Both the position numbers and the translations under genes were made by a program. A stretch of DNA of 64,000 nucleotides from Sulfurovum lithotrophicum (GTDB lineage: Bacteria > Campylobacterota > Campylobacteria > Campylobacterales > Sulfurovaceae): contig NZ_CP011308.1 in assembly GCF_000987835.1 (NCBI RefSeq), forward strand, positions 558,001 through 622,000, read 5' to 3'. This document shows positions 1 through 64,000 of the stretch, in pieces; positions within the stretch are counted from its first letter, which is position 1, and each line of letters starts with the position of its first letter. The notes under the pieces were generated by a model, which had not been told where the DNA came from, made no database searches, and saw only the letters and a list, made by a program, of their open reading frames with translations.

Positions 1-439
1 CTATATCATTCCATGTTTGAACATCGAAAGTGACAGAGACGATTCCCAGTGTAGGGATATTGTCTATATAGACTTCTGTCAGTATGTTGGCCAGTTCCGT
101 CATCTCCGGATTGTGGCCTATCAAAAAAAGACTCTGGTAACGGTCATCCACATTTCGGACCATTTCGATCATCTCTTCGGGTTCAGTGAAATAGAGTCCT
201 TCTTGGAAAATAATCTTTCCTTCATAGTGCAGTGCTTTTGCCAATCCTTTTGCCGTTTTCTTTGTCCGTTTTGCCGATGACGAGAGTATGAGGTCAGGCA
301 TGATTCCTTTTTCCTGCAGTGCTTTGGCCATCACAGGAATGGAGCGTTTGCCTCTTTTGTTGAGCCCGCGGTCAAAGTCATTTTTGCTCAGGTCGCTCCA
401 GTCCGATTTTGCATGTCTTATCAAATATAGTTTTTTCAT
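1..439 (-). CDS. sixA: SixA-type phosphohistidine phosphatase (3' part missing)
   Basis: Read on the minus strand from the ATG at 439. The protein opens MKKLYLIRHAKSDWSD, and LIRHAKSDW is the RHG catalytic motif of the histidine phosphatase superfamily, as in SixA. A second superfamily motif, LIGHNPEMTEL, lies near residue 115. The frame is open for about 146 codons and runs off the window edge, so the C-terminus is missing. Family members remove phosphate from phosphohistidine, in E. coli from HPt domains or PTS proteins; the substrate here is unknown. It is divergent from htpG, and the AT-rich gap between them holds the htpG promoter and operator. Confidence 0.85.
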   Translation of the reverse strand, partial: MKKLYLIRHAKSDWSDLSKNDFDRGLNKRGKRSIPVMAKALQEKGIMPDLILSSSAKRTKKTAKGLAKALHYEGKIIFQEGLYFTEPEEMIEMVRNVDDRYQSLFLIGHNPEMTELANILTEVYIDNIPTLGIVSVTFDVQTWNDI

Positions 440-482
440 TTCTACAGTATAGCAAAAGTACAATAAATCACAATAAATGATC

Positions 483-509
483 ATACTTTAGTCACTTTCA
501 CTAAAGTAT
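483..509. promoter_or_regulatory. HAIR-like inverted repeat upstream of htpG
   Basis: A perfect palindrome with 10-bp arms and a 7-bp spacer: ATACTTTAGT, spacer, ACTAAAGTAT. It ends 13 bp upstream of the htpG -35 box. The core ACTTTAGT-N7-ACTAAAGT has the geometry of the HspR target HAIR (CTTGAGT-N7-ACTCAAG) and recurs upstream of grpE. Seen directly: the repeat and its recurrence. Inferred: heat-shock regulator binding. Confidence 0.7.
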
Positions 510-522
510 CTTTCAAAAAAAC

Positions 523-551
523 TTGAAATTTATTTAAAAATATACTATAAT
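523..551 (+). promoter_or_regulatory. htpG promoter
   Basis: TTGAAA at 523-528, a 17-bp spacer and TATAAT at 546-551 form a near-consensus sigma-70 promoter. It lies just downstream of the inverted repeat at 483-509 and gives a leader of about 25 nt before a good ribosome site (TTTAGGAG). Confidence 0.75.
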
Positions 552-583
552 TCCAAAAAATTAAGACAATTTAGGAGAAACAC

Positions 584-2446
584 ATGGCAAAACATCAGTT
601 TCAAACAGAAATAGGACAGCTTTTAAAGCTAATGACCCACTCGCTCTATTCGAACAAAGAGATTTTTATAAGAGAATTGATTTCAAACGCAAGCGATGCG
701 TTGGACAAATTCAATTATCTTTCTCTGACGGATGAAAAGTTCAAAGAGGAGAACTGGAGCGGCAAAATCTCCATCAAACTTGACAAAGACGACAATTCAC
801 TGACGATCGGTGACAATGGTATTGGAATGAATGAAGAAGATTTGATGGACAACCTCGGTACCATCGCCAAATCAGGTACGAAAGCATTTATGGAAAATTT
901 GACGGGTGATGCGAAAAAAGATTCCAATCTTATCGGACAGTTTGGAGTAGGATTCTACTCGGTATTCATGGTAGCTGAAAAAGTGGATGTCATCTCCAAG
1001 AAAGCCGGAGAGGAACAGGCCTATATGTTCTCTACGGACGGTACAGGTGAATATGAGGTCAAGCCGGTCACGAAAGATGAACACGGAACGGTCATTTACA
1101 TCAAACTCAAAGAAGATGAAAAAGAGTTCCTTGACAAGTGGAGAGTACAGGAAGTTGTCAAGAAGTACTCCAATCATATTGCTTATCCGATCATACTGAA
1201 CTATACGGAAGAGGAAACGACAGGCGAAGGGGATGAAAAAGAGACCAAAACGGTTCAAAAATCTGAACAGATCAATGAGGCAACGGCACTTTGGACACTT
1301 CCGAAGTCGGAACTGAAAGAGGAAGACTACATCGAGTTCTACAAAACCATTTCCCATGGCGATGATGAACCTCTGACTTATCTGCATAACAAAGTAGAGG
1401 GTGCCAATGAATTTACGACACTCTTTTATATTCCAAAAAAGGCACCGATGGATCTTTACAGAGCAGACTATCAGCCGGGTGTAAAGCTTTATGTGAAGCG
1501 TGTTTTCATTACCGATGATGACAAAGAGCTTCTGCCGCCTTATCTGAGATTTGTCAGAGGTATCATTGACTCCGAAGACCTTCCTCTGAATGTGTCGCGT
1601 GAGCTGCTTCAGGAGAACAGGATCCTTGCCAATATCAAGCAGAATTCCGTAAAGAAGATCCTTGGAGCGATCAAAAAACTGGACAGTGAAAAGATGGAAA
1701 TCTTTACCGAGCAGTACAACAGGGTGATCAAAGAGGGTATCTACACCGACCATACCAACAAAGAGACACTGCTTGGGATCGTCAGATACAAGAGTTCGAG
1801 CGAAGAGGGAATGGTCTCTCTTGATGATTACATCTCACGCGGGGATTCCGAGAAGAAAGAGATCTACTATATCGTGGGTGCTGATGAAAAGGTATTGAGA
1901 AATTCTCCGCTGCTCGAAGCCTATAAAAAGGCGAATATTGAAGTACTCATCATGGATGATGAAGAGGTAGACAGTATTGTTGCACCGATGATCGGCTCTT
2001 ACAAAGAGTGGACCTTCAAAGATATTACGACCATCGATGCACCTGACAGCAAGACCGAAGAGGAAAAAGAGGAGATCAGTAAAGAATTTAAACCTCTGAC
2101 CGATAAGATCAAAGAAGTGCTGGGCGACGAGGTTAAAGAGGTGAAGATATCTACACGTCTGACCGAAAGTCCTTCCTGTGTCATTAAAGATGCTTCCGAC
2201 CCGATGGCAGGTATGGCGGCGATGTTCGCACAGATGGGACAGGAGATGCCTGAGATACCGCTGATTCTTGAGATCAATCCTGAGCATGAGATGATCAAAA
2301 AACTCGATAAAGTGGAAGATGAATCTCTTTTCAATGACCTTTCATGGATCCTGCTAGACTCTGCAAAACTCTCTGAAGGTCTGGAGCCAAAAGACAAAGG
2401 TGCCTTTGCGCATAGAGTAGCAAGTCTGGCTACCAAAGCACTCTAA
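584..2446 (+). CDS. htpG: HtpG, bacterial Hsp90 chaperone
   Basis: A 620-residue ATP-dependent chaperone of full family length that acts as a cytoplasmic homodimer on late folding intermediates. The N-terminal GHKL ATPase motifs are present: ELISNASDALDK near residues 31-42, DNGIGM at 77-82 and GQFGVGFYS near 118-126. The middle domain carries VRGIIDSEDLPLNVSRE with the catalytic Arg region, and the C-terminal dimerisation domain is intact. It has its own strong promoter below a HAIR-like palindrome, which suggests heat-shock control. The next gene is 86 bp away and has its own ribosome site. Confidence 0.97.
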   Translation: MAKHQFQTEIGQLLKLMTHSLYSNKEIFIRELISNASDALDKFNYLSLTDEKFKEENWSGKISIKLDKDDNSLTIGDNGIGMNEEDLMDNLGTIAKSGTKAFMENLTGDAKKDSNLIGQFGVGFYSVFMVAEKVDVISKKAGEEQAYMFSTDGTGEYEVKPVTKDEHGTVIYIKLKEDEKEFLDKWRVQEVVKKYSNHIAYPIILNYTEEETTGEGDEKETKTVQKSEQINEATALWTLPKSELKEEDYIEFYKTISHGDDEPLTYLHNKVEGANEFTTLFYIPKKAPMDLYRADYQPGVKLYVKRVFITDDDKELLPPYLRFVRGIIDSEDLPLNVSRELLQENRILANIKQNSVKKILGAIKKLDSEKMEIFTEQYNRVIKEGIYTDHTNKETLLGIVRYKSSSEEGMVSLDDYISRGDSEKKEIYYIVGADEKVLRNSPLLEAYKKANIEVLIMDDEEVDSIVAPMIGSYKEWTFKDITTIDAPDSKTEEEKEEISKEFKPLTDKIKEVLGDEVKEVKISTRLTESPSCVIKDASDPMAGMAAMFAQMGQEMPEIPLILEINPEHEMIKKLDKVEDESLFNDLSWILLDSAKLSEGLEPKDKGAFAHRVASLATKAL

Positions 2447-2532
2447 TTTGAAAGAGCCATCGGGCTCTTTCTCTCTCCATTTATCCATTTTATGTTAAAA
2501 TCAAAATAATATTACCATTAAAGGATCCCGAT

Positions 2533-3471
2533 TTGAGTACACTCATGTCACCACAAAAGAGAGCAACTGTCGTATCGACATCTGTTGCCACACTGTTGCT
2601 TGTTGTAAAACTTGCTATCGGGATCGCCAGCGGGTCGGTGGCTGTACTTGCTTCCGCAATCGATTCACTCTTGGATATGGCAGTTTCCATGTTCAACTTT
2701 TTTGCCATCAAGAAATCAGAAGAGGACCCTGATGATATCTATCAATATGGAAAAGGAAAGATACAGGCAATCGCTTCGGTTATAGAAGGTACGGTCATTA
2801 CGATATCAGGAATATATATTATCTATGTGGCAATCGAAAAACTGATCCAGGGAAATCCTACAAAGCTGTTGACCCCTTCCATCATGGCAATGCTCTTCTC
2901 TATTGTGGTTACCTATCTTCTGGTACGCTATCTGATCAATATTGCCGAAAAGACAAACAATCTTGTCATCAAGGCAGATGCTTTGCATTACAAAACGGAT
3001 CTTTGGAGCAATGCGGCAGTGCTTGTTGCATTGGGCTTGGTTGCCTTGACAGGCTTGGATGAGGTCGATGCGATTTTCGGTATGGGAATTGGATTTTACA
3101 TCATCTATTCGGCCTACGAGATCATTGTTGAAGGTATTGAAATACTGCTTGACAAGTCACTTGACGGCGATATGGTTGCCAAAATAGGTGAGATCATTTC
3201 CAATCATCCCGAAGTGACAAGTTATCACTGGCTCAAGACGCGGACGGACGGAAGCACGAACTTTGTGGAGTTCCATATGGTCCTGCGTCCCAATATGCTG
3301 CTGCTTGAAGCACACCGTATTGCCGATGAGGTTGAAGAGAAGATTATGAAGCTCGATGATAAAAGACGCTGGCTGATCACGCCACACTTTGATCCCTATG
3401 ATGATGAAGATATCAATGTGGCCATGCTGCATGGCAAACCTCTGATGGATCTGGAAAAAGTAAGCCAGTAA
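2533..3471 (+). CDS. Cation diffusion facilitator (FieF/CDF-type) metal exporter
   Basis: A 312-residue inner-membrane metal/proton antiporter of the CDF family. The metal-site aspartates appear as ASAIDSLLDM near residues 41-50 in TM2 and HYKTD near residue 150 in TM5. A cytoplasmic C-terminal domain follows, with a histidine-containing metal site (WLITPHFDP). I chose the TTG at 2533 because AAGGA lies 8 bp upstream; an in-frame ATG four codons later is the alternative. The substrate (Fe, Zn, Co, Mn) cannot be read from sequence. The stop overlaps the start of hemD by one base, so the two are probably cotranscribed. Confidence 0.9.
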   Translation: MSTLMSPQKRATVVSTSVATLLLVVKLAIGIASGSVAVLASAIDSLLDMAVSMFNFFAIKKSEEDPDDIYQYGKGKIQAIASVIEGTVITISGIYIIYVAIEKLIQGNPTKLLTPSIMAMLFSIVVTYLLVRYLINIAEKTNNLVIKADALHYKTDLWSNAAVLVALGLVALTGLDEVDAIFGMGIGFYIIYSAYEIIVEGIEILLDKSLDGDMVAKIGEIISNHPEVTSYHWLKTRTDGSTNFVEFHMVLRPNMLLLEAHRIADEVEEKIMKLDDKRRWLITPHFDPYDDEDINVAMLHGKPLMDLEKVSQ

Positions 3472-4127
3472 TGTCAGAGCAAAGAGCGATCTACCTTCTG
3501 TCGCCGACACACCGATCAGGTACCATCCCCATGCCGATGATTCACTTTTCTACCGTGGCGGATCGTTTGGAGCTTGAGGGCTGTGATACTCTGATGTTCA
3601 CTTCTAAACAGGCGGTGGTCACGGCAGACAGAATCGATACAGGTTGGAAAGAGTATCCTTCTATCGCTATTGGTGCCGCAACCAAAAAACAGATCGAAGA
3701 TCTGGGAGGGAAGGTGATCTACTATCCCCAATCCTATTACGGTGAAACACTCAGTCGAGATATCATTACCCGTTTCTCAGGGAGAAAGATTCTTTATCTG
3801 CGTCCTAAGGAGGTCTCTTTTGATTCTAAAAGTTTTTTGAAAAAAGCTGGGATTGATCTACAGGAACAGGTCATTTATGAAACAGGCTGTATCTCCTACA
3901 ATGAAGCAGAAAAGCCTGTCAGGAACGCTATTATCATTTTTACTTCCCCTTCTACCATTCACTGTTTTCTCAAAAGCTTCAATTGGGATGAGAGCTATAT
4001 CGCAGTGGTCATAGGCAGGGCAACAAAAGTGCATCTACCGGAGAATGCTACCTATGCTGTGGCGGAAGAGCCTCTGATCTCCTCCTGTATTAAAAAAGCG
4101 AAATTTCTTCAAGAAAATACTTTTTAA
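3471..4127 (+). CDS. hemD: Uroporphyrinogen-III synthase
   Basis: A 218-residue HemD-family protein that cyclises hydroxymethylbilane to uroporphyrinogen III in the haem and sirohaem pathway. The family diverges strongly in sequence. The call rests on size, two alternating Rossmann-like halves, LMFTSKQAV near residue 42, IAIGAATKKQIE near residue 65 and IIFTSPSTIHCFL near residue 155, which fit the conserved T-S-x-N/S-A-V signatures. It overlaps the CDF exporter by one base. The next gene downstream is the 6S RNA, which has its own promoter. Confidence 0.8.
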   Translation: MSEQRAIYLLSPTHRSGTIPMPMIHFSTVADRLELEGCDTLMFTSKQAVVTADRIDTGWKEYPSIAIGAATKKQIEDLGGKVIYYPQSYYGETLSRDIITRFSGRKILYLRPKEVSFDSKSFLKKAGIDLQEQVIYETGCISYNEAEKPVRNAIIIFTSPSTIHCFLKSFNWDESYIAVVIGRATKVHLPENATYAVAEEPLISSCIKKAKFLQENTF

Positions 4128-4161
4128 GCCCAATATCATTCACTTCTAAAAGCAAATAGGA

Positions 4162-4167
4162 TATAAT
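4162..4167 (+). promoter_or_regulatory. -10 box of the 6S-like RNA
   Basis: TATAAT lies 7 bp before the first base of the long closing stem at 4174, as expected for a promoter of the RNA gene. No clear -35 box is visible. Confidence 0.6.
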
Positions 4168-4173
4168 ATATTT

Positions 4174-4362
4174 AACCTGAGTGGTTCGACAACTGTATAT
4201 GGGGTCCAACATTAATCTTAGTGGGATATGTAGTCGGGCTGGTGTGTAGACATTTTCGTTTGAGCGGGGTAACCCGCGAGAATTTGCCTCCTAAAGGTCC
4301 GCTCTCTCCTGCACCGTTGGCTTTTTCGGGCCGACTTTGACAGAACGGCCACTCGGGTTCTT
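4174..4362 (+). ncRNA. ssrS: 6S RNA (SsrS; the 'purD RNA motif')
   Basis: A structured RNA of about 185-190 nt. Positions 4174-4184 (AACCTGAGTGG) pair over 11 bp with 4349-4359 (CCACTCGGGTT, one G-U pair), enclosing imperfect helices and a GCGGG-GTAA-CCCGC-type apical hairpin near 4264-4278. Size, long closing stem and a TATAAT immediately upstream fit 6S RNA, which binds RNA polymerase holoenzyme by mimicking an open promoter. In epsilonproteobacteria the 6S gene lies directly upstream of purD and was first catalogued as the purD motif; the same arrangement is seen here. No reading frame in it looks real. The exact 3' end is uncertain. Confidence 0.75.
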
Positions 4363-4369
4363 TATTAGC

Positions 4370-4425
4370 GGCATTTTTTGCACGCATAGGCTTTCCCAAA
4401 ATGCCATCGACGAACAGGGAGTTCG
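4370..4425 (+). other. Hairpins between 6S RNA and purD
   Basis: GGCATTTT at 4370-4377 can pair with AAAATGCC at 4398-4405, and CGAAC at 4411-4415 pairs with GTTCG at 4421-4425. Together with the unpaired stretch to 4525 they form the 160-nt region between 6S RNA and purD. They could be a 6S precursor tail, a weak terminator or a purD leader; no function is shown by the sequence. Confidence 0.4.
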
Positions 4426-4525
4426 CCTTCAAGCACTTTGGAAAACCCTCTACGCACAATAAATACCACTACTAACCACTGCTGACTGAAACGTATAGCA
4501 AACTTTTATTTTTTCGGAGAAAATC

Positions 4526-5794
4526 ATGGATGTATTGATCATAGGTTCTGGAGGTAGAGAGTACTCTATCGGTTTGGCGCTTAAAAAAGATGAGAAGGTA
4601 GAGAAGATCTATTTTGCACCGGGCAACGGAGCGACAGATGAGCTGGGTGAAAACCTGAATATCAGCGATTTCAATGCCTTGGCAGACTTTGTCGAAGCCA
4701 ATGGAGTGGATCTGACGATCGTGGGGCCCGAAGCACCGCTGGTCGAAGGGATCGTCGATGTATTCAAAGCCAGAGGATTGACAATATTCGGTCCTACGGC
4801 AAAGGCGGCACAGCTGGAAGGTTCTAAAATTTTCATGAAGAATTTTCTGGCACGCCACAATGTACCTACGGCCCGATATATTGAAACGAACCTGCTTGAA
4901 GAAGCATACAAGTTCATCAATACGCTTGAAGCACCTATCGTAGTTAAAGCGGACGGACTTTGCGGCGGTAAAGGGGTGATCATCGCACAAAGCCGTGATG
5001 AAGCGAAAAAAGCGGCAGGAGAAATGCTTTCAGGCAACTCCTTTGGTGAAGCGGGAACTTCCATAGTGGTCGAAGAATTCCTTGACGGGTATGAACTCTC
5101 TGTATTTGCGATCTGTGACGGGAAGGATTATGTGGTCCTGCCTGCTGCGCAGGATCATAAGAGACTGCTGAACAATGATGAAGGTCCCAATACCGGTGGT
5201 ATGGGAGCCTATGCGCCGACACCTCTTGTCAATGATGAGATCTATGCCAAACTGGATGAGCGGGTCATCAAGCCGACGCTTAAAGGGATGGAAGAAGAGG
5301 GGATGCCGTTCACGGGTGTACTTTTCATTGGTGTGATGGTGGTCAAAGGCGAGCCGATCATTCTTGAGTACAATGTACGTTTCGGTGATCCTGAATGTGA
5401 AGAGTTGATGCCATTGCTCAAGTCACCGGCCAGTGAACTCTTTTACAAAGCGGCCGTAGGTGACCTCAAGTCAGCCAAGATCGAATTTTATGACAAATAT
5501 GCCGTAGGTGTTGTCATGGCAAGCAAGGACTACCCTTACAAATCTTCAGAACCTGCCGAGATCATTGTGGACGATATACATCATCCCGATCTTGAAGGCA
5601 ATGCCCACATCTCTTATGCCGGTGTGAGCCGTGGAGAAGATGGCAAACTCTATGCGACAGGCGGACGGGTCCTGGTATGTGTGGGACTGGGTGACAGCAT
5701 TGCCGAGGCGCAGAAGCGTGCCTATATGCTGGTAGGCCAGGTCCATTTCGCCGGAAAACAGTGCCGTACCGATATTGCCTATCAGGCACTCTGA
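4526..5794 (+). CDS. purD: Phosphoribosylamine-glycine ligase
   Basis: A 422-residue ATP-grasp enzyme that joins glycine to phosphoribosylamine in step two of purine synthesis. The N-terminal GSGGREYSIGLAL, the GLCGGKGVIIA glycine-rich loop near residue 145 and the C-terminal EYNVRFGDPECE metal/ATP motif near residue 280 are all present. Length is normal for PurD. The start has CGGAG 7 bp upstream. It follows the 6S-like RNA, the conserved arrangement in this class of bacteria, and is followed eight bases later by an RDD protein. Confidence 0.96.
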   Translation: MDVLIIGSGGREYSIGLALKKDEKVEKIYFAPGNGATDELGENLNISDFNALADFVEANGVDLTIVGPEAPLVEGIVDVFKARGLTIFGPTAKAAQLEGSKIFMKNFLARHNVPTARYIETNLLEEAYKFINTLEAPIVVKADGLCGGKGVIIAQSRDEAKKAAGEMLSGNSFGEAGTSIVVEEFLDGYELSVFAICDGKDYVVLPAAQDHKRLLNNDEGPNTGGMGAYAPTPLVNDEIYAKLDERVIKPTLKGMEEEGMPFTGVLFIGVMVVKGEPIILEYNVRFGDPECEELMPLLKSPASELFYKAAVGDLKSAKIEFYDKYAVGVVMASKDYPYKSSEPAEIIVDDIHHPDLEGNAHISYAGVSRGEDGKLYATGGRVLVCVGLGDSIAEAQKRAYMLVGQVHFAGKQCRTDIAYQAL

Positions 5795-5802
5795 GAAGAA
5801 TG

Positions 5803-6255
5803 ATGGAGGAAATATCACTGCCGATCGCGGCCAACGGTAAACGTGTCTGGTCTTTTGTGATAGATGATATGGTGATCAATCTTTTTCTGATGATCATCTT
5901 CTCTTCACAGCTGACAGCTCTGATGTCAGGTGTCACTGAGGTGAATCAGGAATCTATTGTACTTGTCAACCAATTCATCATGGACAACATTGCCATTGTC
6001 CTTGCGGTCAAAGTACTTTATCATGGTGTGTTGATATGGCAGAGCGGTATGACAGTGGGTAAATATGTCATGAAGATCAAAGCTGTCGATATGCTTAGCG
6101 GTGAAACCCCTACATTGGTACAGGCGCTCTGGCGTGCGTCGGTACGTTTGATCTCCGAGATGATCTTTTATATCGGTTTTCTGTTTGCTTTTTTCTCTCC
6201 CCTGCATCAAACAATGCATGACAAGTTCTCCAACATCGTGGTGATCGATGCTTAA
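5803..6255 (+). CDS. RDD-family membrane protein
   Basis: A small inner-membrane protein of about 150 residues with an RDD domain. The defining Arg and Asp pair appears in KRVWSFVIDDMVIN near the N-terminus, followed by three hydrophobic segments with GMTVGKYVMKIKAVD between the second and third. RDD proteins are broadly distributed and some have been linked to ion transport, but the function is unknown here. An ATG at 5800 is an alternative start; 5803 gives better spacing to GAGAAG. It overlaps lptD by 8 bp, so translation is probably coupled to the LPS-assembly gene. Confidence 0.75.
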   Translation: MEEISLPIAANGKRVWSFVIDDMVINLFLMIIFSSQLTALMSGVTEVNQESIVLVNQFIMDNIAIVLAVKVLYHGVLIWQSGMTVGKYVMKIKAVDMLSGETPTLVQALWRASVRLISEMIFYIGFLFAFFSPLHQTMHDKFSNIVVIDA

Positions 6256-8338
6256 AAAGTCTCTTTCTGTCCTATTGGTATTGATGTCAATACTGTTGGC
6301 AGAAGGTGTATCGAATGATTCTCTCCACAACAAGATCGAGATTACGGCCAAACATCTTGACTCTACCAAAACGACCGTTACTGCTACCGATGGCGTGGTA
6401 GTCTATTATCAGGACTCTGTTATCAGGGCTGACAGGGCATTGTACAATAAAGAGACACAGTTGCTGAAACTTGACGGCAATATAGAGATGATCGGTTATC
6501 AGGGGACCAAAGAACATACATCACATCTTGAAATACATACCGATACAAAAGAGGTTACCTTTAAAGAGCTCTTTTTTATCAGTAAGAACGATGTGTGGCT
6601 CTTTACGCAGAAAGCGAATAAAAAAGATGGGAACTATACTTTTGGAGAGACGATACTTTCGAGTTGTGAAGTGACAAATCCTGCCTGGAAGATGGTGGCT
6701 TCACGTGCAACTTATGACAGCCGGGAAAAATATATGAGAGCCTACGATGCCAAAATGTATTTTAAGAATGTGCCGATCCTCTATACGCCCTATATGGCAT
6801 TTTCGACGGACAGACAGAGAAAGTCCGGACTGCTTTTCCCTTTTATGGGATACAGAGAAAATGAAGGATTTATTTATGAACAGCCGATCTTCTGGGCGAT
6901 TTCGGAGAGTATGGACCTTGAACTCAACCCCCAGATCCGTACCGAGAGGAGCTTCGGGATGTACGGTACCTTCCGGTTCGTAGATACTGACCACTCCTCA
7001 GGGCAGATCCGGGCAGGATATTTTCAGGACAGTGAAGCTTACAGTAAGAGGGAAAATACCAAAGAACGCGAACATTACGGTGCAGAGATACGATATGATT
7101 CAAGCAGACTGATTAGCGGTCTTGTACCCGGTGGATTCAAGGATGAACTCTATCTCAACGCGATCTACCTTAACGATATCGAATACCTGAATCTACAGCA
7201 GAGCAGTTTCAGCAATTTCGGGCAGGTACCCATTCAGGAATCGAGACTGAATTATTTTTTAGCCAATGATGAGTACTATCTGGGACTCAATGCCAAATAC
7301 TTCATTGATACCAGACTTGAGAACAATGACAAGACCATTCAGCAGCTTCCTGCCCTGCAGCTGCACCAATATCTGAACAGTCTGATCTGGGACAATCTGA
7401 CCTATTCCGTTGATATGCAATTGAAAAATTTTGACCGTATCGAAGGTTCGACCATGAAACAGGCCGAGATGAAGATACCGTTTGAATTTACAACTGCTTT
7501 TCTGGATGATTTCGTTAATCTCTCATTGGGAGAGACATTCTATTACAACAAGTCCTTCTTTGGCAATGGTGACTATGCTTACAATGATTTTCAGTTCTAT
7601 AACAATTACCATCATGCCAAAATATTTTCCGACTTGACCAAAAAATATGACAGTTTCATCCATGTGCTGCAACCCTCGATCGAATATTTTTTGCCTGGAT
7701 CCGAATCCCAGGATCCAGTTGATTTTGAGAACTTGAGCCAGGAACAGAAAGAGTTGTTTGTGCTTAGCCCCAGGGAAGAATATTATGCCTTTGCGCTTAG
7801 TCACTATTTTTATGACAAGGCTATGCACTTAAAATTTTTTCAGAGGATTTCGCAGCGTTATTATATAGACAGACCGTATAAGTATGCCGACCTGAACAAT
7901 GAAATGCAGTACAACTGGGGAAAGTGGAAGTTCTACAGTGATATTACCTATGCATGGGAGTTTAGTGAGATACGAGAGTCATCTACCCGGGTTTCACTCA
8001 ATGGGAGACGCTACAACTTTTCTTTGAGTCATACATACAAACAGAAACTTTCAGATACGCTGATCGATGTGTCAGCCAATGATATCAATCTCAATTTCGG
8101 ATACAGTTGGAATGATCACCTGCGTCTGCATGGCGGATTGACCTACGATATAGACACTTCTGAAAGTAAACAGTGGCTTTTTGGGGGACAGTACAAGCAG
8201 GACTGCTGGGGGGTGAGTGTTGCCTTGAGACAGGATATCACTCCAAGGCCGGAAGGTGAAGCGACTACGGAGAACAGTTTCTACATACAGTTTGATTTTA
8301 CCCCTTTTGTCAGTTTGGGATCAGGGAGTCTTCAGTAA
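6248..8338 (+). CDS. lptD: LPS-assembly outer-membrane protein LptD
   Basis: A 696-residue protein that inserts lipopolysaccharide into the outer leaflet of the outer membrane together with LptE. A signal peptide (about residues 1-19) is followed by an OstA/LptA-like jellyroll (ATDGVVVYYQDSVIRADRALY near 40-60) and a long beta-barrel rich in alternating aromatic residues. The barrel contains the LptD-typical RKSGLLFPFMGY near residue 190. Of the family's disulphide cysteines only CEV near residue 140 and CWG near residue 660 are evident. It overlaps the RDD gene upstream and the J-domain gene downstream (TAATG). Confidence 0.92.
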   Translation: MLKKSLSVLLVLMSILLAEGVSNDSLHNKIEITAKHLDSTKTTVTATDGVVVYYQDSVIRADRALYNKETQLLKLDGNIEMIGYQGTKEHTSHLEIHTDTKEVTFKELFFISKNDVWLFTQKANKKDGNYTFGETILSSCEVTNPAWKMVASRATYDSREKYMRAYDAKMYFKNVPILYTPYMAFSTDRQRKSGLLFPFMGYRENEGFIYEQPIFWAISESMDLELNPQIRTERSFGMYGTFRFVDTDHSSGQIRAGYFQDSEAYSKRENTKEREHYGAEIRYDSSRLISGLVPGGFKDELYLNAIYLNDIEYLNLQQSSFSNFGQVPIQESRLNYFLANDEYYLGLNAKYFIDTRLENNDKTIQQLPALQLHQYLNSLIWDNLTYSVDMQLKNFDRIEGSTMKQAEMKIPFEFTTAFLDDFVNLSLGETFYYNKSFFGNGDYAYNDFQFYNNYHHAKIFSDLTKKYDSFIHVLQPSIEYFLPGSESQDPVDFENLSQEQKELFVLSPREEYYAFALSHYFYDKAMHLKFFQRISQRYYIDRPYKYADLNNEMQYNWGKWKFYSDITYAWEFSEIRESSTRVSLNGRRYNFSLSHTYKQKLSDTLIDVSANDINLNFGYSWNDHLRLHGGLTYDIDTSESKQWLFGGQYKQDCWGVSVALRQDITPRPEGEATTENSFYIQFDFTPFVSLGSGSLQ

Positions 8339-8607
8339 TGCTGTCTCCCAAAGATGAGATCGAAAAAGCACTGGAAGTACTGGACCTTCCCAAACTGGTC
8401 ACCAAAGCTGATATCAAACGACAGTACAGGCATATTGCCAAGAAGCATCATCCCGACATCGGAGGTGATTCTCAAAAGATGGAAGAGATCAACCATGCCT
8501 ATAGGCTTTTGATGAAGTATATAGAAGAGTTTCGTTATACTTTTGATGAGAATGAGATCAGTAAACAATTTCCTGGAGCACAACATGCAGAACAGTTCAA
8601 ACCCTGA
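8338..8607 (+). CDS. Small J-domain protein
   Basis: An 89-residue protein that consists of little more than a J domain. Helix II (ADIKRQYRHIAKKH) leads into the essential HPD tripeptide at residues 38-40, followed by helix III (EEINHAYRLLMKY). It has no Gly/Phe region or zinc fingers, so it should stimulate the ATPase of DnaK but lacks DnaJ's own client-binding parts. Its start overlaps the lptD stop and its 3' end overlaps the start of the phosphoribosyltransferase. The partner or client is unknown. Confidence 0.85.
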   Translation: MLSPKDEIEKALEVLDLPKLVTKADIKRQYRHIAKKHHPDIGGDSQKMEEINHAYRLLMKYIEEFRYTFDENEISKQFPGAQHAEQFKP

Positions 8608-9260
8608 TATCTATTTCGAGAACAGAAAAAATGCCGCAGACAAACTTATAGAGGTACTTCCTCTCGATCTGCTTCGGGAGAATGAGACCGTTGTGATCGG
8701 TGTAAGTGAGGGGGGGTGTTTTCTTTGCGGACCAGATTGCCAAAGCGACCGGTGCCAGAATGGATATCCTTCTCACGGAACCTGTCATGGCTCCCAACAA
8801 TAATGAGCTGGCCATTGCCATGGTTTCGGAAACGGAAGACCTGGTCATGCATAAAGCACTGATCGATTCTTTCGGTATCAATGATGATTATGTCTATGCC
8901 GAGGCACAGAGGAAGTACGAGGAGGAAGTACTCTCCTATGTCTATAAATACAGAAAAGGAAAGGAACTCGCTTCCTTGAAAGGCAAGTATGTCGTACTTG
9001 CAGATGAGTGTATTGAAACAGGGCTTACGATGATGGTAGCACTCAAGTCGGTCATAGGGGAGGGCGCAAAGAATATCTATATCGCCACACCGATCCTGGA
9101 TACGGCTGTCTATCAGAATCTGCTCTCTGTCTGTGACGGTGTGTTCTGTCCGCATAAGATACAGGACTATGTTTCGATAGAATACTACTATAAAGAGTTC
9201 GGTCCGTTGGGATATGAAGATGTCATGCAGATCGTAGAACAGCAAGAGATAAATAAATAA
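8585..9260 (+). pseudogene. Phosphoribosyltransferase-like gene interrupted by a frameshift in a G tract
   Basis: The N-terminal part starts at ATG 8585 with GGAG 6 bp upstream and reads in one frame to VIGVSEGG. It then continues in another frame as VFFADQIAKATGARMDILL and runs to 9260 (VVLADECIETGLTMMVAL resembles the PRPP loop of type I phosphoribosyltransferases). The switch falls in a run of seven G at 8710-8716; six G would give one intact protein of about 224 residues. This could be a true mutation, slippage-based phase variation or a sequencing error. Everything outside the tract looks intact. Function within the family is unknown. Confidence 0.75.
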
Positions 9261-9301
9261 AAAAACATCATACAGTAAAAATGTAAAAGGAAACAGAGAA
9301 A

Positions 9302-11491
9302 ATGAACGAACAGACCATCGGGATCAACCTGAACAATCTTGACGAAAAATATGAATTTAACAAAATAGCAAAACAGGCAAGCGGTGCAGTGATGTACAGA
9401 CAGGGAAAAGCTGTGCTCATTGCAGCGGTCGCGGTCGATGAAAAACCGGTGGATGAAGATTTTCTTCCCCTGACAGTGCAGTATATGGAGCGTGCCTACG
9501 CGGCGGCGAAGATACCCGGGGGTTTCATCAAAAGAGAGACAAAGCCCGGTGATTTCGAGACATTGACCTCCCGTATTGTGGATCGTTCATTGCGCCCGCT
9601 CTTCCCCAAAGGATTTCATTATCCGGTAACGATTTCGGTAATGGTGGTCAGTTCCGACTCTGAGGTCGATATGCAGGTGGCAGCACTTCATGCAGCCAAT
9701 GCTGCGCTGTATGTTTCCGATATTTCTGTGCAGAGGAGCATCGCAGCGGTCAGGGTAGGAAAAATAGAAGATGAACTGGTACTCAATCCTACCCTGAGCC
9801 AACAGGATGAAAGTGTACTGGACTTGCTTGTGGTAGGTTCTGAACAAGATATCATAATGATCGAGATGCGTGCTATCGCTTCGGAGAAGATCGACGATAT
9901 CGAAATGGATATGATCGATCCTATGATGGGCGGTGTACCGCTGATCCTGGAGCATCAGGAGTGTAATGAGGTGGACAATGAAGCGTTGGTGGATGCCATT
10001 GCATTTGCGGCTAAGGCCATTGAAGAGGCAAGTGGTATCTATGAAAAAGAGTTCACACCTGTTATGAGAACACAGCTTGGTCTTTCGTTATCTGAAGAAA
10101 AAGTGGATGAAGAGCTGTATGCATATATAAAAGCAAACTACAGTGAAGCTGTAGCCAAAGCAATTTCACATATGGCAAAGAGTGAGCGTTCTACTGAATT
10201 GAAAAAAGTACGTGCCCAGATTATGGAAGCTCTGGAATCGGAAGGGAAAGAGGCAGATAAAGAGCTGGTTTCCAAAGTGCTTGATAGATACAAAACTACG
10301 GTCGTACGTGATATGATACTGGACAAAGGGATCCGGGCGGACGGAAGAGGGCTCGATGAGGTCAGACCGATCACCATCGAGACTAATATCCTTCCTTCGG
10401 TACACGGTTCATGTCTCTTTACACGGGGACAGACACAGGCATTGGTGACAGCCACACTGGGAGATAAAAAAGATGCACAGATGTTCGAACTCATTACCGA
10501 CAAAAATACCCAGTCGGAGAATTTCATGGTTCATTACAATTTCCCTGGGTACTCTGTAGGGGAAGCGAAGTTCATCGGTGCACCTGGCCGTAGGGAGTTG
10601 GGACATGGCAATCTGGCCAAAAGGGCGCTTGAACCGGTCATCCCCATCAATTATGACGGAACGATCCGTCTTGTTTCGGAAGTACTGGAAAGTAACGGTT
10701 CTTCTTCCATGGCGACCATCTGCGGTGGCGCTTTGGCACTTCGTGCTGCAGAAGTCGATATGATCGAACTTGTCGCCGGTATCGCCATGGGTTTGGTGAC
10801 AGATGGAGAAAGGGTGGCAGTACTGACCGATATCATGGGACTTGAGGATCATGACGGTGATATGGACTTTAAGATAGCCGGTACACGAAAAGGCATTACG
10901 GCACTTCAAATGGATATCAAACTGGGCGGTATTGACCTAATCACACTCAAAGTTGCTCTGGAAAAAGCAGCGCAGGGGAAAGAGCATATTCTCGACCTTA
11001 TGGAAGAGGCGGAGAAGGAAATGGAATCGAGCCAGGCACTGCCGAGTACCGAGCATTTCAGCATCAACCCCCAGAAAGTCGCTGACATCATTGGTAAAGC
11101 AGGTGCGACGATCCGTGATATTATCGAAAAGTTTGAAGTGAGCATTGACCTTGACCGTGACAAAGGCGGGGTAAAACTTTCAGGACACGACAAAGAGAAA
11201 GTTACTGCTGCTAAAGAACATATAGAGAAGATCGCCAATGCACCGGTACGCAAACAAATGCAGTATGAAGTAGGCAAAAGCTATGTTGGTAAAGTGAAAC
11301 GTATCGTCGATTTCGGTGTATTCGTTGAAATGCCGGACGGATTCGATGCACTGCTGCATATCTCCAAAGTCGCCAAAGAGAGAGTGAATGATCTGAATGA
11401 GCGTTACCATGAAGGTGATGACATAGAGGTCGTTGTGATGGAGCAGAAGGGAAAAAAAGTAGAGTTGGCTACGCCGGAGTATCTTGCGTAA
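9302..11491 (+). CDS. pnp: Polynucleotide phosphorylase
   Basis: A 729-residue 3'-5' phosphorolytic exoribonuclease, normally a homotrimer and a core RNA-decay enzyme. Two RNase PH-like domains are seen (first near residues 10-220, second near 320-540 with FTRGQTQALVTATLGD and GAPGRRELGHGNLAKRAL), then a KH domain (IIGKAGATIRDI near 605) and an S1 domain (VDFGVFVEMPDGFDALLHIS near 670). Length is normal. It has a ribosome site (AAAGGAAAC) and may be cotranscribed with the upstream genes, since no terminator is evident in the 41-bp gap. Confidence 0.97.
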   Translation: MNEQTIGINLNNLDEKYEFNKIAKQASGAVMYRQGKAVLIAAVAVDEKPVDEDFLPLTVQYMERAYAAAKIPGGFIKRETKPGDFETLTSRIVDRSLRPLFPKGFHYPVTISVMVVSSDSEVDMQVAALHAANAALYVSDISVQRSIAAVRVGKIEDELVLNPTLSQQDESVLDLLVVGSEQDIIMIEMRAIASEKIDDIEMDMIDPMMGGVPLILEHQECNEVDNEALVDAIAFAAKAIEEASGIYEKEFTPVMRTQLGLSLSEEKVDEELYAYIKANYSEAVAKAISHMAKSERSTELKKVRAQIMEALESEGKEADKELVSKVLDRYKTTVVRDMILDKGIRADGRGLDEVRPITIETNILPSVHGSCLFTRGQTQALVTATLGDKKDAQMFELITDKNTQSENFMVHYNFPGYSVGEAKFIGAPGRRELGHGNLAKRALEPVIPINYDGTIRLVSEVLESNGSSSMATICGGALALRAAEVDMIELVAGIAMGLVTDGERVAVLTDIMGLEDHDGDMDFKIAGTRKGITALQMDIKLGGIDLITLKVALEKAAQGKEHILDLMEEAEKEMESSQALPSTEHFSINPQKVADIIGKAGATIRDIIEKFEVSIDLDRDKGGVKLSGHDKEKVTAAKEHIEKIANAPVRKQMQYEVGKSYVGKVKRIVDFGVFVEMPDGFDALLHISKVAKERVNDLNERYHEGDDIEVVVMEQKGKKVELATPEYLA

Positions 11492-11520
11492 ATTTTAGCA
11501 TAAATTAAAATGATTTTAGT

Positions 11521-11526
11521 TATAAT
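11521..11526 (+). promoter_or_regulatory. -10 box upstream of atpE
   Basis: TATAAT after an AT-rich stretch. It would start a transcript near 11533 with a leader of about 140 nt before atpE. No conserved riboswitch was recognised in that leader. Confidence 0.5.
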
Positions 11527-11674
11527 CCCCCCGTTTATACGAAGTGACAAGTAGGGAAATCCTGGCATTTATGTCTGGGTTGCTGTATGCTTTATGGGTA
11601 CAGTTACGCTATCCGAACGGGCTTTGGAAAAACAGTCGAAGAGACTCAAACTCTATTCATTCAAAGGATATAAT

Positions 11675-11980
11675 ATGAAAAAGTTTTTCTTACTTTTCTT
11701 GGCACTTGGTGCTGTTGCTTTTGCCGGTGAAGGCGAATCTATGATCAAAGCGTACTCAGTAGTTGCTGCGGGTGTCGGTCTTGGTCTTGCTGCACTCGGT
11801 GGTGCGGTAGGTATGGGTCATACTGCTGCTGCTACAATCGCTGGTACAGCTAGAAACCCAGGTCTTGGCGGTAAGCTGATGACTACAATGTTCATTGCAC
11901 TTGCGATGATCGAAGCACAGGTTATCTATACATTGGTAATTGCACTTATCGCTCTTTACGCTAACCCTTTTATCGGTTAA
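11675..11980 (+). CDS. atpE: ATP synthase F0 subunit c
   Basis: A 101-residue proteolipid of the rotor ring of F0F1 ATP synthase. I start it at the ATG preceded by AAAGGA rather than at an upstream in-frame codon. The first 17 residues look like a signal or extra membrane segment. Two transmembrane helices follow, joined by the polar loop with R60-N61-P62, and the ion-binding acid is E80 in TM2 (LAMIEAQVIY). The gene stands apart from the other atp genes, as is usual in epsilonproteobacteria, and is closed by a strong terminator. Confidence 0.95.
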   Translation: MKKFFLLFLALGAVAFAGEGESMIKAYSVVAAGVGLGLAALGGAVGMGHTAAATIAGTARNPGLGGKLMTTMFIALAMIEAQVIYTLVIALIALYANPFIG

Positions 11981-11994
11981 TTTAAAGAGACTTT

Positions 11995-12029
11995 AAAGTT
12001 GTAGCGGTATACTTCCGCTACAACTTTTT
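11995..12029 (+). terminator. Rho-independent terminator after atpE
   Basis: A 12-bp stem (AAGTTGTAGCGG with CCGCTACAACTT) around a short loop, followed by five T. It starts about 15 bp after the atpE stop. Confidence 0.85.
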
Positions 12030-12078
12030 GTTATCCCTCAATATTGAGTCTGATAGTCTTAAACTATCAAGTCTATGT

Positions 12079-12163
12079 GCGTCAGTGGTGGAACGGTAGA
12101 CACGCTACCTTGAGGGGGTAGTGCCCTAGTGGTGTGGAGGTTCAAATCCTCTCTGACGCACCA
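12079..12163 (+). tRNA. tRNA-Leu (anticodon GAG)
   Basis: An 85-nt class II tRNA with encoded CCA. The acceptor arms GCGTCAG and CTGACGC pair. The anticodon stem CTACC/GGTAG encloses the loop TTGAGGG, giving anticodon GAG for leucine codons CUC and CUU. A variable arm and the T arm (GGAGG-TTCAAAT-CCTCT) follow. It is a single gene with no other tRNA beside it. Confidence 0.95.
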
Positions 12164-12310
12164 TCCTTCCTTAATAATCTTCATAGTACTAAATTATATA
12201 ATATTATTTGTTTTTAAAAAGTAATATCAAAATTTCACAAACTAGCCCAAAACCTCCCTGAAATAGGGCTTTTTAATGGTTTTTTAGCTTTTTCTAAGAT
12301 TAAGTTGTGT

Positions 12311-12316
12311 TATAAT
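12311..12316 (+). promoter_or_regulatory. -10 box of the HU gene
   Basis: TATAAT in GTGTTATAATAGG, 31 bp upstream of the start codon and followed by an AAGGAAGAAG ribosome site. No -35 consensus is visible. Confidence 0.55.
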
Positions 12317-12347
12317 AGGTACATCTTAATATAAAAAAGGAAGAAGA

Positions 12348-12629
12348 ATGACAAAAGCAGAGTTTGTAGAGTTGGTACAGAAAAAAGGTGACTTTGAGAG
12401 TAAAGCAGCGGCAGAAAGAGCAGTGAAAGCATTCATTGAAGCGGTAACTGAGGCACTTGTAAACAAAGAGACTGTCTCACTGGTAGGTTTTGGAACCTTC
12501 TCTACAGTAGAGGTAGCGGAAAAATCGGGTAAGGTTCCGGGAACCGACAAAACATATACAAAAGAAGCGCATACAGCGCCTAAGTTCAAGATCGGTAAGA
12601 CACTCAAAGACGCAGTTGCAGGTAACTAA
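12348..12629 (+). CDS. hup: HU-family DNA-binding protein
   Basis: A 93-residue nucleoid protein of the HU/IHF family that binds and bends DNA as a dimer. The N-terminal helices (MTKAEFVELVQKKGDF) lead to the family signature VSLVGFGTFSTVEVAE. The beta-arm that enters the minor groove carries KVPGTDKTYTKEAHTAPKFKIGK; it departs from the usual GRNPQTG sequence but keeps the proline just before KFK. It has its own promoter and a bidirectional terminator. Confidence 0.93.
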   Translation: MTKAEFVELVQKKGDFESKAAAERAVKAFIEAVTEALVNKETVSLVGFGTFSTVEVAEKSGKVPGTDKTYTKEAHTAPKFKIGKTLKDAVAGN

Positions 12630-12633
12630 GTTT

Positions 12634-12864
12634 CTACACCAACAGGTTGCCGTGCAACCTGTTTCTCTTCATTAAAACAATCTTTTTTTCATCTACATCT
12701 ATTTTCTTACTTTGATAACAGAGCTTTTGAGCTTTTTTTGCACTTGAACAGTTCGCAACCTGACTGGTAACATAAATGACTGTTCCCACCATAAAGATCA
12801 GCATCGTACCTATAAAGATTGAAACGAATAACATATTCTTGCTGTCCTTTTTTTTGTCTGCCAT
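12634..12864 (-). CDS. Small single-pass membrane protein, unknown
   Basis: A 76-residue frame on the minus strand starting at the ATG at 12864, with AAAGGAA 6 bp upstream. A charged N-terminus (ADKKKDSKN) is followed by one strong transmembrane helix (about residues 10-32) and a periplasmic tail with two cysteines (NCSS, LCYQ). I do not recognise the family. Its last residues are encoded within the hairpin that also terminates the HU gene, which is odd and may mean the true 3' end or the gene itself is misjudged. It is divergent from the DUF5718-like gene. Confidence 0.55.
   Translation of the reverse strand: MADKKKDSKNMLFVSIFIGTMLIFMVGTVIYVTSQVANCSSAKKAQKLCYQSKKIDVDEKKIVLMKRNRLHGNLLV
12641..12668 (+). 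terminator. Terminator after the HU gene
   Basis: A perfect 10-bp stem (AACAGGTTGC with GCAACCTGTT) around a 3-nt loop, followed by TTCTCTTC. It overlaps the 3' end of the small minus-strand gene. Confidence 0.7.
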
Positions 12865-12950
12865 CTTGGTTCCTTTCAAATGCAGTATAAAACCGTTTTG
12901 TGTACTTTGTGTGTACTCAATATGGTATAATATAATAAAAAAGAGTAGTG

Positions 12951-13748
12951 ATGATTTTAAAAAATGTGATCGGACTGGGTGTTGCAGGAAATTTTGCACA
13001 CCATTTGGAACAGGCAGGAGAGTTGGAAGATTTTAAAAATGTCGTCACGGCTGAGCCGGATGCGCCCAAAGGAATATTTCCTTTTTATCTTCCCGGAAGC
13101 GATACGTTTCTGGGAGTCTATTCCATAGGGACAGAGAGGCTTGACCTACCCAATTATGATGCCAATGCCCAGGTCGAACCTGAGATAGCAGTTCTTTTTA
13201 CCATTGTCTATGATGCAGAGCATAAAGTAACAGACCTCATAGCTGAAAAGTTTACCACCTTCAACGACTGTACCATTCGTAAAGAGGGAGCTAAAAAGAT
13301 ATCCGAAAAGAAATCATGGGGCCCAAACTCCAAAGGGATAGGTGACAAATGGATAGATATTGACAGGTTCGAAAAGGGCGGTATTATGGACCGATACCAT
13401 CTCTGTTCTTTTGTGAAACGTGACGGTGTGTTGCATCCTTACGGTGTAGATGCTCCGCTGCCTGGATATTCCTACTTTTATGAAAAACTGAAAAACTGGC
13501 TGATTGAGAAGATGAACATACAGGAAGATTTCGGACCTCTTGAGAATATTGCCGAACATTTAAAGGCTTGCGGATACCCCAAGCAGGCCCTGATCTCTAT
13601 AGGGGCCACTGCCTATGCGGAATTCGGGGAGAAGAATTATCTGCAACAGGGAGATGAAGTCTATGTGATCGCGTATGATGCAAGTAAAGAAAAAGGTGAT
13701 CTTACAAGGGGGAAAAACAAGGCGATACTGCACCAGAAGGTACAGTAA
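12951..13748 (+). CDS. DUF5718-like protein
   Basis: A 265-residue cytoplasmic protein that I place in DUF5718 from memory of epsilonproteobacterial genomes; the function is unknown. The layout resembles the fumarylacetoacetate-hydrolase fold: an acidic EPEIAVLFTIVYDAE segment near residue 78, FNDCTIRKEG near 107, KSWGPNSKGIG near 124 and a late LQQGDEVYVIAYD turn near 235. This is a hint, not an assignment. I prefer the ATG at 12951 to the GTG just before it. A -10 box TATAAT lies at 12926-12931. It converges on the desulforubrerythrin gene. Confidence 0.6.
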   Translation: MILKNVIGLGVAGNFAHHLEQAGELEDFKNVVTAEPDAPKGIFPFYLPGSDTFLGVYSIGTERLDLPNYDANAQVEPEIAVLFTIVYDAEHKVTDLIAEKFTTFNDCTIRKEGAKKISEKKSWGPNSKGIGDKWIDIDRFEKGGIMDRYHLCSFVKRDGVLHPYGVDAPLPGYSYFYEKLKNWLIEKMNIQEDFGPLENIAEHLKACGYPKQALISIGATAYAEFGEKNYLQQGDEVYVIAYDASKEKGDLTRGKNKAILHQKVQ

Positions 13749-13758
13749 ACTCTACGGG

Positions 13759-14415
13759 TTACTTGGATTCTACTTTACGTGAGAAGTAAGGTTCCGGATG
13801 GCCGCATACAGGGCATTTTTTAGGTGCTTTTTTTCCGTAGTGGACATGCCCGCATACTTCGCAGATCCAAACCTCTTCCTCATCACTGGCAAATTCATGC
13901 CCTTCACTCAAACGTTTGAGAAGTTCTCTGTACATTTTTTCATGTTCTACTTCGACCTGTCCGATATTTTTGAAGAGGCGTGCTGCTTCGCTGTGTCCCT
14001 CTTCTTTGGCTATGGCCGCAAAATCAGGATACATAGTCAGGTTCTCATAGCTTTCCCCTGCTATGGCATCTTCCAGATTGGCAATAGTATCACCCCATGA
14101 TTCCTCACTGCTGTTCTTCATACGGTTGTGAAGGGCAAGTTCGAGTTTGGCATGTTCTTTTTCGTTGTTCGCAGCTCTCTGGAAATGGGCAGCGATGTCA
14201 CGGTAACCCTCTTTCTGCGCCACTTTGGCGTAATACTCATAGCGGTTCCTTGCCTGACTTTCACCGGCAAAGGCTTTCATGAGGTTGACAAGTGTAAGGT
14301 CAACTGTAATACACTCCATTTCCTGCCCACAGCATACAAGTGTACCGCCACCTACATGTGATACCTCTACAACATTTCCGCATTTGTTACATATGTATGA
14401 TTCATATTGTCTCAT
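13759..14415 (-). CDS. rrc: Desulforubrerythrin (three-domain rubrerythrin)
   Basis: A 218-residue peroxide-reducing protein. The N-terminus is a desulforedoxin-like FeS4 site with C9, C12, C28 and C29. The middle is a four-helix di-iron rubrerythrin domain (GESQARNRYEYY, EKEHAK, AGESYENL, EVEHEKMY). The C-terminus is a rubredoxin (CEVCGHVHYG and CPVCGHP). This order is that of Campylobacter jejuni Rrc, which reduces hydrogen peroxide in the cytoplasm of microaerophiles. Upstream lie two palindromes that resemble Fur/PerR sites. A single gene on this strand. Confidence 0.92.
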   Translation of the reverse strand: MRQYESYICNKCGNVVEVSHVGGGTLVCCGQEMECITVDLTLVNLMKAFAGESQARNRYEYYAKVAQKEGYRDIAAHFQRAANNEKEHAKLELALHNRMKNSSEESWGDTIANLEDAIAGESYENLTMYPDFAAIAKEEGHSEAARLFKNIGQVEVEHEKMYRELLKRLSEGHEFASDEEEVWICEVCGHVHYGKKAPKKCPVCGHPEPYFSRKVESK

Positions 14416-14483
14416 TCTACTCTCCTTTTTGTTAAGATTTTTCTGATATCTGTAGTGATATCCTAGCTCATTTTAGTTTAAAA

Positions 14484-14498
14484 GGATAACAATTATCC
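14484..14498. promoter_or_regulatory. Fur/PerR-like box upstream of desulforubrerythrin
   Basis: GGATAACAATTATCC is a 6-3-6 palindrome that matches the 7-1-7 Fur consensus (TGATAAT-N-ATTATCA) at 11 of 14 positions. A peroxide defence gene downstream makes PerR or Fur control plausible. Confidence 0.5.
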
Positions 14499-14522
14499 AT
14501 ATGGTAGTATAGCTTTTTAGCA

Positions 14523-14547
14523 TTAAAAGAAAATAATTATCTTTTAA
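14523..14547. promoter_or_regulatory. Second palindrome upstream of desulforubrerythrin
   Basis: TTAAAAGA and TCTTTTAA form perfect 8-bp arms around a 9-bp AT spacer that contains ATAATTAT. It lies 25 bp beyond the Fur-like box and may be a second operator. Confidence 0.4.
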
Positions 14548-14589
14548 ATACATAAAAGCTCTAAGTATAAGTATAGGAAAGAATAGTTA

Positions 14590-14629
14590 ATGAAAAGAGT
14601 ATGCATATGTTTCTATGCCCGCATACTCT
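14590..14629 (-). terminator. Terminator after dnaJ
   Basis: On the minus strand AGAGTATGC pairs with GCATACTCT (9 bp) and is followed by TTTTC. It lies about 30 bp after the dnaJ stop. Confidence 0.6.
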
Positions 14630-14659
14630 AGAAGTAGATTGAAGAAAATGATATGAGGA

Positions 14660-15793
14660 TCAGTTTTTGAACCAGCTCTTGACCCTGTCAAAGGCTGATT
14701 CAAAAGTACTCTTATGCGGACGGCTTTCTACGCCGTAGCTTTCCTGGAGCTTTTCAAGCAGTTCTTTTTGCTCGTCATTGATCTTCTTTGGCAGGATCAT
14801 TCTCACTTGTGCGATGAGGCGGCCTTTTCTGCCGTTGTGGACATCCGGTACCCCTTCGCCTTCAAAAATAAACTGCTCTTTGTCTTTGGTGCTCTGTTTG
14901 AGTTCGAGTTCGAGTTCGCCGTCGAGTGTCGGGATGGAGATGGTCTCACCAAGGATTGCCTGTGTGAAGAACACGGGCACTTCGATGTAGATGTCATTTC
15001 CGTTACGTATGAAATGCTCATCCTCTTCCACATAGAAAGTCAGGTAGAGATCACCTCTTTGGCCGTTCTTTGCTTCGTTTCCGTGTCCCGGTACACGCAG
15101 ACGGTTGCCGCTGTCGACACCGGCAGGGATATTAATGGTAACGCTCTCTGACTCTTCATGGTATCCTTTACCTTGACAGCTTGGGCATTTCTGTGCGATC
15201 TTTCTGCCTTCGCCATGACACTTCGGACAGGTTTGTGCAAACTGCATCGGTCCCTGTCTCATGAGGACCTGTCCCTGTCCGCCGCAGTAATCACAGGTTT
15301 CCATCTTCCCGTCTTTGGCACCGGTCCCGCCACACTCTTCGCAAGGGGTTTTGTAGGTGATGTCAATTTTCTTTTCACATCCGAATACCGCTTCATTGAA
15401 AGCAAGAGGAAGTTCTATTTCGAAATCCAGGGTATATTTCTGACTTGGATCTCTGCGTGTTCTTCCGAAACCGCCAAAGCCTCCACCGCCACCGCCGAAC
15501 ATAGAGTTGAAGATATCCATGATATCGTCCATGTTGGCACCGCCGAAGCCGCCGCCCATCCCCTGTCCTTCAAGACCCTCTTTACCGTAACGGTCATAGA
15601 TGGTACGCTTCTCGTCGTCGCTGAGTACCTGATAGGCTTCATTGACAATTTTGAACTTCTCTTCTGCTTCATGGTCATCCGGATTGCGGTCCGGGTGGTA
15701 CTTCAGCGCCAGTTTTCTATAGGCTTTTTTAAGTTCGGCACCTGAACAGTCTCTACTGACCTCAAGTACTTCATAATAATCCATTTCACTCAT
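14660..15793 (-). CDS. dnaJ: Chaperone DnaJ
   Basis: A 377-residue class I J-protein that delivers unfolded clients to DnaK. The J domain has HPD (YHPDRNPDD) near residue 33. A Gly/Phe-rich linker with tandem GGG(G)FGG follows near 80-105. Four CxxCxGxG zinc motifs span about residues 150-215, and two client-binding beta domains complete it. It is separated from grpE-dnaK by 4 kb. Unlike those genes no HAIR-like repeat is visible upstream; a TAGAAT -10 box lies in the 83-bp region shared with the divergent Dabb gene. Confidence 0.97.
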
Positions 15794-15844
15794 GGGTAAC
15801 GCTCCTTTTCAGGAATAATTTTGGCGAATTCTACCATAATTTAG

Positions 15845-15850
15845 TTATAA
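15845..15850 (+). promoter_or_regulatory. -10 box of the Dabb gene
   Basis: TATAAT 27 bp upstream of the start codon. The dnaJ promoter on the other strand overlaps this region, so the two transcripts diverge from within about 30 bp. Confidence 0.5.
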
Positions 15851-15876
15851 TGCCGAATAAATAGAAGTGAGATAGC

Positions 15877-16170
15877 ATGATAGTACATATTGTAATGTTC
15901 AAGTTCAAAGAAGAGAATAAAAAAGCCAATATCATCCAGGCAAAACAGATGCTTGAAAACCTGATGGGTGCCATACCGAGTCTGAGAAGTATCGATGTCG
16001 GTGTGAACTTTTCCGAAGAGGAACGTGCAATGGATATGAGCATTATCACCTCCTTTGAGAGCAAAGAGGGGTTGAATGCCTATGCCATACATCCCGAACA
16101 TCTTAAAGTGGTCGATTTCATTAAAGAGGTCGTTGAATACTCCAAAGTTGTGGATTATCATAGAGAATAA
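15877..16170 (+). CDS. Dabb-domain protein (stress-responsive A/B barrel)
   Basis: A 97-residue protein made of one dimeric alpha-beta barrel (Dabb) domain. The signature MIVHIVMFKFKEE at the N-terminus and YAIHPEHLKVVDFIKEV near residue 70 are typical. The family contains small soluble dimers of mostly unknown function, some stress-induced in plants and a few with enzymatic roles. It sits 36 bp before recR and shares a promoter region with dnaJ. Confidence 0.85.
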   Translation: MIVHIVMFKFKEENKKANIIQAKQMLENLMGAIPSLRSIDVGVNFSEEERAMDMSIITSFESKEGLNAYAIHPEHLKVVDFIKEVVEYSKVVDYHRE

Positions 16171-16175
16171 TGCAG

Positions 16176-16193
16176 GGTGCGTATTTACGCACC
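16176..16193 (+). other. Hairpin between the Dabb gene and recR
   Basis: GGTGCGT at 16176-16182 and ACGCACC at 16187-16193 form a perfect 7-bp stem with an ATTT loop. No T-run follows, so it is not a classical terminator; it may shape translation of recR, whose start is 14 nt downstream. Confidence 0.4.
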
Positions 16194-16206
16194 AAAAAGA
16201 ATAAAA

Positions 16207-16776
16207 ATGAAAAACTATAAAATAGAAGCCTTTGAGAACCTGGTGGAAGCCTTTGGTTCTTTCCCGTCCATAGGGAAGAAATCCGCTATCCGTCTGGCCT
16301 ACCACTCTGTGATGGAAGACGGCTTTGCCGCAATGAAGCTGGCCCATGCCATAGAGACAGCGGTCAACAGTATACACAAGTGCAGCAAATGCCATAACAT
16401 GAGCGAAGACGAGCTCTGCAGTATCTGTTCGGACCCTTATCGTGATACGGCCAAACTCTGTATCGTGCAGAGTGCCAAGGATATTCTGACCATTGAAGAG
16501 AGCGGGCAGTTCGACGGGGTTTATTATGTCATCTCCGAAGTGCGTGACCTGGATGAGGCGCATCTTTTCTATGCGGTCGAGGGAGTAGAAGAGATCATCT
16601 TCGCTTTCCCACCGAGTATCGCTACGGATACGATGATACTCTATATCGAGGATAAACTGCAGGGACTGCCCATCAGGTTCACGAAGATCGCACAGGGGGT
16701 GCCTACGGGTGTGGAGTTGGAAAATATAGATATTATGTCACTCTCGCGTGCGCTTGAGGCGAGAGTGAAGATATAA
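16207..16776 (+). CDS. recR: Recombination mediator RecR
   Basis: A 189-residue RecFOR-pathway protein that helps load RecA at single-strand gaps. An N-terminal helix-hairpin-helix region (SIGKKSAIRLAYH), a C4 zinc finger (CSKCHNMSEDELCSIC near residues 57-72) and a Toprim domain (CIVQSAKDILTIEES) are present. I chose the ATG at 16207 because it begins with the family-like MKNYKIEAFENL; an upstream in-frame start would read through the hairpin. The ribosome site is weak. Confidence 0.92.
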   Translation: MKNYKIEAFENLVEAFGSFPSIGKKSAIRLAYHSVMEDGFAAMKLAHAIETAVNSIHKCSKCHNMSEDELCSICSDPYRDTAKLCIVQSAKDILTIEESGQFDGVYYVISEVRDLDEAHLFYAVEGVEEIIFAFPPSIATDTMILYIEDKLQGLPIRFTKIAQGVPTGVELENIDIMSLSRALEARVKI

Positions 16777-16963
16777 AGGTTCCCTAAAGTGGTTCTTTTT
16801 AGTTGAAATTTTTTGTATATAGAATGTGATAATCTACACTATGTTTTTAAATTACCCCTTTGTTGATACTGAGGCGTTTGTGTTCTCGATGCAATCCCGC
16901 AGGAACGAGGACAATCGCTTCGCTTTCAAGGTCGTTCACCACAACAGAGCACACTTCGTGTGA
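16777..16963. other. Intergenic region between recR and the DHH gene
   Basis: These 187 bp separate two convergent genes. The only structure I see is CACAC/GTGTG near 16951-16962, a small hairpin next to the DHH stop that could help end either transcript. No gene or RNA was recognised. Confidence 0.4.
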
Positions 16964-18010
16964 TTATTGCTTGGTTTTTTCGTCTATATAATTCTGTATG
17001 AACTTGCGTACATCCGCATAGACGAATGAGTCTTTGTAGCCTTCTATCTTCCCGCCGCTGGCATTGGGATGTCCGCCGCCGTTCCCGATGTGTGCCGCCA
17101 TGGTGGAGACATCCATTTTATTGTTGCTCCGCAGTGAGAAGTGTCCCCTGAAATTGACATCCATGTAGAAGTCGTAGTCCGGGTTGTTGAGCATGCAGGT
17201 ATTACCAATAATGGAAGTGTTGCCCACATTGTAGCCCAAAATGCCCTTGTAACCTTTGTAATGGATGGTAAGACGCTGCTTGTCCTTGGTGAGTAGGTCT
17301 GTGACAAAGAAGGCGACAAGGTTGTCCTTGGTATTGTTCTGCTTCTGTTTGAAGAAAGCTTTTTTGACCTGGTGCAGATCATCATCGAGTACGATGGGTG
17401 CATTTTCATAGTCTATACGCGCTTTTGCCGCTTCGATCAGCGAAAATTTGAAGGCTCTGTCTTCGGCAGGGAAAAGGATACGGTTGATTTCTCTGGCGCC
17501 TGAGATCATCCCCAGCATCACTTTGCCGTATTCGAAAAGCGGATCATCCGATAACCAGATATCAATGGCATTGATTGCTTTGACGATCTGCGCGTATTCA
17601 TTCTTTTTGTCAAAACCGTAATGCTGCTGCAACCATCCGTACGTGATGAGCGTAGCGGATTTCGTCGTATCGAGTTTGTACCATGCAAAGCGTTCCGCCG
17701 CCGATTTCCCTGTAGCATGATGGTCAAGCAGCTGCAGCTTTGCACCGATACGTATGGCCTCTTTTTCTATCCAGTTCCCCTCTTTGGTCGTGAGGTTGAG
17801 ATCGGTAATGAGAATGAGAGGTTCCATCTTGTCGCCATGGATGAATTTGTCCTGTTCGATCTTTTTGACCATCTCTGCAAGACGGGCAGTCACCTCCGGT
17901 CCGTAGTTTGCGTTGTAACATTCGATCCTGTCAAAACATTTTGTTGTCAGGTACTGGCAGCCGTAACCGTCAAGGTCGATATGGGAGAGGTGGTAAACAT
18001 GTTGTTGCAT
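16964..18010 (-). CDS. DHH/DHHA1-family phosphoesterase
   Basis: A 348-residue metal-dependent phosphoesterase. The DHH domain begins with SHIDLDGYG (H10, D12, D14) and has the name-giving LDHHAT near residue 96; the DHHA1 domain ends with GNGGGHPNASGG near residue 316. Relatives include NrnA/NrnB oligoribonucleases, cyclic-dinucleotide phosphodiesterases and pyrophosphatases, so small oligonucleotides or nucleotides are likely substrates. The protein has no membrane or sensory segments as GdpP would. It is divergent from nothing close and lies 97 bp after the Rrf2 regulator on the same strand. Confidence 0.88.
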   Translation of the reverse strand: MQQHVYHLSHIDLDGYGCQYLTTKCFDRIECYNANYGPEVTARLAEMVKKIEQDKFIHGDKMEPLILITDLNLTTKEGNWIEKEAIRIGAKLQLLDHHATGKSAAERFAWYKLDTTKSATLITYGWLQQHYGFDKKNEYAQIVKAINAIDIWLSDDPLFEYGKVMLGMISGAREINRILFPAEDRAFKFSLIEAAKARIDYENAPIVLDDDLHQVKKAFFKQKQNNTKDNLVAFFVTDLLTKDKQRLTIHYKGYKGILGYNVGNTSIIGNTCMLNNPDYDFYMDVNFRGHFSLRSNNKMDVSTMAAHIGNGGGHPNASGGKIEGYKDSFVYADVRKFIQNYIDEKTKQ

Positions 18011-18107
18011 AAAAAGTGCCTTGTTGATTTTGATCTTTATGTGTACTGCATGGAGTGTGATTTCCCTGCAATCTTTGCCGTATTATACAATATATAAAAG
18101 ATAAGAG

Positions 18108-18506
18108 TTAGAATATGTCTCCGAGCGTGAGCCCTTCAAGGAAATTGTTGATCTTTGTCTGGAAGTTCGCAATAAAAGGAGAGATGACACAGGTCCCTAT
18201 GGCACCGTTGGGACAGGTTTCCGAGTAACTTGAGCAGTCAAATACCGCCGGCAGTTTTCCCTCTGCGGCAAAGATGATACTGTTGATCGTGATATCGTTG
18301 ATATCCCGGGCGAGTACAAACCCACCATGGGCACCCTTGCGTGACTCCAAAATACCCTGTTTTGCCATATTTTGTAGTATTTTGGCAAGAAAACTTTTAG
18401 GAATACTCAGCTCATTTGCCAGTTGTTCTGCGCCGACAGGTTTGTCGGCTTTACTGATACTGTCGAGTGAGAGCAGGGCATATTCGGTTGCACGGGTTAA
18501 TAGCAT
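18108..18506 (-). CDS. Rrf2-family transcriptional regulator with three cysteines
   Basis: A 132-residue winged-helix regulator. The N-terminal DNA-binding region (RATEYALLSLDSI, IPKSFLAKILQNM) and the wing (SRKGAHGGFVLAR) are typical. C91, C98 and C106 stand where IscR and NsrR bind an iron-sulphur cluster, so this is probably an Fe-S sensor for nitric oxide, oxygen or cluster supply. An inverted repeat overlapping its own transcription start suggests autoregulation. Which member (IscR, NsrR, RsrR) it is cannot be decided. Confidence 0.88.
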   Translation of the reverse strand: MLLTRATEYALLSLDSISKADKPVGAEQLANELSIPKSFLAKILQNMAKQGILESRKGAHGGFVLARDINDITINSIIFAAEGKLPAVFDCSSYSETCPNGAIGTCVISPFIANFQTKINNFLEGLTLGDIF

Positions 18507-18540
18507 AATAGGTTACCTTCTTTATATTCCGGATTAATTA

Positions 18541-18568
18541 GGAGTATTTTACTCCAATTATCATTATA
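18541..18568 (-). promoter_or_regulatory. Rrf2 promoter and overlapping inverted repeat
   Basis: On the minus strand TATAAT (18568-18563) is followed 7 bp later by GGAGT-AAAAT-ACTCC (18555-18541), which would cover the transcription start. The position fits a repressor site for the encoded regulator. Confidence 0.5.
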
Positions 18569-18675
18569 AAGGGGTTAGCATATTTGATTGATATTCTCTA
18601 TAAGTCTCAAGTAAGTTTAATATGATATGATTTCGCACTCATTTTGAGAATTTAAATACCAATCAGGAGGTCATT

Positions 18676-18945
18676 ATGGCTTTAGATCAGGCGAAGAAAG
18701 CAGAAATTATTGCTAAATACGCAAGAGGCGAAAACGATACAGGTTCGACAGAAGTACAGGTTGCACTTTTAACAGAGAGAATCAAATACTTGACAGATCA
18801 CCTTAAAACGAACAAGAAAGATCACTCTTCAAGACTGGGTCTTCTTAAACTTGTAGGTCAGAGAAGAAGACTTATGAGATATCTCAAGAACACAGATCTT
18901 AGCAGATGGAATACGATTAAAGCAGATCTTGGCATCAGAAACTAA
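18676..18945 (+). CDS. rpsO: 30S ribosomal protein S15
   Basis: An 89-residue primary 16S rRNA-binding protein of the small subunit platform. The family signature is seen from [15 protein letters not shown] through [32 protein letters not shown]. It has a strong AGGAGG ribosome site and a TATGAT -10 candidate at 18621-18626. It is followed by a long hairpin and stands alone. Confidence 0.98.
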
Positions 18946-18956
18946 TCTTTTTCAAT

Positions 18957-18985
18957 AAGCGTTAAGCGTTAGGCGCTTAGCGTTT
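18957..18985 (+). terminator. Long hairpin after rpsO
   Basis: A 12-bp stem (18957-18968 with 18974-18985, two G-U pairs) around a 5-nt loop, 11 bp after the stop. The downstream T-rich tract is interrupted (AGAACTTCTTCT), so termination may be partial. Confidence 0.55.
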
Positions 18986-19131
18986 AGAACTTCTTCTCGA
19001 CCCTACTCCCCGAACAAATACATTTTTTACAGCACAATATAAATTTAAACCTCTGCAGGCAAGTTAGATAAATTCTTAATAAATATAGTTATACTTGTTT
19101 AAAGATTTTCTTATTATCCCTAATCCCGTTT

Positions 19132-19160
19132 AAAACTTTAGTCATATAGACTAAAGTTTT
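19132..19160. promoter_or_regulatory. HAIR-like inverted repeat upstream of grpE
   Basis: Perfect 11-bp arms (AAAACTTTAGT and ACTAAAGTTTT) separated by 7 bp. The core ACTTTAGT-N7-ACTAAAGT is identical to the one upstream of htpG. It abuts a TATAAT at 19179-19184, whose -35 region it would cover, and lies 26 bp upstream of the main -35 box. Confidence 0.75.
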
Positions 19161-19185
19161 CTATGTGAAGATAATAAGTATAATA

Positions 19186-19216
19186 CTTGACAAAGATACA
19201 CTCAATGTTGTATAAT
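19186..19216 (+). promoter_or_regulatory. grpE promoter with an embedded HAIR-type repeat
   Basis: TTGACA at 19187-19192, an 18-bp spacer and TATAAT at 19211-19216 form a strong sigma-70 promoter. The segment 19186-19206 reads CTTGACA-N7-ACTCAAT, which matches the HspR target CTTGAGT-N7-ACTCAAG at 11 of 14 positions, so the operator overlaps the promoter. Confidence 0.65.
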
Positions 19217-19271
19217 AATTTTAAGCATTTAATTTGTAGGTGCAAAAGTCAAGAAAAAAAGGAGGTCTTTA

Positions 19272-19823
19272 ATGAGTCAAGAGACAGAAAAAGATCTTGA
19301 GCAAACCCAGAACGAAGAGCAGACCCAAACAGCTCAGAGTGATGAGGAGAATCAAGAGGTAGATCCGTTGGCGACAGCCCAGGCAGAAGCCGCGGAATAT
19401 AAAGACAAGTATATCAGAGCCCATGCCGATTTCGAAAATGCGAAAAAGCGTTTGGAAAAAGACAAGATGAACGCGGTGGCATATGCAAATGAGAGTTTTG
19501 CCAAAGATATTCTCTCAGTGTTGGATTCTTTTGAGAATGCGCTCAGTGCCATTGAGGGTGCGGATAAAGAGAATACAACCGAAGTACTTGAAAAGATGCA
19601 GGAAGGTGTGAAGCTGACCTATGAGCAGCTCAAGAAAGTACTGGAAAAGAACAGTATCAAAGAGATAGATAGCAAAGGCGAGTTCAACCCTGAAGTACAT
19701 CAGGCGATCATGCAGGTGGACAGCGACGAGCATAAAACAGATGATATCGTCCAGGTCATGCAAAAGGGTTACACCATCAAGGACAGAGTACTCCGTCCGG
19801 CAATGGTGAGCACCGCTAAGTAA
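19272..19823 (+). CDS. grpE: Nucleotide exchange factor GrpE
   Basis: A 183-residue co-chaperone that releases ADP from DnaK. An acidic N-terminus (to about residue 45) is followed by a long dimerising helix and the C-terminal beta wing with the family signature VLEKNSIKEIDSKGEFNPE and HQAIMQV. No hrcA gene precedes it, unlike the common hrcA-grpE-dnaK order. The 326-bp region upstream holds a terminator, two kinds of inverted repeat and the promoter. The AAAGGAGG ribosome site is strong. Confidence 0.96.
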   Translation: MSQETEKDLEQTQNEEQTQTAQSDEENQEVDPLATAQAEAAEYKDKYIRAHADFENAKKRLEKDKMNAVAYANESFAKDILSVLDSFENALSAIEGADKENTTEVLEKMQEGVKLTYEQLKKVLEKNSIKEIDSKGEFNPEVHQAIMQVDSDEHKTDDIVQVMQKGYTIKDRVLRPAMVSTAK

Positions 19824-19844
19824 ACGTGAACTGCTTCACGTTTA
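19822..19844 (+). other. Hairpin at the grpE stop
   Basis: TAAACGTGAA and TTCACGTTTA (10-bp arms, 4-nt loop CTGC less one edge base) begin at the grpE stop codon. No clean T-run follows, so it may attenuate, or protect the grpE transcript end. Confidence 0.5.
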
Positions 19845-19846
19845 TA

Positions 19847-19899
19847 GGTGCGAAACCGGAGCGGTGGAGTGAAGCGACCCGCGAAGGCTGGAGAGCACC
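19847..19899 (+). other. GC-rich folded element between grpE and dnaK
   Basis: GGTGC at 19847-19851 pairs with GCACC at 19895-19899, enclosing GCGG/CCGC (19861-19864 with 19879-19882). The element is richer in GC than the surrounding leader. It matches no RNA family I know and may be a processing or stability element. Confidence 0.35.
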
Positions 19900-19910
19900 G
19901 CGAAATAAAA

Positions 19911-19931
19911 CTTGATATAAAGTGACTCAAT
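19911..19931. promoter_or_regulatory. HAIR-like repeat upstream of dnaK
   Basis: CTTGATA-N7-ACTCAAT, 11 of 14 matches to the HspR consensus and nearly identical to the repeat inside the grpE promoter. It lies about 40 bp upstream of a TATAAT. Confidence 0.5.
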
Positions 19932-19969
19932 GCAACTAAAGTAGCATCGGGATCACTGGAGGATCAAGT

Positions 19970-19975
19970 ATAATA
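19970..19975 (+). promoter_or_regulatory. -10 box of dnaK
   Basis: TATAAT, 39 bp upstream of the start codon. It would give dnaK its own short-leader transcript in addition to read-through from grpE. Confidence 0.5.
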
Positions 19976-20013
19976 ATAAAAATCAAACGTAAAAACAACA
20001 AAAAGGAACAGAA

Positions 20014-21897
20014 ATGGGAAAAGTATTAGGAATTGACTTAGGAACAACAAACTCTGCAATGGCAGTGTATACAAACGGCGAAGCAGCGATCATCGCCAAC
20101 AAAGAGGGTAAAAATACAACACCTTCCATCGTAGCATTTACAGACAAAGGTGAAGTCCTTGTCGGTGAATCTGCAAAAAGACAGGCGGTAACGAATCCGG
20201 AAAAGACGATCTACTCTATCAAGAGGATTATGGGTCTTATGTGTGAAGAGGAAAAAGCGAATGAAGCAAAAGAGAGACTTCCTTATCATATTATAGACAG
20301 AAACGGTGCGTGTGCGATTGAGGTAGCGGGTAAAACCTATACGCCTCAGGAGATCTCTGCAAAAGTATTGATGAAGATGAAAGAGGATGCGGAAGCATAC
20401 CTGGGTGAAACGGTAACCGATGCGGTTATTACAGTACCTGCATACTTCAATGATGCGCAGAGAAAAGCGACAAAAGAGGCCGGTACGATCGCAGGTTTGA
20501 ATGTATTGAGAATCATCAACGAGCCTACATCGGCAGCATTGGCTTACGGCCTTGATAAAAAAGATGCCGAGCAGATCGTGGTATACGATCTTGGTGGTGG
20601 TACGTTCGACGTTACAGCACTTGAAACAGGTGATGGGGTTGTCGAAGTATTGGCAACCGGCGGTGATGCATTTCTTGGTGGTGACGACTTTGATAACAGG
20701 ATCATTGACTATGTAGCCGATGAGTTCAAATCTGAAAGTGGTATCGATATCAAAGAGGATGTCATGGCGCTTCAGAGGGTAAAAGATGCAGCAGAAGCGG
20801 CGAAAAAAGAACTCTCCTCTGCAACTGAAACTGAGATCAACCTTCCGTTCATTACGGCAGACGCAAGCGGGCCAAAGCACCTTGTGACAAAAATTACAAG
20901 AGCGAAGTTCGAATCACTCATCTCTGACCTTGTAGCAAAGACGATAAAAACGATCGAAGCAGTACTGAAAGATGCCGGTCTGAGCAAGAACGATGTCAAA
21001 GAAGTGGTTATGGTCGGTGGTTCTACCAGAGTACCGTTGGTTCAGGAAGAAGTGAAGAAATTCTTCAACAAAGAACTTAACAAGTCTGTGAACCCGGATG
21101 AAGTTGTTGCACTTGGTGCGGCGATCCAGGGTGGTGTTCTTGCAGGTGATGTCAAAGATGTATTGCTTCTTGATGTGACACCATTGAGCCTTGGTATCGA
21201 AACATTGGGTGGCGTGATGACAAAAGTCATTGAAAAAGGTACAACCATCCCTGCGAAGAAATCACAGATATTCTCTACAGCGGAAGACAACCAGCCGGCA
21301 GTAAGTATTCATGTTCTCCAGGGAGAACGTGAATTCGCCAAAGACAATAAGTCACTTGGTATGTTTGAACTGAGAGACATCCCGGCAGCACCAAGAGGTG
21401 TACCACAGATCGAAGTAACTTTCGATATTGATGCGAACGGTATCTTGACCGTATCGGCAGTAGACAAGGGTACAGGTAAATCTCAGGAGATCAAGATCAC
21501 AGGTTCGTCAGGACTTTCTGATGAAGAGATCGAAAAAATGGTTCAGGATGCGGAAGCGCACAAAGCGGAAGATGAAAAACGCAAAGAAGTTGTTGAGGCG
21601 AAGAATCAGGCGGATGCATTGATCCACCAGACCAAAAAATCACTTGACGATCTTGGTGAGAACTTCGATGCGAATGAAAAAGCGGGCATTGAAGCGGCGA
21701 TCTCTGATCTTGAGACAGTTCTCAAAGATGACAATGCCACCAAAGAGCAGATCGATGAGAAGGTCAAAGCCTTGACTGAGAAGAGCCACAAACTTGCCGA
21801 AGCGGCGTATGCCAAAGAGCAGGGTGGTCAGCAGGGTGCTGCAGACGCAGGAAAGAAAGCTGACGATGACGATGTCATCGATGCCGAGGTTGAATAA
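20014..21897 (+). CDS. dnaK: Chaperone DnaK (Hsp70)
   Basis: A 627-residue ATP-driven chaperone. The nucleotide-binding domain starts [14 protein letters not shown], with [15 protein letters not shown] near residue 195 and [11 protein letters not shown] near 336. The interdomain linker [13 protein letters not shown] near 385 and the substrate-binding domain follow, then a helical lid and an acidic tail ending in [10 protein letters not shown]. Length is normal. It works with GrpE upstream and DnaJ, which is 4 kb away. It is closed by a strong bidirectional terminator. Confidence 0.98.
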
Positions 21898-21928
21898 GAC
21901 CGTTGCAAAGCTTTAAACTTTCAAACCT

Positions 21929-21966
21929 AAAAGCCCGGTTTCCCGAAAGGGAGCCGGGCTTTTTTT
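21929..21966. terminator. Bidirectional terminator between dnaK and the outer-membrane protein
   Basis: AAAGCCCGG and CCGGGCTTT with an inner CCC-GAAA-GGG make a strong stem followed by seven T on the plus strand and TTTT on the minus strand. It can end both convergent transcripts. Confidence 0.9.
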
Positions 21967-22014
21967 ATGCAATTATTTTTGTGGTTTTTGAGTAGTAAAT
22001 ATGGAATGCTTAAA

Positions 22015-22935
22015 TTAGAATTTTGCGATATAGAATCCGAGACTGGCTTTCCATCCGCTTAGATCATTGTCTCCCATGGTACCTTGTAGAGTGAAACCAA
22101 GTTCTGTCTCTTTAAATGCATTGTTGAAAATAGGAATCAAAGGACCAACTTTCCAGAGCAGTCTTGCTCCGCCACTATAAGCATTATCGAAGAGTACATC
22201 GGTAGAGAGATCATTGTCAAGCAATGTAGCCGCAGCAAAAAATCTGGCACGTACAGGGAGATCAAGCCATGTAGTTAAAGTAGGTGTATAAACACCAGCC
22301 TCGAGGTCAGTACTCCAGCCGTCTGTATCGGACAGGCCAAAATCGTAATGAATAGATAAGTAATGCAGCATTAATTCGGCATAGGGTTTATATCCATTTA
22401 TCTCTGTATGGTAACCAATAACAGCAAAGAGATCATAGATAGAAGTGTCACTCTCTTGATTGAAATAGTACTGCATGCTGTCTGATGCACCATTATAGTC
22501 TCCATCTGTGCTCATCCAAAGGCCTGTAGCCCCAACAGCCAAGCTAATATTAGATGTTGGATTATAGTCGATACCCCCACCCAATTGGTAGTAAGTAGAG
22601 TCCAGGTCAATATTGCCCACACTGTTACCGACAGTAGAACGGTCCTGCTGGATCTTGGTGAAGCCAAAGCCTCCCATTACAAAAGGACGCAAGGTATCAT
22701 TATTTTGACCGAAGATGTAGCTTCCCACAAAATTGCTATTGGTCATTTCCGGATTATTCCCGGTATCTCCCCCATCCATATCATACCAGCCACTCTGAAG
22801 GTAACGGTTATTCGCACTGTATATACTGGTACCTGTCAACTGTTTATAGTAATTCGATTCTGCCCCGGCATTGGCCACTGAGCTGAGGCCCATTATCGTA
22901 ATGGCTGCCATACTGAAATAGTGAGATTTAAACAT
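22015..22935 (-). CDS. Predicted outer-membrane beta-barrel protein
   Basis: A 306-residue exported protein. A signal peptide ends with VANA near residue 23. The mature part is all beta, rich in Gly, Tyr and Asn with alternating hydrophobic strands (VGSYIFG, PFVMGGFGF, YYQLGGGIDY), and ends in Phe, the usual C-terminal signal for barrel assembly. It resembles small autotransporter-type or solitary barrel proteins, but no passenger is present and I cannot name a family. It is monocistronic and its 3' end shares the dnaK terminator. Confidence 0.65.
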   Translation of the reverse strand: MFKSHYFSMAAITIMGLSSVANAGAESNYYKQLTGTSIYSANNRYLQSGWYDMDGGDTGNNPEMTNSNFVGSYIFGQNNDTLRPFVMGGFGFTKIQQDRSTVGNSVGNIDLDSTYYQLGGGIDYNPTSNISLAVGATGLWMSTDGDYNGASDSMQYYFNQESDTSIYDLFAVIGYHTEINGYKPYAELMLHYLSIHYDFGLSDTDGWSTDLEAGVYTPTLTTWLDLPVRARFFAAATLLDNDLSTDVLFDNAYSGGARLLWKVGPLIPIFNNAFKETELGFTLQGTMGDNDLSGWKASLGFYIAKF

Positions 22936-23113
22936 CTGTATCCTTTGCGTTTTTTATAAACTATAATGTAAAAGCCCAAGCAGGTATATCACTTTTACAT
23001 TTTATTTGCAAATAAGCTTTTAGTGTCCGTGTTTGTAAAACTATTATAGCCAAAGTATATTATATTTTTTAGGATATAATAATTTAAAAAATATCGGAGT
23101 TAAGGAGAGTAGA

Positions 23114-23413
23114 ATGGAAATTTATAAATGTACAACACTGGAAGAAGCGAGAAAAAAGATAGATGAAGTGGATGATGAGATCGTCAAACTGATCGCAAAG
23201 CGAAATGACTATATCAAGCAGATCGCCCATTTCAAAACAAGTGTGGAAGAGGTGAAGGCCGAAGAGCGTATCAATGACGTGATCTCCCGTGTACGCCATC
23301 AGGCTATAGACCTGGGCCTTTCTCCCAACCTTATCAATGATCTTTATGTCCGTATGATCGATGCGATGGTAGAGAGTGAGATCGCTGAGTTCAACAACGC
23401 AAAAAGTTTTTAA
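23114..23413 (+). CDS. Chorismate mutase (AroQ class)
   Basis: A 99-residue all-helical protein. It carries the AroQ pattern LEEARKKIDEVDDEIVKLIAKRNDYIKQIAHFK with the arginine and lysine positions that bind chorismate, and a C-terminal helix (YVRMIDAMVESEIAEF) that completes the site. It converts chorismate to prephenate for Phe/Tyr synthesis. Monofunctional, not fused to prephenate dehydratase. The related PchB-type isochorismate-pyruvate lyases share the fold, so the activity is likely but not certain. It converges with the lipoprotein gene 5 bp away. Confidence 0.8.
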   Translation: MEIYKCTTLEEARKKIDEVDDEIVKLIAKRNDYIKQIAHFKTSVEEVKAEERINDVISRVRHQAIDLGLSPNLINDLYVRMIDAMVESEIAEFNNAKSF

Positions 23414-23418
23414 CCTCT

Positions 23419-23622
23419 TTACTTTTCATCTTCTTCGTCGTCGCTGCCGGATGTGGCGACATTTACGGCAGCACCCACGGCAGAGCCGGTTATATCGATG
23501 GTGGCACCTGCCACGGAACCTGCAACGGAGATGGGTGCTGTCACAACTTGCGTACACCCCGATAGAAACATCAAAAATAGAAACATCAAAATCGGTATAG
23601 TTAATAGAGTAAATTTTTTCAT
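23419..23622 (-). CDS. Small Gly/Ala/Val-rich lipoprotein
   Basis: A 67-residue predicted lipoprotein. The lipobox LSGC places the acylated cysteine at residue 22. The mature part alternates small hydrophobic residues (APISVAGSVAGATIDITG) and ends in an acidic tail (SGSDDEEDEK). Similar small lipoproteins occur in many proteobacteria; their role is unknown. It could embed in or span the outer membrane periphery. The gene has no close partner on its strand. Confidence 0.75.
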   Translation of the reverse strand: MKKFTLLTIPILMFLFLMFLSGCTQVVTAPISVAGSVAGATIDITGSAVGAAVNVATSGSDDEEDEK

Positions 23623-23645
23623 AAAGATATTATAGCCAAATCTTT

Positions 23646-23663
23646 TGTGTATCGGAGTACACA
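23646..23663. promoter_or_regulatory. Inverted repeat upstream of the two-component genes
   Basis: TGTGTA-N6-TACACA lies about 75 bp upstream of the response regulator and next to a TACAAT-like -10 box. It could be an operator for the regulator itself. Confidence 0.3.
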
Positions 23664-23735
23664 GAGAGTATGGTACAATATCCGTAAACAGTATAGGGTA
23701 CCTAAGTTCAGAGGTGTACTTCAGAAGGATAAAGC

Positions 23736-24389
23736 ATGAAGATCTTATTGCTTGAGGATGATATTATTTTACAGGAGATCATAGAAGAGTTCCTGGCTGA
23801 GAACGGGTATGAGGTGGAGAGTTTCTATGATGGAGAAAAGGCATTGGATGCCATTGGTGGGAACCGGTACGACATGCTCCTTCTCGATGTCAACGTTCCT
23901 AATATCGATGGTTTTGAGATCCTTTCCTATCTTCGCGAGATTGGCAATACGACGCCGGCTATCTATATTACATCTCTCTCAGGCATTGCTGATCTGAAAA
24001 AAGGGTTCGAGCTGGGTGCGGACGACTACCTGAAAAAGCCATTTGAACTTGAAGAACTGCGTGCACGTATAGAACATATCGTAAGACTCTACCGTCTTCA
24101 GGAAGAGATAGAGTTTGACGGTATGAAGTTCATTCCTAAAGCACATCAGATCATCATAGGTGATGAAGTGACAGAAATACGTCAGAAAGAAGCACAGGTA
24201 CTTGAATATTTTATACGCAGTGCCGGAAAGATCGTCTCCTGTGACGAGATCATAGAGAATGTATGGAGTGATGATAGTGCACCTACCCATGCGACCATTA
24301 GGACTTACATCAAAAACCTGAGAAAGATGTTTAAAAAAGAGTATTTTGAGAATATCAAAGGAGAGGGATATCGTTTTAACATCGTATGA
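23736..24389 (+). CDS. OmpR-family response regulator
   Basis: A 217-residue regulator. The receiver has the acidic pair EDD near residues 7-9, phosphoacceptor D in LLLDVNVP near residue 52, T/S in YITSLS and K in DDYLKKPFE near 105. A winged-helix DNA-binding domain follows (THATIRTYIKNLRKMF, GEGYRFNIV). AAGGA lies 8 bp upstream of the ATG. The coding region overlaps the kinase gene that follows, so the two form one operon. The stimulus is not evident. Confidence 0.93.
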   Translation: MKILLLEDDIILQEIIEEFLAENGYEVESFYDGEKALDAIGGNRYDMLLLDVNVPNIDGFEILSYLREIGNTTPAIYITSLSGIADLKKGFELGADDYLKKPFELEELRARIEHIVRLYRLQEEIEFDGMKFIPKAHQIIIGDEVTEIRQKEAQVLEYFIRSAGKIVSCDEIIENVWSDDSAPTHATIRTYIKNLRKMFKKEYFENIKGEGYRFNIV

Positions 24390-25545
24390 GCGCAGATCGC
24401 TGGTCCGCTTCCTGACACTGTATCTCGGATCGGTTTTTGTCCTGCTGGCTATTATCGGCTATCTCTTCTTTGAGAATAACAAAGCTGCCATGCAGTCGGC
24501 GACCAAATTCGAGATGATGTACCAGTCGCGCATGATCTTTTCCAGGATCGTTCTTGAAGCAATGCTGCATGTTAACGGCGGGATGAAAGTGAGGGAGCGT
24601 GATCGGTTCCTGAAAGGTCTGAAACACTGCCGTTTTGACGTGGGGTATTACAATGAAGATGGAAAAGCGATCTATACGGAGATACCGGAGCCTGTAGATT
24701 TCACGAAAGATTTTTACATTGAAAACGGCCAATGCTATACAGTGACACGCAATGAAAGTGTGCATTTGGGGATCAAGTATATTGTATTGAAGGAGGGTGC
24801 TCTTTCTGCGCAGATACAGGCACTGCGTATTAAGATCATCGGGTATCTGGTTCTTTCATTCATTCTGATGGGTGTCGTAGGCTATTTCCTTGGAAGACTG
24901 TTCCTTCAGCCTGTCAGGGAGCAGATAGAGTCTCTCGACCGATTTATTGCTGACACGACCCATGAACTCAATACTCCACTTTCAGCCATACTGATGACAG
25001 TACAGAGTCTCAGGGGTATTGATGAAAAAAAACGAAAACGGCTTGAAGCAAGTGCCAAGCGTCTGAGTGTCATGTACAGTTCTCTGACGTACAGGCTTGA
25101 GGGGAAGGTAGAGCCCGATGAATGGCTTCGACTCGACAAGATCATAGAGGCACGCTTAGAATATGTGCGTGATCTGACTGCATCCAAGCGTCTTGGAGTG
25201 AAAATAGATCTTGAACCTACTCTGATTCACATGAATAGGCAGGGTGCAGAGAGGCTCATAGACAACCTTTTGAGCAATGCCATCAAATACTCGGATGCGG
25301 GTGACAGTGTGACTATCACACTCAAGAACAATGTTTTAAAGGTTAAAGATACGGGTATTGGAATAGACAAGGAAAAGCAGGCGGATATCTTCAAGAGGTT
25401 CCACCGGGCAAATGAAGAGCGGGGAGGCTTCGGCATAGGGCTTGACATCGTACTTTCCATCTGCAGGAAGTACAGGATCAAACTGGAACTTGATTCTAAA
25501 AAAGGTGAGGGGAGTACATTTATTCTCACTTTCCCTTCAAAGTAA
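24346..25545 (+). CDS. Sensor histidine kinase
   Basis: A membrane kinase of about 399 residues. TM1 lies near residues 20-40, a periplasmic domain of about 110 residues near 41-160, and TM2 near 165-187. The H-box DTTHELNTPLSAI is near residue 205. The ATPase motifs are NLLSNAIKYSDAG, DTGIGIDKEKQ and GGFGIGLDI. The start is uncertain: only TTG at 24346 (AAGAG upstream) is in frame before the first helix, giving a 44-bp overlap with the regulator. There is no HAMP domain. Sensor specificity is unknown. Confidence 0.88.
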   Translation: MRISKERDIVLTSYERRSLVRFLTLYLGSVFVLLAIIGYLFFENNKAAMQSATKFEMMYQSRMIFSRIVLEAMLHVNGGMKVRERDRFLKGLKHCRFDVGYYNEDGKAIYTEIPEPVDFTKDFYIENGQCYTVTRNESVHLGIKYIVLKEGALSAQIQALRIKIIGYLVLSFILMGVVGYFLGRLFLQPVREQIESLDRFIADTTHELNTPLSAILMTVQSLRGIDEKKRKRLEASAKRLSVMYSSLTYRLEGKVEPDEWLRLDKIIEARLEYVRDLTASKRLGVKIDLEPTLIHMNRQGAERLIDNLLSNAIKYSDAGDSVTITLKNNVLKVKDTGIGIDKEKQADIFKRFHRANEERGGFGIGLDIVLSICRKYRIKLELDSKKGEGSTFILTFPSK

Positions 25546-25548
25546 AAG

Positions 25549-25947
25549 CTACTGTCCTTCGACCGTCTCCATCAGTATACCGATGATATCGGTCATGGTC
25601 AGGATACCCTGAAGTTCATTGCTGTCAAGTACGAGAAGGCGTTTGATGCTGCTTTTGACCATCATTCGTGCGGCATATTTGACATTGAGCTTTGCAGACA
25701 CAGAGAAGGCCGGTGTCGAAGCGATATCGTAGACATTGAGAAGGTCGATATCACCGTCTTCTGCAACAATACTTTGTAGAATGTTCTTAAAAGTAACCAG
25801 GCCATATGCGCTGTCCGGTTTTGTTTTGTCTACGATGACCGAGCGTACGGAGTGCTTTTTCATAAGGTTAAGCGCTTCTCTTACCGGAGCCATGGGTGAG
25901 ACTATGACCAGTTTCTCTTTGGGTGTCATAACTGCTTCTACTAACAT
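25549..25947 (-). CDS. CBS-pair protein
   Basis: A 132-residue protein made of two CBS motifs (VEAVMTPKEKLVIVSPMAPVRE near the start and a second near residues 75-125). CBS pairs usually bind adenine nucleotides and act as energy or ligand sensors. It is the last gene of a three-gene operon with a PII-like protein and a DUF1538 membrane protein, so it probably senses a nucleotide for that transporter-like system. Ten bases separate it from the PII-like gene. Confidence 0.88.
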   Translation of the reverse strand: MLVEAVMTPKEKLVIVSPMAPVREALNLMKKHSVRSVIVDKTKPDSAYGLVTFKNILQSIVAEDGDIDLLNVYDIASTPAFSVSAKLNVKYAARMMVKSSIKRLLVLDSNELQGILTMTDIIGILMETVEGQ

Positions 25948-25957
25948 TGTTTATCTC

Positions 25958-26308
25958 CTATAGTGTGATTTTGATATCGTCTTCAAATTTGTGAAGTTCA
26001 TCATTGTCCAGTCCTGCCACATGGCTCAGCGGAAGGGTAAATGCAAGGCCGCTGTTCTCATGGTTGTCCAGATCGAAGGCAAGGCGAAGGGCTTTCATGA
26101 CCCGCATGGAGAGCCGCTTGGGAAGGATGAAAAGCAGAACGGAAACATTCTCTTCCAGCGTAAGCCCGAAAAATACCTTCTTCTCCTGCAATCCTATATT
26201 TCTCCCGTGTACGATGGTGACCGTTCCTGCACCGGCTTCTTTGGCCACTTTGATCGCATCTTCCTCATCCTTGTCCTGGATGATGGCTATGAGTGCTGTG
26301 AATTTCAT
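25958..26308 (-). CDS. PII-like regulatory protein
   Basis: A 116-residue ferredoxin-like protein of the PII superfamily ([33 protein letters not shown] fits beta1-alpha1-beta2). The T-loop region is shorter than in GlnB, and the GlnB uridylylation tyrosine motif is absent, so it is not a classical nitrogen regulator. Its start overlaps the stop of the DUF1538 gene by 4 bp. By analogy with other PII-like proteins encoded beside transporters, it may bind and regulate its neighbour. Confidence 0.82.
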
Positions 26309-27834
26309 TTCTTCTCCTGCTCTGTTGATTTTTCTTGCGCCAAAAGACGCTTTTTGTAATATTCCGCATGTATTCCGTACCCCATAACCGTCAGCATAGG
26401 GAAGAGGGAAGCAAAGGCGATGAGGCCAAAACCATCGATAAGCGGATTACGTCCCTCGATATTTTCTGCCAGCCCCAGTCCCAGCGCCGCAACCAGGGGA
26501 ACGGTCACGGTCGAAGTGGTCACCCCACCGCTGTCATAGGCGATGGGTACGATATAGTTTGGTGCGAAATAGGTAAAGATGATTACAAATATATACCCTG
26601 CGATGATATAGTAGTGTATCGGATCACCTGCGACGATACGGTAGGCACCCAGACCAATACCTATGGCAACACCTAACGCTACCACCATTCTAAGTACATT
26701 TTGTTTAATGTTCCCTTCACTGATCTCCTCGGCCTTGATGGCAATGGCAAGAAGTGCCGGTTCTGCCATGGTCGTCGAAAAACCGATGAGGAAAGCGAAC
26801 AGATAGATAAGCAGGTTGTTGTTCATGTCGGTCAGCTGGTATGCGATCGTTTCACCGATGGGGAAAAGTCCCATTTCCAGACCTACGATAAACGCATAGA
26901 GTCCGAGTATCACCATAAGGATACCGGTAATGATACGGTGCAAATGCGCCACCTGCTTCTTGATGATAACGTACTGAAAAAAGAAGATGACAGCGATGAT
27001 GGGAGCCACATCTTTTATAGTACCTATGAGGTCAAAAAAGAGATCGCTCCATACAAAATGGTCTATTGTTGGTGCATGTTCTGCTGCAGTCTGGACGGCT
27101 GTCTGTACCGCAGCAGCGGGATCTGCAGATGAATAGGCAAGTATACCGTAGAGCTGAACGAAGATCATCGGTGTGAGCGAAGCAAACGCGATAAGTCCGA
27201 AACCGTCGATGGCAGGATTCCTCCCCTTGATACTTGAAGCCAGCCCGATACCAAGGGCCGCAACCAGAGGTACGGTTACAGTCGAAGTGGTCACTCCTCC
27301 GCTGTCATAGGCCAGACCTATGATCTCGGGTGGTGCAAAGAAGGTAATGGCAACCACCAATATGTACCCTCCTATAATATAGTAGGAGATGGGATGTCCC
27401 AGCAGGATACGCAGGACACCCAGCGCAATGGCAAAGCCTACCGAGAGGGCTACTGTCATACGCAGCCAGAAGGCGTCTATGAGACCGTGTGAGATCATGG
27501 CGGCCTTGTTGGCGATGGCGATGAGCGCCGGTTCCGCGACAGTTGTTGAAAAGCCTATGGTGAAAGCGAAGGTCAAAAGCCAGAAGATGGAACCTTTTCT
27601 TGCAAAGTCCACAGCCAGCCCTTCCCCGATGGGAAAGATCCCCAGTTCCAGTCCCCTGATGAACAGCGCCAGCCCCACGGCGACAATGGTCAGGCCGATA
27701 ACGATGGAGAGAAGGTTGTCGGGTACCGCACGGATGATCGCTCCCTGGAACAGTGCCACGACAATGATGATGGGAAGCAGGTCCATAAAGGAGTTCTTCA
27801 GGTCCCCGGCAAATATCTTCAGGCTTTCTTTCAT
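26305..27834 (-). CDS. DUF1538 integral membrane protein (internal duplication)
   Basis: A polytopic inner-membrane protein of about 509 residues with two DUF1538 repeats. Each repeat contains FPIGE, IGFSTT-AEPAL and [20 protein letters not shown], nearly identical in the two halves (about residues 55-250 and 305-500). Inverted or tandem repeats with conserved polar/Gly motifs in helices look like a transporter or channel; the substrate is unknown. Start: ATG at 27834 directly follows a TATAAT (27847-27842), suggesting a leaderless mRNA; a TTG at 27852 is the alternative. It heads the operon with the PII-like and CBS genes. Confidence 0.85.
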
Positions 27835-27945
27835 GGAAAGAATTATAACCAAGAGAACTTCTGCTTGTGCTATGTTAATAGAGAAGTCCTGTCTTTCTTT
27901 AACGGAATGTTACTTTCTACTCTTCCTGGAGCCAATCTATTAAAT

Positions 27946-27960
27946 TAATAATAATTATCA
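27946..27960. promoter_or_regulatory. Fur box upstream of the porin cluster
   Basis: TAATAATAATTATCA matches the 7-1-7 Fur consensus TGATAAT-N-ATTATCA at 13 of 14 positions. It lies 80 bp upstream of the porin start, in the gap shared with the DUF1538 gene. Confidence 0.7.
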
Positions 27961-27965
27961 ATTTA

Positions 27966-27986
27966 ATTATTTTTTAAGAAAATAAT
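27966..27986. promoter_or_regulatory. Second AT-rich palindrome upstream of the porin
   Basis: ATTATTTT-N5-AAAATAAT, perfect 8-bp arms, 5 bp downstream of the Fur box. It may be a second Fur site, giving cooperative iron-dependent repression. Confidence 0.5.
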
Positions 27987-28039
27987 GGGTACATTACAAA
28001 TACGATAATAAATATCAAAATTATAAACAAGGAAAAAAT

Positions 28040-29278
28040 ATGAAAAAATTAACGTGGATAACGAGTATGGCGGCTGTACTGGCTACAGGAGCTACAGCGG
28101 CATCTCTTGAAGAAAGAGTGGCAGCACTTGAAGAGAAGAATGATACGCTGACCGAAGAGGTCCTTGCCACACAGACAGGAGGATTTACGCTGGTTGATAC
28201 GGCAAAACAGTACAACGGTATGGGACCTGCAGCATCAAAGGTCTACTTTGCAAAGAACCCGCTCTCGATCGGTGGTTACGGTGAGATGTACTATGCCAAC
28301 CCGGAAGGAAGCGACGACTATGCGGATGTTTACAGATTTGTCACCTACTTTGGTTACAAGTTCTCGGACAATGTGATTCTTAATGCAGAGATCGAGTATG
28401 AACACGGTGCCAATGCAGAAGATGGTGGAGAGATAGCGGTGGAGTTCATGTATCTGGATTTTTTATGGAAAGAGGAGATTAATTTCAGACTAGGTAATGT
28501 ATTGGTACCTATGGGATTGGTCAATCTTAGGCATGAACCGATTCTTTTCAATACGGTGCAGAGACCAGAAGTGGAGAACAAACTGCTGCCTAGTACTTGG
28601 CATGAGAACGGTGCGCTTGTCTACGGTCGATTTGGTGATAGCGGTCTGGAATATACCGCAGGAGTAATCAATGCGCTAAATCTCAACAATGAGAAAACCG
28701 CCAACGCGAGCAATGGATGGATCCGAAGCGGCAGACAGGGATCCAAAGCAACAGCAGCATTTGATCCTGCATTTGTCGGCAGGGTTGATTATACTGGCAT
28801 CAATGGTCTGCTTATAGGGGCATCAATTTACTATGGTGGTGCCTCTAACCTGAAAGATGATCCTGCCAACGATGTTTCCGGATTGAACACTACAATGTTC
28901 GATATTCATGCCAATTATGAGAATGGGCCGTTCAGAGCGTACGGACTCTATACACAGACAACACTTGACGGTGCAGAGAAGATCAGTACTTCCGCAGTAG
29001 AGGAAGCGAATGGTTTCTATGTGAACCTTTCATATGATGTAGGTACTTTGGCAGGACTCGAGTATAAGATTCCGGTCTTTGTACAGTATGAGGACTTTAA
29101 CCCGGTCGCATCAACAGTAGACGGGTTGAATGAAGAGAAATATAAGACAAATACGACTACAATCGGTATGAATTTCTTCCCGGTAGATCAGGTTGTTCTC
29201 AAGGCCGACTATGTGATGAAAGAAGTTAATAACGAAGACCAGAATGTCTTCTCTGCGGGACTTGGATTTGTCTTTTAG
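28040..29278 (+). CDS. Outer-membrane porin
   Basis: A 412-residue exported barrel. A signal peptide ends near residue 20 (TAA). A short coiled-coil (SLEERVAALEEKNDTLTEEVL) follows, as in trimeric porins. The rest is a Tyr/Gly/Asp-rich barrel (SIGGYGEMYYANPEG, VILNAEIEYEHG, FRLGNVLVPMGLVN) that ends GLGFVF with terminal Phe. It resembles phosphate-selective porin O/P types in these features, but the Fur box upstream points to an iron-related or redox substrate. It is followed 27 bp later by a flavinylated-protein gene with a strong ribosome site. Confidence 0.85.
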   Translation: MKKLTWITSMAAVLATGATAASLEERVAALEEKNDTLTEEVLATQTGGFTLVDTAKQYNGMGPAASKVYFAKNPLSIGGYGEMYYANPEGSDDYADVYRFVTYFGYKFSDNVILNAEIEYEHGANAEDGGEIAVEFMYLDFLWKEEINFRLGNVLVPMGLVNLRHEPILFNTVQRPEVENKLLPSTWHENGALVYGRFGDSGLEYTAGVINALNLNNEKTANASNGWIRSGRQGSKATAAFDPAFVGRVDYTGINGLLIGASIYYGGASNLKDDPANDVSGLNTTMFDIHANYENGPFRAYGLYTQTTLDGAEKISTSAVEEANGFYVNLSYDVGTLAGLEYKIPVFVQYEDFNPVASTVDGLNEEKYKTNTTTIGMNFFPVDQVVLKADYVMKEVNNEDQNVFSAGLGFVF

Positions 29279-29305
29279 GAAGGCATTCTTATTGAAAGGA
29301 GCGTG

Positions 29306-29833
29306 ATGAAAACTCTTTCTATATTATTGTGCTTATTCGGCTTTTGTTGGGCATCACCACTTTCTGCCAATATCAAGGTAGAACAGGTAGCCAAGAGTTC
29401 ATTTGCTTCGGTGAGTGACATCGAGGCCAAACGGATCATCCTGACCAAAGAGCAGCACAAGCAGGTGCAGCAACGTGCTAGGGCTAAAGTAACTACTAAA
29501 GTCTATCGCTACTATCTGTTCAAGAGCGGAGGTAAAACCGTAGGGTACGGCATACTGATCAGCAGAAAAGTAAGAACGAAGATGGCAACAGTACTATATG
29601 GATTCACGCCTGCTGGTACACTGAAGTTCTCCGAGATCATGGCCTTTGGCGAACCACCCGAGTTTATCCCTAACGATACCTGGATGGGACAGTTCAAGAA
29701 CAAAGGCCGCAATGCGCCGCTCAAGATGGGAAAGGATATCCCTACTATTAGCGGGGCAACGCTTTCTGCACGCAATATTTCCGATGGTGCCAGGATCGCC
29801 AGGGCATTGTTTGAGATAGCATCTAAGAAATAA
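29306..29833 (+). CDS. Exported FMN-binding-domain protein
   Basis: A 175-residue protein with a signal peptide (about residues 1-17) and one FMN-bind domain. The flavinylation motif DIPTISGATLSAR near residues 144-156 places the acceptor threonine at T152; ApbE attaches FMN there by a phosphoester bond. I start at ATG 29306 (AAAGGAG 5 bp upstream). It lies behind the porin and ahead of two membrane genes, and apbE faces the cluster. It probably carries electrons in the periplasm. Confidence 0.88.
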   Translation: MKTLSILLCLFGFCWASPLSANIKVEQVAKSSFASVSDIEAKRIILTKEQHKQVQQRARAKVTTKVYRYYLFKSGGKTVGYGILISRKVRTKMATVLYGFTPAGTLKFSEIMAFGEPPEFIPNDTWMGQFKNKGRNAPLKMGKDIPTISGATLSARNISDGARIARALFEIASKK

Positions 29834-29837
29834 GCCA

Positions 29838-30311
29838 ATGAAATTTCTCATCACTAAAGACTTGGCGCACTCGCAACTGCTGGCCTACCTGATGGCCGGG
29901 GTGCTGATTGCGATATTTCTTTACCTGTGTCTTGATGTTGTGCTGCACTCTTATGTGATAGGTACTGACATGACGGAAATCCATACCACACTGTTCGGAA
30001 ATGAAGAAACGTTCGAAGAGCCGATCCTAATTGACTCCTTACTGCTTCAGGTGCACATAGATCTTTTCATGACCATCTTTGTACTGGTGATACTCGCTGC
30101 CATTTACATCCGGCTGCATAACGCAACGGTAAGTATGAAGTGGATACTACATACCCTGTTTATACTGGGGTTGGCAGCACCACTTCTACTGCTGGGAGCC
30201 TATTTCTGGGCTGAAGCCTTTGTGCTGGTCTGGGCAGGATCGTTCCTGCTTTGGCATCTTTTGGCTTTTTGGGTCTGCCTTTCCATTTTCCCACGTTTAA
30301 AGTTCAGATGA
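29838..30311 (+). CDS. Four-helix membrane protein, unknown
   Basis: A 157-residue integral membrane protein with four predicted helices (about 15-38, 72-92, 102-122, 127-150). Histidines lie at or near helix ends (VLHSY, VHIDLF, YIRLH, ILHTL, LWHLL), which could bind b-type haem or quinone. No family was recognised. It begins 5 bp after the FMN-protein stop and overlaps the next gene by ATGA, so it is part of the same operon. It is likely the partner that links the flavin protein to the membrane. Confidence 0.75.
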   Translation: MKFLITKDLAHSQLLAYLMAGVLIAIFLYLCLDVVLHSYVIGTDMTEIHTTLFGNEETFEEPILIDSLLLQVHIDLFMTIFVLVILAAIYIRLHNATVSMKWILHTLFILGLAAPLLLLGAYFWAEAFVLVWAGSFLLWHLLAFWVCLSIFPRLKFR

Positions 30312-30751
30312 AAAAGCTTAGCTATTTCAATATACCCATTGCCTATCTGCTGCTCTATACGGTAGTGATACTTGCTACGGGTGTATGGCTCTTTTTGCTC
30401 TCACAGGGACTGAACAGTGTTGAAGGGATCACTGGTGCCCTGAAGAAAGTGATCAGTACCCCTGAGCCCAAAAGTATGCATAATCTGGTAGAGGTAGCAA
30501 CACCCCATCTCTTTGCTATGGGCATGCTTATTTTTGTTGTTGCGCATTTTATGCTTTTCAGTACGAAGATCTCCCAGAAAGTGTCATTGGCCGTGGCAAT
30601 GGTTCTGTTCATACTTGCATTTTTTAATATTCTCTCCTATGGTGCCATCGCTTTTGGTCTGGTGGCATCAGGAGGGATCAAGCTGCTTACGATGGGAGTG
30701 TTTGTCGGGGTGTTTTTGGTGTTGCTTGGAATGGTAGCGGTTTCATTATAA
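30308..30751 (+). CDS. Four-helix membrane protein, unknown
   Basis: A 147-residue protein with four predicted helices (about 10-30, 65-85, 92-112, 120-142). The segment MHNLVEVATPHLFAMGML followed by VAHFMLF places three histidines as in b-haem four-helix bundles. It resembles the preceding protein in size and layout and may form a heterodimer with it. I start at ATG 30308 because of the ATGA overlap. It converges with apbE 25 bp away. Confidence 0.75.
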   Translation: MKKLSYFNIPIAYLLLYTVVILATGVWLFLLSQGLNSVEGITGALKKVISTPEPKSMHNLVEVATPHLFAMGMLIFVVAHFMLFSTKISQKVSLAVAMVLFILAFFNILSYGAIAFGLVASGGIKLLTMGVFVGVFLVLLGMVAVSL

Positions 30752-30776
30752 AATATGTTGCGCATTGGAATGCATC

Positions 30777-31721
30777 CTACGCGGGTTTGTTGTATTTCAA
30801 CCTTATTAACCCCTCCAAATTCCCATCAATGATATTTCCGTCAGGCTCTACTAGAACATATCCAATTTCATTGTGCTCTTTCAGGAACTGCAGGGCTTTG
30901 GCTTTTGGCATGACAGAGACGGCGGTAGCATAGGCATCGATCCTGCTATTATTCGCTCTGGTAAAGAGCGAGACTGAAACGAATGCCTTCCCCTGTGAAG
31001 CCGTTTTGGGGTCGATGAGGTGGTGTTCGCTCTTTTTGGTGGCGTACCGCCGGTAGGTCCCGCTGGTCGAAACGGAGAGGTCGGGTACTTTGGAGGTTAC
31101 CTTTGCAAATGTTTCTTCAGTGAAAGGGGATTGCAGGTATATCTCGCAGGTACCAATACAGCGTATGTCACCGCTGAGTGCCATGATGCCGCCAGTGATA
31201 TTTCTTTCAGACAAATATGCAGCAGCTTTGTCGACTGCATATCCTTTCCCTATACCCCCAAGGTCGAGGGTAATGTTTTTATCGGTAGTGATGAATGCTT
31301 GGCCTATATGAATGCTGTTGATATTCAATGGAGCGTTCTTCAGTGCTTTTTTGTCGGGTGATAACGGTTTTTCCTCACCGAAATGATAGAGATTTTTGGA
31401 AATGGAGCCGATAGTTACATCGAAGTACCCGTCAGTATCTTTGTAATAATGTTTTGAAAGCCTCAGTGCCTCTGCAAGATAGCTGTCATAGGGAACTTTG
31501 TGTGTTACATTCAACTGATAGAGCATGGCTGTGTGGTTATAGGTCGAGAGTGAATGTTCTATTTCTCCGATCAGTTCGAACGTTTTACTGATCTCCTGGT
31601 TGCTGTTTTTGGGAAGGGTGATGGTCGCATAGGTACCCATAAGCATCTGCATGCGTGTGAGCATGGGTTTCTCCGCAAAGAGGAAAAGCGGAAGGAGGAA
31701 AAGAAGAAGCGTACGTATCAT
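30777..31721 (-). CDS. apbE: FAD:protein FMN transferase
   Basis: A 314-residue exported enzyme that transfers FMN from FAD to threonine in target proteins. A signal peptide (1-16) is followed by [11 protein letters not shown] near residue 29, DVTIGSISK near 100, [18 protein letters not shown] near 153 and [15 protein letters not shown] near 220-235, all ApbE motifs. It is convergent with the FMN-binding protein cluster, which supplies a clear substrate. Its start overlaps the stop of the upstream YyaL-type gene by ATGA. Confidence 0.94.
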
Positions 31722-33652
31722 CTCTTCTCTAAGAACTTGACGATACTTTCAAAGTCCTTCTCATGTCCGAAACAGCTGTTGGAGTTGCAGAGCATAAAAC
31801 CGTTGTTGGTATCGTTCTTGAAAAAGGTGAAAGGGTAGGTGATCTCATCAAGTTGTGAAATATGCGGCAGTAGTGCATCGGTCTGCGCTTTGATGATGAT
31901 GTCGTCCTTGAGGTAACGGATGGCCATCAGGCTCATTTTTGGGGTGGAGATTGGCTGTCTCATAATGTCGTAGGAATGGATCTCGAGTGTTTTGAAAACG
32001 AATTTTTTGTATACCGTATCGACCAGTGAGGAGAGAGAGTGAAGTACGGAGGTCATCGTGGCAACAGAAGAGGGATAGGAGCTGTCGTAAATGTCGGCGT
32101 CTGTCTCGAACTCGCCTCTGGAGAATTTCCACTTTCCATGCTGATAGTACTTTTCTATGGCATTGTTCGCCAGTTTGGTTGCCAGTACAAGGTGGCTTTC
32201 GTCCAGTGTGCTTTCATAGGCTTCGATAAGTGTTTCTCCCAGATAGGCATAATCTTCGAGAAATGCCTGAATCTTCGGCTCTTTGCCTATCAGTGTCGAG
32301 TGAAAGAGCTGTGAGTTGATATACATGGTATCGAGCAGTTTCTCCAGAGATCTTTTTGCCTGTTTGAGGTACTTCTTTTCCACTCTTCCCGCTCTGAAAA
32401 GAGTACTGATCATCATCGCATTCCACGAGACGATCACTTTGGTATCGATGAAAGGGTAGACACGTTTTTCATCCCTTCTTTTTTGCAAAGCCTCTATGGC
32501 TTTTTCATAATAGGGAATGTCTATCTTCGCAGGGTCATCCACTCTGACGATATTCTTGCCTTCAAAGTTTCCTTCCGGTGTGATATGCAGTGCTTTGGCC
32601 AGTTTGGCATGGGCCTTTTCGGGGATGCCCGCTTTGGAGAATGACTTGAGCGCCTTCTCGTAAGTATAGACAAAATATTTCCCTTCCTGACCCTCGGTAT
32701 CGGCATCTGAAGCGGAGTAGAAAAGATCATTCTCGCACATTTTACTGAGCATGAAATCAATGGTCTCAAAAGCAACCTCTCTGTAGAACTCATTGTGTGT
32801 CACATGATAGGCCTGAAGATAGACAGAGGCAAGCAGCGCATTGTCGTAGGTCATCTTTTCAAAATGGGGTACCAGCCACTCGTTGTCGGTGGAGTAACGG
32901 CAGAATCCGCCCTCCACAAGATCTCTCAGTCCGCCCCTTGCCATAGAGGAGAGAGATTGGGCAGCCATGTTGAGTGCTTCTTTTTCCGCTGTAATACGGT
33001 AGAGGTTCAGCAGAAGTTCAAGGGTGGAAGCCTGGGGGAACTTGGGGGCTTTGTTGAAACCTCCCTCTTTGCTGTCGAAAAGCTGTTCAGCCTGTTTGAG
33101 GACCCTTGCCATGATGCTCTCATCGAGTTTGGTCGCCTGTATGCTCTTCTCCTGAGGGTTGAGGTGTTTGAGTATCTTGTCCGCTTCGTTGACCAGCACC
33201 TGTTTCTCATTTTTGTATTTGTCTGCGATAACTTCAAGCAGGGAAGAGAAGCTCATCATACCGTACTTGGGTTCATCGGGGATGTAGGTCGCCGAGTAGA
33301 ACGGTTTGAGTTCTTCGGTCAGGAAGATGGATGTGGGCCATCCTCCGGGACGGCCGTTCATCAGCTGGTAAACGCTCTGAAAATGTTTATCAATGTCAGG
33401 GCGCTCTTCCCGATCTACTTTGACAGGTATGAAATACTTGTTCAGAAGTTTGGCAGTTTTTTCGTCACGAAATGATTCCTCTTCCATCACATGGCACCAG
33501 TGGCAGGAACTGTAGCCGATAGAGAGAAAAACAGGTTTGTGCTCGTCACGTGCTTTCTTGAAAGCTTCTTCACCCCAGGGGTACCAGTCTACAGGGTTGT
33601 CGGCGTGTTGTTGAAGATAGGGGGAGTGTTCATTCTTGAGATGATTGGCCAT
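31718..33652 (-). CDS. YyaL/DUF255-type thioredoxin-like protein
   Basis: A 644-residue protein. The N-terminal thioredoxin-like domain opens [23 protein letters not shown] and has the family motif [13 protein letters not shown] near residues 48-60. An alpha/alpha barrel resembling N-acylglucosamine 2-epimerase follows. Length is near the family norm. The family occurs from bacteria to mammals (SPATA20); the function is not established. It is cotranscribed with apbE, and a role in thiol or redox maintenance is possible. Transcription starts opposite dsbD. Confidence 0.9.
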
Positions 33653-33760
33653 TTTGTCCTCGTTATTGATAAATGATTAATCCATTTTTGCTATTATTAC
33701 ACAGCTTATACACAAATAGTACAATAGAATACTATAATAATTCACCATAAAAGAGAGAAA

Positions 33761-35542
33761 ATGCAGCATTTGATCAAAAAGTTACTTATTTTGAGTGTAC
33801 TTTTTAGTGGTTTGGTATTTGGCGGTTTCAGTTCGGCACTGAAGAAAAACAAGTTTTTACAGCCAGAAGAGGCGTTTCATATCTCTGCGGTACAAAAAGA
33901 CGATGTGATCGCAACGAAGATCACCCTGGCGGACAAGATACATATCTATAAAAATGATCTGAAGTACCGTATCGTCTCTCCCAAAAAGATAGACCTCAAA
34001 CCCGCACTTCCCCCCGCACATGAGTTGGACGGTGACATGGTCTATGAAAAAGAACTTGTCGTTAATATCCCGGTAAAAGAGATCACCCGGAAGGTCAAAG
34101 GCGACTATACCCTCGAGATCGAGGTTGTCGGGTGTTCTGACAAAGGTATCTGTTATCAGCCATTCAGAAAATCTTTCACTTTCAAAGGCGCTAAAGCCGG
34201 ATTCTTTGACAAGATCTCTTCATTGACACAGGAGGGGAACACCGCCAAGATCGCTGATGTTCTGGGAAGTGAGAGTTCTCTTTTTATCATTATTCTTTTC
34301 TTCATTTTCGGTCTGCTGCTGGCATTGACTCCCTGTGTATTCCCGATGATCCCTATCCTCTCATCTATTATTGTTTCCCAGGCAGGCAATGAAAAACCGA
34401 GTGTGGGGAAAGCTTTTTTTACCTCACTGGTCTATGTAGTTGCCATGGCACTGACCTACACGGTTGTCGGCGTGATCGCCGGACTTCTGGGAGCCGACAT
34501 ACAGACAGCCATGCAGAACCCCTGGGTACTGACAATCTTTGCTTTGATGTTCGTTGCTTTGGCATTCTCACTCTTCGGCTACTACGAAATAGGCCTCCCG
34601 GCCTCCTGGCAGTCCAAACTCTCTTCGATAAGTGATGAAGCCGGACAGAAGGGAGGTATTGTCGGTACAGCGGTCATGGGTCTGCTCTCCGCGCTCATCG
34701 TCGGACCATGCGTCGCTCCGCCGCTGGGCGGGGCTGTACTCTTCATCTCCCATACGGGTGATGCCCTGCTGGGCGGAACGGCACTTTTCGTCATGAGTAT
34801 GGGAATGGGTATGCCGTTGCTGCTTGTGGGTATCGGTGCGGGTAAATTCATGCCGAAACCGGGTGGATGGATGACGGCCGTGTCGCAGGTGTTCGGTGTG
34901 ATGATGCTGGGGCTGGGTATCTTTATGCTCTCACGTATTCTTCCCGACAGTATTACTTTGGTACTTTGGTCTCTACTTTTTATGGGTTCGGCGCTCTATA
35001 TGGGTGTGTTCGATCCAAGCAGTGCCAAGAAAGGGATGAAAAAACTTATCCAGCTGCTGGCGGTCGTTTTCATGCTGTACGGTGCTTCTCTTTTTGTCGG
35101 TGCACTCAGCGGTGCCGACTCAATGTTGAGGCCTTTTGAGAAATTCACTGCGGGTGGCGGTACGGTCACCGCGGTTGTAAAAGAAGACAAATCAAGCCAC
35201 CGTGGCTACAGCATCGACCGTCTTCTCAAAGAGGTGGCGGCATCGGACAAACCAGTGGTCGTCGATTTTGGGAAAGATTCCTGCACAGCCTGTAAAGAGC
35301 TCGAAGAGATCACATTTCCCAACCCCAAAGTACAGGAAGCATTGAAGAATTTCACCTTCATCAAGGTGGACCTGACGGACAATACCGAGGATGACAAAGC
35401 ACTGCTTAAAAAGTTTGAACTCTTTGGTACACCCAACATCATCTTTTTTGACAAAGACAACGAATATATGCCGGAGAAGAGCCTGACAGGTTTCATAGAA
35501 CCGGAAAAGTTTGCCGAGCATTTGGATCAGATAGCGAAATAG
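33761..35542 (+). CDS. dsbD: Protein-disulphide reductase DsbD
   Basis: A 593-residue electron carrier from cytoplasmic thioredoxin to periplasmic thiols. A signal peptide is followed by an immunoglobulin-like alpha domain with CSDKGICY near residue 129. The membrane beta domain has eight helices with LTPCVFPMIPIL near 188 and VGPCVAPPLGG near 315, and the C-terminal thioredoxin domain has CTACKELEE near 508. All six redox cysteines are present. It feeds cytochrome c maturation and disulphide isomerisation, which fits the cytochromes nearby. Confidence 0.95.
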   Translation: MQHLIKKLLILSVLFSGLVFGGFSSALKKNKFLQPEEAFHISAVQKDDVIATKITLADKIHIYKNDLKYRIVSPKKIDLKPALPPAHELDGDMVYEKELVVNIPVKEITRKVKGDYTLEIEVVGCSDKGICYQPFRKSFTFKGAKAGFFDKISSLTQEGNTAKIADVLGSESSLFIIILFFIFGLLLALTPCVFPMIPILSSIIVSQAGNEKPSVGKAFFTSLVYVVAMALTYTVVGVIAGLLGADIQTAMQNPWVLTIFALMFVALAFSLFGYYEIGLPASWQSKLSSISDEAGQKGGIVGTAVMGLLSALIVGPCVAPPLGGAVLFISHTGDALLGGTALFVMSMGMGMPLLLVGIGAGKFMPKPGGWMTAVSQVFGVMMLGLGIFMLSRILPDSITLVLWSLLFMGSALYMGVFDPSSAKKGMKKLIQLLAVVFMLYGASLFVGALSGADSMLRPFEKFTAGGGTVTAVVKEDKSSHRGYSIDRLLKEVAASDKPVVVDFGKDSCTACKELEEITFPNPKVQEALKNFTFIKVDLTDNTEDDKALLKKFELFGTPNIIFFDKDNEYMPEKSLTGFIEPEKFAEHLDQIAK

Positions 35543-35620
35543 ATCTGATCTTTGGCTATAATGGTATCTATAGAAACTTTATGCGTATAGCATAAAACAA
35601 AAAAATGAACGGAATAACCC

Positions 35621-36484
35621 ATGACAGAAACAAAAATCCAGAATGAACATATAAAAATAGGTGAGGTCAATACCCTCAAGATAGAACGTGATACCGACTT
35701 CGGGTATTATCTTGCTGCCAAAGACTATGAAGAGGTACTGCTCCCCAATGTCTACATCATGGAAGATGAGATGCCTATGGGCTCGCTTCTGGATGTCTTT
35801 GTCTACACGGACAGCGAGGACCGTCCCGTAGCGACGACGAAGATGCCGTATGCGAAACTGGGCGAGTACGGTTACTTTACCGTAGTAGACTATAAGCCCT
35901 ACGGTGCCTTTGTCAACTGGGGGCTCCCCAAAGACCTCTTTGTACCGCTCTCCCAGCAGAAAGAACATTTTCATATCGGTAAGAAATATCTGCTGCGTGT
36001 CTGCCTCGATGCGCAGACCGGACGGCTTTACGGAACACAGAAGATCGGCAAGTATTTCAACCGTGAAATGAAAGGGCTGCATCAAAACAAAGTGCTTGAT
36101 GCTATTGTCCTGGCCCAGACACCGCTTGGCTATAAGGTGATCGCTGACAACCAGTATGAAGGGATGCTCTTTTCCAATGAGATCTTTGAGCCCGTGAAAG
36201 TGGGAGACCGTAAAAAAGTCTATATCAAGACCGTCCGCAAAGACGGAAAGCTTGACCTCTCATTGCAGCCCATAGGCAAACAGGCAAAGATAGGTGAAGC
36301 CGAAGGAAGTATTTTAGAACTTCTTAAAGAGGCGGATGGTGAGCTTCCTTTTACCTATAAGAGTGATGCAGAAGAGATAAAAAAAATGTTCGGCTTGAGC
36401 AAGAAGAACTTCAAACGTACGTTGACCGCTTTGATAGAAGCCAAAAAGATCGTTCTGCTTGAAGACAGTATCAAATTAGTGTAG
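35621..36484 (+). CDS. CvfB-like S1-domain RNA-binding protein
   Basis: A 287-residue protein of the CvfB/YitL family. It contains S1-type OB folds (one clear: YGAFVNWGLPKDLFVPLSQQ near residues 95-115; another VGDRKKVYIKTVRKDGKLDLSLQP near 195-220) and a C-terminal winged helix (EEIKKMFGLSKKNFKRTLTALIEAKKI). CvfB binds RNA in staphylococci and affects virulence regulators; the role here is unknown. It is 78 bp downstream of dsbD and 8 bp before the cytochrome-thioredoxin gene. Confidence 0.85.
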   Translation: MTETKIQNEHIKIGEVNTLKIERDTDFGYYLAAKDYEEVLLPNVYIMEDEMPMGSLLDVFVYTDSEDRPVATTKMPYAKLGEYGYFTVVDYKPYGAFVNWGLPKDLFVPLSQQKEHFHIGKKYLLRVCLDAQTGRLYGTQKIGKYFNREMKGLHQNKVLDAIVLAQTPLGYKVIADNQYEGMLFSNEIFEPVKVGDRKKVYIKTVRKDGKLDLSLQPIGKQAKIGEAEGSILELLKEADGELPFTYKSDAEEIKKMFGLSKKNFKRTLTALIEAKKIVLLEDSIKLV

Positions 36485-36492
36485 GCGTCACA

Positions 36493-37269
36493 ATGAGATC
36501 GGTTTTTATAACATTTATATTACTGAACAGCTTCCTTTTTGCTCTGTCGGGAGAAGAAGTGTTCAAGCAGAAGTGCGCTTCCTGCCACCAATACTATGTT
36601 CCCCAGAACAAAATCATAGCCAATGCAAAACATGACAACAAAGACTTGAACCTTGCAGCGCCCACGCTGACAGAGATGTCGTTCATGATCAAAGACCAGG
36701 TCGGTGACCGTGCGCTTGATGCGGAGGGGCAGAAATTCCAGATAGAGGAGTGGCTGACCGACTATCTGAATGCCCCGACCAAAGATAAAGGTGTCATACC
36801 TGATGAATTTACGCGTTTTTTCGAGGTGATGCCAAGTATGAAAGGGCAGCTTAACGAAGATGAGGTCGAAGCATTGACGGATTTCATCTATGTCTATTCC
36901 GAGAAAATGACTGTGGCCCACAGTGTGAAACGTTACAGTTATGAGGAAGCCAAAAAGATCGCCAAGGAGCAGAACAAGATCATTCTGATCGAAGGTTACA
37001 TCTCTTTCTGCCGCGGATGTATACGCATGGACAGAGAAGTGATGGTAGAAGATAAGGTCAAGGAGGTGCTTAACAAAGATTTTGTTTTTGTCAAGAAAAA
37101 CTTTCTGATCGAAAAACTGCCTTTGGGGATCAAACATCTGGGAACGCCTTCGTTCTATTTCATCAATTCGGATGGAGACAAGGTGATAGAAATGGTACAG
37201 GGTTTCGGTACTGCCGATGAATTCCTGGAATTGCTGAAAAATGTCAAAAAAATGGCGGAGAACCAGTGA
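36493..37269 (+). CDS. Cytochrome c-thioredoxin fusion protein
   Basis: A 258-residue exported protein. After a signal peptide (about 1-17), a class I c-type haem domain has CASCH near residues 28-32 and probable axial Met (VMPSMKGQ near 115). A thioredoxin-like domain follows (about residues 145-255) with FCRGCIRMD near 174 as a CxxC centre and cis-Pro in GTPSFYF near 218. The pairing of haem and thiol sites in one periplasmic chain suggests electron flow between cytochromes and disulphides. I do not know a named family for this fusion. Confidence 0.82.
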   Translation: MRSVFITFILLNSFLFALSGEEVFKQKCASCHQYYVPQNKIIANAKHDNKDLNLAAPTLTEMSFMIKDQVGDRALDAEGQKFQIEEWLTDYLNAPTKDKGVIPDEFTRFFEVMPSMKGQLNEDEVEALTDFIYVYSEKMTVAHSVKRYSYEEAKKIAKEQNKIILIEGYISFCRGCIRMDREVMVEDKVKEVLNKDFVFVKKNFLIEKLPLGIKHLGTPSFYFINSDGDKVIEMVQGFGTADEFLELLKNVKKMAENQ

Positions 37270-37298
37270 TCGATCTCCAGCAGGGTATAGGCTAAAGA

Positions 37299-38855
37299 AT
37301 GAGAGCTATGATACATTTTGTATTCTTTTTGCTTCTGCCCCTGCTGCTTTTTGCCAACCCCTTCAAAGTGGCTTCCTATAATGTAGAGAATCTTTTTGAT
37401 GCAGACTACCAGGGAACAGAGTATGCAGAGTATATCCCGGAGAAACACAACTGGACGAAACGTATGGCCGAGATCAAACTTGACCATACGGCCGAAGTAC
37501 TCTGCGATCTCGATGCCGATATCGTGGCATTGCAGGAGATAGAGAATGAAAGTGTTTTCAATGCTTTACAGAAAAGACTTAAGAGAGTAGGCTGCCCCTA
37601 CCGTTACGGCGCGATTACCCATAAAAAAGGTGCACCTATCCAGGTGGCACTTCTGTCTCATTTTCCTCTCAAAAAGCATAGGGACCTTCAGGTAAGCTTT
37701 TCTCCCTATGTCCGTAACATCCTGGAAGTGGAAGCAGAGGTCGACGGGTATCCTCTGACGATCTTTGCCAATCACTGGAAGTCCAAAAGCAGGAAAGGGG
37801 TTGAGAGCAAACGGATCGCCTATGCCAGGACACTTGAAAAACGTATTTTATCCATGCCGGCAAGCAAAGAATACATAATCCTCGGAGATCTCAACTCCAA
37901 TTACGATGCCTACCTGACACTGCCAAAAAAACTGAATGATACACAGGGAAGGACCGGGATCAATCACATACTGAAAACGATTGATAATAATGAGCTTATC
38001 AGTAAATCCCAGATACGAAAAGCACCCAAAGGAATACATTACTCTACCTGGAATGAAGTGCCTTTCAAGGAGAGATGGAGTCATAAATTCTATGGGCATA
38101 GAAGTACACTTGACCATATCTTGTTACCTCCTTCAATGTTCGACGGCAAAGGGATCGACTATGTCAACAACTCTTTCGGGGTCTTCAAATCAGACAGGCT
38201 GTTCACTTCAAAAGGGTATATCAACCGATGGCAGATAAAGAACGGGAAACATACCGGCAAGGGGTATTCCGACCATCTGCCGGTCTATGCGGTTTTTGAT
38301 ACAAAACCGTATAGAGCCTCCCCGAAAGCTGCACCCGAAAAAGCAACAGTGGGCAGTATCGAAGATCTTTACAAAATGGATCAACTGGACCATCCTGTTG
38401 TACTTGAGGATGTTGTCGTCGTCCTGAAACGGGGGCGTTATGCCGTGGTCAAGCAGTCACCAAAAGGACGGGGTATTTTTATATTTGGTGCAGTAAAGGG
38501 TATGAAAGAAGGAAGGAAGCTTGACCTTCGTGTACAGGAAATCTCGACCTATCAAGGACTTAAAGAGATCACGGCACTGGTCAAACTCAGGGAAAAAGGT
38601 ACGGCTGATCTAATACCTTATTATGCTTCACTGGATATGATGAGACAGAATGAGGTCGTACGCAATTTGGTCGGTGTGGTTAAAAACAGGTATGTATATG
38701 TCAATGGTAAAAAGATACCCCTCTATTTCAAAAACCGGAAACTTACACCCAAAAACGGGTCAAAAATCAAGATAGACTATGCACATCTTGGGTATTATAA
38801 GAAGTTACAGCTGGTCATTTACAGCAAAAAAGATTTTACGATTTTGGAGGATTGA
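37299..38855 (+). CDS. Secreted endonuclease/exonuclease/phosphatase-family protein
   Basis: A 518-residue exported enzyme. A signal peptide (about 1-22) precedes an EEP (DNase I-like) domain with ASYNVENLFD near residue 27, LQEIENE near 80, NHWKSK near 155, ILGDLNSNY near 191 and a terminal SDHLPVY near 322, so the metal and catalytic residues are intact. A C-terminal beta-rich region of about 170 residues may be OB-fold. Likely a periplasmic or extracellular nuclease; phosphodiesterase activity on other substrates is possible. Confidence 0.87.
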   Translation: MRAMIHFVFFLLLPLLLFANPFKVASYNVENLFDADYQGTEYAEYIPEKHNWTKRMAEIKLDHTAEVLCDLDADIVALQEIENESVFNALQKRLKRVGCPYRYGAITHKKGAPIQVALLSHFPLKKHRDLQVSFSPYVRNILEVEAEVDGYPLTIFANHWKSKSRKGVESKRIAYARTLEKRILSMPASKEYIILGDLNSNYDAYLTLPKKLNDTQGRTGINHILKTIDNNELISKSQIRKAPKGIHYSTWNEVPFKERWSHKFYGHRSTLDHILLPPSMFDGKGIDYVNNSFGVFKSDRLFTSKGYINRWQIKNGKHTGKGYSDHLPVYAVFDTKPYRASPKAAPEKATVGSIEDLYKMDQLDHPVVLEDVVVVLKRGRYAVVKQSPKGRGIFIFGAVKGMKEGRKLDLRVQEISTYQGLKEITALVKLREKGTADLIPYYASLDMMRQNEVVRNLVGVVKNRYVYVNGKKIPLYFKNRKLTPKNGSKIKIDYAHLGYYKKLQLVIYSKKDFTILED

Positions 38856-38858
38856 AAG

Positions 38859-39293
38859 ATGGCATATTATACATGGATACTGGCATTTCACGTCATGAGT
38901 TTTACAAGTTGGATGGCAATGCTTTTTTATCTGCCGAGACTTTTCATCTACCACAGGGAGCATGCTGACAACAAGGCTTTTGGAGAAGTAGTCGAGGTAC
39001 AGGAGTACAAGCTCTATAACTACATCGGTGTACCTGCGATGTGGGCGACGATACTTTCGGGTGGACTTATGCTTTATCTGAATCCCGGTATTTTTCAAAG
39101 TGGTGGATGGATGCATGCAAAACTCTTCTTTGTTGCTTTGCTGATCGCATACAGTTTTTCACTCAATGTGATACGTAAAAAGCTGATCGTTGATCCCTAC
39201 TACAAAAGTGGGAAGTATTTCAGATTCTACAATGAAGTACCGACACTGCTGATGATCTTCATTGTCATCATGGTCGTGGTCAAACCGTTCTAG
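38859..39293 (+). CDS. hemJ: HemJ-type protoporphyrinogen oxidase
   Basis: A 144-residue four-helix membrane protein. WILAFHVMSFTSWMAMLFYLPRL at the N-terminus contains the conserved histidine of HemJ, and MHAKLFFVALL near residue 85 contains the conserved H-x-K. HemJ oxidises protoporphyrinogen IX, replacing HemY or HemG in many proteobacteria including this class. Older annotations call the family UPF0093 or CopD-like. The gap to the nuclease gene is 3 bp. Confidence 0.88.
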   Translation: MAYYTWILAFHVMSFTSWMAMLFYLPRLFIYHREHADNKAFGEVVEVQEYKLYNYIGVPAMWATILSGGLMLYLNPGIFQSGGWMHAKLFFVALLIAYSFSLNVIRKKLIVDPYYKSGKYFRFYNEVPTLLMIFIVIMVVVKPF

Positions 39294-39317
39294 TCATAAA
39301 ACTAAATAGTTTTGTGT

Positions 39318-39323
39318 TATAAT
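39318..39323 (+). promoter_or_regulatory. -10 box of the DUF2231-like gene
   Basis: TATAAT in GTGTTATAATCTC, 30 bp upstream of the start codon. Confidence 0.5.
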
Positions 39324-39353
39324 CTCTACACATCAACATTTAAGGAATGAATT

Positions 39354-40193
39354 ATGCAATTACCAGCACTACCGTTTAAAATACCTGAGATACCACTACC
39401 GTTCGATATACCGGCACTTATGCACCCGCCGGTCGACCACTTTATCATTGCATTGCCGATAGTGGTGCTTTTATTGGAGATCATCAATCTTTTTACAAAA
39501 AAAAGAGCGATCGGAGTGATCTCTTTCTTCTTACTGATACTGACCGTTGTGGCGGCAATTGCTGCATATCTTACCGGATCTGCCGATGGAAAACATGCAT
39601 GGGATCTTCTCTCGGAAGCGGGACAGGCGGACCTGAAGGCACATAAGCTGCTCGGTACCTACCTGATGCTGGCATCTGTCATTGTGCTTGTGTTCAAACT
39701 ACTTTCCTCAATGATCCAGAGAGGAATGATGAAGGCACTTTACCTTCTGATCCTCGTTCTTTTTGTTGCAGGTATCCTAAAGCAGGGCAAAGAAGGTGGA
39801 GAACTGGTCTATACTTACGGTGCCAATGTCAAGATCGTAAAGATTAAAGATGACGAACTCTTTGATTGTAAAGATGACTTGAGTGATTATATAGCCGAAG
39901 AGAAAGAGGCTGAAGAGGAAGCCAAGGCGGTGGCAGAAGCAAAAAAAGCTGAAGAGGCCAAAAAAGCTGAAGAGGTCAAAAAGACAGAAGAATCTGCAAA
40001 ACCGGAAGACAGTGTTGCAAAAGAGGAGTCTGCTGCGATAGATGCTCCTGAAGCTGTAAAAGATCATGCGGCAGCCGCTGCAGAAGTGGAGGAGAGTGCA
40101 TCAAAAGAGGCATTTGAAACCAAAGAGGATAGTGCAAATTTCAAAAATGAAGCCCAGGCAGACGAGAAAAAAGAGCTTGCTCCTGCAGAATAG
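39354..40193 (+). CDS. DUF2231-like membrane protein with long charged tail
   Basis: A 279-residue protein. The first 145 residues hold four helices with HPPVDHFIIALPIVVLLLEI near 25-44, YLTGSADGK near 80 and AHKLLGTYLM near 102, which fit the DUF2231 family (proposed haem- or quinone-linked). The last 110 residues are low complexity: repeated Ala/Glu/Lys blocks (AEEAKKAEEVKKTEE) and then a Glu/Ala/Ser/Asp tail. Most family members lack such a tail. It has its own promoter and ends 33 bp before a convergent cytochrome gene. Confidence 0.75.
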   Translation: MQLPALPFKIPEIPLPFDIPALMHPPVDHFIIALPIVVLLLEIINLFTKKRAIGVISFFLLILTVVAAIAAYLTGSADGKHAWDLLSEAGQADLKAHKLLGTYLMLASVIVLVFKLLSSMIQRGMMKALYLLILVLFVAGILKQGKEGGELVYTYGANVKIVKIKDDELFDCKDDLSDYIAEEKEAEEEAKAVAEAKKAEEAKKAEEVKKTEESAKPEDSVAKEESAAIDAPEAVKDHAAAAAEVEESASKEAFETKEDSANFKNEAQADEKKELAPAE

Positions 40194-40226
40194 TACTGTC
40201 TTGTCTAAACCAGTGGAAGACAGTGA

Positions 40227-40583
40227 TCAGGAGCTCCCGTCTCCTGCATTGTCATCGTAATCCAACTCGTATACTTCGTCCTGCTCCGTTCTTTTGAGAG
40301 TAGAGAGGTATTTTGCCATTTCAAGGGTCTGGTTCTCATCCAGGTTTTTGGCAAAAGATATCATCACGTTTCCAAATGCCGTTCGTGTTTTTCCGTTTTG
40401 CAAGTCTTTCAGCTTTTTGAGCAGTACCTCTTCTCTTTGTCCCTGCAGTCTGGGAGTCGCACCGATCCCTTCACCGTAAAGCCCGTGACATCCATGACAT
40501 CCGTTCTTCAAATAGACTTCCGACATCGTTTCGGCATGCAGTATAAGGTTTAAAAAGAGTCCGAGTAATATCTTTTTTTTCAT
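40227..40583 (-). CDS. Small periplasmic c-type cytochrome
   Basis: A 118-residue protein with a signal peptide (about 1-17) and a class I haem c domain. The haem motif CHGCH is near residues 29-33, and the axial methionine is probably in NVMISFAKNL near 73. An acidic tail ends the protein. It is similar in layout to cytochrome c553-type electron carriers. It is single on its strand; the riboswitch-controlled operon starts divergently 100 bp away. Confidence 0.88.
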   Translation of the reverse strand: MKKKILLGLFLNLILHAETMSEVYLKNGCHGCHGLYGEGIGATPRLQGQREEVLLKKLKDLQNGKTRTAFGNVMISFAKNLDENQTLEMAKYLSTLKRTEQDEVYELDYDDNAGDGSS

Positions 40584-40683
40584 CCAAAGTACTTTTTTTA
40601 GGTTATTATATTCATAAAATGATGAAAAATCAATACAAAAAGAAAAAGAGAGAAAAATAACGTTAATTTAATATTATGACAAG

Positions 40684-40689
40684 TATAAT
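40684..40689 (+). promoter_or_regulatory. -10 box of the riboswitch operon
   Basis: TATAAT in AAGTATAATTAA. Transcription would begin near 40696, about 25 nt before the riboswitch core and 170 nt before the first gene. Confidence 0.6.
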
Positions 40690-40717
40690 TAATTAAGACA
40701 AAATTAAAGATTGTCTG

Positions 40718-40800
40718 AAAATGAAAAAGCCAAACCTGTTGTGAAGCAGGGACGGAAAGTCATGGGACTTGATAAAATTAAGTTCGCCAGATCGCCGCGT
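40718..40800 (+). promoter_or_regulatory. Cyclic-di-GMP-I (GEMM-I) riboswitch
   Basis: The segment carries the conserved GEMM-I core: AGCCAAACC (40729-40737), a P1b stem CCTGTT-GTGA-AGCAGG capped by a GNRA tetraloop (40736-40751), GGGACGGAAAGTC (40749-40761) and a second stem ACTTGA/TTAAGT (40767-40783) before GCCAGATCGCC. In known examples one helix docks the GNRA loop and c-di-GMP sits at the three-way junction. It lies in the leader of the PilJ-protein operon. Seen: motif and folding. Inferred: ligand. It was identified by eye, not by a covariance model. Confidence 0.82.
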
Positions 40801-40834
40801 AAAGTAGTATCTATACTTTTTATTACTTTATTTT
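40801..40834 (+). terminator. Possible expression platform of the riboswitch
   Basis: AAAGTA (40801-40806) can pair with TACTTT at 40814-40819 or at 40824-40829, each followed by T-rich sequence. This weak, alternative stem right after the aptamer could act as a conditional terminator. Confidence 0.4.
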
Positions 40835-40867
40835 GGTTCCTTTTTCAATACAAAAAAAGGAGTTAAA

Positions 40868-41650
40868 ATGCATAAACCTCTCCAATACTGGATAAAAATT
40901 TTTCTAATAATGTGTTTCTCAATCGGATTTTTGCATGCCATTGAGATCGCTAACCTTTCGCAGGCAGTGGATGTAGCCGGAAAACAGCGTATGTATACCC
41001 AGCGGATGCTGAAAGATTATGCAATGATAGGTTTGCAGAATAATTTCGGAAATCCAAAAGAAGATCTGACGAAGATAATGGCAAATTTTGAAAACCACCT
41101 TGACTCGCTGATCGCGTTCAACAAGGAGCCCAAAACAGAAGAGAGTCTCTTGAAAGTAAAGAAGTTGTGGGTTCCCATTAAGCAGGCACTGAATGAGCCG
41201 CCCAGCAAAGATAAGGCAGGAAAGATGCAGGAAGACCTTGAGGCACTTTTGAAGCAATCTAATGAGGCGGTCGGCCTCTTTGCCAAGCAGACAGGAAAAG
41301 AGTCGGGTGAGATCATCAATATCTCTGGCCGTCAGCGTATGCTTTCCCAGAGAATGGCGAGTCTGTACATGCTGAAAGTATGGGGTGTGAACGATCCCCA
41401 ATTCAAAAAAAAGATGGATGCATCGATGAAGCTTTTCAAAGATTCTCTTGACCGCCTTATGAAATCAGATATGAATACACCGGAGATTACGGCACTCTTG
41501 AAAAAGGCGGAAAGAGCATTCAAGTTCTTTGAGATTATGAACAGATCAAAGTCAAAATTTATTCCGGCATTGATCTACAAAAAATCCAATGAGATCCTTA
41601 AAAACATGAATACTGCTACAGGACTGTATGCTGCACAGGAAGGTAAATAG
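40868..41650 (+). CDS. Secreted double PilJ-domain protein 1
   Basis: A 260-residue exported protein. After a signal peptide (about 1-24) it has two PilJ N-terminal type sensor motifs, AGKQRMYTQRMLKDYAM near residue 37 and SGRQRMLSQRMASLYML near 152. The motif resembles the P-box of the NarX/NarQ nitrate sensors, where arginines bind the anion. Unlike PilJ or NarX, it has no transducer, kinase or membrane anchor and should be a soluble all-helical periplasmic protein. It is the first gene after the c-di-GMP riboswitch, with an AAAGGAG ribosome site. Confidence 0.82.
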   Translation: MHKPLQYWIKIFLIMCFSIGFLHAIEIANLSQAVDVAGKQRMYTQRMLKDYAMIGLQNNFGNPKEDLTKIMANFENHLDSLIAFNKEPKTEESLLKVKKLWVPIKQALNEPPSKDKAGKMQEDLEALLKQSNEAVGLFAKQTGKESGEIINISGRQRMLSQRMASLYMLKVWGVNDPQFKKKMDASMKLFKDSLDRLMKSDMNTPEITALLKKAERAFKFFEIMNRSKSKFIPALIYKKSNEILKNMNTATGLYAAQEGK

Positions 41651-41656
41651 TATATT

Positions 41657-42436
41657 ATGAATAGAATGAAAAAAAGAATAAAAAAGATAGGGATCTTTTT
41701 CCTGCTGACAGCATCATTGGCGGCAGTTGAGATTCAAAATACGGAAGATGCGGTCAATATAGCCGGCAAGCAGAGAATGTTTACCCAGCGTATGCTGAAG
41801 GATTATGCCATGGTCGGGATGGGAAATACATTCGGCACTCCCGGCAAAGATCTCCAGCAGACTATAGATGCTTTTACAGACCATCTGAAGTTGTTGAAAG
41901 CATATGCCAAAAATGATGCAATTAAAAAGAGTCTGGATGAGATAGAAGTACAGTGGAAGCCTCTTCGGAAAATACTACAGGAAACCCCAAATCTCAGCAA
42001 AGTAGAAAAGCTGCAGGGGGATTTGGAAGCACTCTTGACGGCATCGGACAAAGCAACAAAGCTGTTTGCAAAAGAGACGGGGAAAAACTCTGGTGAAATT
42101 GTCAATATGGCAGGACGTCAGCGTATGCTTTCCCAAAGAATGGCAAGTCTCTATATGCTGAAAGTGTGGGGTGTCAAAGACCCGAAATTCAAACTAAAAC
42201 TGGATGATGCATTGATGCTTTTCAAAAGCTCTTTGGAGAAGCTGGAAAAATCTCCGGTGAACAATGAAGAGATCAATGCTTTGCTGGCAAAGGTCAAGCG
42301 TTCATTCGTCTTTTTTGAAATGATGAACCGGTCAAAGTCAAAATTCGTTCCGACGCTGATCTACAAGAAGTCAAATGATATCTTGAAAAATATGAACAGT
42401 ATTACAGAACTTTATGTCAAAATTGAATCAAAATAA
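41657..42436 (+). CDS. Secreted double PilJ-domain protein 2
   Basis: A 259-residue paralogue of the preceding protein; much of the sequence is identical (QRMASLYMLKVWGV, FFEMMNRSKSKFVPTLIYKKSN). It has a signal peptide and two PilJ motifs (AGKQRMFTQRMLKDYAMVG and AGRQRMLSQRMASLYML). The strong similarity to gene 1 points to tandem duplication. It begins 6 bp after gene 1 and its end lies close to gene 3, so all are cotranscribed. No membrane segment beyond the signal peptide is visible. Confidence 0.82.
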   Translation: MNRMKKRIKKIGIFFLLTASLAAVEIQNTEDAVNIAGKQRMFTQRMLKDYAMVGMGNTFGTPGKDLQQTIDAFTDHLKLLKAYAKNDAIKKSLDEIEVQWKPLRKILQETPNLSKVEKLQGDLEALLTASDKATKLFAKETGKNSGEIVNMAGRQRMLSQRMASLYMLKVWGVKDPKFKLKLDDALMLFKSSLEKLEKSPVNNEEINALLAKVKRSFVFFEMMNRSKSKFVPTLIYKKSNDILKNMNSITELYVKIESK

Positions 42437-42449
42437 AAGGAAGATGAAG

Positions 42450-43274
42450 ATGAAAAATGTATGGATGAAAAACATAAGTATGGCGGTAGCGGCTGTTTTG
42501 ATGCTCTCGGGCAGTGTCTGTGTCGTACAGGCGGAAGAGGCACCTGCAGTGGCAACAAACAAAGCGGTGATCGCAGATATTGTCAAACTGATCGATATTG
42601 CGGGAAAACAGCGTATGCTCTCGCAAAGGATTGCAAAAGATTATCTGTATGTCGGAAAAAAGGTAGCGGTATCCAAAGCAAGCAAGCAGCAGCAGAAGTC
42701 CATTGAAGAGATGATCGCTGCGCACAAGGTGCTGGTCGACTCCATTAACGATCCTGAGATCAGAAACCTGCTCTCATTCGTTGAACTGAGTATCGAAGAT
42801 TTCAAAGCGACGGCGAATGAACCTTTCACACTTGACAATGCACAGCTGATCATCGACTTGAGCGAATCGATGCTGGAAGGTAGCCAGTATGTTGTTAATT
42901 CCCTCAAAGAGAAAGTAAAAGTGAAGGAATCGGCTATTGTTGGAAAATCAGGTAAGCAGAGAATGCTTGCACAGCGTATCGCAAAATACTATATCGCCTA
43001 TCAGGCAGGGATCAAAGATAAGAATACGGTCGATCAGATGAAAGCAGCCGTTGCAGAATTCTCGGAAGCACACAAAGCACTGATGGCAAACCCCGCCAAT
43101 ACACCGGAGATCAACAGGAAACTCAATCAGATAGATAGATTGTGGAAGATCGTCTATAAATTCTACCTCAATATTGAAAAAGGCGGACTGCCTCTGATCG
43201 TTTTCAATACCACGGATGACATTACGAAGAAAATGAATACGATCACAGCAATGTATGTCGAACTGTATAAGTAA
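42450..43274 (+). CDS. Secreted double PilJ-domain protein 3
   Basis: A 274-residue exported protein with a signal peptide ending near VVQA. Two PilJ motifs are intact: AGKQRMLSQRIAKDYLYVG and SGKQRMLAQRIAKYYIAY. It is more distant from genes 1 and 2 than they are from each other, and between the motifs it differs in sequence. I choose ATG 42450, which is 8 nt from GGA; ATG 42444 and an upstream start that overlaps gene 2 are alternatives. It probably forms a helical bundle in the periplasm. Confidence 0.8.
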   Translation: MKNVWMKNISMAVAAVLMLSGSVCVVQAEEAPAVATNKAVIADIVKLIDIAGKQRMLSQRIAKDYLYVGKKVAVSKASKQQQKSIEEMIAAHKVLVDSINDPEIRNLLSFVELSIEDFKATANEPFTLDNAQLIIDLSESMLEGSQYVVNSLKEKVKVKESAIVGKSGKQRMLAQRIAKYYIAYQAGIKDKNTVDQMKAAVAEFSEAHKALMANPANTPEINRKLNQIDRLWKIVYKFYLNIEKGGLPLIVFNTTDDITKKMNTITAMYVELYK

Positions 43275-43304
43275 GATGACTTGCAGCATCAGGAAGGATT
43301 GCAG

Positions 43305-44105
43305 ATGAAAAAGATCTTATGCATATGTCTGTTGGCAGGGAGTTTGTCCTATGCCACAACAGATATGAACAGTAGACAAAGTGTGCAGAAGAAGAGGATC
43401 GCTACAGTAACGAGAGGTGACGTCAAGATTATTGAAGCGACGGAAAATATACGTTTTTTGAGTCAACAGATCGTAAAAGAGTACCTTTTTCTGTTTGTTA
43501 CGCCTCAGAAAGAAGCAGTGAAAGCAAAAGTGAAGAAGAGGCTGGTCACACTGAGTAACAATATACGAATGATCGCGGCCACGACAAAAGATGTTGATTC
43601 AAAAGATATTCTGGAATTCCTGGCATACAGTAAAGACCAGATCGCACAGACTTTGACCGAAGAGATTACGGAAGAGAATGCGGCATTGATGCTTGACTAC
43701 AGCGAAACACTCCTGGAAGGGGCTGACTCCATTGCAGCGGCACATGCCTATGATTTCAGTAGTGAAGAGCGTATGCTGATGGCCACCAAGCAGATGGAGT
43801 ATCTGATAGAGCGTATCATGAAATACTATATGGCACTGCATGTAGGTTTTGACAATCCTACAAATCAAAACCAGATGAATAAGTCTATCGCGCAGTTTGG
43901 TAACAAGCTGCAGGATATTGAAGCCTATACCTATCCTAAAGAGATTGGTGGTGTAAAAAGCAAGATTTTGAAATCATGGTATGCGAATGGCTTTTATCTT
44001 GGAAAATCTGAAACGCTTTTCATTCCAAAGCTTATGTTGATATCGACAGCACATCTGGAAGATCTCATTGTCAAGATCGCCTTATATCATAACCAGAATC
44101 AGTAA
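43305..44105 (+). CDS. Secreted PilJ-like protein 4 (degenerate motifs)
   Basis: A 266-residue exported protein of the same size and helical pattern as genes 1-3. The PilJ positions are eroded: ATENIRFLSQQIVKEYLFLF replaces the first motif and TKQMEYLIERIMKYYMALH the second, so the AGKQRM glycine and first arginine are lost. It may have a structural or partner role in place of ligand binding. It starts at ATG 43305 (AGGAAGG upstream) and is followed 12 bp later by the hybrid kinase. Confidence 0.7.
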   Translation: MKKILCICLLAGSLSYATTDMNSRQSVQKKRIATVTRGDVKIIEATENIRFLSQQIVKEYLFLFVTPQKEAVKAKVKKRLVTLSNNIRMIAATTKDVDSKDILEFLAYSKDQIAQTLTEEITEENAALMLDYSETLLEGADSIAAAHAYDFSSEERMLMATKQMEYLIERIMKYYMALHVGFDNPTNQNQMNKSIAQFGNKLQDIEAYTYPKEIGGVKSKILKSWYANGFYLGKSETLFIPKLMLISTAHLEDLIVKIALYHNQNQ

Positions 44106-44117
44106 AGGAGAATAAGA

Positions 44118-47100
44118 ATGAATCTGTTAAACAATAAAAATATTTTTTCCTTTCTAATCGTACTGGTCCTGGTGGTTTTTGGGGCCATCTCCTACCAGAC
44201 ATATTTTGCATACAATGACTACCAAAAAGCAGAAGAGGGTAAAAAAGAAGTCCGTTTTGTCGAACTGCTTAGCCAGACAGTCGATGCCATAGCCAAAGAG
44301 CGTTTGGAGAGTGCAAACTATATGGGTAGTGGAGGTGCCGCTGCCGGCAGTGAATTGAAAGCCAGCCGTGAAATAGTGGACCATACGGTGGATGCTTTGG
44401 AAAGCTATGTCAGACAAAATACAAACCTGAAACTACATGACAAAAGAATTGTCATGGTTAAAAAGAAGCTCTCAAAGGTCAGGAACAAGATCGATACCCT
44501 GGGGTCCGACTATAAAGATATTTTTTATACCTTGTATCACCAAGAGATATTTCAACCTCTTGTCGGAGCGATCAGGATTGTTGTGGCGAGAGAAGAAGAC
44601 CCCGCCATGAAAGCGTATCTTTCCAGCTATACCGATTATTTGAATACCAGTGGTAATGTACTGCTGGAAGACAGCGGGATCCTCTATGTGCTCAATGGAA
44701 GATACCCGATGAAGGATGAGGATCTTCAAACATGGGACAGCTTGCTTTTGCATGATGCCCTACCTTCTTTGAAACAAATTCCTGATTATGACCTCATGAA
44801 GAGTCTTGCATCGATCGTTTCGGCAGATGCCTATGAGAAAATAGGGAACCCGGAGCGTATTAAAGTGCTTTACAATGCGGATACGGGAGAGTATAAAGTC
44901 ACGCCAAAAGAATGGATGAAGCAGAGTGAAAAGAAAACCGGCTATCTGACACGGGCACAGCATATTCTGTTAGGGACTGTGCAGGTCAAAGCAGAAGACC
45001 GTGGCATAGAAAGCAAAAACAGTTTGATGCAGTATGGGGCGGGAACACTTTTTGCACTTTTCGTACTTTTGGTCATGCTCATAGTCAATCACAACATCAA
45101 CAAAGACAAGCAGCTCTTTGATGATACCTTAAGAGATATAGAAGCTGTTCTGAACAAAGAGCAGCAAAAAGAGCTGCAGGAGCTTATCGACAGACATGAT
45201 GTAAACAATATCTACAGATTTCTTGTCAATACGATCCGGGAGGCCAATCAGGCAAAAGACCTTTTCCTGGCAAATATGTCTCATGAGATCCGTACACCGC
45301 TGAACGGGATCGTCGGATTTACCCAGCTGTTGAAGTCTACAAATCCTTCACCTGACCAGGAAGAGTTCATTACGGTCATCGAGAACAGTTCAGACAACCT
45401 GCTCGCGATCGTGAATGATATTTTGGATCTCTCAAAGATCAAAGCGGACAAGATCGAGCTTGAAAGCATTCCTTTCAATGCTATAGAGAAGTTTGAGTCT
45501 GCCATAGAGTCCTATGGAGCCAGAGCAGCGGAAAAAGATATTGAATTAGGTGTCTTTATAGATCCGGACCTTCCTACCCCGTTGATCGGTGACCCGACAA
45601 AAATTTCCCAGATACTTGTCAACCTTATCAGTAATGCCATCAAATTCACCAGTGCACACGGGACCATTGATGTTCGTATGGAAAAGACAGGGGAAACAGA
45701 GAAAGATGTGACTGTGAAATTCTCGGTCAAAGATACCGGTATCGGTATTACAGAAGAGCAAAAAGGTAAAATATTCGATGCCTTTTCCCAGGCGGATGTC
45801 AGTACCAGCAGAAAATTCGGCGGTACAGGCCTGGGGCTTGCCATTTCCGGAAAATTGACCGCGTTTATGGGCGGTAAACTTGATATTGACAGTAAAGAAG
45901 GAGAAGGCTCGACATTCTTTTTCTCTTTAACTCTGCCAAAAGGTGAACTTGCTTCAGTGCTGCCAAGACCAAAAATGAACGGCTTTACTGTAGCGGCGGT
46001 ACTGCCGCAGAAAGAGACAGAGAGTCTTTTGGTACGCAATCTTCATGACTATGTGGGTGCGACAGATGCAAATTTTGTGATTTACAGCAAGGATGAATTG
46101 CTCAAAGAACAGAAGAATGCAATGCCTGACCTTCTTTTCATAGACCATGCATATTGTCAGCATGGCAACGAACTTGAAAAGTATCTGGATCTTCATACAA
46201 GAACGGTACTCTTTACCACAAGTGACAAGAAAAGACAAATTGAATCACTGATGGAGAGGATCGACAAGATCGTCTATAAACCGATCAACCTTAGCAAAAC
46301 GTTCAAGGCACTTGAAGTTGTTTACAGTGAGATAAATACTGCAGACGTATCACGCCATGAAGAAGAGAGTGAAAAAGCACAGTTCAAAGGTCTTAATGTA
46401 TTGGTAGCCGAAGACAATACGATCAACCAAAAACTCGTTTTGAACATTCTGAACAAACTTGGGTTGGATGTGACGCTTGCCAACAATGGAGAAGAGGCAC
46501 TGCATCTGCGTCAGGAGAATGACTATGATATGATCTTTATGGATGTGCAGATGCCCGTGATGGGAGGGATCGAAGCGACAAAAGAGATCCTAGTATATGA
46601 AGAGAAGCACCGTAAACATCATATTCCTATTGTTGCACTGACAGCGAATGCACTGCAGGGAGACAGGGAGAAGTATATCGGCGCAGGGATGGATGACTAC
46701 CTTTCCAAACCGCTTGTACTTGAACAGTTAATACAACTGTTGAAGAAGTATTTCACAAATAAGATGGTGCTTTCCGAGAGTGAGGAAGAGCAAAGGCCCC
46801 CAGAAGAACAAGGCACGGATGAAGAAGTAGCGGCAGCATCCAAAGCAGATATAGGTAGAGAGGAAGAAACAGTTGAAACAAACAACGTGCAGGAAGAAGC
46901 AGTAGTTAAGGCTGAAGTACCTTCTGTCGAGAAAGAAGAGCTAGAGCCAGTGCAAGAAGAGATCGTTATGAAGGAAGAAATCGTCATAAAGGCTGATATA
47001 CTGTTACATCATGAAGAGCCTTTGTCATCAAAAATATATGCAACCATGCTTCGAAATCTGGGCTACAGTGTAGATATAGCGGACTCAACCATAGACTTTA

Positions 47101-47315
47101 TGGACAAAGTGGAGAACAACCAGTACCGCTTTGTACTCTTTGATGCCGATTCATTTATGCAGATACACTGCCTGATAGCCGATATCGTGCATGATGCAGG
47201 TGCAAGACCTTTCCTTTTCATTTCTGAGAAAGAGATCGGGAATATATGCTGTGAAACATTAGGTATGGAGCCTGATGTTGAGGAGATAAGGGAGAAGCTG
47301 GAAGCTTCAGTATAG
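44118..47315 (+). CDS. Hybrid histidine kinase with NIT-type periplasmic sensor
   Basis: A 1065-residue inner-membrane kinase. TM1 (about 10-30) and TM2 (about 307-328) enclose a helical periplasmic domain whose start ([15 protein letters not shown]) resembles the NIT nitrate/nitrite-sensing family. A cytoplasmic HisKA domain ([11 protein letters not shown]389), ATPase domain ([29 protein letters not shown]) and three receiver-like domains follow. Only the middle receiver ([13 protein letters not shown]809 in [14 protein letters not shown]) looks active. The first and last lack key residues. A 90-residue Glu/Val-rich linker precedes the last. It ends the riboswitch operon. Confidence 0.88.
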
Positions 47316-48029
47316 GATCCTTGCCAGATAAAGCCCCTGCGGAGGGGCCAGTCTGCTGTGGTATTTCTTTTCCGTATTTATCTGTTTTTGCAACTGTTTA
47401 AGTGAAAGTACCCCTTGTGCACACAGCATGGCAGACTCTACCATCATTCTTACCTGTGAGCGTAAAAATCCGTTTGCACTAAAATAGATGAAATGATATG
47501 TCCCTTCCTGCCTGTAGTTTGTAGCATAGATCATTCTGACCGTTGAATGTATGTCGGAACCAGTTTTGTGAAAATAGGCGAAGTCATGCTCACCTTCGAA
47601 CATTGACAGTGCGCTACGAAGGATATCCGCATCAAAACCACTGTAGTGTGAGACATATTTTCTTTCGAATATGGAGGGTTCACTCTCTTTGAATACATAT
47701 CTGTAGATACGTTTTTTAGCAGAGAAGCGTGCATGAAAGTCCTTGGGCACAGCAGAAATGTGTTTAAAAGATATCGTAGAGAGTTTTCTGTTGAGGCTCT
47801 TTCTGAGTCTGTCCGGGTCGTCCCAGAACTCAGGCAGGTCAAAATGGATGACCTGCCCGCTGGCATGCACGCCGGCGTCGGTACGCCCACTGCCTGTGAC
47901 GGGTGAGATAATCTGAAGATCCCTGAGGGCATTTTCTATGGCAGTGGTCACGGTCTGCTTCGTACGTGTCTGTTTCTGAAATCCCTGATAGGCACTTCCA
48001 TCATAGGCAACTACGGCTTTTACTCTCAT
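47307..48029 (-). CDS. truA: tRNA pseudouridine synthase A
   Basis: A 240-residue enzyme that makes pseudouridine at positions 38-40 of tRNA anticodon arms. The N-terminus [15 protein letters not shown] and the catalytic aspartate motif [19 protein letters not shown] near residue 52 are intact, as is [10 protein letters not shown] near 190. The ATG at 48029 is preferred; one two codons earlier overlaps the ribosome site. It is the last gene of the minus-strand run that starts with glmU. Its 3' end overlaps the end of the hybrid kinase gene by 9 bp. Confidence 0.95.
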
Positions 48030-48039
48030 GGTCATCCTT

Positions 48040-49065
48040 TTAAAAATACCTGGCTACACGTTTCTCAAAAACAGCTCTGCCAAGAAGGTAGACCGCAATA
48101 GCTGAAATGATGAATGCCGGGATATTCCCCCATTTTTCCAGAGAGGAAGCAACAAGATAGAGGAAAAGTGTACTTGAAAATATGATAATGAAAGAGTAGT
48201 TTGCCTGATAGCGTGGATTGATCATGGCAAAGGCAGCGACCAGATAGACCGAAAGGAGAGGGATCAGGCTGACAAAGAGGTAAAAAAGTGCTCTTCCCAT
48301 TCTGTTTTTATCTGTTTTTATTTTTGCCCAGTAGGAGAGGATATCCTGAAAATGGAAACGGTATTTCTGTTTGCTGTCAAAGACTTCCAGTGTCTTGTAT
48401 TTAGACTGCTGGAGTTTCTCTTTGCTGTAAGTGTAGCCGTAGCCATCCTTCAGGAGTAGAGAGGCGACCTGTTTGCCTCTGTTGAGCTGTCCCTCTTTGG
48501 AGGAGAAGAACTGCTCTTCATCCTTTTTGGTCCGGTTGTAAATGACCATATCATGAAAAAGTCCACTTTTGTCATCTTTTCCTTTGACATAAATGTAGTA
48601 GTCACCGAACTTTTGCCCGAGTTTCCCCGGAACGATGTTGAGTGTCGCCTCTGCTTTTTTCTTCTCTTTAAATGCATTGTAGAGCTGTTTGCTCATAGGA
48701 ATACCCAGAAAGGAGAGAGTGGCAAGCAGTATAGAGAACAAAACACCAAGCAGCAGTATGCTTCGGAGTACTTTTTTTGCCTTGAGGCCCAGGGCATAGA
48801 GTGCAATGAGTTCATTGTCCTGTGAGAGTTTCATTAATGTGTTGGTCACTGCAGCGATGAAAGAGAGGGGAATGGTATAGAAAATGATATTGGGCAGTGA
48901 ATAGCTGTAGAGCAGCAGCAATTCTAGAAAATTTATCTGTATCTGTGCGGTCAGTGCCGAGATCTTGACCAAATATACAAGGGATATGATAAGAAAAAAA
49001 GGGATGAATATGGTCAAGAATGCTTTGGTGAAATTTGACGAGATATACCCTTTGACATTAACCAT
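48040..49065 (-). CDS. LptF/LptG-family LPS export permease
   Basis: A 341-residue inner-membrane permease of the LptF/LptG (YjgP/YjgQ) family, which with LptB extracts LPS for transport to LptD. Six helices are visible, three at each end, around a periplasmic beta-jellyroll of about 140 residues (LNIVPGKLGQKFGDYYIYVK). The start at 49065 follows GGAGAAG; a longer start would overlap most of the prepilin peptidase end. Whether this is F or G cannot be told. It links functionally with lptD at 6.2 kb. Confidence 0.88.
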   Translation of the reverse strand: MVNVKGYISSNFTKAFLTIFIPFFLIISLVYLVKISALTAQIQINFLELLLLYSYSLPNIIFYTIPLSFIAAVTNTLMKLSQDNELIALYALGLKAKKVLRSILLLGVLFSILLATLSFLGIPMSKQLYNAFKEKKKAEATLNIVPGKLGQKFGDYYIYVKGKDDKSGLFHDMVIYNRTKKDEEQFFSSKEGQLNRGKQVASLLLKDGYGYTYSKEKLQQSKYKTLEVFDSKQKYRFHFQDILSYWAKIKTDKNRMGRALFYLFVSLIPLLSVYLVAAFAMINPRYQANYSFIIIFSSTLFLYLVASSLEKWGNIPAFIISAIAVYLLGRAVFEKRVARYF

Positions 49066-49798
49066 AAATGAGCTTCTCCAGCAGTTGGACGGCTTGTGTA
49101 TCGTAGAGGTAGACAATGAAGGTTGCCATAGCTAAAAAGGGCACAAACGGAACCCCTTTTTCACGGTAGATCAATGCCGGGACCATCGCCAGTATAGCCG
49201 AGAGGAAAATAGCAACGAAAAAGTTGGGAAAACCGAGCAGGGCACCCATGGTGCCTGCCACAATGACATCTGCGCCGCCCATTGCCTGTCTCCGTGCGAT
49301 AAAGGAGGAGAGCAGGCCAATAAGGTAGAGTCCTCCTGCGGCCATAGCTGCATAGAGTGCGGCATGCAGAAAGTCAGGCTGTACCAGTGCGAAAAGCAGT
49401 GCGGCGAAGTTCACGTTGTCCGGAACGGCCATATATTTGAAGTCGATCATCACCAGGGCGAAGAGTGCGGCAAAAGAAGCTGCAACAAAAGGCAGGTACC
49501 AGACCAGCCCGAGTTTCAGGTAAAGCATCAGGAAGATGACACCGGTCAGAAATTCGACGACAGGGTACTGCACGGAGATTTTCTCATGGCAGAAATAGCA
49601 TTTCCCCTTGAGAAAAAGCCAGGAGAAGATGGGAATATTGTGCCACCACTTCAACGCTGTCTGGCAGCTCTGGCATTTGGAAGAGGGAAAGACGATGCTC
49701 TCTCCCTTGGGGATACGGTAAATGACTACATTGAGAAAAGAACCGATCATTGCTCCGAAAATAAAGACCAAAAAGGCCATAGTAAGGGTTTCTGTCAT
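49058..49798 (-). CDS. Prepilin peptidase (type IV leader peptidase)
   Basis: A 246-residue inner-membrane aspartyl protease and N-methylase of the A24 family. The N-terminal domain has two zinc-type CxxC pairs (CQSC near 43 and CYFC near 67). The catalytic aspartates are in MIDFKYMAVPD near residue 120 and in GGADV near 175. Seven or eight helices fit the family. It would process type IV pilins or pseudopilins; no pilin gene is in the window. It overlaps uppS by 4 bp and lptF/G by 8 bp. Confidence 0.93.
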   Translation of the reverse strand: MTETLTMAFLVFIFGAMIGSFLNVVIYRIPKGESIVFPSSKCQSCQTALKWWHNIPIFSWLFLKGKCYFCHEKISVQYPVVEFLTGVIFLMLYLKLGLVWYLPFVAASFAALFALVMIDFKYMAVPDNVNFAALLFALVQPDFLHAALYAAMAAGGLYLIGLLSSFIARRQAMGGADVIVAGTMGALLGFPNFFVAIFLSAILAMVPALIYREKGVPFVPFLAMATFIVYLYDTQAVQLLEKLIYG

Positions 49799-50484
49799 GC
49801 CAATCCTCCAAATCGTCTGGTACGCTGCTCGAAATCTGTAATGATCTCATCGAGTTCCTCTGCGGTGAAGTCCGGCCAGAGAGTCTCGGTGAAGTTGAGT
49901 TCGGCATAAGAGAGCTGCCAGAGAAGAAAGTTGGAAATCCGCTCCTCGCCGCTGGTTCGTATCAGCAGATCAATGTCGCTGTAGGGGGTTTGCAGGGAAG
50001 AAGAGATATCGGCTTCCGTCAATGTTCTTTTCCCTTCGGCGATCACTCTGTTCACGGCAGCTGTTATTTCCGCTCTTCCTCCGTAATTGAGAGCAAGGAT
50101 ATGGGTCAGGTCGCTATTGTTCCGTGTTGCCTCTTCCGTGATTTTGATACGCTTCTGCAGTTTGTCCGAAAAAGCCGTAATATCACCGATGGCCATGAAA
50201 CGTACATTATTCTTCTGATAGGTCTCAAGCTCTTTTTGCAGATAGCGGTCGAGCAGTTTCATCAAAAATTCCACTTCGAGTTTGGGCCTTTTCCAGTTCT
50301 CAGTACTGAAGGCGTAGAAGGTCACCGTTTCGATGTCCGGTGCTTTGGCGCAGTAGAGGGTAACGTCGCGGATGATCTCTACACCTTTCTCATGGCCCTT
50401 GGTACGGTTAAGCCCACGCTGCCGGGCCCACCTACCGTTCCCGTCCATGATGATGGCAAGATTCTTCAGCTTGGTTTTAGGCAT
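49795..50484 (-). CDS. uppS: Undecaprenyl diphosphate synthase
   Basis: A 229-residue cis-prenyltransferase that builds the C55 lipid carrier for peptidoglycan and O-antigen. The N-terminal motif IMDGNGRWARQRG (catalytic Asp and Arg), YAFSTENWKRP near residue 72 and the C-terminal IRTSGEERISNFLLWQLSYAE near 190 are all present. Length is slightly short of E. coli UppS (253). It overlaps coaBC upstream by 8 bp and the peptidase downstream by 4 bp. Confidence 0.96.
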   Translation of the reverse strand: MPKTKLKNLAIIMDGNGRWARQRGLNRTKGHEKGVEIIRDVTLYCAKAPDIETVTFYAFSTENWKRPKLEVEFLMKLLDRYLQKELETYQKNNVRFMAIGDITAFSDKLQKRIKITEEATRNNSDLTHILALNYGGRAEITAAVNRVIAEGKRTLTEADISSSLQTPYSDIDLLIRTSGEERISNFLLWQLSYAELNFTETLWPDFTAEELDEIITDFEQRTRRFGGLA

Positions 50485-51745
50485 CGCAAAGTGCCTTGGC
50501 TTCTGACAGTATCTTTTCGGAGAGTATCAGTTTGGTGGCTCTGCCAAGCGCTGTCTCACCTTTTTTGGTAATGAAAGTGATCTCGTTCTCTTCGGTACCA
50601 AAACTCCCCGAATCACTCAGGAGGTTGTAGCAGACTGCATCCACCTCTTTCTCGGCTAACAGTTTTCTGGCATTTTCAAGGCCGTTTGCTTTATCCATCT
50701 CCGCTTTGAATGCAATGGTCTTGATCCCGTCTTTTCTCAGTACAGAGAGGATGTCTTCTGTCTGAACGAGTTCGAGCACCCAGCTCTCTCCCAACATACT
50801 TTTTTTCAGTTTGCCCTTCTGTGGGAATTTCGGTGTGTAGTCCGCTACCGCGGCTGCCATGAAGAGGTAGGGTTCTTTCTGTATGAGGTGTACAGGGTCA
50901 CTGCTGTTCATGCTGGCTCTGCTCATCTTGCCCTTTTTGGCGACGCGTACGGCATCCTGTGTAAAGTCGAGCATCTCTTTGGCGCTTTCGACTTCGATCG
51001 TGTAGAGACTTTTGGGCAGGCCTTCGTTACCAGTCGTAGTGATGTAGCAGACATCGGCACCCCTCAGGTAGAGCGCCAGGCAGAGTGCCTGTGCCATTTT
51101 TCCAGATGAGTAGTTGGAGAGGTAGCGCACTTCGTCGATCTTCTCTCTGGTACCCCCGCCCGTAACAACGATGCGGCGGTCATCCCAGAAAGGTTCTTTG
51201 AAAAGGGCTTTGGCTGTTGCAAAAAAGATTTCCTGCAGGTCTGCCAGTGCACCGCTCCCTACATCGCCGCAGGCAAGCTGTTTTTCCTGGGGCTCGATAA
51301 TAGTATAGTCGTTCACAGTCAGCATTTTCAGAGAGCCGGCGGTATAGTGGTTTTTGAGCATCTGCGTGTTGGCGGCCGGAGCGACCAGCATCGGCCCGGC
51401 ATAGGCCAGGGCCGTTTGCAGCAGAATATTGTCGGCGATCCCTTTGCTCAATTTGTTGAGTGTGTTGGCTGTGGCGGGGGCTATGACAAAAACATCGCAC
51501 TTCTTGCCGATCTCGATGTGGTTGAGTTCCGAACTCCAGCTCTCGGAGTTTTCTGTCAGTACCGGGTTGCGTGTCAGGGCTTCAAAGGTCAGGGCCGAGA
51601 CAAAACGTTCGGCACTTGGACTCATCACCACGTGCACCCTAGCACCTGCCTTGACGAAAAGCCTGGCAAGGTCACAGGCCTTGTAGGCCGAAATGCTTCC
51701 TGTTACACCGAGAAGTACGGATTTTCCGTTGAGATTGATCTGCAT
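50477..51745 (-). CDS. coaBC: Phosphopantothenoylcysteine decarboxylase/synthase
   Basis: A 422-residue bifunctional enzyme of coenzyme A synthesis. The N-terminal CoaC flavoprotein half has GVTGSISAYKACDLARLF, ApaTANTLNKLSKG near residue 95 and PAANTQML near 125. The CoaB half begins near residue 190 with VVTGGGTREKIDEVRYLSNYSSGKMA and ends with a Lys-containing AFKAEMD near 345. Both halves are complete. It is 1 bp after glmU in a run of overlapping genes. Confidence 0.95.
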   Translation of the reverse strand: MQINLNGKSVLLGVTGSISAYKACDLARLFVKAGARVHVVMSPSAERFVSALTFEALTRNPVLTENSESWSSELNHIEIGKKCDVFVIAPATANTLNKLSKGIADNILLQTALAYAGPMLVAPAANTQMLKNHYTAGSLKMLTVNDYTIIEPQEKQLACGDVGSGALADLQEIFFATAKALFKEPFWDDRRIVVTGGGTREKIDEVRYLSNYSSGKMAQALCLALYLRGADVCYITTTGNEGLPKSLYTIEVESAKEMLDFTQDAVRVAKKGKMSRASMNSSDPVHLIQKEPYLFMAAAVADYTPKFPQKGKLKKSMLGESWVLELVQTEDILSVLRKDGIKTIAFKAEMDKANGLENARKLLAEKEVDAVCYNLLSDSGSFGTEENEITFITKKGETALGRATKLILSEKILSEAKALCDA

Positions 51746-51746
51746 A

Positions 51747-53039
51747 TTATTTGTCTCCGAAGAATTTGTAGAAAAAGTCTTTGACCGTTCTCATAGGGGT
51801 TCTTGAAATGGCAAGCACGCCTTTTTCCACATCTTTGTTCACGGTGGTCCCTGCAGCGATGATGACATCGTCCTCTATGCATACGGGGGCCACAAGCTGT
51901 GTGTCCGAACCAACAAAGACATTTTTGCCGATGATGGTCCTGAATTTGTTCTTCCCGTCATAGTTGCAGGTGATGACCCCCGCACCGATGTTGGAGCCTT
52001 CGCCGATTTCAGCATCGCCGATGTAGGCAAGATGCCCCACTTTGACACCGTTGAGAATGGACTTTTTCACCTCTACGAAGTTGCCGATATGCGTATCGAC
52101 AAGTCTCGAACCCGGCCTGACACGGCCCATAGGCCCCACATCGGAATTTTCAAGGTAGGAATCCTCGATGACGGAATGTGCCTTAATATGGGCATTGACA
52201 AGTTGTGAGACCCCCTGTATGCGGACACCATTCTCCAGTTCGCACTCTCCCTCGAATGTGGTGCGGCAGTCGATGTAAATGGTCTCGGGCAGACGCATGG
52301 TCACGCCGGACATCATCAGTGCTTCTTTGATACGCCGCTGCATGATCTCTTCGGCCTGGGCAAGGTCGAGTTTTGAGTTGACCCCCTTGAACTCCTCCTC
52401 TTCCACATAGACGGGATGTACCGTTCTGCCTTCATCGACCGCCATTTTGACGATATCGGTAAGGTAGTACTCTTTTTGCGCATTGTCGTTGCGTAATAGT
52501 GGGATATAGCGTTCCAGCAGCGCTGTATCGACGGCATAGATACCGGCATTGACCGTTCGGGTGCAAAGCTGTGCTTCACTGCAGTCTTTTTGCTCAACGA
52601 TCTCCACGACCTTGTCATCCTCGATGATCACACGGCCGTAGCCGGAGGGGTCTTCAAGCCTGATGACGGACATGTTAATATCGGCATCACCGGAAGTAAG
52701 TGCTTCCAGCGAAGACTTGGTGATCAGAGGCATGTCGCCGTTGAGGATGAGGGTACGGCTGTGTTTGGTGTGTACCCCTTTCATCGCTCCGCCTGTACCG
52801 GGAAAATTTTCGGCATCCTGCTTGTGGAAGAGAATGTTCTCGTACTCTTTTTCTATCTCTTCCTGTATCCGCCGGGCCTGATGGTGGAGTATCACAGTAA
52901 TATCATCGGAGATCTCTCTGGCGGCATCGATGGCATGGAAGAGCATGGGTTTGCCTGAAATGGTATGCAGGACCTTGGGTGTGGAAGATTTCATTCTGGT
53001 ACCTTGTCCAGCGGCAAGAATTACGACAGATATAGACAT
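51747..53039 (-). CDS. glmU: Bifunctional UDP-GlcNAc pyrophosphorylase/GlcN-1-P acetyltransferase
   Basis: A 430-residue trimeric enzyme that makes UDP-N-acetylglucosamine for peptidoglycan and LPS. The uridylyltransferase half starts ILAAGQGTRMKSSTPKVLH and has the sugar-binding ILNGDMPL near residue 95. The acetyltransferase half is a left-handed beta-helix with hexapeptide repeats (VGHLAYIGDAEIGEGSNIGAG near 335). It is somewhat shorter than the E. coli enzyme. First gene of the run glmU-coaBC-uppS-pilD-type-lptF/G-truA. Confidence 0.96.
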   Translation of the reverse strand: MSISVVILAAGQGTRMKSSTPKVLHTISGKPMLFHAIDAAREISDDITVILHHQARRIQEEIEKEYENILFHKQDAENFPGTGGAMKGVHTKHSRTLILNGDMPLITKSSLEALTSGDADINMSVIRLEDPSGYGRVIIEDDKVVEIVEQKDCSEAQLCTRTVNAGIYAVDTALLERYIPLLRNDNAQKEYYLTDIVKMAVDEGRTVHPVYVEEEEFKGVNSKLDLAQAEEIMQRRIKEALMMSGVTMRLPETIYIDCRTTFEGECELENGVRIQGVSQLVNAHIKAHSVIEDSYLENSDVGPMGRVRPGSRLVDTHIGNFVEVKKSILNGVKVGHLAYIGDAEIGEGSNIGAGVITCNYDGKNKFRTIIGKNVFVGSDTQLVAPVCIEDDVIIAAGTTVNKDVEKGVLAISRTPMRTVKDFFYKFFGDK

Positions 53040-53121
53040 GTTTGAGAACCTTTTGGATAAAATTGCATTTATATTAATAGTTATTGTGATTATATCGAAT
53101 TGAAATTAAGTGAGTGTAAAT

Positions 53122-54237
53122 ATGGTATGTAAACATTTTGGAAGCTGCGGTTCATGCAGCCTGTATGCGCTTGATTATGCCGGGCAGCTTGCGTTGAAAA
53201 AAAACCGTGTGTCAGAACTTCTGTCACCGTTCTATGAAGGAGAACTCGAGGTTTTCGATTCACCCGATTCACACTATCGTGCAAGGGCGGAATTCCGTAT
53301 CTGGCATGAGGGTGACAGGTGTGACTATGCGATGGGGAACATTGAAAAAAAGGGTGCCGTCACCATAGAAGAGTGTCCCAAAGTGATCATAGCGATTGAA
53401 AAGCGTATGTGGAAACTGATAGAGAAGATCAATGCCTCACAGGAAGTACTGAAACAACGTCTTTTTGCCGTTGAATTTCTGGCAACAACTACGGATGAAT
53501 GTCTTATTACCATGCTGTATCACCGAAAACTCGATGATGTCTGGTCAGAAAAAGCAAAGGTACTGGAAACAGAGTTGGACTGCAAGGTTATGGGAAGAAG
53601 CCGGAAGCAGAAAGTGATCCTCTCCGATGAGTTCGTGACCGAAACACTGAAAATCGATGGCAAGGAATTTACCTATGTGCAATATGAAAGCGGGTTTACC
53701 CAGCCCAACCCGGCGGTCAATATCAAGATGATAGAGTGGGCGATCAGGCAGGCCAAAAAAGTGGGTTACGGGGACTTCCTGGAGAGCTACTGCGGTCTGG
53801 GGAACTTCACGCTGCCTCTGTCACACTACTTCGACAAGGTTCTGGCAACGGAGATCTCCAAACGTTCCATCCACGCGGCACTACAGAACTGTGAACTGAA
53901 CGGTGTGAAGAATATTACCTTTGCCAGACTGGCATCAGAAGAGATGACGGAAGCATTGAATAGTGTACGCGAATTCAGCCGGCTTAAAGGGATAGACCTG
54001 AAATCCTATGATTTCTCAACGGTACTGGTGGACCCGCCGCGGGCTGGTCTGGATGAGGGAACGATAGGTCTTATTTCAAATATAGACAATATTGTTTATA
54101 TCTCCTGCAACCCGGAGACACTGGTACGAGACCTGGAGACATTGACAAAAACACACACTGTCATAGAAGCAGCACTCTTTGACCAGTTTCCGCATACGGA
54201 ACATGTGGAAAGCGGTGTGTTTTTACAGAAGAAATAA
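53122..54237 (+). CDS. trmA: tRNA (uracil-54) C5-methyltransferase
   Basis: A 371-residue SAM-dependent enzyme that makes ribothymidine at U54 of tRNA. The SAM-binding ESYCGLGNFTLPL near residue 215 is followed by VDPPRAGLDEGT near 305 and the catalytic nucleophile motif ISCNPETLVRDL near 330. The N-terminus CKHFGSCGSC holds a cluster of cysteines that might bind metal. The start could also be the GTG at 53110. It diverges from glmU. Confidence 0.92.
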   Translation: MVCKHFGSCGSCSLYALDYAGQLALKKNRVSELLSPFYEGELEVFDSPDSHYRARAEFRIWHEGDRCDYAMGNIEKKGAVTIEECPKVIIAIEKRMWKLIEKINASQEVLKQRLFAVEFLATTTDECLITMLYHRKLDDVWSEKAKVLETELDCKVMGRSRKQKVILSDEFVTETLKIDGKEFTYVQYESGFTQPNPAVNIKMIEWAIRQAKKVGYGDFLESYCGLGNFTLPLSHYFDKVLATEISKRSIHAALQNCELNGVKNITFARLASEEMTEALNSVREFSRLKGIDLKSYDFSTVLVDPPRAGLDEGTIGLISNIDNIVYISCNPETLVRDLETLTKTHTVIEAALFDQFPHTEHVESGVFLQKK

Positions 54238-54529
54238 GTTAGCTTTTTTGCTATCAAAAATTCACGTATTCTACAGCCGGAGCTATAGAGGTAGAGGATA
54301 GCTTGAATTTAAACCCATAGTGAAATTTCACCTTTAATCCTATTTTCTATTTTCTATTTTATTTGGAGCGAGTTAAAAAATATAAAATATATCATATTTA
54401 TGGAAAGTAATTTCAAAGAAAAATAGCTAACAAAGCGGAGATTTCATTTTTTAAGTGCTATACTATTTGAAATCAGATGGATCATTCAATCAATATAGTT
54501 GAAATTAGCATGGATGGAGAGATATCTCA
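54238..54529. other. AT-rich region upstream of cfa
   Basis: These 292 bp are markedly AT-rich and hold no gene I can support. A TATACT (near 54459) and GGAGAG before the cfa start are the only recognisable signals. TTTTCTATTTTCTATTTTATTT near 54340 is a short direct repeat of TTTTCTA. Confidence 0.4.
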
Positions 54530-55825
54530 ATGAACAGGTATGAAAAGCAGTTAAGTACGTTTAAAAAGTGGCTTTTGGAGATAGCAACAAAACTTGATTC
54601 CACACTTTCTGTAAAATTATGGGATGGGGAGATCATTCCTCTTGGAAAAAATGCAAAAGATGATATATTGTTCGCTATCAATTCCCAAGAAGCGGTTACC
54701 AGACTTATTTATAGACCAAAACTGGAAACGGTATTTCAGCTTTATTATGAGGGCTTTATTGAAGTAGAAGGTGGAACACCACTGGAAATGCTTAAACGGT
54801 GGGATCATATTGGCATATTAAATATTGTACGCTCAATGAGTAAGTTTGACTTGTTTAAGACATTTTGGCCTTTTGTTTTTAAAATTAAAAAAGGTACTTA
54901 CGATGAACATGCCTATAGCAAAAATGTGAGTGAAAGTCGGGATGACAAGGAGCTTGTCCAGTTTCATTACGATATTTCCAATACATTTTATAAACTTTTT
55001 TTAGATGAAAATATGATCTACAGTTGTTCCTATTTTAAAACACCTGATACCTCTTTAGATCAATCACAGATTGATAAACTTGATTATATTTGTAAAAAGT
55101 TGCGTTTGAAAAAAGGTGAGAAGTTTCTTGATATTGGATGTGGGTGGGGTGGTCTTGTTTGCCATGCGGCACAATACTATGGGGTGGAGGCATACGGAGT
55201 TACCCTTTCCCAGGCACAATATGATTATGCTCAGGAGAAGATCAAACGATTGGACCTGAAGGATAAGGTAAAAGTTGAATTAAGTGATTATCGAAATATT
55301 AAGGGTAAGGAGTATTTTGACAAAATAGCACAAATAGGAATGTTCGAACATATAGGTTTTAAAAACCATGATACGTATTTTGAATTGATGAATAAACTGT
55401 TAAAGCCCAGAGGATTGTATCTTCACCATGCTATTACAAGGCGGGTGACATGGGACATCAGGAAATTTAAAAAACCGACAGCCTATCAAAAAGTCATTAC
55501 TAAATATATTTTTCCTGGTGCCGAACTTGACCACATTGGTCAAACGGTAACCAATCTTGAACGTCATGGATTTGAAGTGCATGATGTGGAAAATTTGCGA
55601 GAACACTACAAAATGACTTTGGAACATTGGGTAGATCGCCTTTGGAATAATAAAGAAAAAGCTATAGAGGAAGTAGGGGTTTCAAAAATGAAACTTTGGT
55701 TGCTTTATCTATCATTGTTTGCCATTTCATTTGACCGGGGTACAAACAATTTGTATCAGACAATTTCCTCAAAAAGACGTGTAGGACCCTCCGGTCTGCC
55801 TTTGACCCGGAAAAATTTATATTGA
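54530..55825 (+). CDS. cfa: Cyclopropane-fatty-acyl-phospholipid synthase
   Basis: A 431-residue SAM-dependent enzyme that adds a methylene bridge to unsaturated acyl chains in membrane phospholipids. The N-terminal domain is followed by QFHYDISNTFYKLFLDENMIYSC near residue 143, the SAM motif LDIGCGWGGLVCHAA near 200 and QIGMFEHIGFKNHDTYF near 265. Near family length. Codon use is more AT-rich than in neighbours, suggesting recent arrival. It stands alone, between the trmA end and a convergent CoA-binding gene, with a long AT-rich leader. Confidence 0.93.
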   Translation: MNRYEKQLSTFKKWLLEIATKLDSTLSVKLWDGEIIPLGKNAKDDILFAINSQEAVTRLIYRPKLETVFQLYYEGFIEVEGGTPLEMLKRWDHIGILNIVRSMSKFDLFKTFWPFVFKIKKGTYDEHAYSKNVSESRDDKELVQFHYDISNTFYKLFLDENMIYSCSYFKTPDTSLDQSQIDKLDYICKKLRLKKGEKFLDIGCGWGGLVCHAAQYYGVEAYGVTLSQAQYDYAQEKIKRLDLKDKVKVELSDYRNIKGKEYFDKIAQIGMFEHIGFKNHDTYFELMNKLLKPRGLYLHHAITRRVTWDIRKFKKPTAYQKVITKYIFPGAELDHIGQTVTNLERHGFEVHDVENLREHYKMTLEHWVDRLWNNKEKAIEEVGVSKMKLWLLYLSLFAISFDRGTNNLYQTISSKRRVGPSGLPLTRKNLY

Positions 55826-55948
55826 TTTGTCTGAAATTTTAAACGATCTGGAGAAATGGACCAGAAAAGGAAGTATTCCATTCTTTTTGATACGTCATTG
55901 AATAAAACTTCAGTTCCACAAGATAATATTTTCCCTCCCCAATCTGTT

Positions 55949-56377
55949 TTATGTCAGGTTTCTATGCGCCACCATGGAACAGACATTCTGCACCACTTTC
56001 ATCCCTGCATCTTTTGCTTTTTTGGCAGCGGCATTGTTGACCAGCCCCAACTGTCCCCAGAAGACTTTGACATCGCCTCTTTCTATGCAGGCATCCGCAA
56101 TGGCATCGAAAGCGGCAGGTTTCCTGAAAATGTCCACCATGTCGATCTCAAACGGTATTTCTGCGAGAGAACGGTAGACCTTTTCTCCCAGTATGGTCTC
56201 TTCTTTTGGGTAGACCGGGACGATCTTGTAGCCTACCTCCTGAAGGTAGGCGGCGACACGGTGGCTGGCTTTGGTCGGGTCCGGAGAGAGGCCGAGGACC
56301 GCGATGGTCTTTACTGTGTCGAAGATCTCTTTGATTTCTTCCTGATTGCTGTTGACTGTGGGAAATTCACATTCCAT
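55949..56377 (-). CDS. CoA-binding-domain protein (YccU-like)
   Basis: A 142-residue Rossmann-type protein of the CoA_binding family. TIAVLGLSPDPTKASHRVAAYLQEVGYKIVPVYP near residues 22-55 is the signature; VDIFRKPAAFDAIADACI and a terminal CSMVAHRNL follow. Relatives are small CoA-binding proteins of unknown function in many bacteria and the CoA domain of succinyl-CoA ligase. It has AAAGGAG upstream and is next to a HAD gene on the same strand. Confidence 0.88.
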   Translation of the reverse strand: MECEFPTVNSNQEEIKEIFDTVKTIAVLGLSPDPTKASHRVAAYLQEVGYKIVPVYPKEETILGEKVYRSLAEIPFEIDMVDIFRKPAAFDAIADACIERGDVKVFWGQLGLVNNAAAKKAKDAGMKVVQNVCSMVAHRNLT

Positions 56378-56416
56378 AAAAAACTCCTTTATTAACTTTC
56401 TTTACTACTGTAACCT

Positions 56417-56881
56417 CTATTTCCTTAAGGTTGCAATGAGCCGTTTGGGGTGAAGAAAGAGGCTCAGGGCATCTGTGACATCTTTGCACACTATGTCAGA
56501 AGCAATCAGCGTATCTTTTGCACATCCCTCTTCTCCGAAAATGGCAATGCCCAGTGTAGCGGTCTGAAGCATGGCCGCATCGTTGTTGCCGTTGCCGAGC
56601 GCTGCACAGCTCTCCGCCCCCAATTTATCGATGAAGTCGGCTTTCTCCTGTGTATGGTCGCTTCCGGAAAGCACTTTGATGGTCACCGGGCTATCGGCAA
56701 GCTGTGCAGCGACACTGCCGAAGGTATCGGCGGTGATGACATGCAGGGTGTAGCTTTGGGCAAGTGTCTTGAAGAGTACTTTGACTTCGGGATGGACCAT
56801 GCCGTCTTTGGCGATAGTGCCGTTGTAGTCGCAGACAATATGTATAATATTCAGGGTTTTGTAATTAGGTATCTCTATCAT
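56417..56881 (-). CDS. HAD-superfamily phosphatase-like protein (soluble P-type ATPase-like)
   Basis: A 154-residue cytoplasmic protein. Motif I is VCDYNGTIAKDG, with Asn in place of the second Asp of DxDGT, as in P-type ATPase-like soluble HAD proteins. Motif II is VITADTFG near residue 50 and motif IV is LGNGNNDAAMLQTATLG near 97. The substrate is unknown. It lies directly downstream, on the divergent strand, from selD. A relation to selenium metabolism is not supported by the sequence. Confidence 0.8.
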   Translation of the reverse strand: MIEIPNYKTLNIIHIVCDYNGTIAKDGMVHPEVKVLFKTLAQSYTLHVITADTFGSVAAQLADSPVTIKVLSGSDHTQEKADFIDKLGAESCAALGNGNNDAAMLQTATLGIAIFGEEGCAKDTLIASDIVCKDVTDALSLFLHPKRLIATLRK

Positions 56882-56953
56882 TTAATCTCTCGGTGATATA
56901 ATTTGGCTTATTTACTTGGTACGGTAATATTATATCAAAATAAAGGTTGCTAA

Positions 56954-57985
56954 ATGTCATCAGTCAAATTAACGGAGTACAGTCACGGAGCAGGATGCGG
57001 ATGCAAGATCTCACCTATGCTGCTCGATGAGATTTTGGAGAGTACACAAAAGACCAGTGTCTATCCGCAGCTTCTCGTAGGCAATGCGAACAAAGACGAT
57101 GCAGCGGCATATGACCTTGGCAATGGAACATCCGTCCTTTCGACTACGGATTTTTTCATGCCCATCGTGGATGATGCTTTCACTTTTGGTCAGATCGCGG
57201 CAACGAATGCCCTGAGTGACATCTATGCGATGGGAGGCAAACCGCTAATGGCTATTTCCATTTTCGGATGGCCTATAGACAAACTTTCAGCAGATGTGGC
57301 AAGAGAAGTGATAGACGGTGGACGTTCCATCTGTGAAGATGCCGGCATACCGTTGGCGGGAGGTCATTCCATTGACTCACCCGAGCCTATCTTCGGGCTG
57401 GCGGCGACGGGACTGGTGGACAATGCCAACCTGATGCAGAATGACAGTGCCAAAGAAGGATGTTACATTTTCCTGACCAAACCGTTGGGTATAGGCATCC
57501 TCTCCACGGCGCAGAAACAGAAAAAGATCGAAGAGGGGCACATAGACCCGGCGATCCAGGCAATGACCACGCTCAATAAAATAGGCGCCGACCTGGCCCC
57601 GCTGGAATCTGTGGTTGCGATGACGGATGTGACCGGTTTCGGACTGCTGGGCCACTTGAGCGAGATCTGTGAAGCCAGCGACATCAGTGCACAGGTCTGG
57701 TTCGAGAAGGTACCGCTGCTTCCCAATGTGGAAAAGTACAGACAGCTTGGCTGTATTCCCGGCGGAGCGCGTAAGAACTTTGCCAGTTACGGAGACAAAA
57801 TAAGTGAGATGACACAGCAGCAAAGAGAGATACTCTGTGATGCACAGACATCCGGCGGACTGCTTGTGATCGTTAAAAAAGATGGCATTGAAGCATTCAA
57901 AAAGGTGACTGAAGCTGCCGGACTGATGCTTGAGCCTATCGGAGAGACCATAGCAAAAAGCCGGCATCTGGTCGAGGTTCTCTAG
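56954..57985 (+). CDS. selD: Selenide, water dikinase (selenophosphate synthetase)
   Basis: A 343-residue enzyme that makes selenophosphate from selenide and ATP. The N-terminus YSHGAGCGCKISP carries C15, C17 and K18; C17 is the catalytic position, which in some species is selenocysteine but here is Cys. STTDFFMPIVDD near residue 61 and GGHSIDSPEPIFGLAATG near 135 bind ATP and metal. It is followed one base later by the gene that uses selenophosphate. Confidence 0.96.
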   Translation: MSSVKLTEYSHGAGCGCKISPMLLDEILESTQKTSVYPQLLVGNANKDDAAAYDLGNGTSVLSTTDFFMPIVDDAFTFGQIAATNALSDIYAMGGKPLMAISIFGWPIDKLSADVAREVIDGGRSICEDAGIPLAGGHSIDSPEPIFGLAATGLVDNANLMQNDSAKEGCYIFLTKPLGIGILSTAQKQKKIEEGHIDPAIQAMTTLNKIGADLAPLESVVAMTDVTGFGLLGHLSEICEASDISAQVWFEKVPLLPNVEKYRQLGCIPGGARKNFASYGDKISEMTQQQREILCDAQTSGGLLVIVKKDGIEAFKKVTEAAGLMLEPIGETIAKSRHLVEVL

Positions 57986-59080
57986 GTGGAGGAACTTCCG
58001 CAAAGCAGCGATTTCCGATCGATCGTTTTGAACAACATACCGCTCATAGATGTCCGGGCACCCGTCGAATTCGCAAAAGGTGCTTTCCCCCATGCCGTGA
58101 ACCTGCCTCTTATGAACGATGAAGAACGGCATGTCGTGGGCATCAAATACAAAGAAGAGGGGAACGCCGAAGCGGTCAAACTGGGGCATGCTCTGGTAAG
58201 AGGTGATCTAAAAGAGGCGCGCATTAAAGCATGGACGGATTTCATCGCAAGTCATCCCGATGCAATGCTCTACTGTTTCAGAGGAGGGCAGCGTTCACAG
58301 ATATCACAGGAGTGGCTCGCTGAAAACGGCAGGGAGATCGTACGGCTCAAAGGTGGCTACAAGGCATTCCGGAACTGGCTGATGCAGGAGACTGAAAAAG
58401 CTGTGGAGCAGTTCAAACCCATCGTGCTTGGTGGCCGTACAGGTTCGGGGAAGACCATACTTCTGAAAAAACTGCAGAATGCTATTGACCTGGAAGGCCT
58501 GGCGAATCATAGAGGCTCATCTTTTGGGCGTGATATCACACCGCAGCCTACACTGATTGATTTTGAGAATGCTTTGGCCTATGACCTGATACAGAAACTC
58601 GATCAGGGATTTGAACATCTGGTCTTTGAAGATGAAGGAAAGTGTGTTGGGCGGATCTATCTACCCAAAACACTGGTGGAGCATCTCTCCGAGGCACCGC
58701 TTGTGGTGCTTGAAACACCGACAGAGGAGCGGATAGAGATCACCTTTGACGAGTATGTCTCCAAAGCACATGAAAAATACAAAGAGGTCTATCCTTTTGA
58801 CTACCTGAAAGTCTGGACCGAAGATATGCATGAGGCGATGAAAAGGATACAGAAAAGGCTTGGTGGACAGCGCTACAAGATCGTCTGTGAAATATTCGAG
58901 GATGCATTGAAAGAGCAGAAGAAGAACGGTTCGCTTGAGGAATACAAAGTGTGGATCGCCTATCTTCTAAGCGAATACTATGACCCGATGTATGATTACC
59001 AGATAGAGAGGAATGCCTCGAGAATACTGTTCCGGGGAAATGCTCAGGAGATCGAAGCGTTTTTGAAAGATTACAGATAG
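57986..59080 (+). CDS. mnmH: tRNA 2-selenouridine synthase
   Basis: A 364-residue enzyme that replaces sulphur with selenium at position 34 of tRNAs for Lys, Glu and Gln, through a geranylated intermediate. The N-terminal rhodanese domain has [15 protein letters not shown] and the catalytic C97 in [10 protein letters not shown]; a P-loop GGRTGSGKT lies near residue 150. The GTG start abuts the selD stop, with GAGG about 8 bp upstream. The selD-mnmH pair makes selenium modification of tRNA likely. Confidence 0.94.
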
Positions 59081-59136
59081 GATGAATTAGCTTTCTTTTA
59101 GGTATAATTTCGCCAATTTATAACGTAGGAAATATT

Positions 59137-60348
59137 ATGTTGGATTTAGCAAGCATCAGACAGGCCTATGAAAGGGTGCAGGGTGTCGTACACCGTACCC
59201 CTTTCTCCTATGCCCCCATCCTTTCACAGATCAGCGGATATGAAGTCTACCTCAAGAAGGAGAACCTTCAGCGTACGGGTGCCTTCAAACTGCGGGGTGC
59301 CTTCAACCGAATCGCTTCTCTTGTCGAGAAAGGTGACAGAGGCGGTGTGGTAGCGGCATCGGCGGGGAACCATGCCCAGGGTGTGGCTTTTGCTGCTAAA
59401 CATTTCGGTATAGAAGCAACGATCGTGATGCCGGAATCCACTCCGCTGACCAAAGTGCAGGGTGTCAAGGAATTCGGTGCCAATGTCATTCTTCACGGAA
59501 GCAACTATGATGAAGCGTATGCCTATGCCGTGACCTTTGGAAAAGAGAACAACTTTACCTTCGTGCACCCTTTTACCGATGAAGAGGTGATGGCAGGCCA
59601 GGGGACCATTACGCTTGAAATGCTTGAAGATGTTGAAGACCTTGATGCTATGATCGTTCCGGTCGGTGGCGGCGGACTGATAAGCGGAATGTCCGTTGCG
59701 GCCAAAGCATTGAAACCCGACATGAAGATCATCGCGGTCTCAGCCGAAGGAGCACCTGCCATGAAGAACTCCTACGATGCCAAACGGCCGTTGGATACGC
59801 TTTCGGTCCGGACCATTGCAGACGGGATCGCAGTACGTGACACGTCACCGATCACGTTGGAGTATATTTTGAAAAATGTGGACAGTTTTGAGTCTGTCTG
59901 TGACGACGAGATCGCTTCAGCCATTCTCTTTCTGCTTGAAAAACAGAAAGTACTGGTCGAAGGTGCCGGATCGGTCGGGGTGGCTGCCTTGATGCACGGC
60001 AAGATCGATCTGTCAAAGGGTGCCAAAGTGGGAATCGTTCTCAGCGGAGGGAATATCGATGTCACAATGCTCTCACTGATCATTGAAAAGGGTCTGATGA
60101 AGTCTGCAAGAAAAATGAAGCTGATGGTCACGCTGGTCGACAAACCGGGAGCCCTTCAGTCATTTACTCAGATACTTACCGAGGTGGGTGCCAACATCGT
60201 ACAGATAGGTTACGACAGAACTTCGATCGATCTTGAATTTGGAGATGCGCATGTCTCCGTAGCACTTGAGACCAAAGGCGAGGAGCATCAGGCCCTGATA
60301 CGCAAAAAGCTTGAAGAGGGCGGTTTTGCCTTCAGAGAAGAACACTGA
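59137..60348 (+). CDS. ilvA: Threonine ammonia-lyase
   Basis: A 403-residue PLP enzyme that deaminates threonine to 2-oxobutanoate for isoleucine synthesis. The PLP lysine is in LQRTGAFKLRGA near residue 50, the ASAGNHAQGVAF loop is near 75, VPVGGGGLISG near 180 and a C-terminal ACT domain lies near 330-400 (VTLVDKPGALQSFTQIL). The single ACT domain suggests regulation different from E. coli IlvA. The next isoleucine gene, ilvB, starts 3.5 kb on. Confidence 0.94.
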   Translation: MLDLASIRQAYERVQGVVHRTPFSYAPILSQISGYEVYLKKENLQRTGAFKLRGAFNRIASLVEKGDRGGVVAASAGNHAQGVAFAAKHFGIEATIVMPESTPLTKVQGVKEFGANVILHGSNYDEAYAYAVTFGKENNFTFVHPFTDEEVMAGQGTITLEMLEDVEDLDAMIVPVGGGGLISGMSVAAKALKPDMKIIAVSAEGAPAMKNSYDAKRPLDTLSVRTIADGIAVRDTSPITLEYILKNVDSFESVCDDEIASAILFLLEKQKVLVEGAGSVGVAALMHGKIDLSKGAKVGIVLSGGNIDVTMLSLIIEKGLMKSARKMKLMVTLVDKPGALQSFTQILTEVGANIVQIGYDRTSIDLEFGDAHVSVALETKGEEHQALIRKKLEEGGFAFREEH

Positions 60349-60374
60349 TTACTGTGTAAAGTGAGGAGTGAAGA

Positions 60375-61292
60375 GTGGGGAGTGAGGAATATGTTGTTGC
60401 ATTAGATCTCGGGTCCAATACCCTTCGTGTGACGAAACTGGAGTGTTGGAGCGGAAGGTTTATTGCTGCCTATGAAAAGATCGTCAAAACGGCCGATATG
60501 CTGGAGCGTACGGGAGTGATCCATCATGAAGCTGTAGACCGTGTGATCTATGCGATTAAAGAGGCGAAACAAAAGATCAATTTCTCCGATGCAAAGGTCA
60601 GAGCGGTTGCCACTGAAGCAATTCGCCAGGCGCTGAACAGTAAAGATGTCCTTGCCAGGATCAAAAAAGAGACAGGGATAGGCTTTGAGATCATTTTGGG
60701 AGAGGAAGAGGCACGTCTTACCCTGCTTGCGGTAAAGCATCGCCTGGAAAAACTGCATTTTGCCGCCAAAGATTTCGTACTTGTCGATATCGGCGGAGGG
60801 TCAACGGAACTGATCTTCCGTTATGGAGAAGAGGTATTCTCCAAAAGCTTCCCTGTCGGTATTGTTACGATTGCCCAGCGCTATGAAACACTTGAACAGA
60901 TAGAAACTGCTCTCCCCGAAGTGATGCTCGATATACAGATGTACTGCGCCGAGGTCTATGCGACGAAAGGAAGGCCGGAAGCGTTCATTGCGACTGCAGG
61001 TACGCCTACCACGGTAGCAGCCATGAAACTCGGGCAGACCTATGAGAACTATGATGCCAAAAAGATCAATGGGACTTCACTCAAACAGGAGGAGCTGGAC
61101 CTCTATCTGAAAAAACTCCTCTCCATGCCTTTTGAAGAACGGGAGATCATGGTCGGTACAGGCAGAAGCGATCTGATCGCCGCAGGTATACTGATCTTTA
61201 AAGAGATTTACAATATTGTGGAATTTGAATCATGTATTGTGATCGATGATGGGTTGCGTGAGGGTGTTGCACTGGATAGTTGTAAAGAATAA
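60375..61292 (+). CDS. Ppx/GppA-family phosphatase
   Basis: A 305-residue protein of the sugar-kinase/Hsp70/actin fold. VVALDLGSNTLRVTKLE at the N-terminus binds phosphate; RAVATEAIRQA near residue 75, VDIGGGSTELIF near 135 and FIATAGTPTTVAAM near 200 follow. The family hydrolyses polyphosphate or the pppGpp pentaphosphate. Being short it lacks the C-terminal domains of E. coli Ppx and resembles single-domain-pair GppA-like forms. GTG start. It has 205 bp of non-coding sequence downstream. Confidence 0.9.
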   Translation: MGSEEYVVALDLGSNTLRVTKLECWSGRFIAAYEKIVKTADMLERTGVIHHEAVDRVIYAIKEAKQKINFSDAKVRAVATEAIRQALNSKDVLARIKKETGIGFEIILGEEEARLTLLAVKHRLEKLHFAAKDFVLVDIGGGSTELIFRYGEEVFSKSFPVGIVTIAQRYETLEQIETALPEVMLDIQMYCAEVYATKGRPEAFIATAGTPTTVAAMKLGQTYENYDAKKINGTSLKQEELDLYLKKLLSMPFEEREIMVGTGRSDLIAAGILIFKEIYNIVEFESCIVIDDGLREGVALDSCKE

Positions 61293-61497
61293 AATAGCCA
61301 CACTTCCCGTTGTGAACAAAAGGAATAAAGAATAGAGTTTGTTTGCAACACTCTTTCTTACAGTTTGGTTAGTGTGGTACTCAGAGGTGTCTTTGTCATA
61401 TATACAAGGGGGGGGAGATATACTTTTTCCACCTCTTGAATAAAATTATAGACAAAGAGTTTGTCAAATCTTGTCAAAAAGAGATTTTTCTCTACTT
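61293..61497. other. Convergent intergenic region with terminators and a G8 tract
   Basis: The gap between ppx/gppA and the response regulator holds a hairpin (AGAGT-TTG and CAA-ACTCT, near 61336-61357) followed by TTCTT for the plus strand. It also holds AGAGA/TCTCT near 61479-61492 for the minus strand, a palindrome GACAAA-GAG-TTTGTC at 61451-61465, and a run of eight G at 61408-61415. No gene was seen. Confidence 0.5.
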
Positions 61498-62187
61498 TTA
61501 TTTTGTTTGTAAAATATAACCTACCCCGTAGGCACTTTTAATCGTATCTTTGGGCAGTTTCTGTCTCAGCCGTTTCATCAGGGAAGCAATAGCATGGGAG
61601 GAGAAGTCCCGTTCCGGTTGGTCTTCATATAGGTGATTGTATATGTCTATGGCTGAAACACTCTGGTTCGGATGTGAGCAGAGCAGTGACATGACTTTGC
61701 GTTCCCTGGGTTTCAGCACTATTTCTTCAGCATCATGAAACAGTTTTTGATTCAAAGTATCCCAGTAAAAAGCCTCTTTTAATGCAAGTGTATGCCTTTG
61801 GGACCTCAACTCGTCGACCAGTGACAAGAGAAGGGTTTTGAGCCGGTCACTCTGTACAGGTTTGATGAGGTACTTGACCAAATGCAGTTCTATGGCCTGC
61901 AAAAGTCTCTCCTGATCGGAGTGTGCCGAAGTGATGATGATCTTTGTTTTTCGGTCATTTTCTCTGATCTTTCTTATCATAGCAAGTCCGTCGAGACGTG
62001 GCATGTTGATATCGGCAATAATAATATCGGGATGGTGTTTTAAGTAGCTTTGGTACGCTTCCTGACCATCTTTCGCCCTGTACACCTTTTCAAAAAAGAG
62101 TTCAAGGTACTCCGTCATGGAATCCAGAAGTGCCTCTTCATCTTCGGCGATCAGAATGGAGACATCAGTGATCTGGCTGTGTGGCAT
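61498..62187 (-). CDS. OmpR-type response regulator of the di-iron kinase
   Basis: A 229-residue regulator. The receiver starts ILIAEDEEALLD, the phosphoacceptor D is in IIIADINMPRLDG near residue 60, and K is in KYLIKPVQ near 110. The C-terminal winged helix (FSSHAIASLMKRLRQKLPKDTIKSAYGVGYIL) binds DNA. The start at 62187 follows AGGAAAAAC and gives a 23-bp overlap with the kinase gene; longer in-frame starts read into kinase sequence. Output genes are unknown. Confidence 0.9.
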   Translation of the reverse strand: MPHSQITDVSILIAEDEEALLDSMTEYLELFFEKVYRAKDGQEAYQSYLKHHPDIIIADINMPRLDGLAMIRKIRENDRKTKIIITSAHSDQERLLQAIELHLVKYLIKPVQSDRLKTLLLSLVDELRSQRHTLALKEAFYWDTLNQKLFHDAEEIVLKPRERKVMSLLCSHPNQSVSAIDIYNHLYEDQPERDFSSHAIASLMKRLRQKLPKDTIKSAYGVGYILQTK

Positions 62188-63715
62188 CTGTTTTTCCTGT
62201 TTTAGATTGGCGGGGAAGAGTGATCCTGAACAGTGCACCATCCTGGGTATTGGAGATAGAGAGTGTTCCATCCATGTTCTTCTCTATGATCATTTTTGAA
62301 ATGTAAAGTCCCAGTCCCGTACCGAGTGATTTGTGTTTGGTTGTGAAGTAGGGGTCGAAGATACGGTGTATATTCTCCTGCTGCACGCCTCCCGCATTGT
62401 CGCCGATATCGAGGACCACATCCTTACCGTTTTCGTAAAGTCTAAGCGATATATCGGGATCTTTTGTCTTTCTATGAAGAAGGGTGTCTTTTGCGTTGTG
62501 CAGAATGGAGATGACTACCTGCATGTATTCGTTCATGTATCCTTCGACAGCCTCTTCGGAACTGATTTCGAATGTGAGGGAGACCCCCGCTTTTTTCAGC
62601 ATAGGATCTGTGATCTCAAGCGTATGTCTGACCACTTCGGAAATGAGAAAAAGATTTTTCTCCTTTTTTGGATGAAAGAAATGCATGAAGTCATCTATGG
62701 TCTTTGACATATACTGGATATTGTTCTCCATTTCCTGAAGCTTTTCGGCCAGTTCAGTGCTTCGCAGGGCCTCCTGCTGATTCTTCTCTTTAAGAATGGA
62801 GATCAGTGTATTGTTCAATGCCAGAGGCTGACGCCACTGATGTGCGATATTGGCTATCATCTCCCCCATATCTGCCATTTTGGCCTTCTGAAACAGCAGT
62901 TCCTCTTTCTCTTTGATCTCCTGCATGGAGGCACGCAGGGCAAGGTCTTTCTCCTTGAGTTCTTCAATGGTATGAATGAGCCGGTCTTTGTACTCCTTTT
63001 CAATATACAGGCCGCACTCAAGCGCTTTCATTTTTTCGATCAGCCCTGCGATCTTCTCTTTTTGTATGATCGACCCATGCTGCGGTGCTATCATTTCCAG
63101 CTCAAGCTTCTCGATCTTGGTGAGAGCATAGTTAAAGATGTCCCTGCTGGGCATATATTCGGCATGAAAGGGCTTTGCTTTCTCGAAGTAGTCCTTACCT
63201 GCAAAAAATTCCCATGATTCTTCGATACCTCCGAAGATATCACCTGAAAAAAGTGTTTTGGTGAAAGGCTCATAGGTAACAAAGGCTCCGGGAGAGTGGC
63301 AGTAAGGTGTGGTGACGAACTGTAGGTGCAGATCACCGCTTACAAGCTGATGGCCGTGTTTGTCTATCTCGTAGTAATCTGACCTGATAAGGTAGTGTTT
63401 GACCAGCGGGACCATCCTACTGTGTGTAATGACAAGAAGATCGGAGCGGTCTATCAGTTTTTCCATTTCCGGGACGGCTGCGGCAAGATCGGGATCCTGG
63501 TGGTGCAAAATGATATATTTGATGTTTTTCATCGAGGAGATCGTGTTGACCTTCCTGACAACTGCTTCAAATTCAAGCATGGAACCGGGGTCTATCAATA
63601 TTGATTCATCACCATTCTCTATGAAGTAGGGGTGACACTGGAAAGGATCATTCTCCAGATACATTCCTATCCAGTAAATATGTTTCGCTATCTCTACGGC
63701 TTGTGTAAAATCCAT
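62165..63715 (-). CDS. Histidine kinase with oxygen-binding di-iron (ODP/MBL-fold) sensor
   Basis: A 516-residue cytoplasmic kinase with no membrane segment. Residues 1-230 form a metallo-beta-lactamase fold of the flavodiiron/ODP type: HHQDPD at 71-76, H140 in CHSPGA, D159 in FSGDIFGG and H213 in APQHGS supply the di-iron ligands. A coiled coil (about 235-285) leads to the H-box AHQWRQPL (H292). The ATPase has NAKDTLL, DNAGG and GTGLGL. ATG 63715 follows a TATACT by 5 bp, so the mRNA may be leaderless. It probably senses oxygen or nitric oxide and signals to the regulator it overlaps. Confidence 0.88.
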   Translation of the reverse strand: MDFTQAVEIAKHIYWIGMYLENDPFQCHPYFIENGDESILIDPGSMLEFEAVVRKVNTISSMKNIKYIILHHQDPDLAAAVPEMEKLIDRSDLLVITHSRMVPLVKHYLIRSDYYEIDKHGHQLVSGDLHLQFVTTPYCHSPGAFVTYEPFTKTLFSGDIFGGIEESWEFFAGKDYFEKAKPFHAEYMPSRDIFNYALTKIEKLELEMIAPQHGSIIQKEKIAGLIEKMKALECGLYIEKEYKDRLIHTIEELKEKDLALRASMQEIKEKEELLFQKAKMADMGEMIANIAHQWRQPLALNNTLISILKEKNQQEALRSTELAEKLQEMENNIQYMSKTIDDFMHFFHPKKEKNLFLISEVVRHTLEITDPMLKKAGVSLTFEISSEEAVEGYMNEYMQVVISILHNAKDTLLHRKTKDPDISLRLYENGKDVVLDIGDNAGGVQQENIHRIFDPYFTTKHKSLGTGLGLYISKMIIEKNMDGTLSISNTQDGALFRITLPRQSKTGKTDATQPDH

Positions 63716-63824
63716 AGAAGAGTATAATGAAATCAGCTGAGTATTTTGATGATTCTAATCAATAAAAAAGGACTATTTTTATCTGATTTTATACGAATTT
63801 GTATCCACTCTAATATTATTTTGC

Positions 63825-63830
63825 TATAAT
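63825..63830 (+). promoter_or_regulatory. -10 box of ilvB
   Basis: TATAAT in TTGCTATAATCAG, 27 bp upstream of the ilvB start. No leader peptide or attenuator is visible in this short leader. Confidence 0.55.
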
Positions 63831-63857
63831 CAGTAAAAAATTAATGGAGTGTAGACC

Positions 63858-64000
63858 ATGCAGATGAGTGGTGCACAAATGGTGTGTGAGGCGATCATCG
63901 CCGAGGGTGTGAAGACCGTATTTGGTTACCCCGGCGGTGCGATCATGCACGTTTACGATGAAATTTACAAGCAGAACGGTTTTGAACATATTCTCAATCG
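63858..64000 (+). CDS. ilvB: Acetolactate synthase large subunit (3' part missing)
   Basis: Only the first 47 codons lie in the window. [32 protein letters not shown] is the N-terminal ThDP-enzyme signature of AHAS (FGYPGGA, with the catalytic Glu further on). The enzyme makes acetolactate and acetohydroxybutyrate for branched-chain amino acids. GGAG lies 9 bp upstream of the ATG. The assignment as catabolic or anabolic form is not possible from this part, although ilvA nearby favours the anabolic one. Confidence 0.88.

Follow-up and report, generated by a model that had tools for sequence, protein, structure and literature searches.

Free secreted tandem-PilJ proteins next to a NIT-type hybrid kinase in Sulfurovum: a conserved cassette that may constitute a split periplasmic anion sensor

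In the usual view, a sensor kinase either carries the ligand site itself or relies on a borrowed binding protein with a different fold. Among nitrate receptors with a PilJ domain, McpN was reported to contact its ligand via the arginine of the so-called N-box (PMC6381276), and a G-x-x-R motif was found to be common to McpN, NarQ, NarX and, in part, NasR (PMC6381276, PMC8199190). McpN, NarX and NarQ are membrane receptors whose binding site locates between two subunits. The NIT domain of NasR (4AKK), like that of NIT kinases, is composed of two four-helix bundles in tandem; in NasR this domain is fused to an ANTAR output, and a pocket in its helix 5 (E175/R176) was predicted (PMC7496416). Tandem periplasmic PilJ bundles are also present in the chemoreceptor PilJ from P. 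aeruginosa (7ZJR, 8WDF), a transmembrane receptor without N-boxes, and nitrate binding was found neither for this tandem PilJ sensor nor for the NIT sensor of PA4520 (PMC6381276). The borrowing of a binding protein is realized in TorT-TorS and XylFII-LytS, where a separate periplasmic protein reports the ligand to the sensor of a kinase. The binding proteins TorT and XylFII possess the periplasmic-binding-protein fold.

The cassette described here was found in the 2.2-Mb, single-contig genome of a Sulfurovum species, within a window of 64 kb, i.e., the whole stretch of DNA that was analysed (Table 1). The operon is arranged in the order aptamer, P1, P2, P3, P4 and hybrid kinase, with intergenic gaps of 6-31 bases, and truA follows next on the opposite strand; the earlier note on this DNA had described a GEMM-I aptamer ahead of five closely packed genes, and this layout was recovered. 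The leader carries a c-di-GMP-I aptamer, P1-P3 possess a signal peptide, a NIT-like fold and an anion motif in helices 1 and 5, P4 shares this fold but not the motif pair, the NIT domain of the kinase is devoid of the paired motif too, and P4 and this sensor diverge together. The cassette had not been recognised as a described one before, and in the literature searched no description of the arrangement (a free PilJ set, a NIT kinase and a riboswitch) was found; it is a real, conserved and apparently undescribed arrangement of known parts. The reading preferred here, to which about an even chance is given, is that of a split anion sensor in the periplasm, encoded by this operon and supplied in a c-di-GMP-dependent manner.

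Table 1. Features of the cassette, with positions counted in the window.
Feature	Position	Strand	Basis
-10 element TATAAT, likely promoter	40684..40689	+	sequence
c-di-GMP-I class aptamer	40720..40800	+	RF03167 62.7 bits; RF01051 60.8 bits; covariation in 21 homologues
Hairpin UCCUUUUU/AAAAAGGA, possible expression platform	40838..40861	+	leader fold z -3.1
P1, secreted tandem-PilJ protein, 260 aa	40868..41650	+	PF13675 71.6 bits, two stretches
P1 GxQRM boxes	40967-41002, 41315-41350	+	motif comparison
P2, secreted tandem-PilJ protein, 259 aa	41657..42436	+	PF13675 78.3 bits; AF2 pLDDT 94; NasR NIT Z 19.1
P2 GxQRM boxes	41753-41788, 42101-42136	+	motif comparison
P3, secreted tandem-PilJ protein, 274 aa	42450..43274	+	PF13675 61.4 bits
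P3 GxQRM boxes	42591-42626, 42939-42974	+	motif comparison
P4, secreted, same fold without paired anion motif, 266 aa	43305..44105	+	AF2 pLDDT 91; NasR NIT Z 17.3
Hybrid histidine kinase, 1065 aa, NIT-HisKA-HATPase_c-REC	44118..47315	+	Pfam profiles
Periplasmic NIT sensor, decayed anion motif (AKER / LLED)	44277..44969	+	PF08376 47.3 bits; motif comparison
HisKA + HATPase_c	45252..45935	+	Pfam profiles
Receiver domain (REC)	46398..46742	+	Pfam profiles

The N-termini of P1-P4 all comprise a hydrophobic, signal-peptide-like stretch, and neither a lipobox nor a second membrane helix was seen in the four sequences. P1, P2 and P3 each hold two PilJ stretches above the Pfam cut-off (PF13675, 26.6 bits) and account for all PilJ matches in the whole genome; P1 and P2 are closely similar proteins, and P3 is the most conserved of the four. 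The notion of four secreted PilJ proteins, as put forward in the earlier note, thus stands for P1-P3, each being a tandem repeat instead of a single domain, whereas P4 is degenerate and with 17.0 bits falls below the cut-off. AlphaFold models of P2 and P4 revealed eight helices forming two bundles after the signal peptide. Among the chains compared, the NIT domain of NasR gave the best full-length match to both models (P2: 230 residues at 3.5 A; P4: a loose alignment at 5.7 A), and McpN, PilJ, NarQ and NarX matched over half the length, with the single bundles of the P2 model reaching Z-scores of 16.4 (McpN), 14.8 (NarQ) and 12.8 (NarX). By sequence, McpN is the closest solved relative. Taken from this combination of full-length and half-length matches, a tandem-PilJ protein is, in its modelled fold, a free NIT-like domain.

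As to the anion motif, its two arginines are located in helix 1 and helix 5 of the P2 model, in agreement with the NasR pocket, and the second of them resides on the helix in which that pocket was predicted. Each bundle of P2 likewise resembles McpN, NarX and NarQ and shares the same N-box/P-box arginine with them, but in contrast to these membrane receptors both halves are joined in one soluble chain without any transducer. The contact residues GxQRM are found in both boxes of P1, P2 and P3, which distinguishes these proteins from the P. aeruginosa PilJ receptor, despite the tandem bundles common to both. Within the genus, the arginines of box 1 and box 2 are kept in 21/22 and 21/22 sequences of P1, 18/20 and 18/20 of P2 and 26/27 and 27/27 of P3, and among 96 homologues from several phyla the arginine of both halves is retained at 90% or more. 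The strict N-box pattern (PMC6381276) is matched exactly by box 2 of P2 and box 1 of P3; a strict N-box occurs in P2 of 15/20 relatives and in P3 of 25/28, and the pattern was matched by P1 in no relative. With respect to the nitrate or nitrite signal considered in the earlier note, residues and modelled fold together point to a nitrate-like anion as the probable ligand of P1-P3; the missing strict N-box match of P1 counts against it. In P4 the motif positions read E-N-I-R (first) and K-x-x-E (or K) (second), whereby E..R and K..E may form internal salt bridges which replace the ligand.

The fifth gene encodes the NIT-type hybrid kinase that had been anticipated, with HisKA, HATPase_c and receiver domains besides the sensor and with a C-terminal tail for which no Pfam match was obtained. 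The sensor scores above the PF08376 cut-off of 24.9 bits, a match that is lost from the kinase sensor in some relatives, and a sequence search for related solved structures returned chance matches only. Its motifs read AKER in helix 1 and LLED in helix 5, and a GxxR at either helix is absent from 28 of 28 aligned cassette kinase sensors. As a control, a second NIT kinase of the same genome was found to have kept both GKER and GLER, as have most of that kinase's relatives. Since the motif is kept in P1-P3 and absent from all cassette sensors aligned, the ligand motif is present in the free proteins and missing in the adjoining kinase. This is unlike NasR, where the NIT domain is fused to its output, whereas the cassette encodes the ligand-type fold as free secreted proteins, and the NIT domain that is fused to the kinase has decayed. 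TorT-TorS and XylFII-LytS would share with the cassette the separate periplasmic protein proposed here to signal the ligand to the sensor of a kinase; the difference is that receptor and kinase sensor of the cassette have their fold in common, as though they had arisen by duplication and division of a single sensor. Kinases with a decayed NIT domain and without PilJ partners exist in relatives, and NIT decay alone is therefore no proof of a dependence on P1-P3. Such kinases standing alone in other species, the lack of the motif pair in P4 and the coexistence of the closely similar P1 and P2 would all suit an alternative according to which the free proteins are decoys or stabilisers that lock the kinase into a single state regardless of ligand, with their loss altering basal activity only. 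However, both anion motifs of P1-P3 are strongly conserved, in the genus and beyond, which is hard to understand without a ligand, and this explanation is improbable.

The gene order, which was proposed to be looked for in other Campylobacterota, is indeed conserved: P1-(P2)-P3-P4-kinase is kept in about 25 Sulfurovum loci, and the cassette occurs also in sister genera and in one more family of the order. In most loci examined it resides between DUF2231 and truA. A viral origin was considered and ruled out, as the P3 profile found no match in viral contigs and the cassette occupies one chromosomal site in most relatives. Directly upstream of P1 either a riboswitch (8/25 upstream regions), phosphorelay genes (four relatives) or neither of both is found. 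Three of the four phosphorelay neighbourhoods comprise a NarL-type regulator, a receiver, a FIST (NosP-like) gene, a hybrid kinase and an HPt-type gene, and in one neighbourhood a GGDEF-EAL gene is present additionally. With FIST, hybrid kinase and HPt-type genes upstream, these three riboswitch-less cassettes resemble the NosP-NahK/HPt nitric oxide phosphorelay, but the neighbouring FIST proteins score far under the NosP equivalog cut-off, and none is encoded in the window.

Outside the genus, three loci were identified in which a NIT sensor with a short or a replaced kinase half comes after P4. P4 and the NIT sensor are thus kept where the kinase output half is lost or replaced, and therefore constitute the constant pair. 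Across 24 loci, P4 and the kinase sensor co-diverge, with a partial Mantel correlation of 0.75 after P3 and the kinase core had been allowed for (0 of 2000 permutations as high), the P3-sensor partial correlation being 0.37; this co-divergence may partly reflect a joint relaxed constraint or an exchange of P4-kinase blocks. These observations are of relevance for a second alternative, namely that P1-P3 serve in the periplasm to buffer or carry nitrate or nitrite for the nitrate reductase located there, with the kinase being merely co-expressed. In many Gamma- and Betaproteobacteria and in some Bacteroidota, free tandem-PilJ proteins are encoded by lone genes unaccompanied by a kinase, with no constant partner found across eight neighbourhoods, and napA is commoner in cassette genomes, both of which would favour a buffer or carrier. 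Against it, P4 and the NIT sensor accompany P1-P3 even without an intact kinase output half, P4 diverges with the kinase sensor, and no nap gene was found to adjoin the cassette at the loci examined, so that a role as buffer or carrier appears rather unlikely. The wide distribution of the lone genes further means that free PilJ proteins in themselves are not unusual and that the parts of the cassette are known ones.

With respect to the ligand, napA was found in 22/25 cassette genomes as compared to 31/53 others (Fisher 0.01) and, when good genomes only were considered, in 13/15 with and 13/25 without the cassette (0.04), both comparisons being uncorrected for phylogeny; the association is modest. 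As napA is missing from two cassette genomes that are at least 92% complete and nitrate binding is not universal among PilJ domains, a split sensor with another oxyanion or small molecule as ligand has to be considered, e.g., an oxyanion of sulfur, which would be in keeping with a sulfur-oxidising lifestyle. Yet the contact residues match the nitrate N-box in both halves, and such a different ligand is regarded as unlikely. For the preferred split sensor, nitrate or nitrite is the first guess and another oxyanion the second.

The leader was examined for the single promoter that had been placed ahead of the aptamer, and a perfect TATAAT is indeed located such that the aptamer starts 30 bases downstream of it; consensus promoter and terminator scans of the region gave counts at chance level, and similar AAGTA(T/C)AAT boxes are present upstream of cassettes both with and without a riboswitch. 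An Rfam covariance-model scan identified the aptamer (E 2e-12 for RF03167) above the gathering thresholds of both RF03167 (59 bits) and RF01051 (35 bits), and one overlapping match of the same clan is likewise above gathering. The score is slightly higher for the c-di-GMP-I-GGC model (RF03167) than for c-di-GMP-I (RF01051), for which reason an altered-ligand riboswitch was considered. Positions 20, 47 and 92 (Vc2 numbering) are taken here to be the ligand contacts, and those compared, G20 and A47, are invariant in 21/21 aptamers of the genus. In view of these ordinary-class residues an altered ligand was rejected, and c-di-GMP is kept as the probable ligand. The assignment to the c-di-GMP-I class made in the earlier note holds, with the refinement that Rfam favours the GGC model while the A at residue 47 is that of the ordinary class. 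Pair 22-45 covaries without exception among the 21 aptamers (C/G in 13, U/A in 8), and position 21 is C and position 46 is G, meaning that the usual G21-C46 pair is swapped. Judged from these residues, the aptamer is regarded as a c-di-GMP sensor of the ordinary kind in which one pair is swapped; it is like the c-di-GMP-I (GEMM-I) riboswitches in covariance-model match and ligand-contact positions, and unlike them in C21-G46 and in controlling a sensor cassette. Between aptamer and P1, the hairpin UCCUUUUU/AAAAAGGA, whose sequence recurs in L072, covers most of the P1 Shine-Dalgarno sequence in the predicted fold, which revealed no clear alternative pairing of this hairpin with the aptamer.

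Two thirds of the cassettes lack the riboswitch, and its presence at only 8/25 implies that control by c-di-GMP is an option taken by some lineages and does not form the core of the system. As a consequence, the idea of free, duplicated, secreted PilJ proteins under c-di-GMP control is to be narrowed: the proteins are present, but the riboswitch is confined to a minority of loci, and free PilJ proteins are widespread. The cassette appears to be a nitrate-type two-component sensor in which the receptor function has moved into free secreted copies and c-di-GMP control is optional. The mechanism suggested for it assumes that in P1-P3 the two halves of the protein would enclose the ligand, be it nitrate, nitrite or a related oxyanion, and that P4 would couple the loaded or empty receptors to the NIT domain of the kinase, which would send phosphate via its own receiver to an HPt partner. 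Where the riboswitch is present, c-di-GMP, as a signal of attached life, would adjust the amount of the entire cassette upwards or downwards.

A wider form of this proposal, to be held tentatively, is that a sensor was split by duplication into free secreted binding copies and a ligand-blind kinase copy, with P4 as blind coupler, that the c-di-GMP riboswitch sets the receptor supply and thereby the nitrogen-oxide sensitivity of attached cells, and that c-di-GMP-I riboswitches control NIT-kinase operons genus-wide. If the split sensor holds in either form, free receptors and a kinase sensor blind to the ligand would have divided one fold among themselves, sensitivity would be tunable by receptor dose, and ligand binding and signalling would, as suggested, be split into separate, separately tunable parts. 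This would link c-di-GMP to nitrogen-oxide sensing in bacteria carrying nitrate reductase and provide a first functional guess for the widespread family of lone secreted tandem-PilJ proteins. As for the genus-wide control, 11 of 140 listed aptamers of the genus are followed within 4.5 kb by a NIT gene of the same orientation, as compared to 0.23 expected. Besides the PilJ cassette, the aptamers precede a PAS-HPt-NIT kinase operon and, as a stand-alone gene, a NIT hybrid kinase with about 877 residues; this kinase lacks the paired motif too, and site loss alone thus requires no PilJ partners. The genome described here encodes 18 GGDEF domains and holds five c-di-GMP-I aptamers, of which the four others precede a DUF1501-containing gene pair, a DUF1800 protein with Ig domains, a cadherin-like adhesin and a PAS protein, targets that fit a surface-life regulon.

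A c-di-GMP-I riboswitch precedes a gene encoding the NIT sensor domain in 11 of the 140 such riboswitches listed for Sulfurovum, as compared to 0.23 expected. Besides the PilJ cassette, two more kinds of Sulfurovum NIT-kinase operon were found to possess this riboswitch upstream (see table). Open frames of approximately 1800 to 2670 residues that contain NIT domains were identified in three further loci, each from a different Sulfurovum genome (L236, L237, L238). For the C-terminal tail of the cassette kinase, located beyond an acidic linker (window 46990-47312), no Pfam match was obtained; it looks like a degenerate receiver.

Immediately 5' of the PilJ cassettes in two loci reside phosphorelay genes (L112:1145-6917 and L111:1747-6202), encoding an HPt-type protein, a hybrid kinase, a FIST (NosP-like) protein, a receiver and a NarL-type regulator, to which L112 adds a GGDEF-EAL protein. 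Locus L094 possesses two c-di-GMP-I riboswitches (5732-5806 and 6867-6943), one ahead of an additional diverged PilJ-type gene and the other ahead of P1. In genome G040, P3 is spread across two frames (L101:1325-2144); the cassette may be decaying there, or the assembly may contain an error.

Secreted tandem-PilJ proteins are also encoded as single genes in Gamma- and Betaproteobacteria and Bacteroidota (L175-L232), where no constant neighbour was found and most genes keep both anion motifs.

RNA elements in the window and at further NIT-kinase operons in Sulfurovum (locus:coordinates)
Feature	Location	Detail
c-di-GMP-I riboswitch before NIT-kinase operon	L265:3795-3875	
c-di-GMP-I riboswitch before NIT-kinase operon	L266:3675-3754	
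c-di-GMP-I riboswitch before NIT-kinase operon	L272:4029-4108	
c-di-GMP-I riboswitch before NIT-kinase operon	L267:628-702	
c-di-GMP-I riboswitch before NIT-kinase operon	L268:570-644	
c-di-GMP-I riboswitch before NIT-kinase operon	L269:635-709	
c-di-GMP-I riboswitch before NIT-kinase operon	L270:5972-6046	
purD RNA motif	window 4230-4358	RF01069, 92 bits
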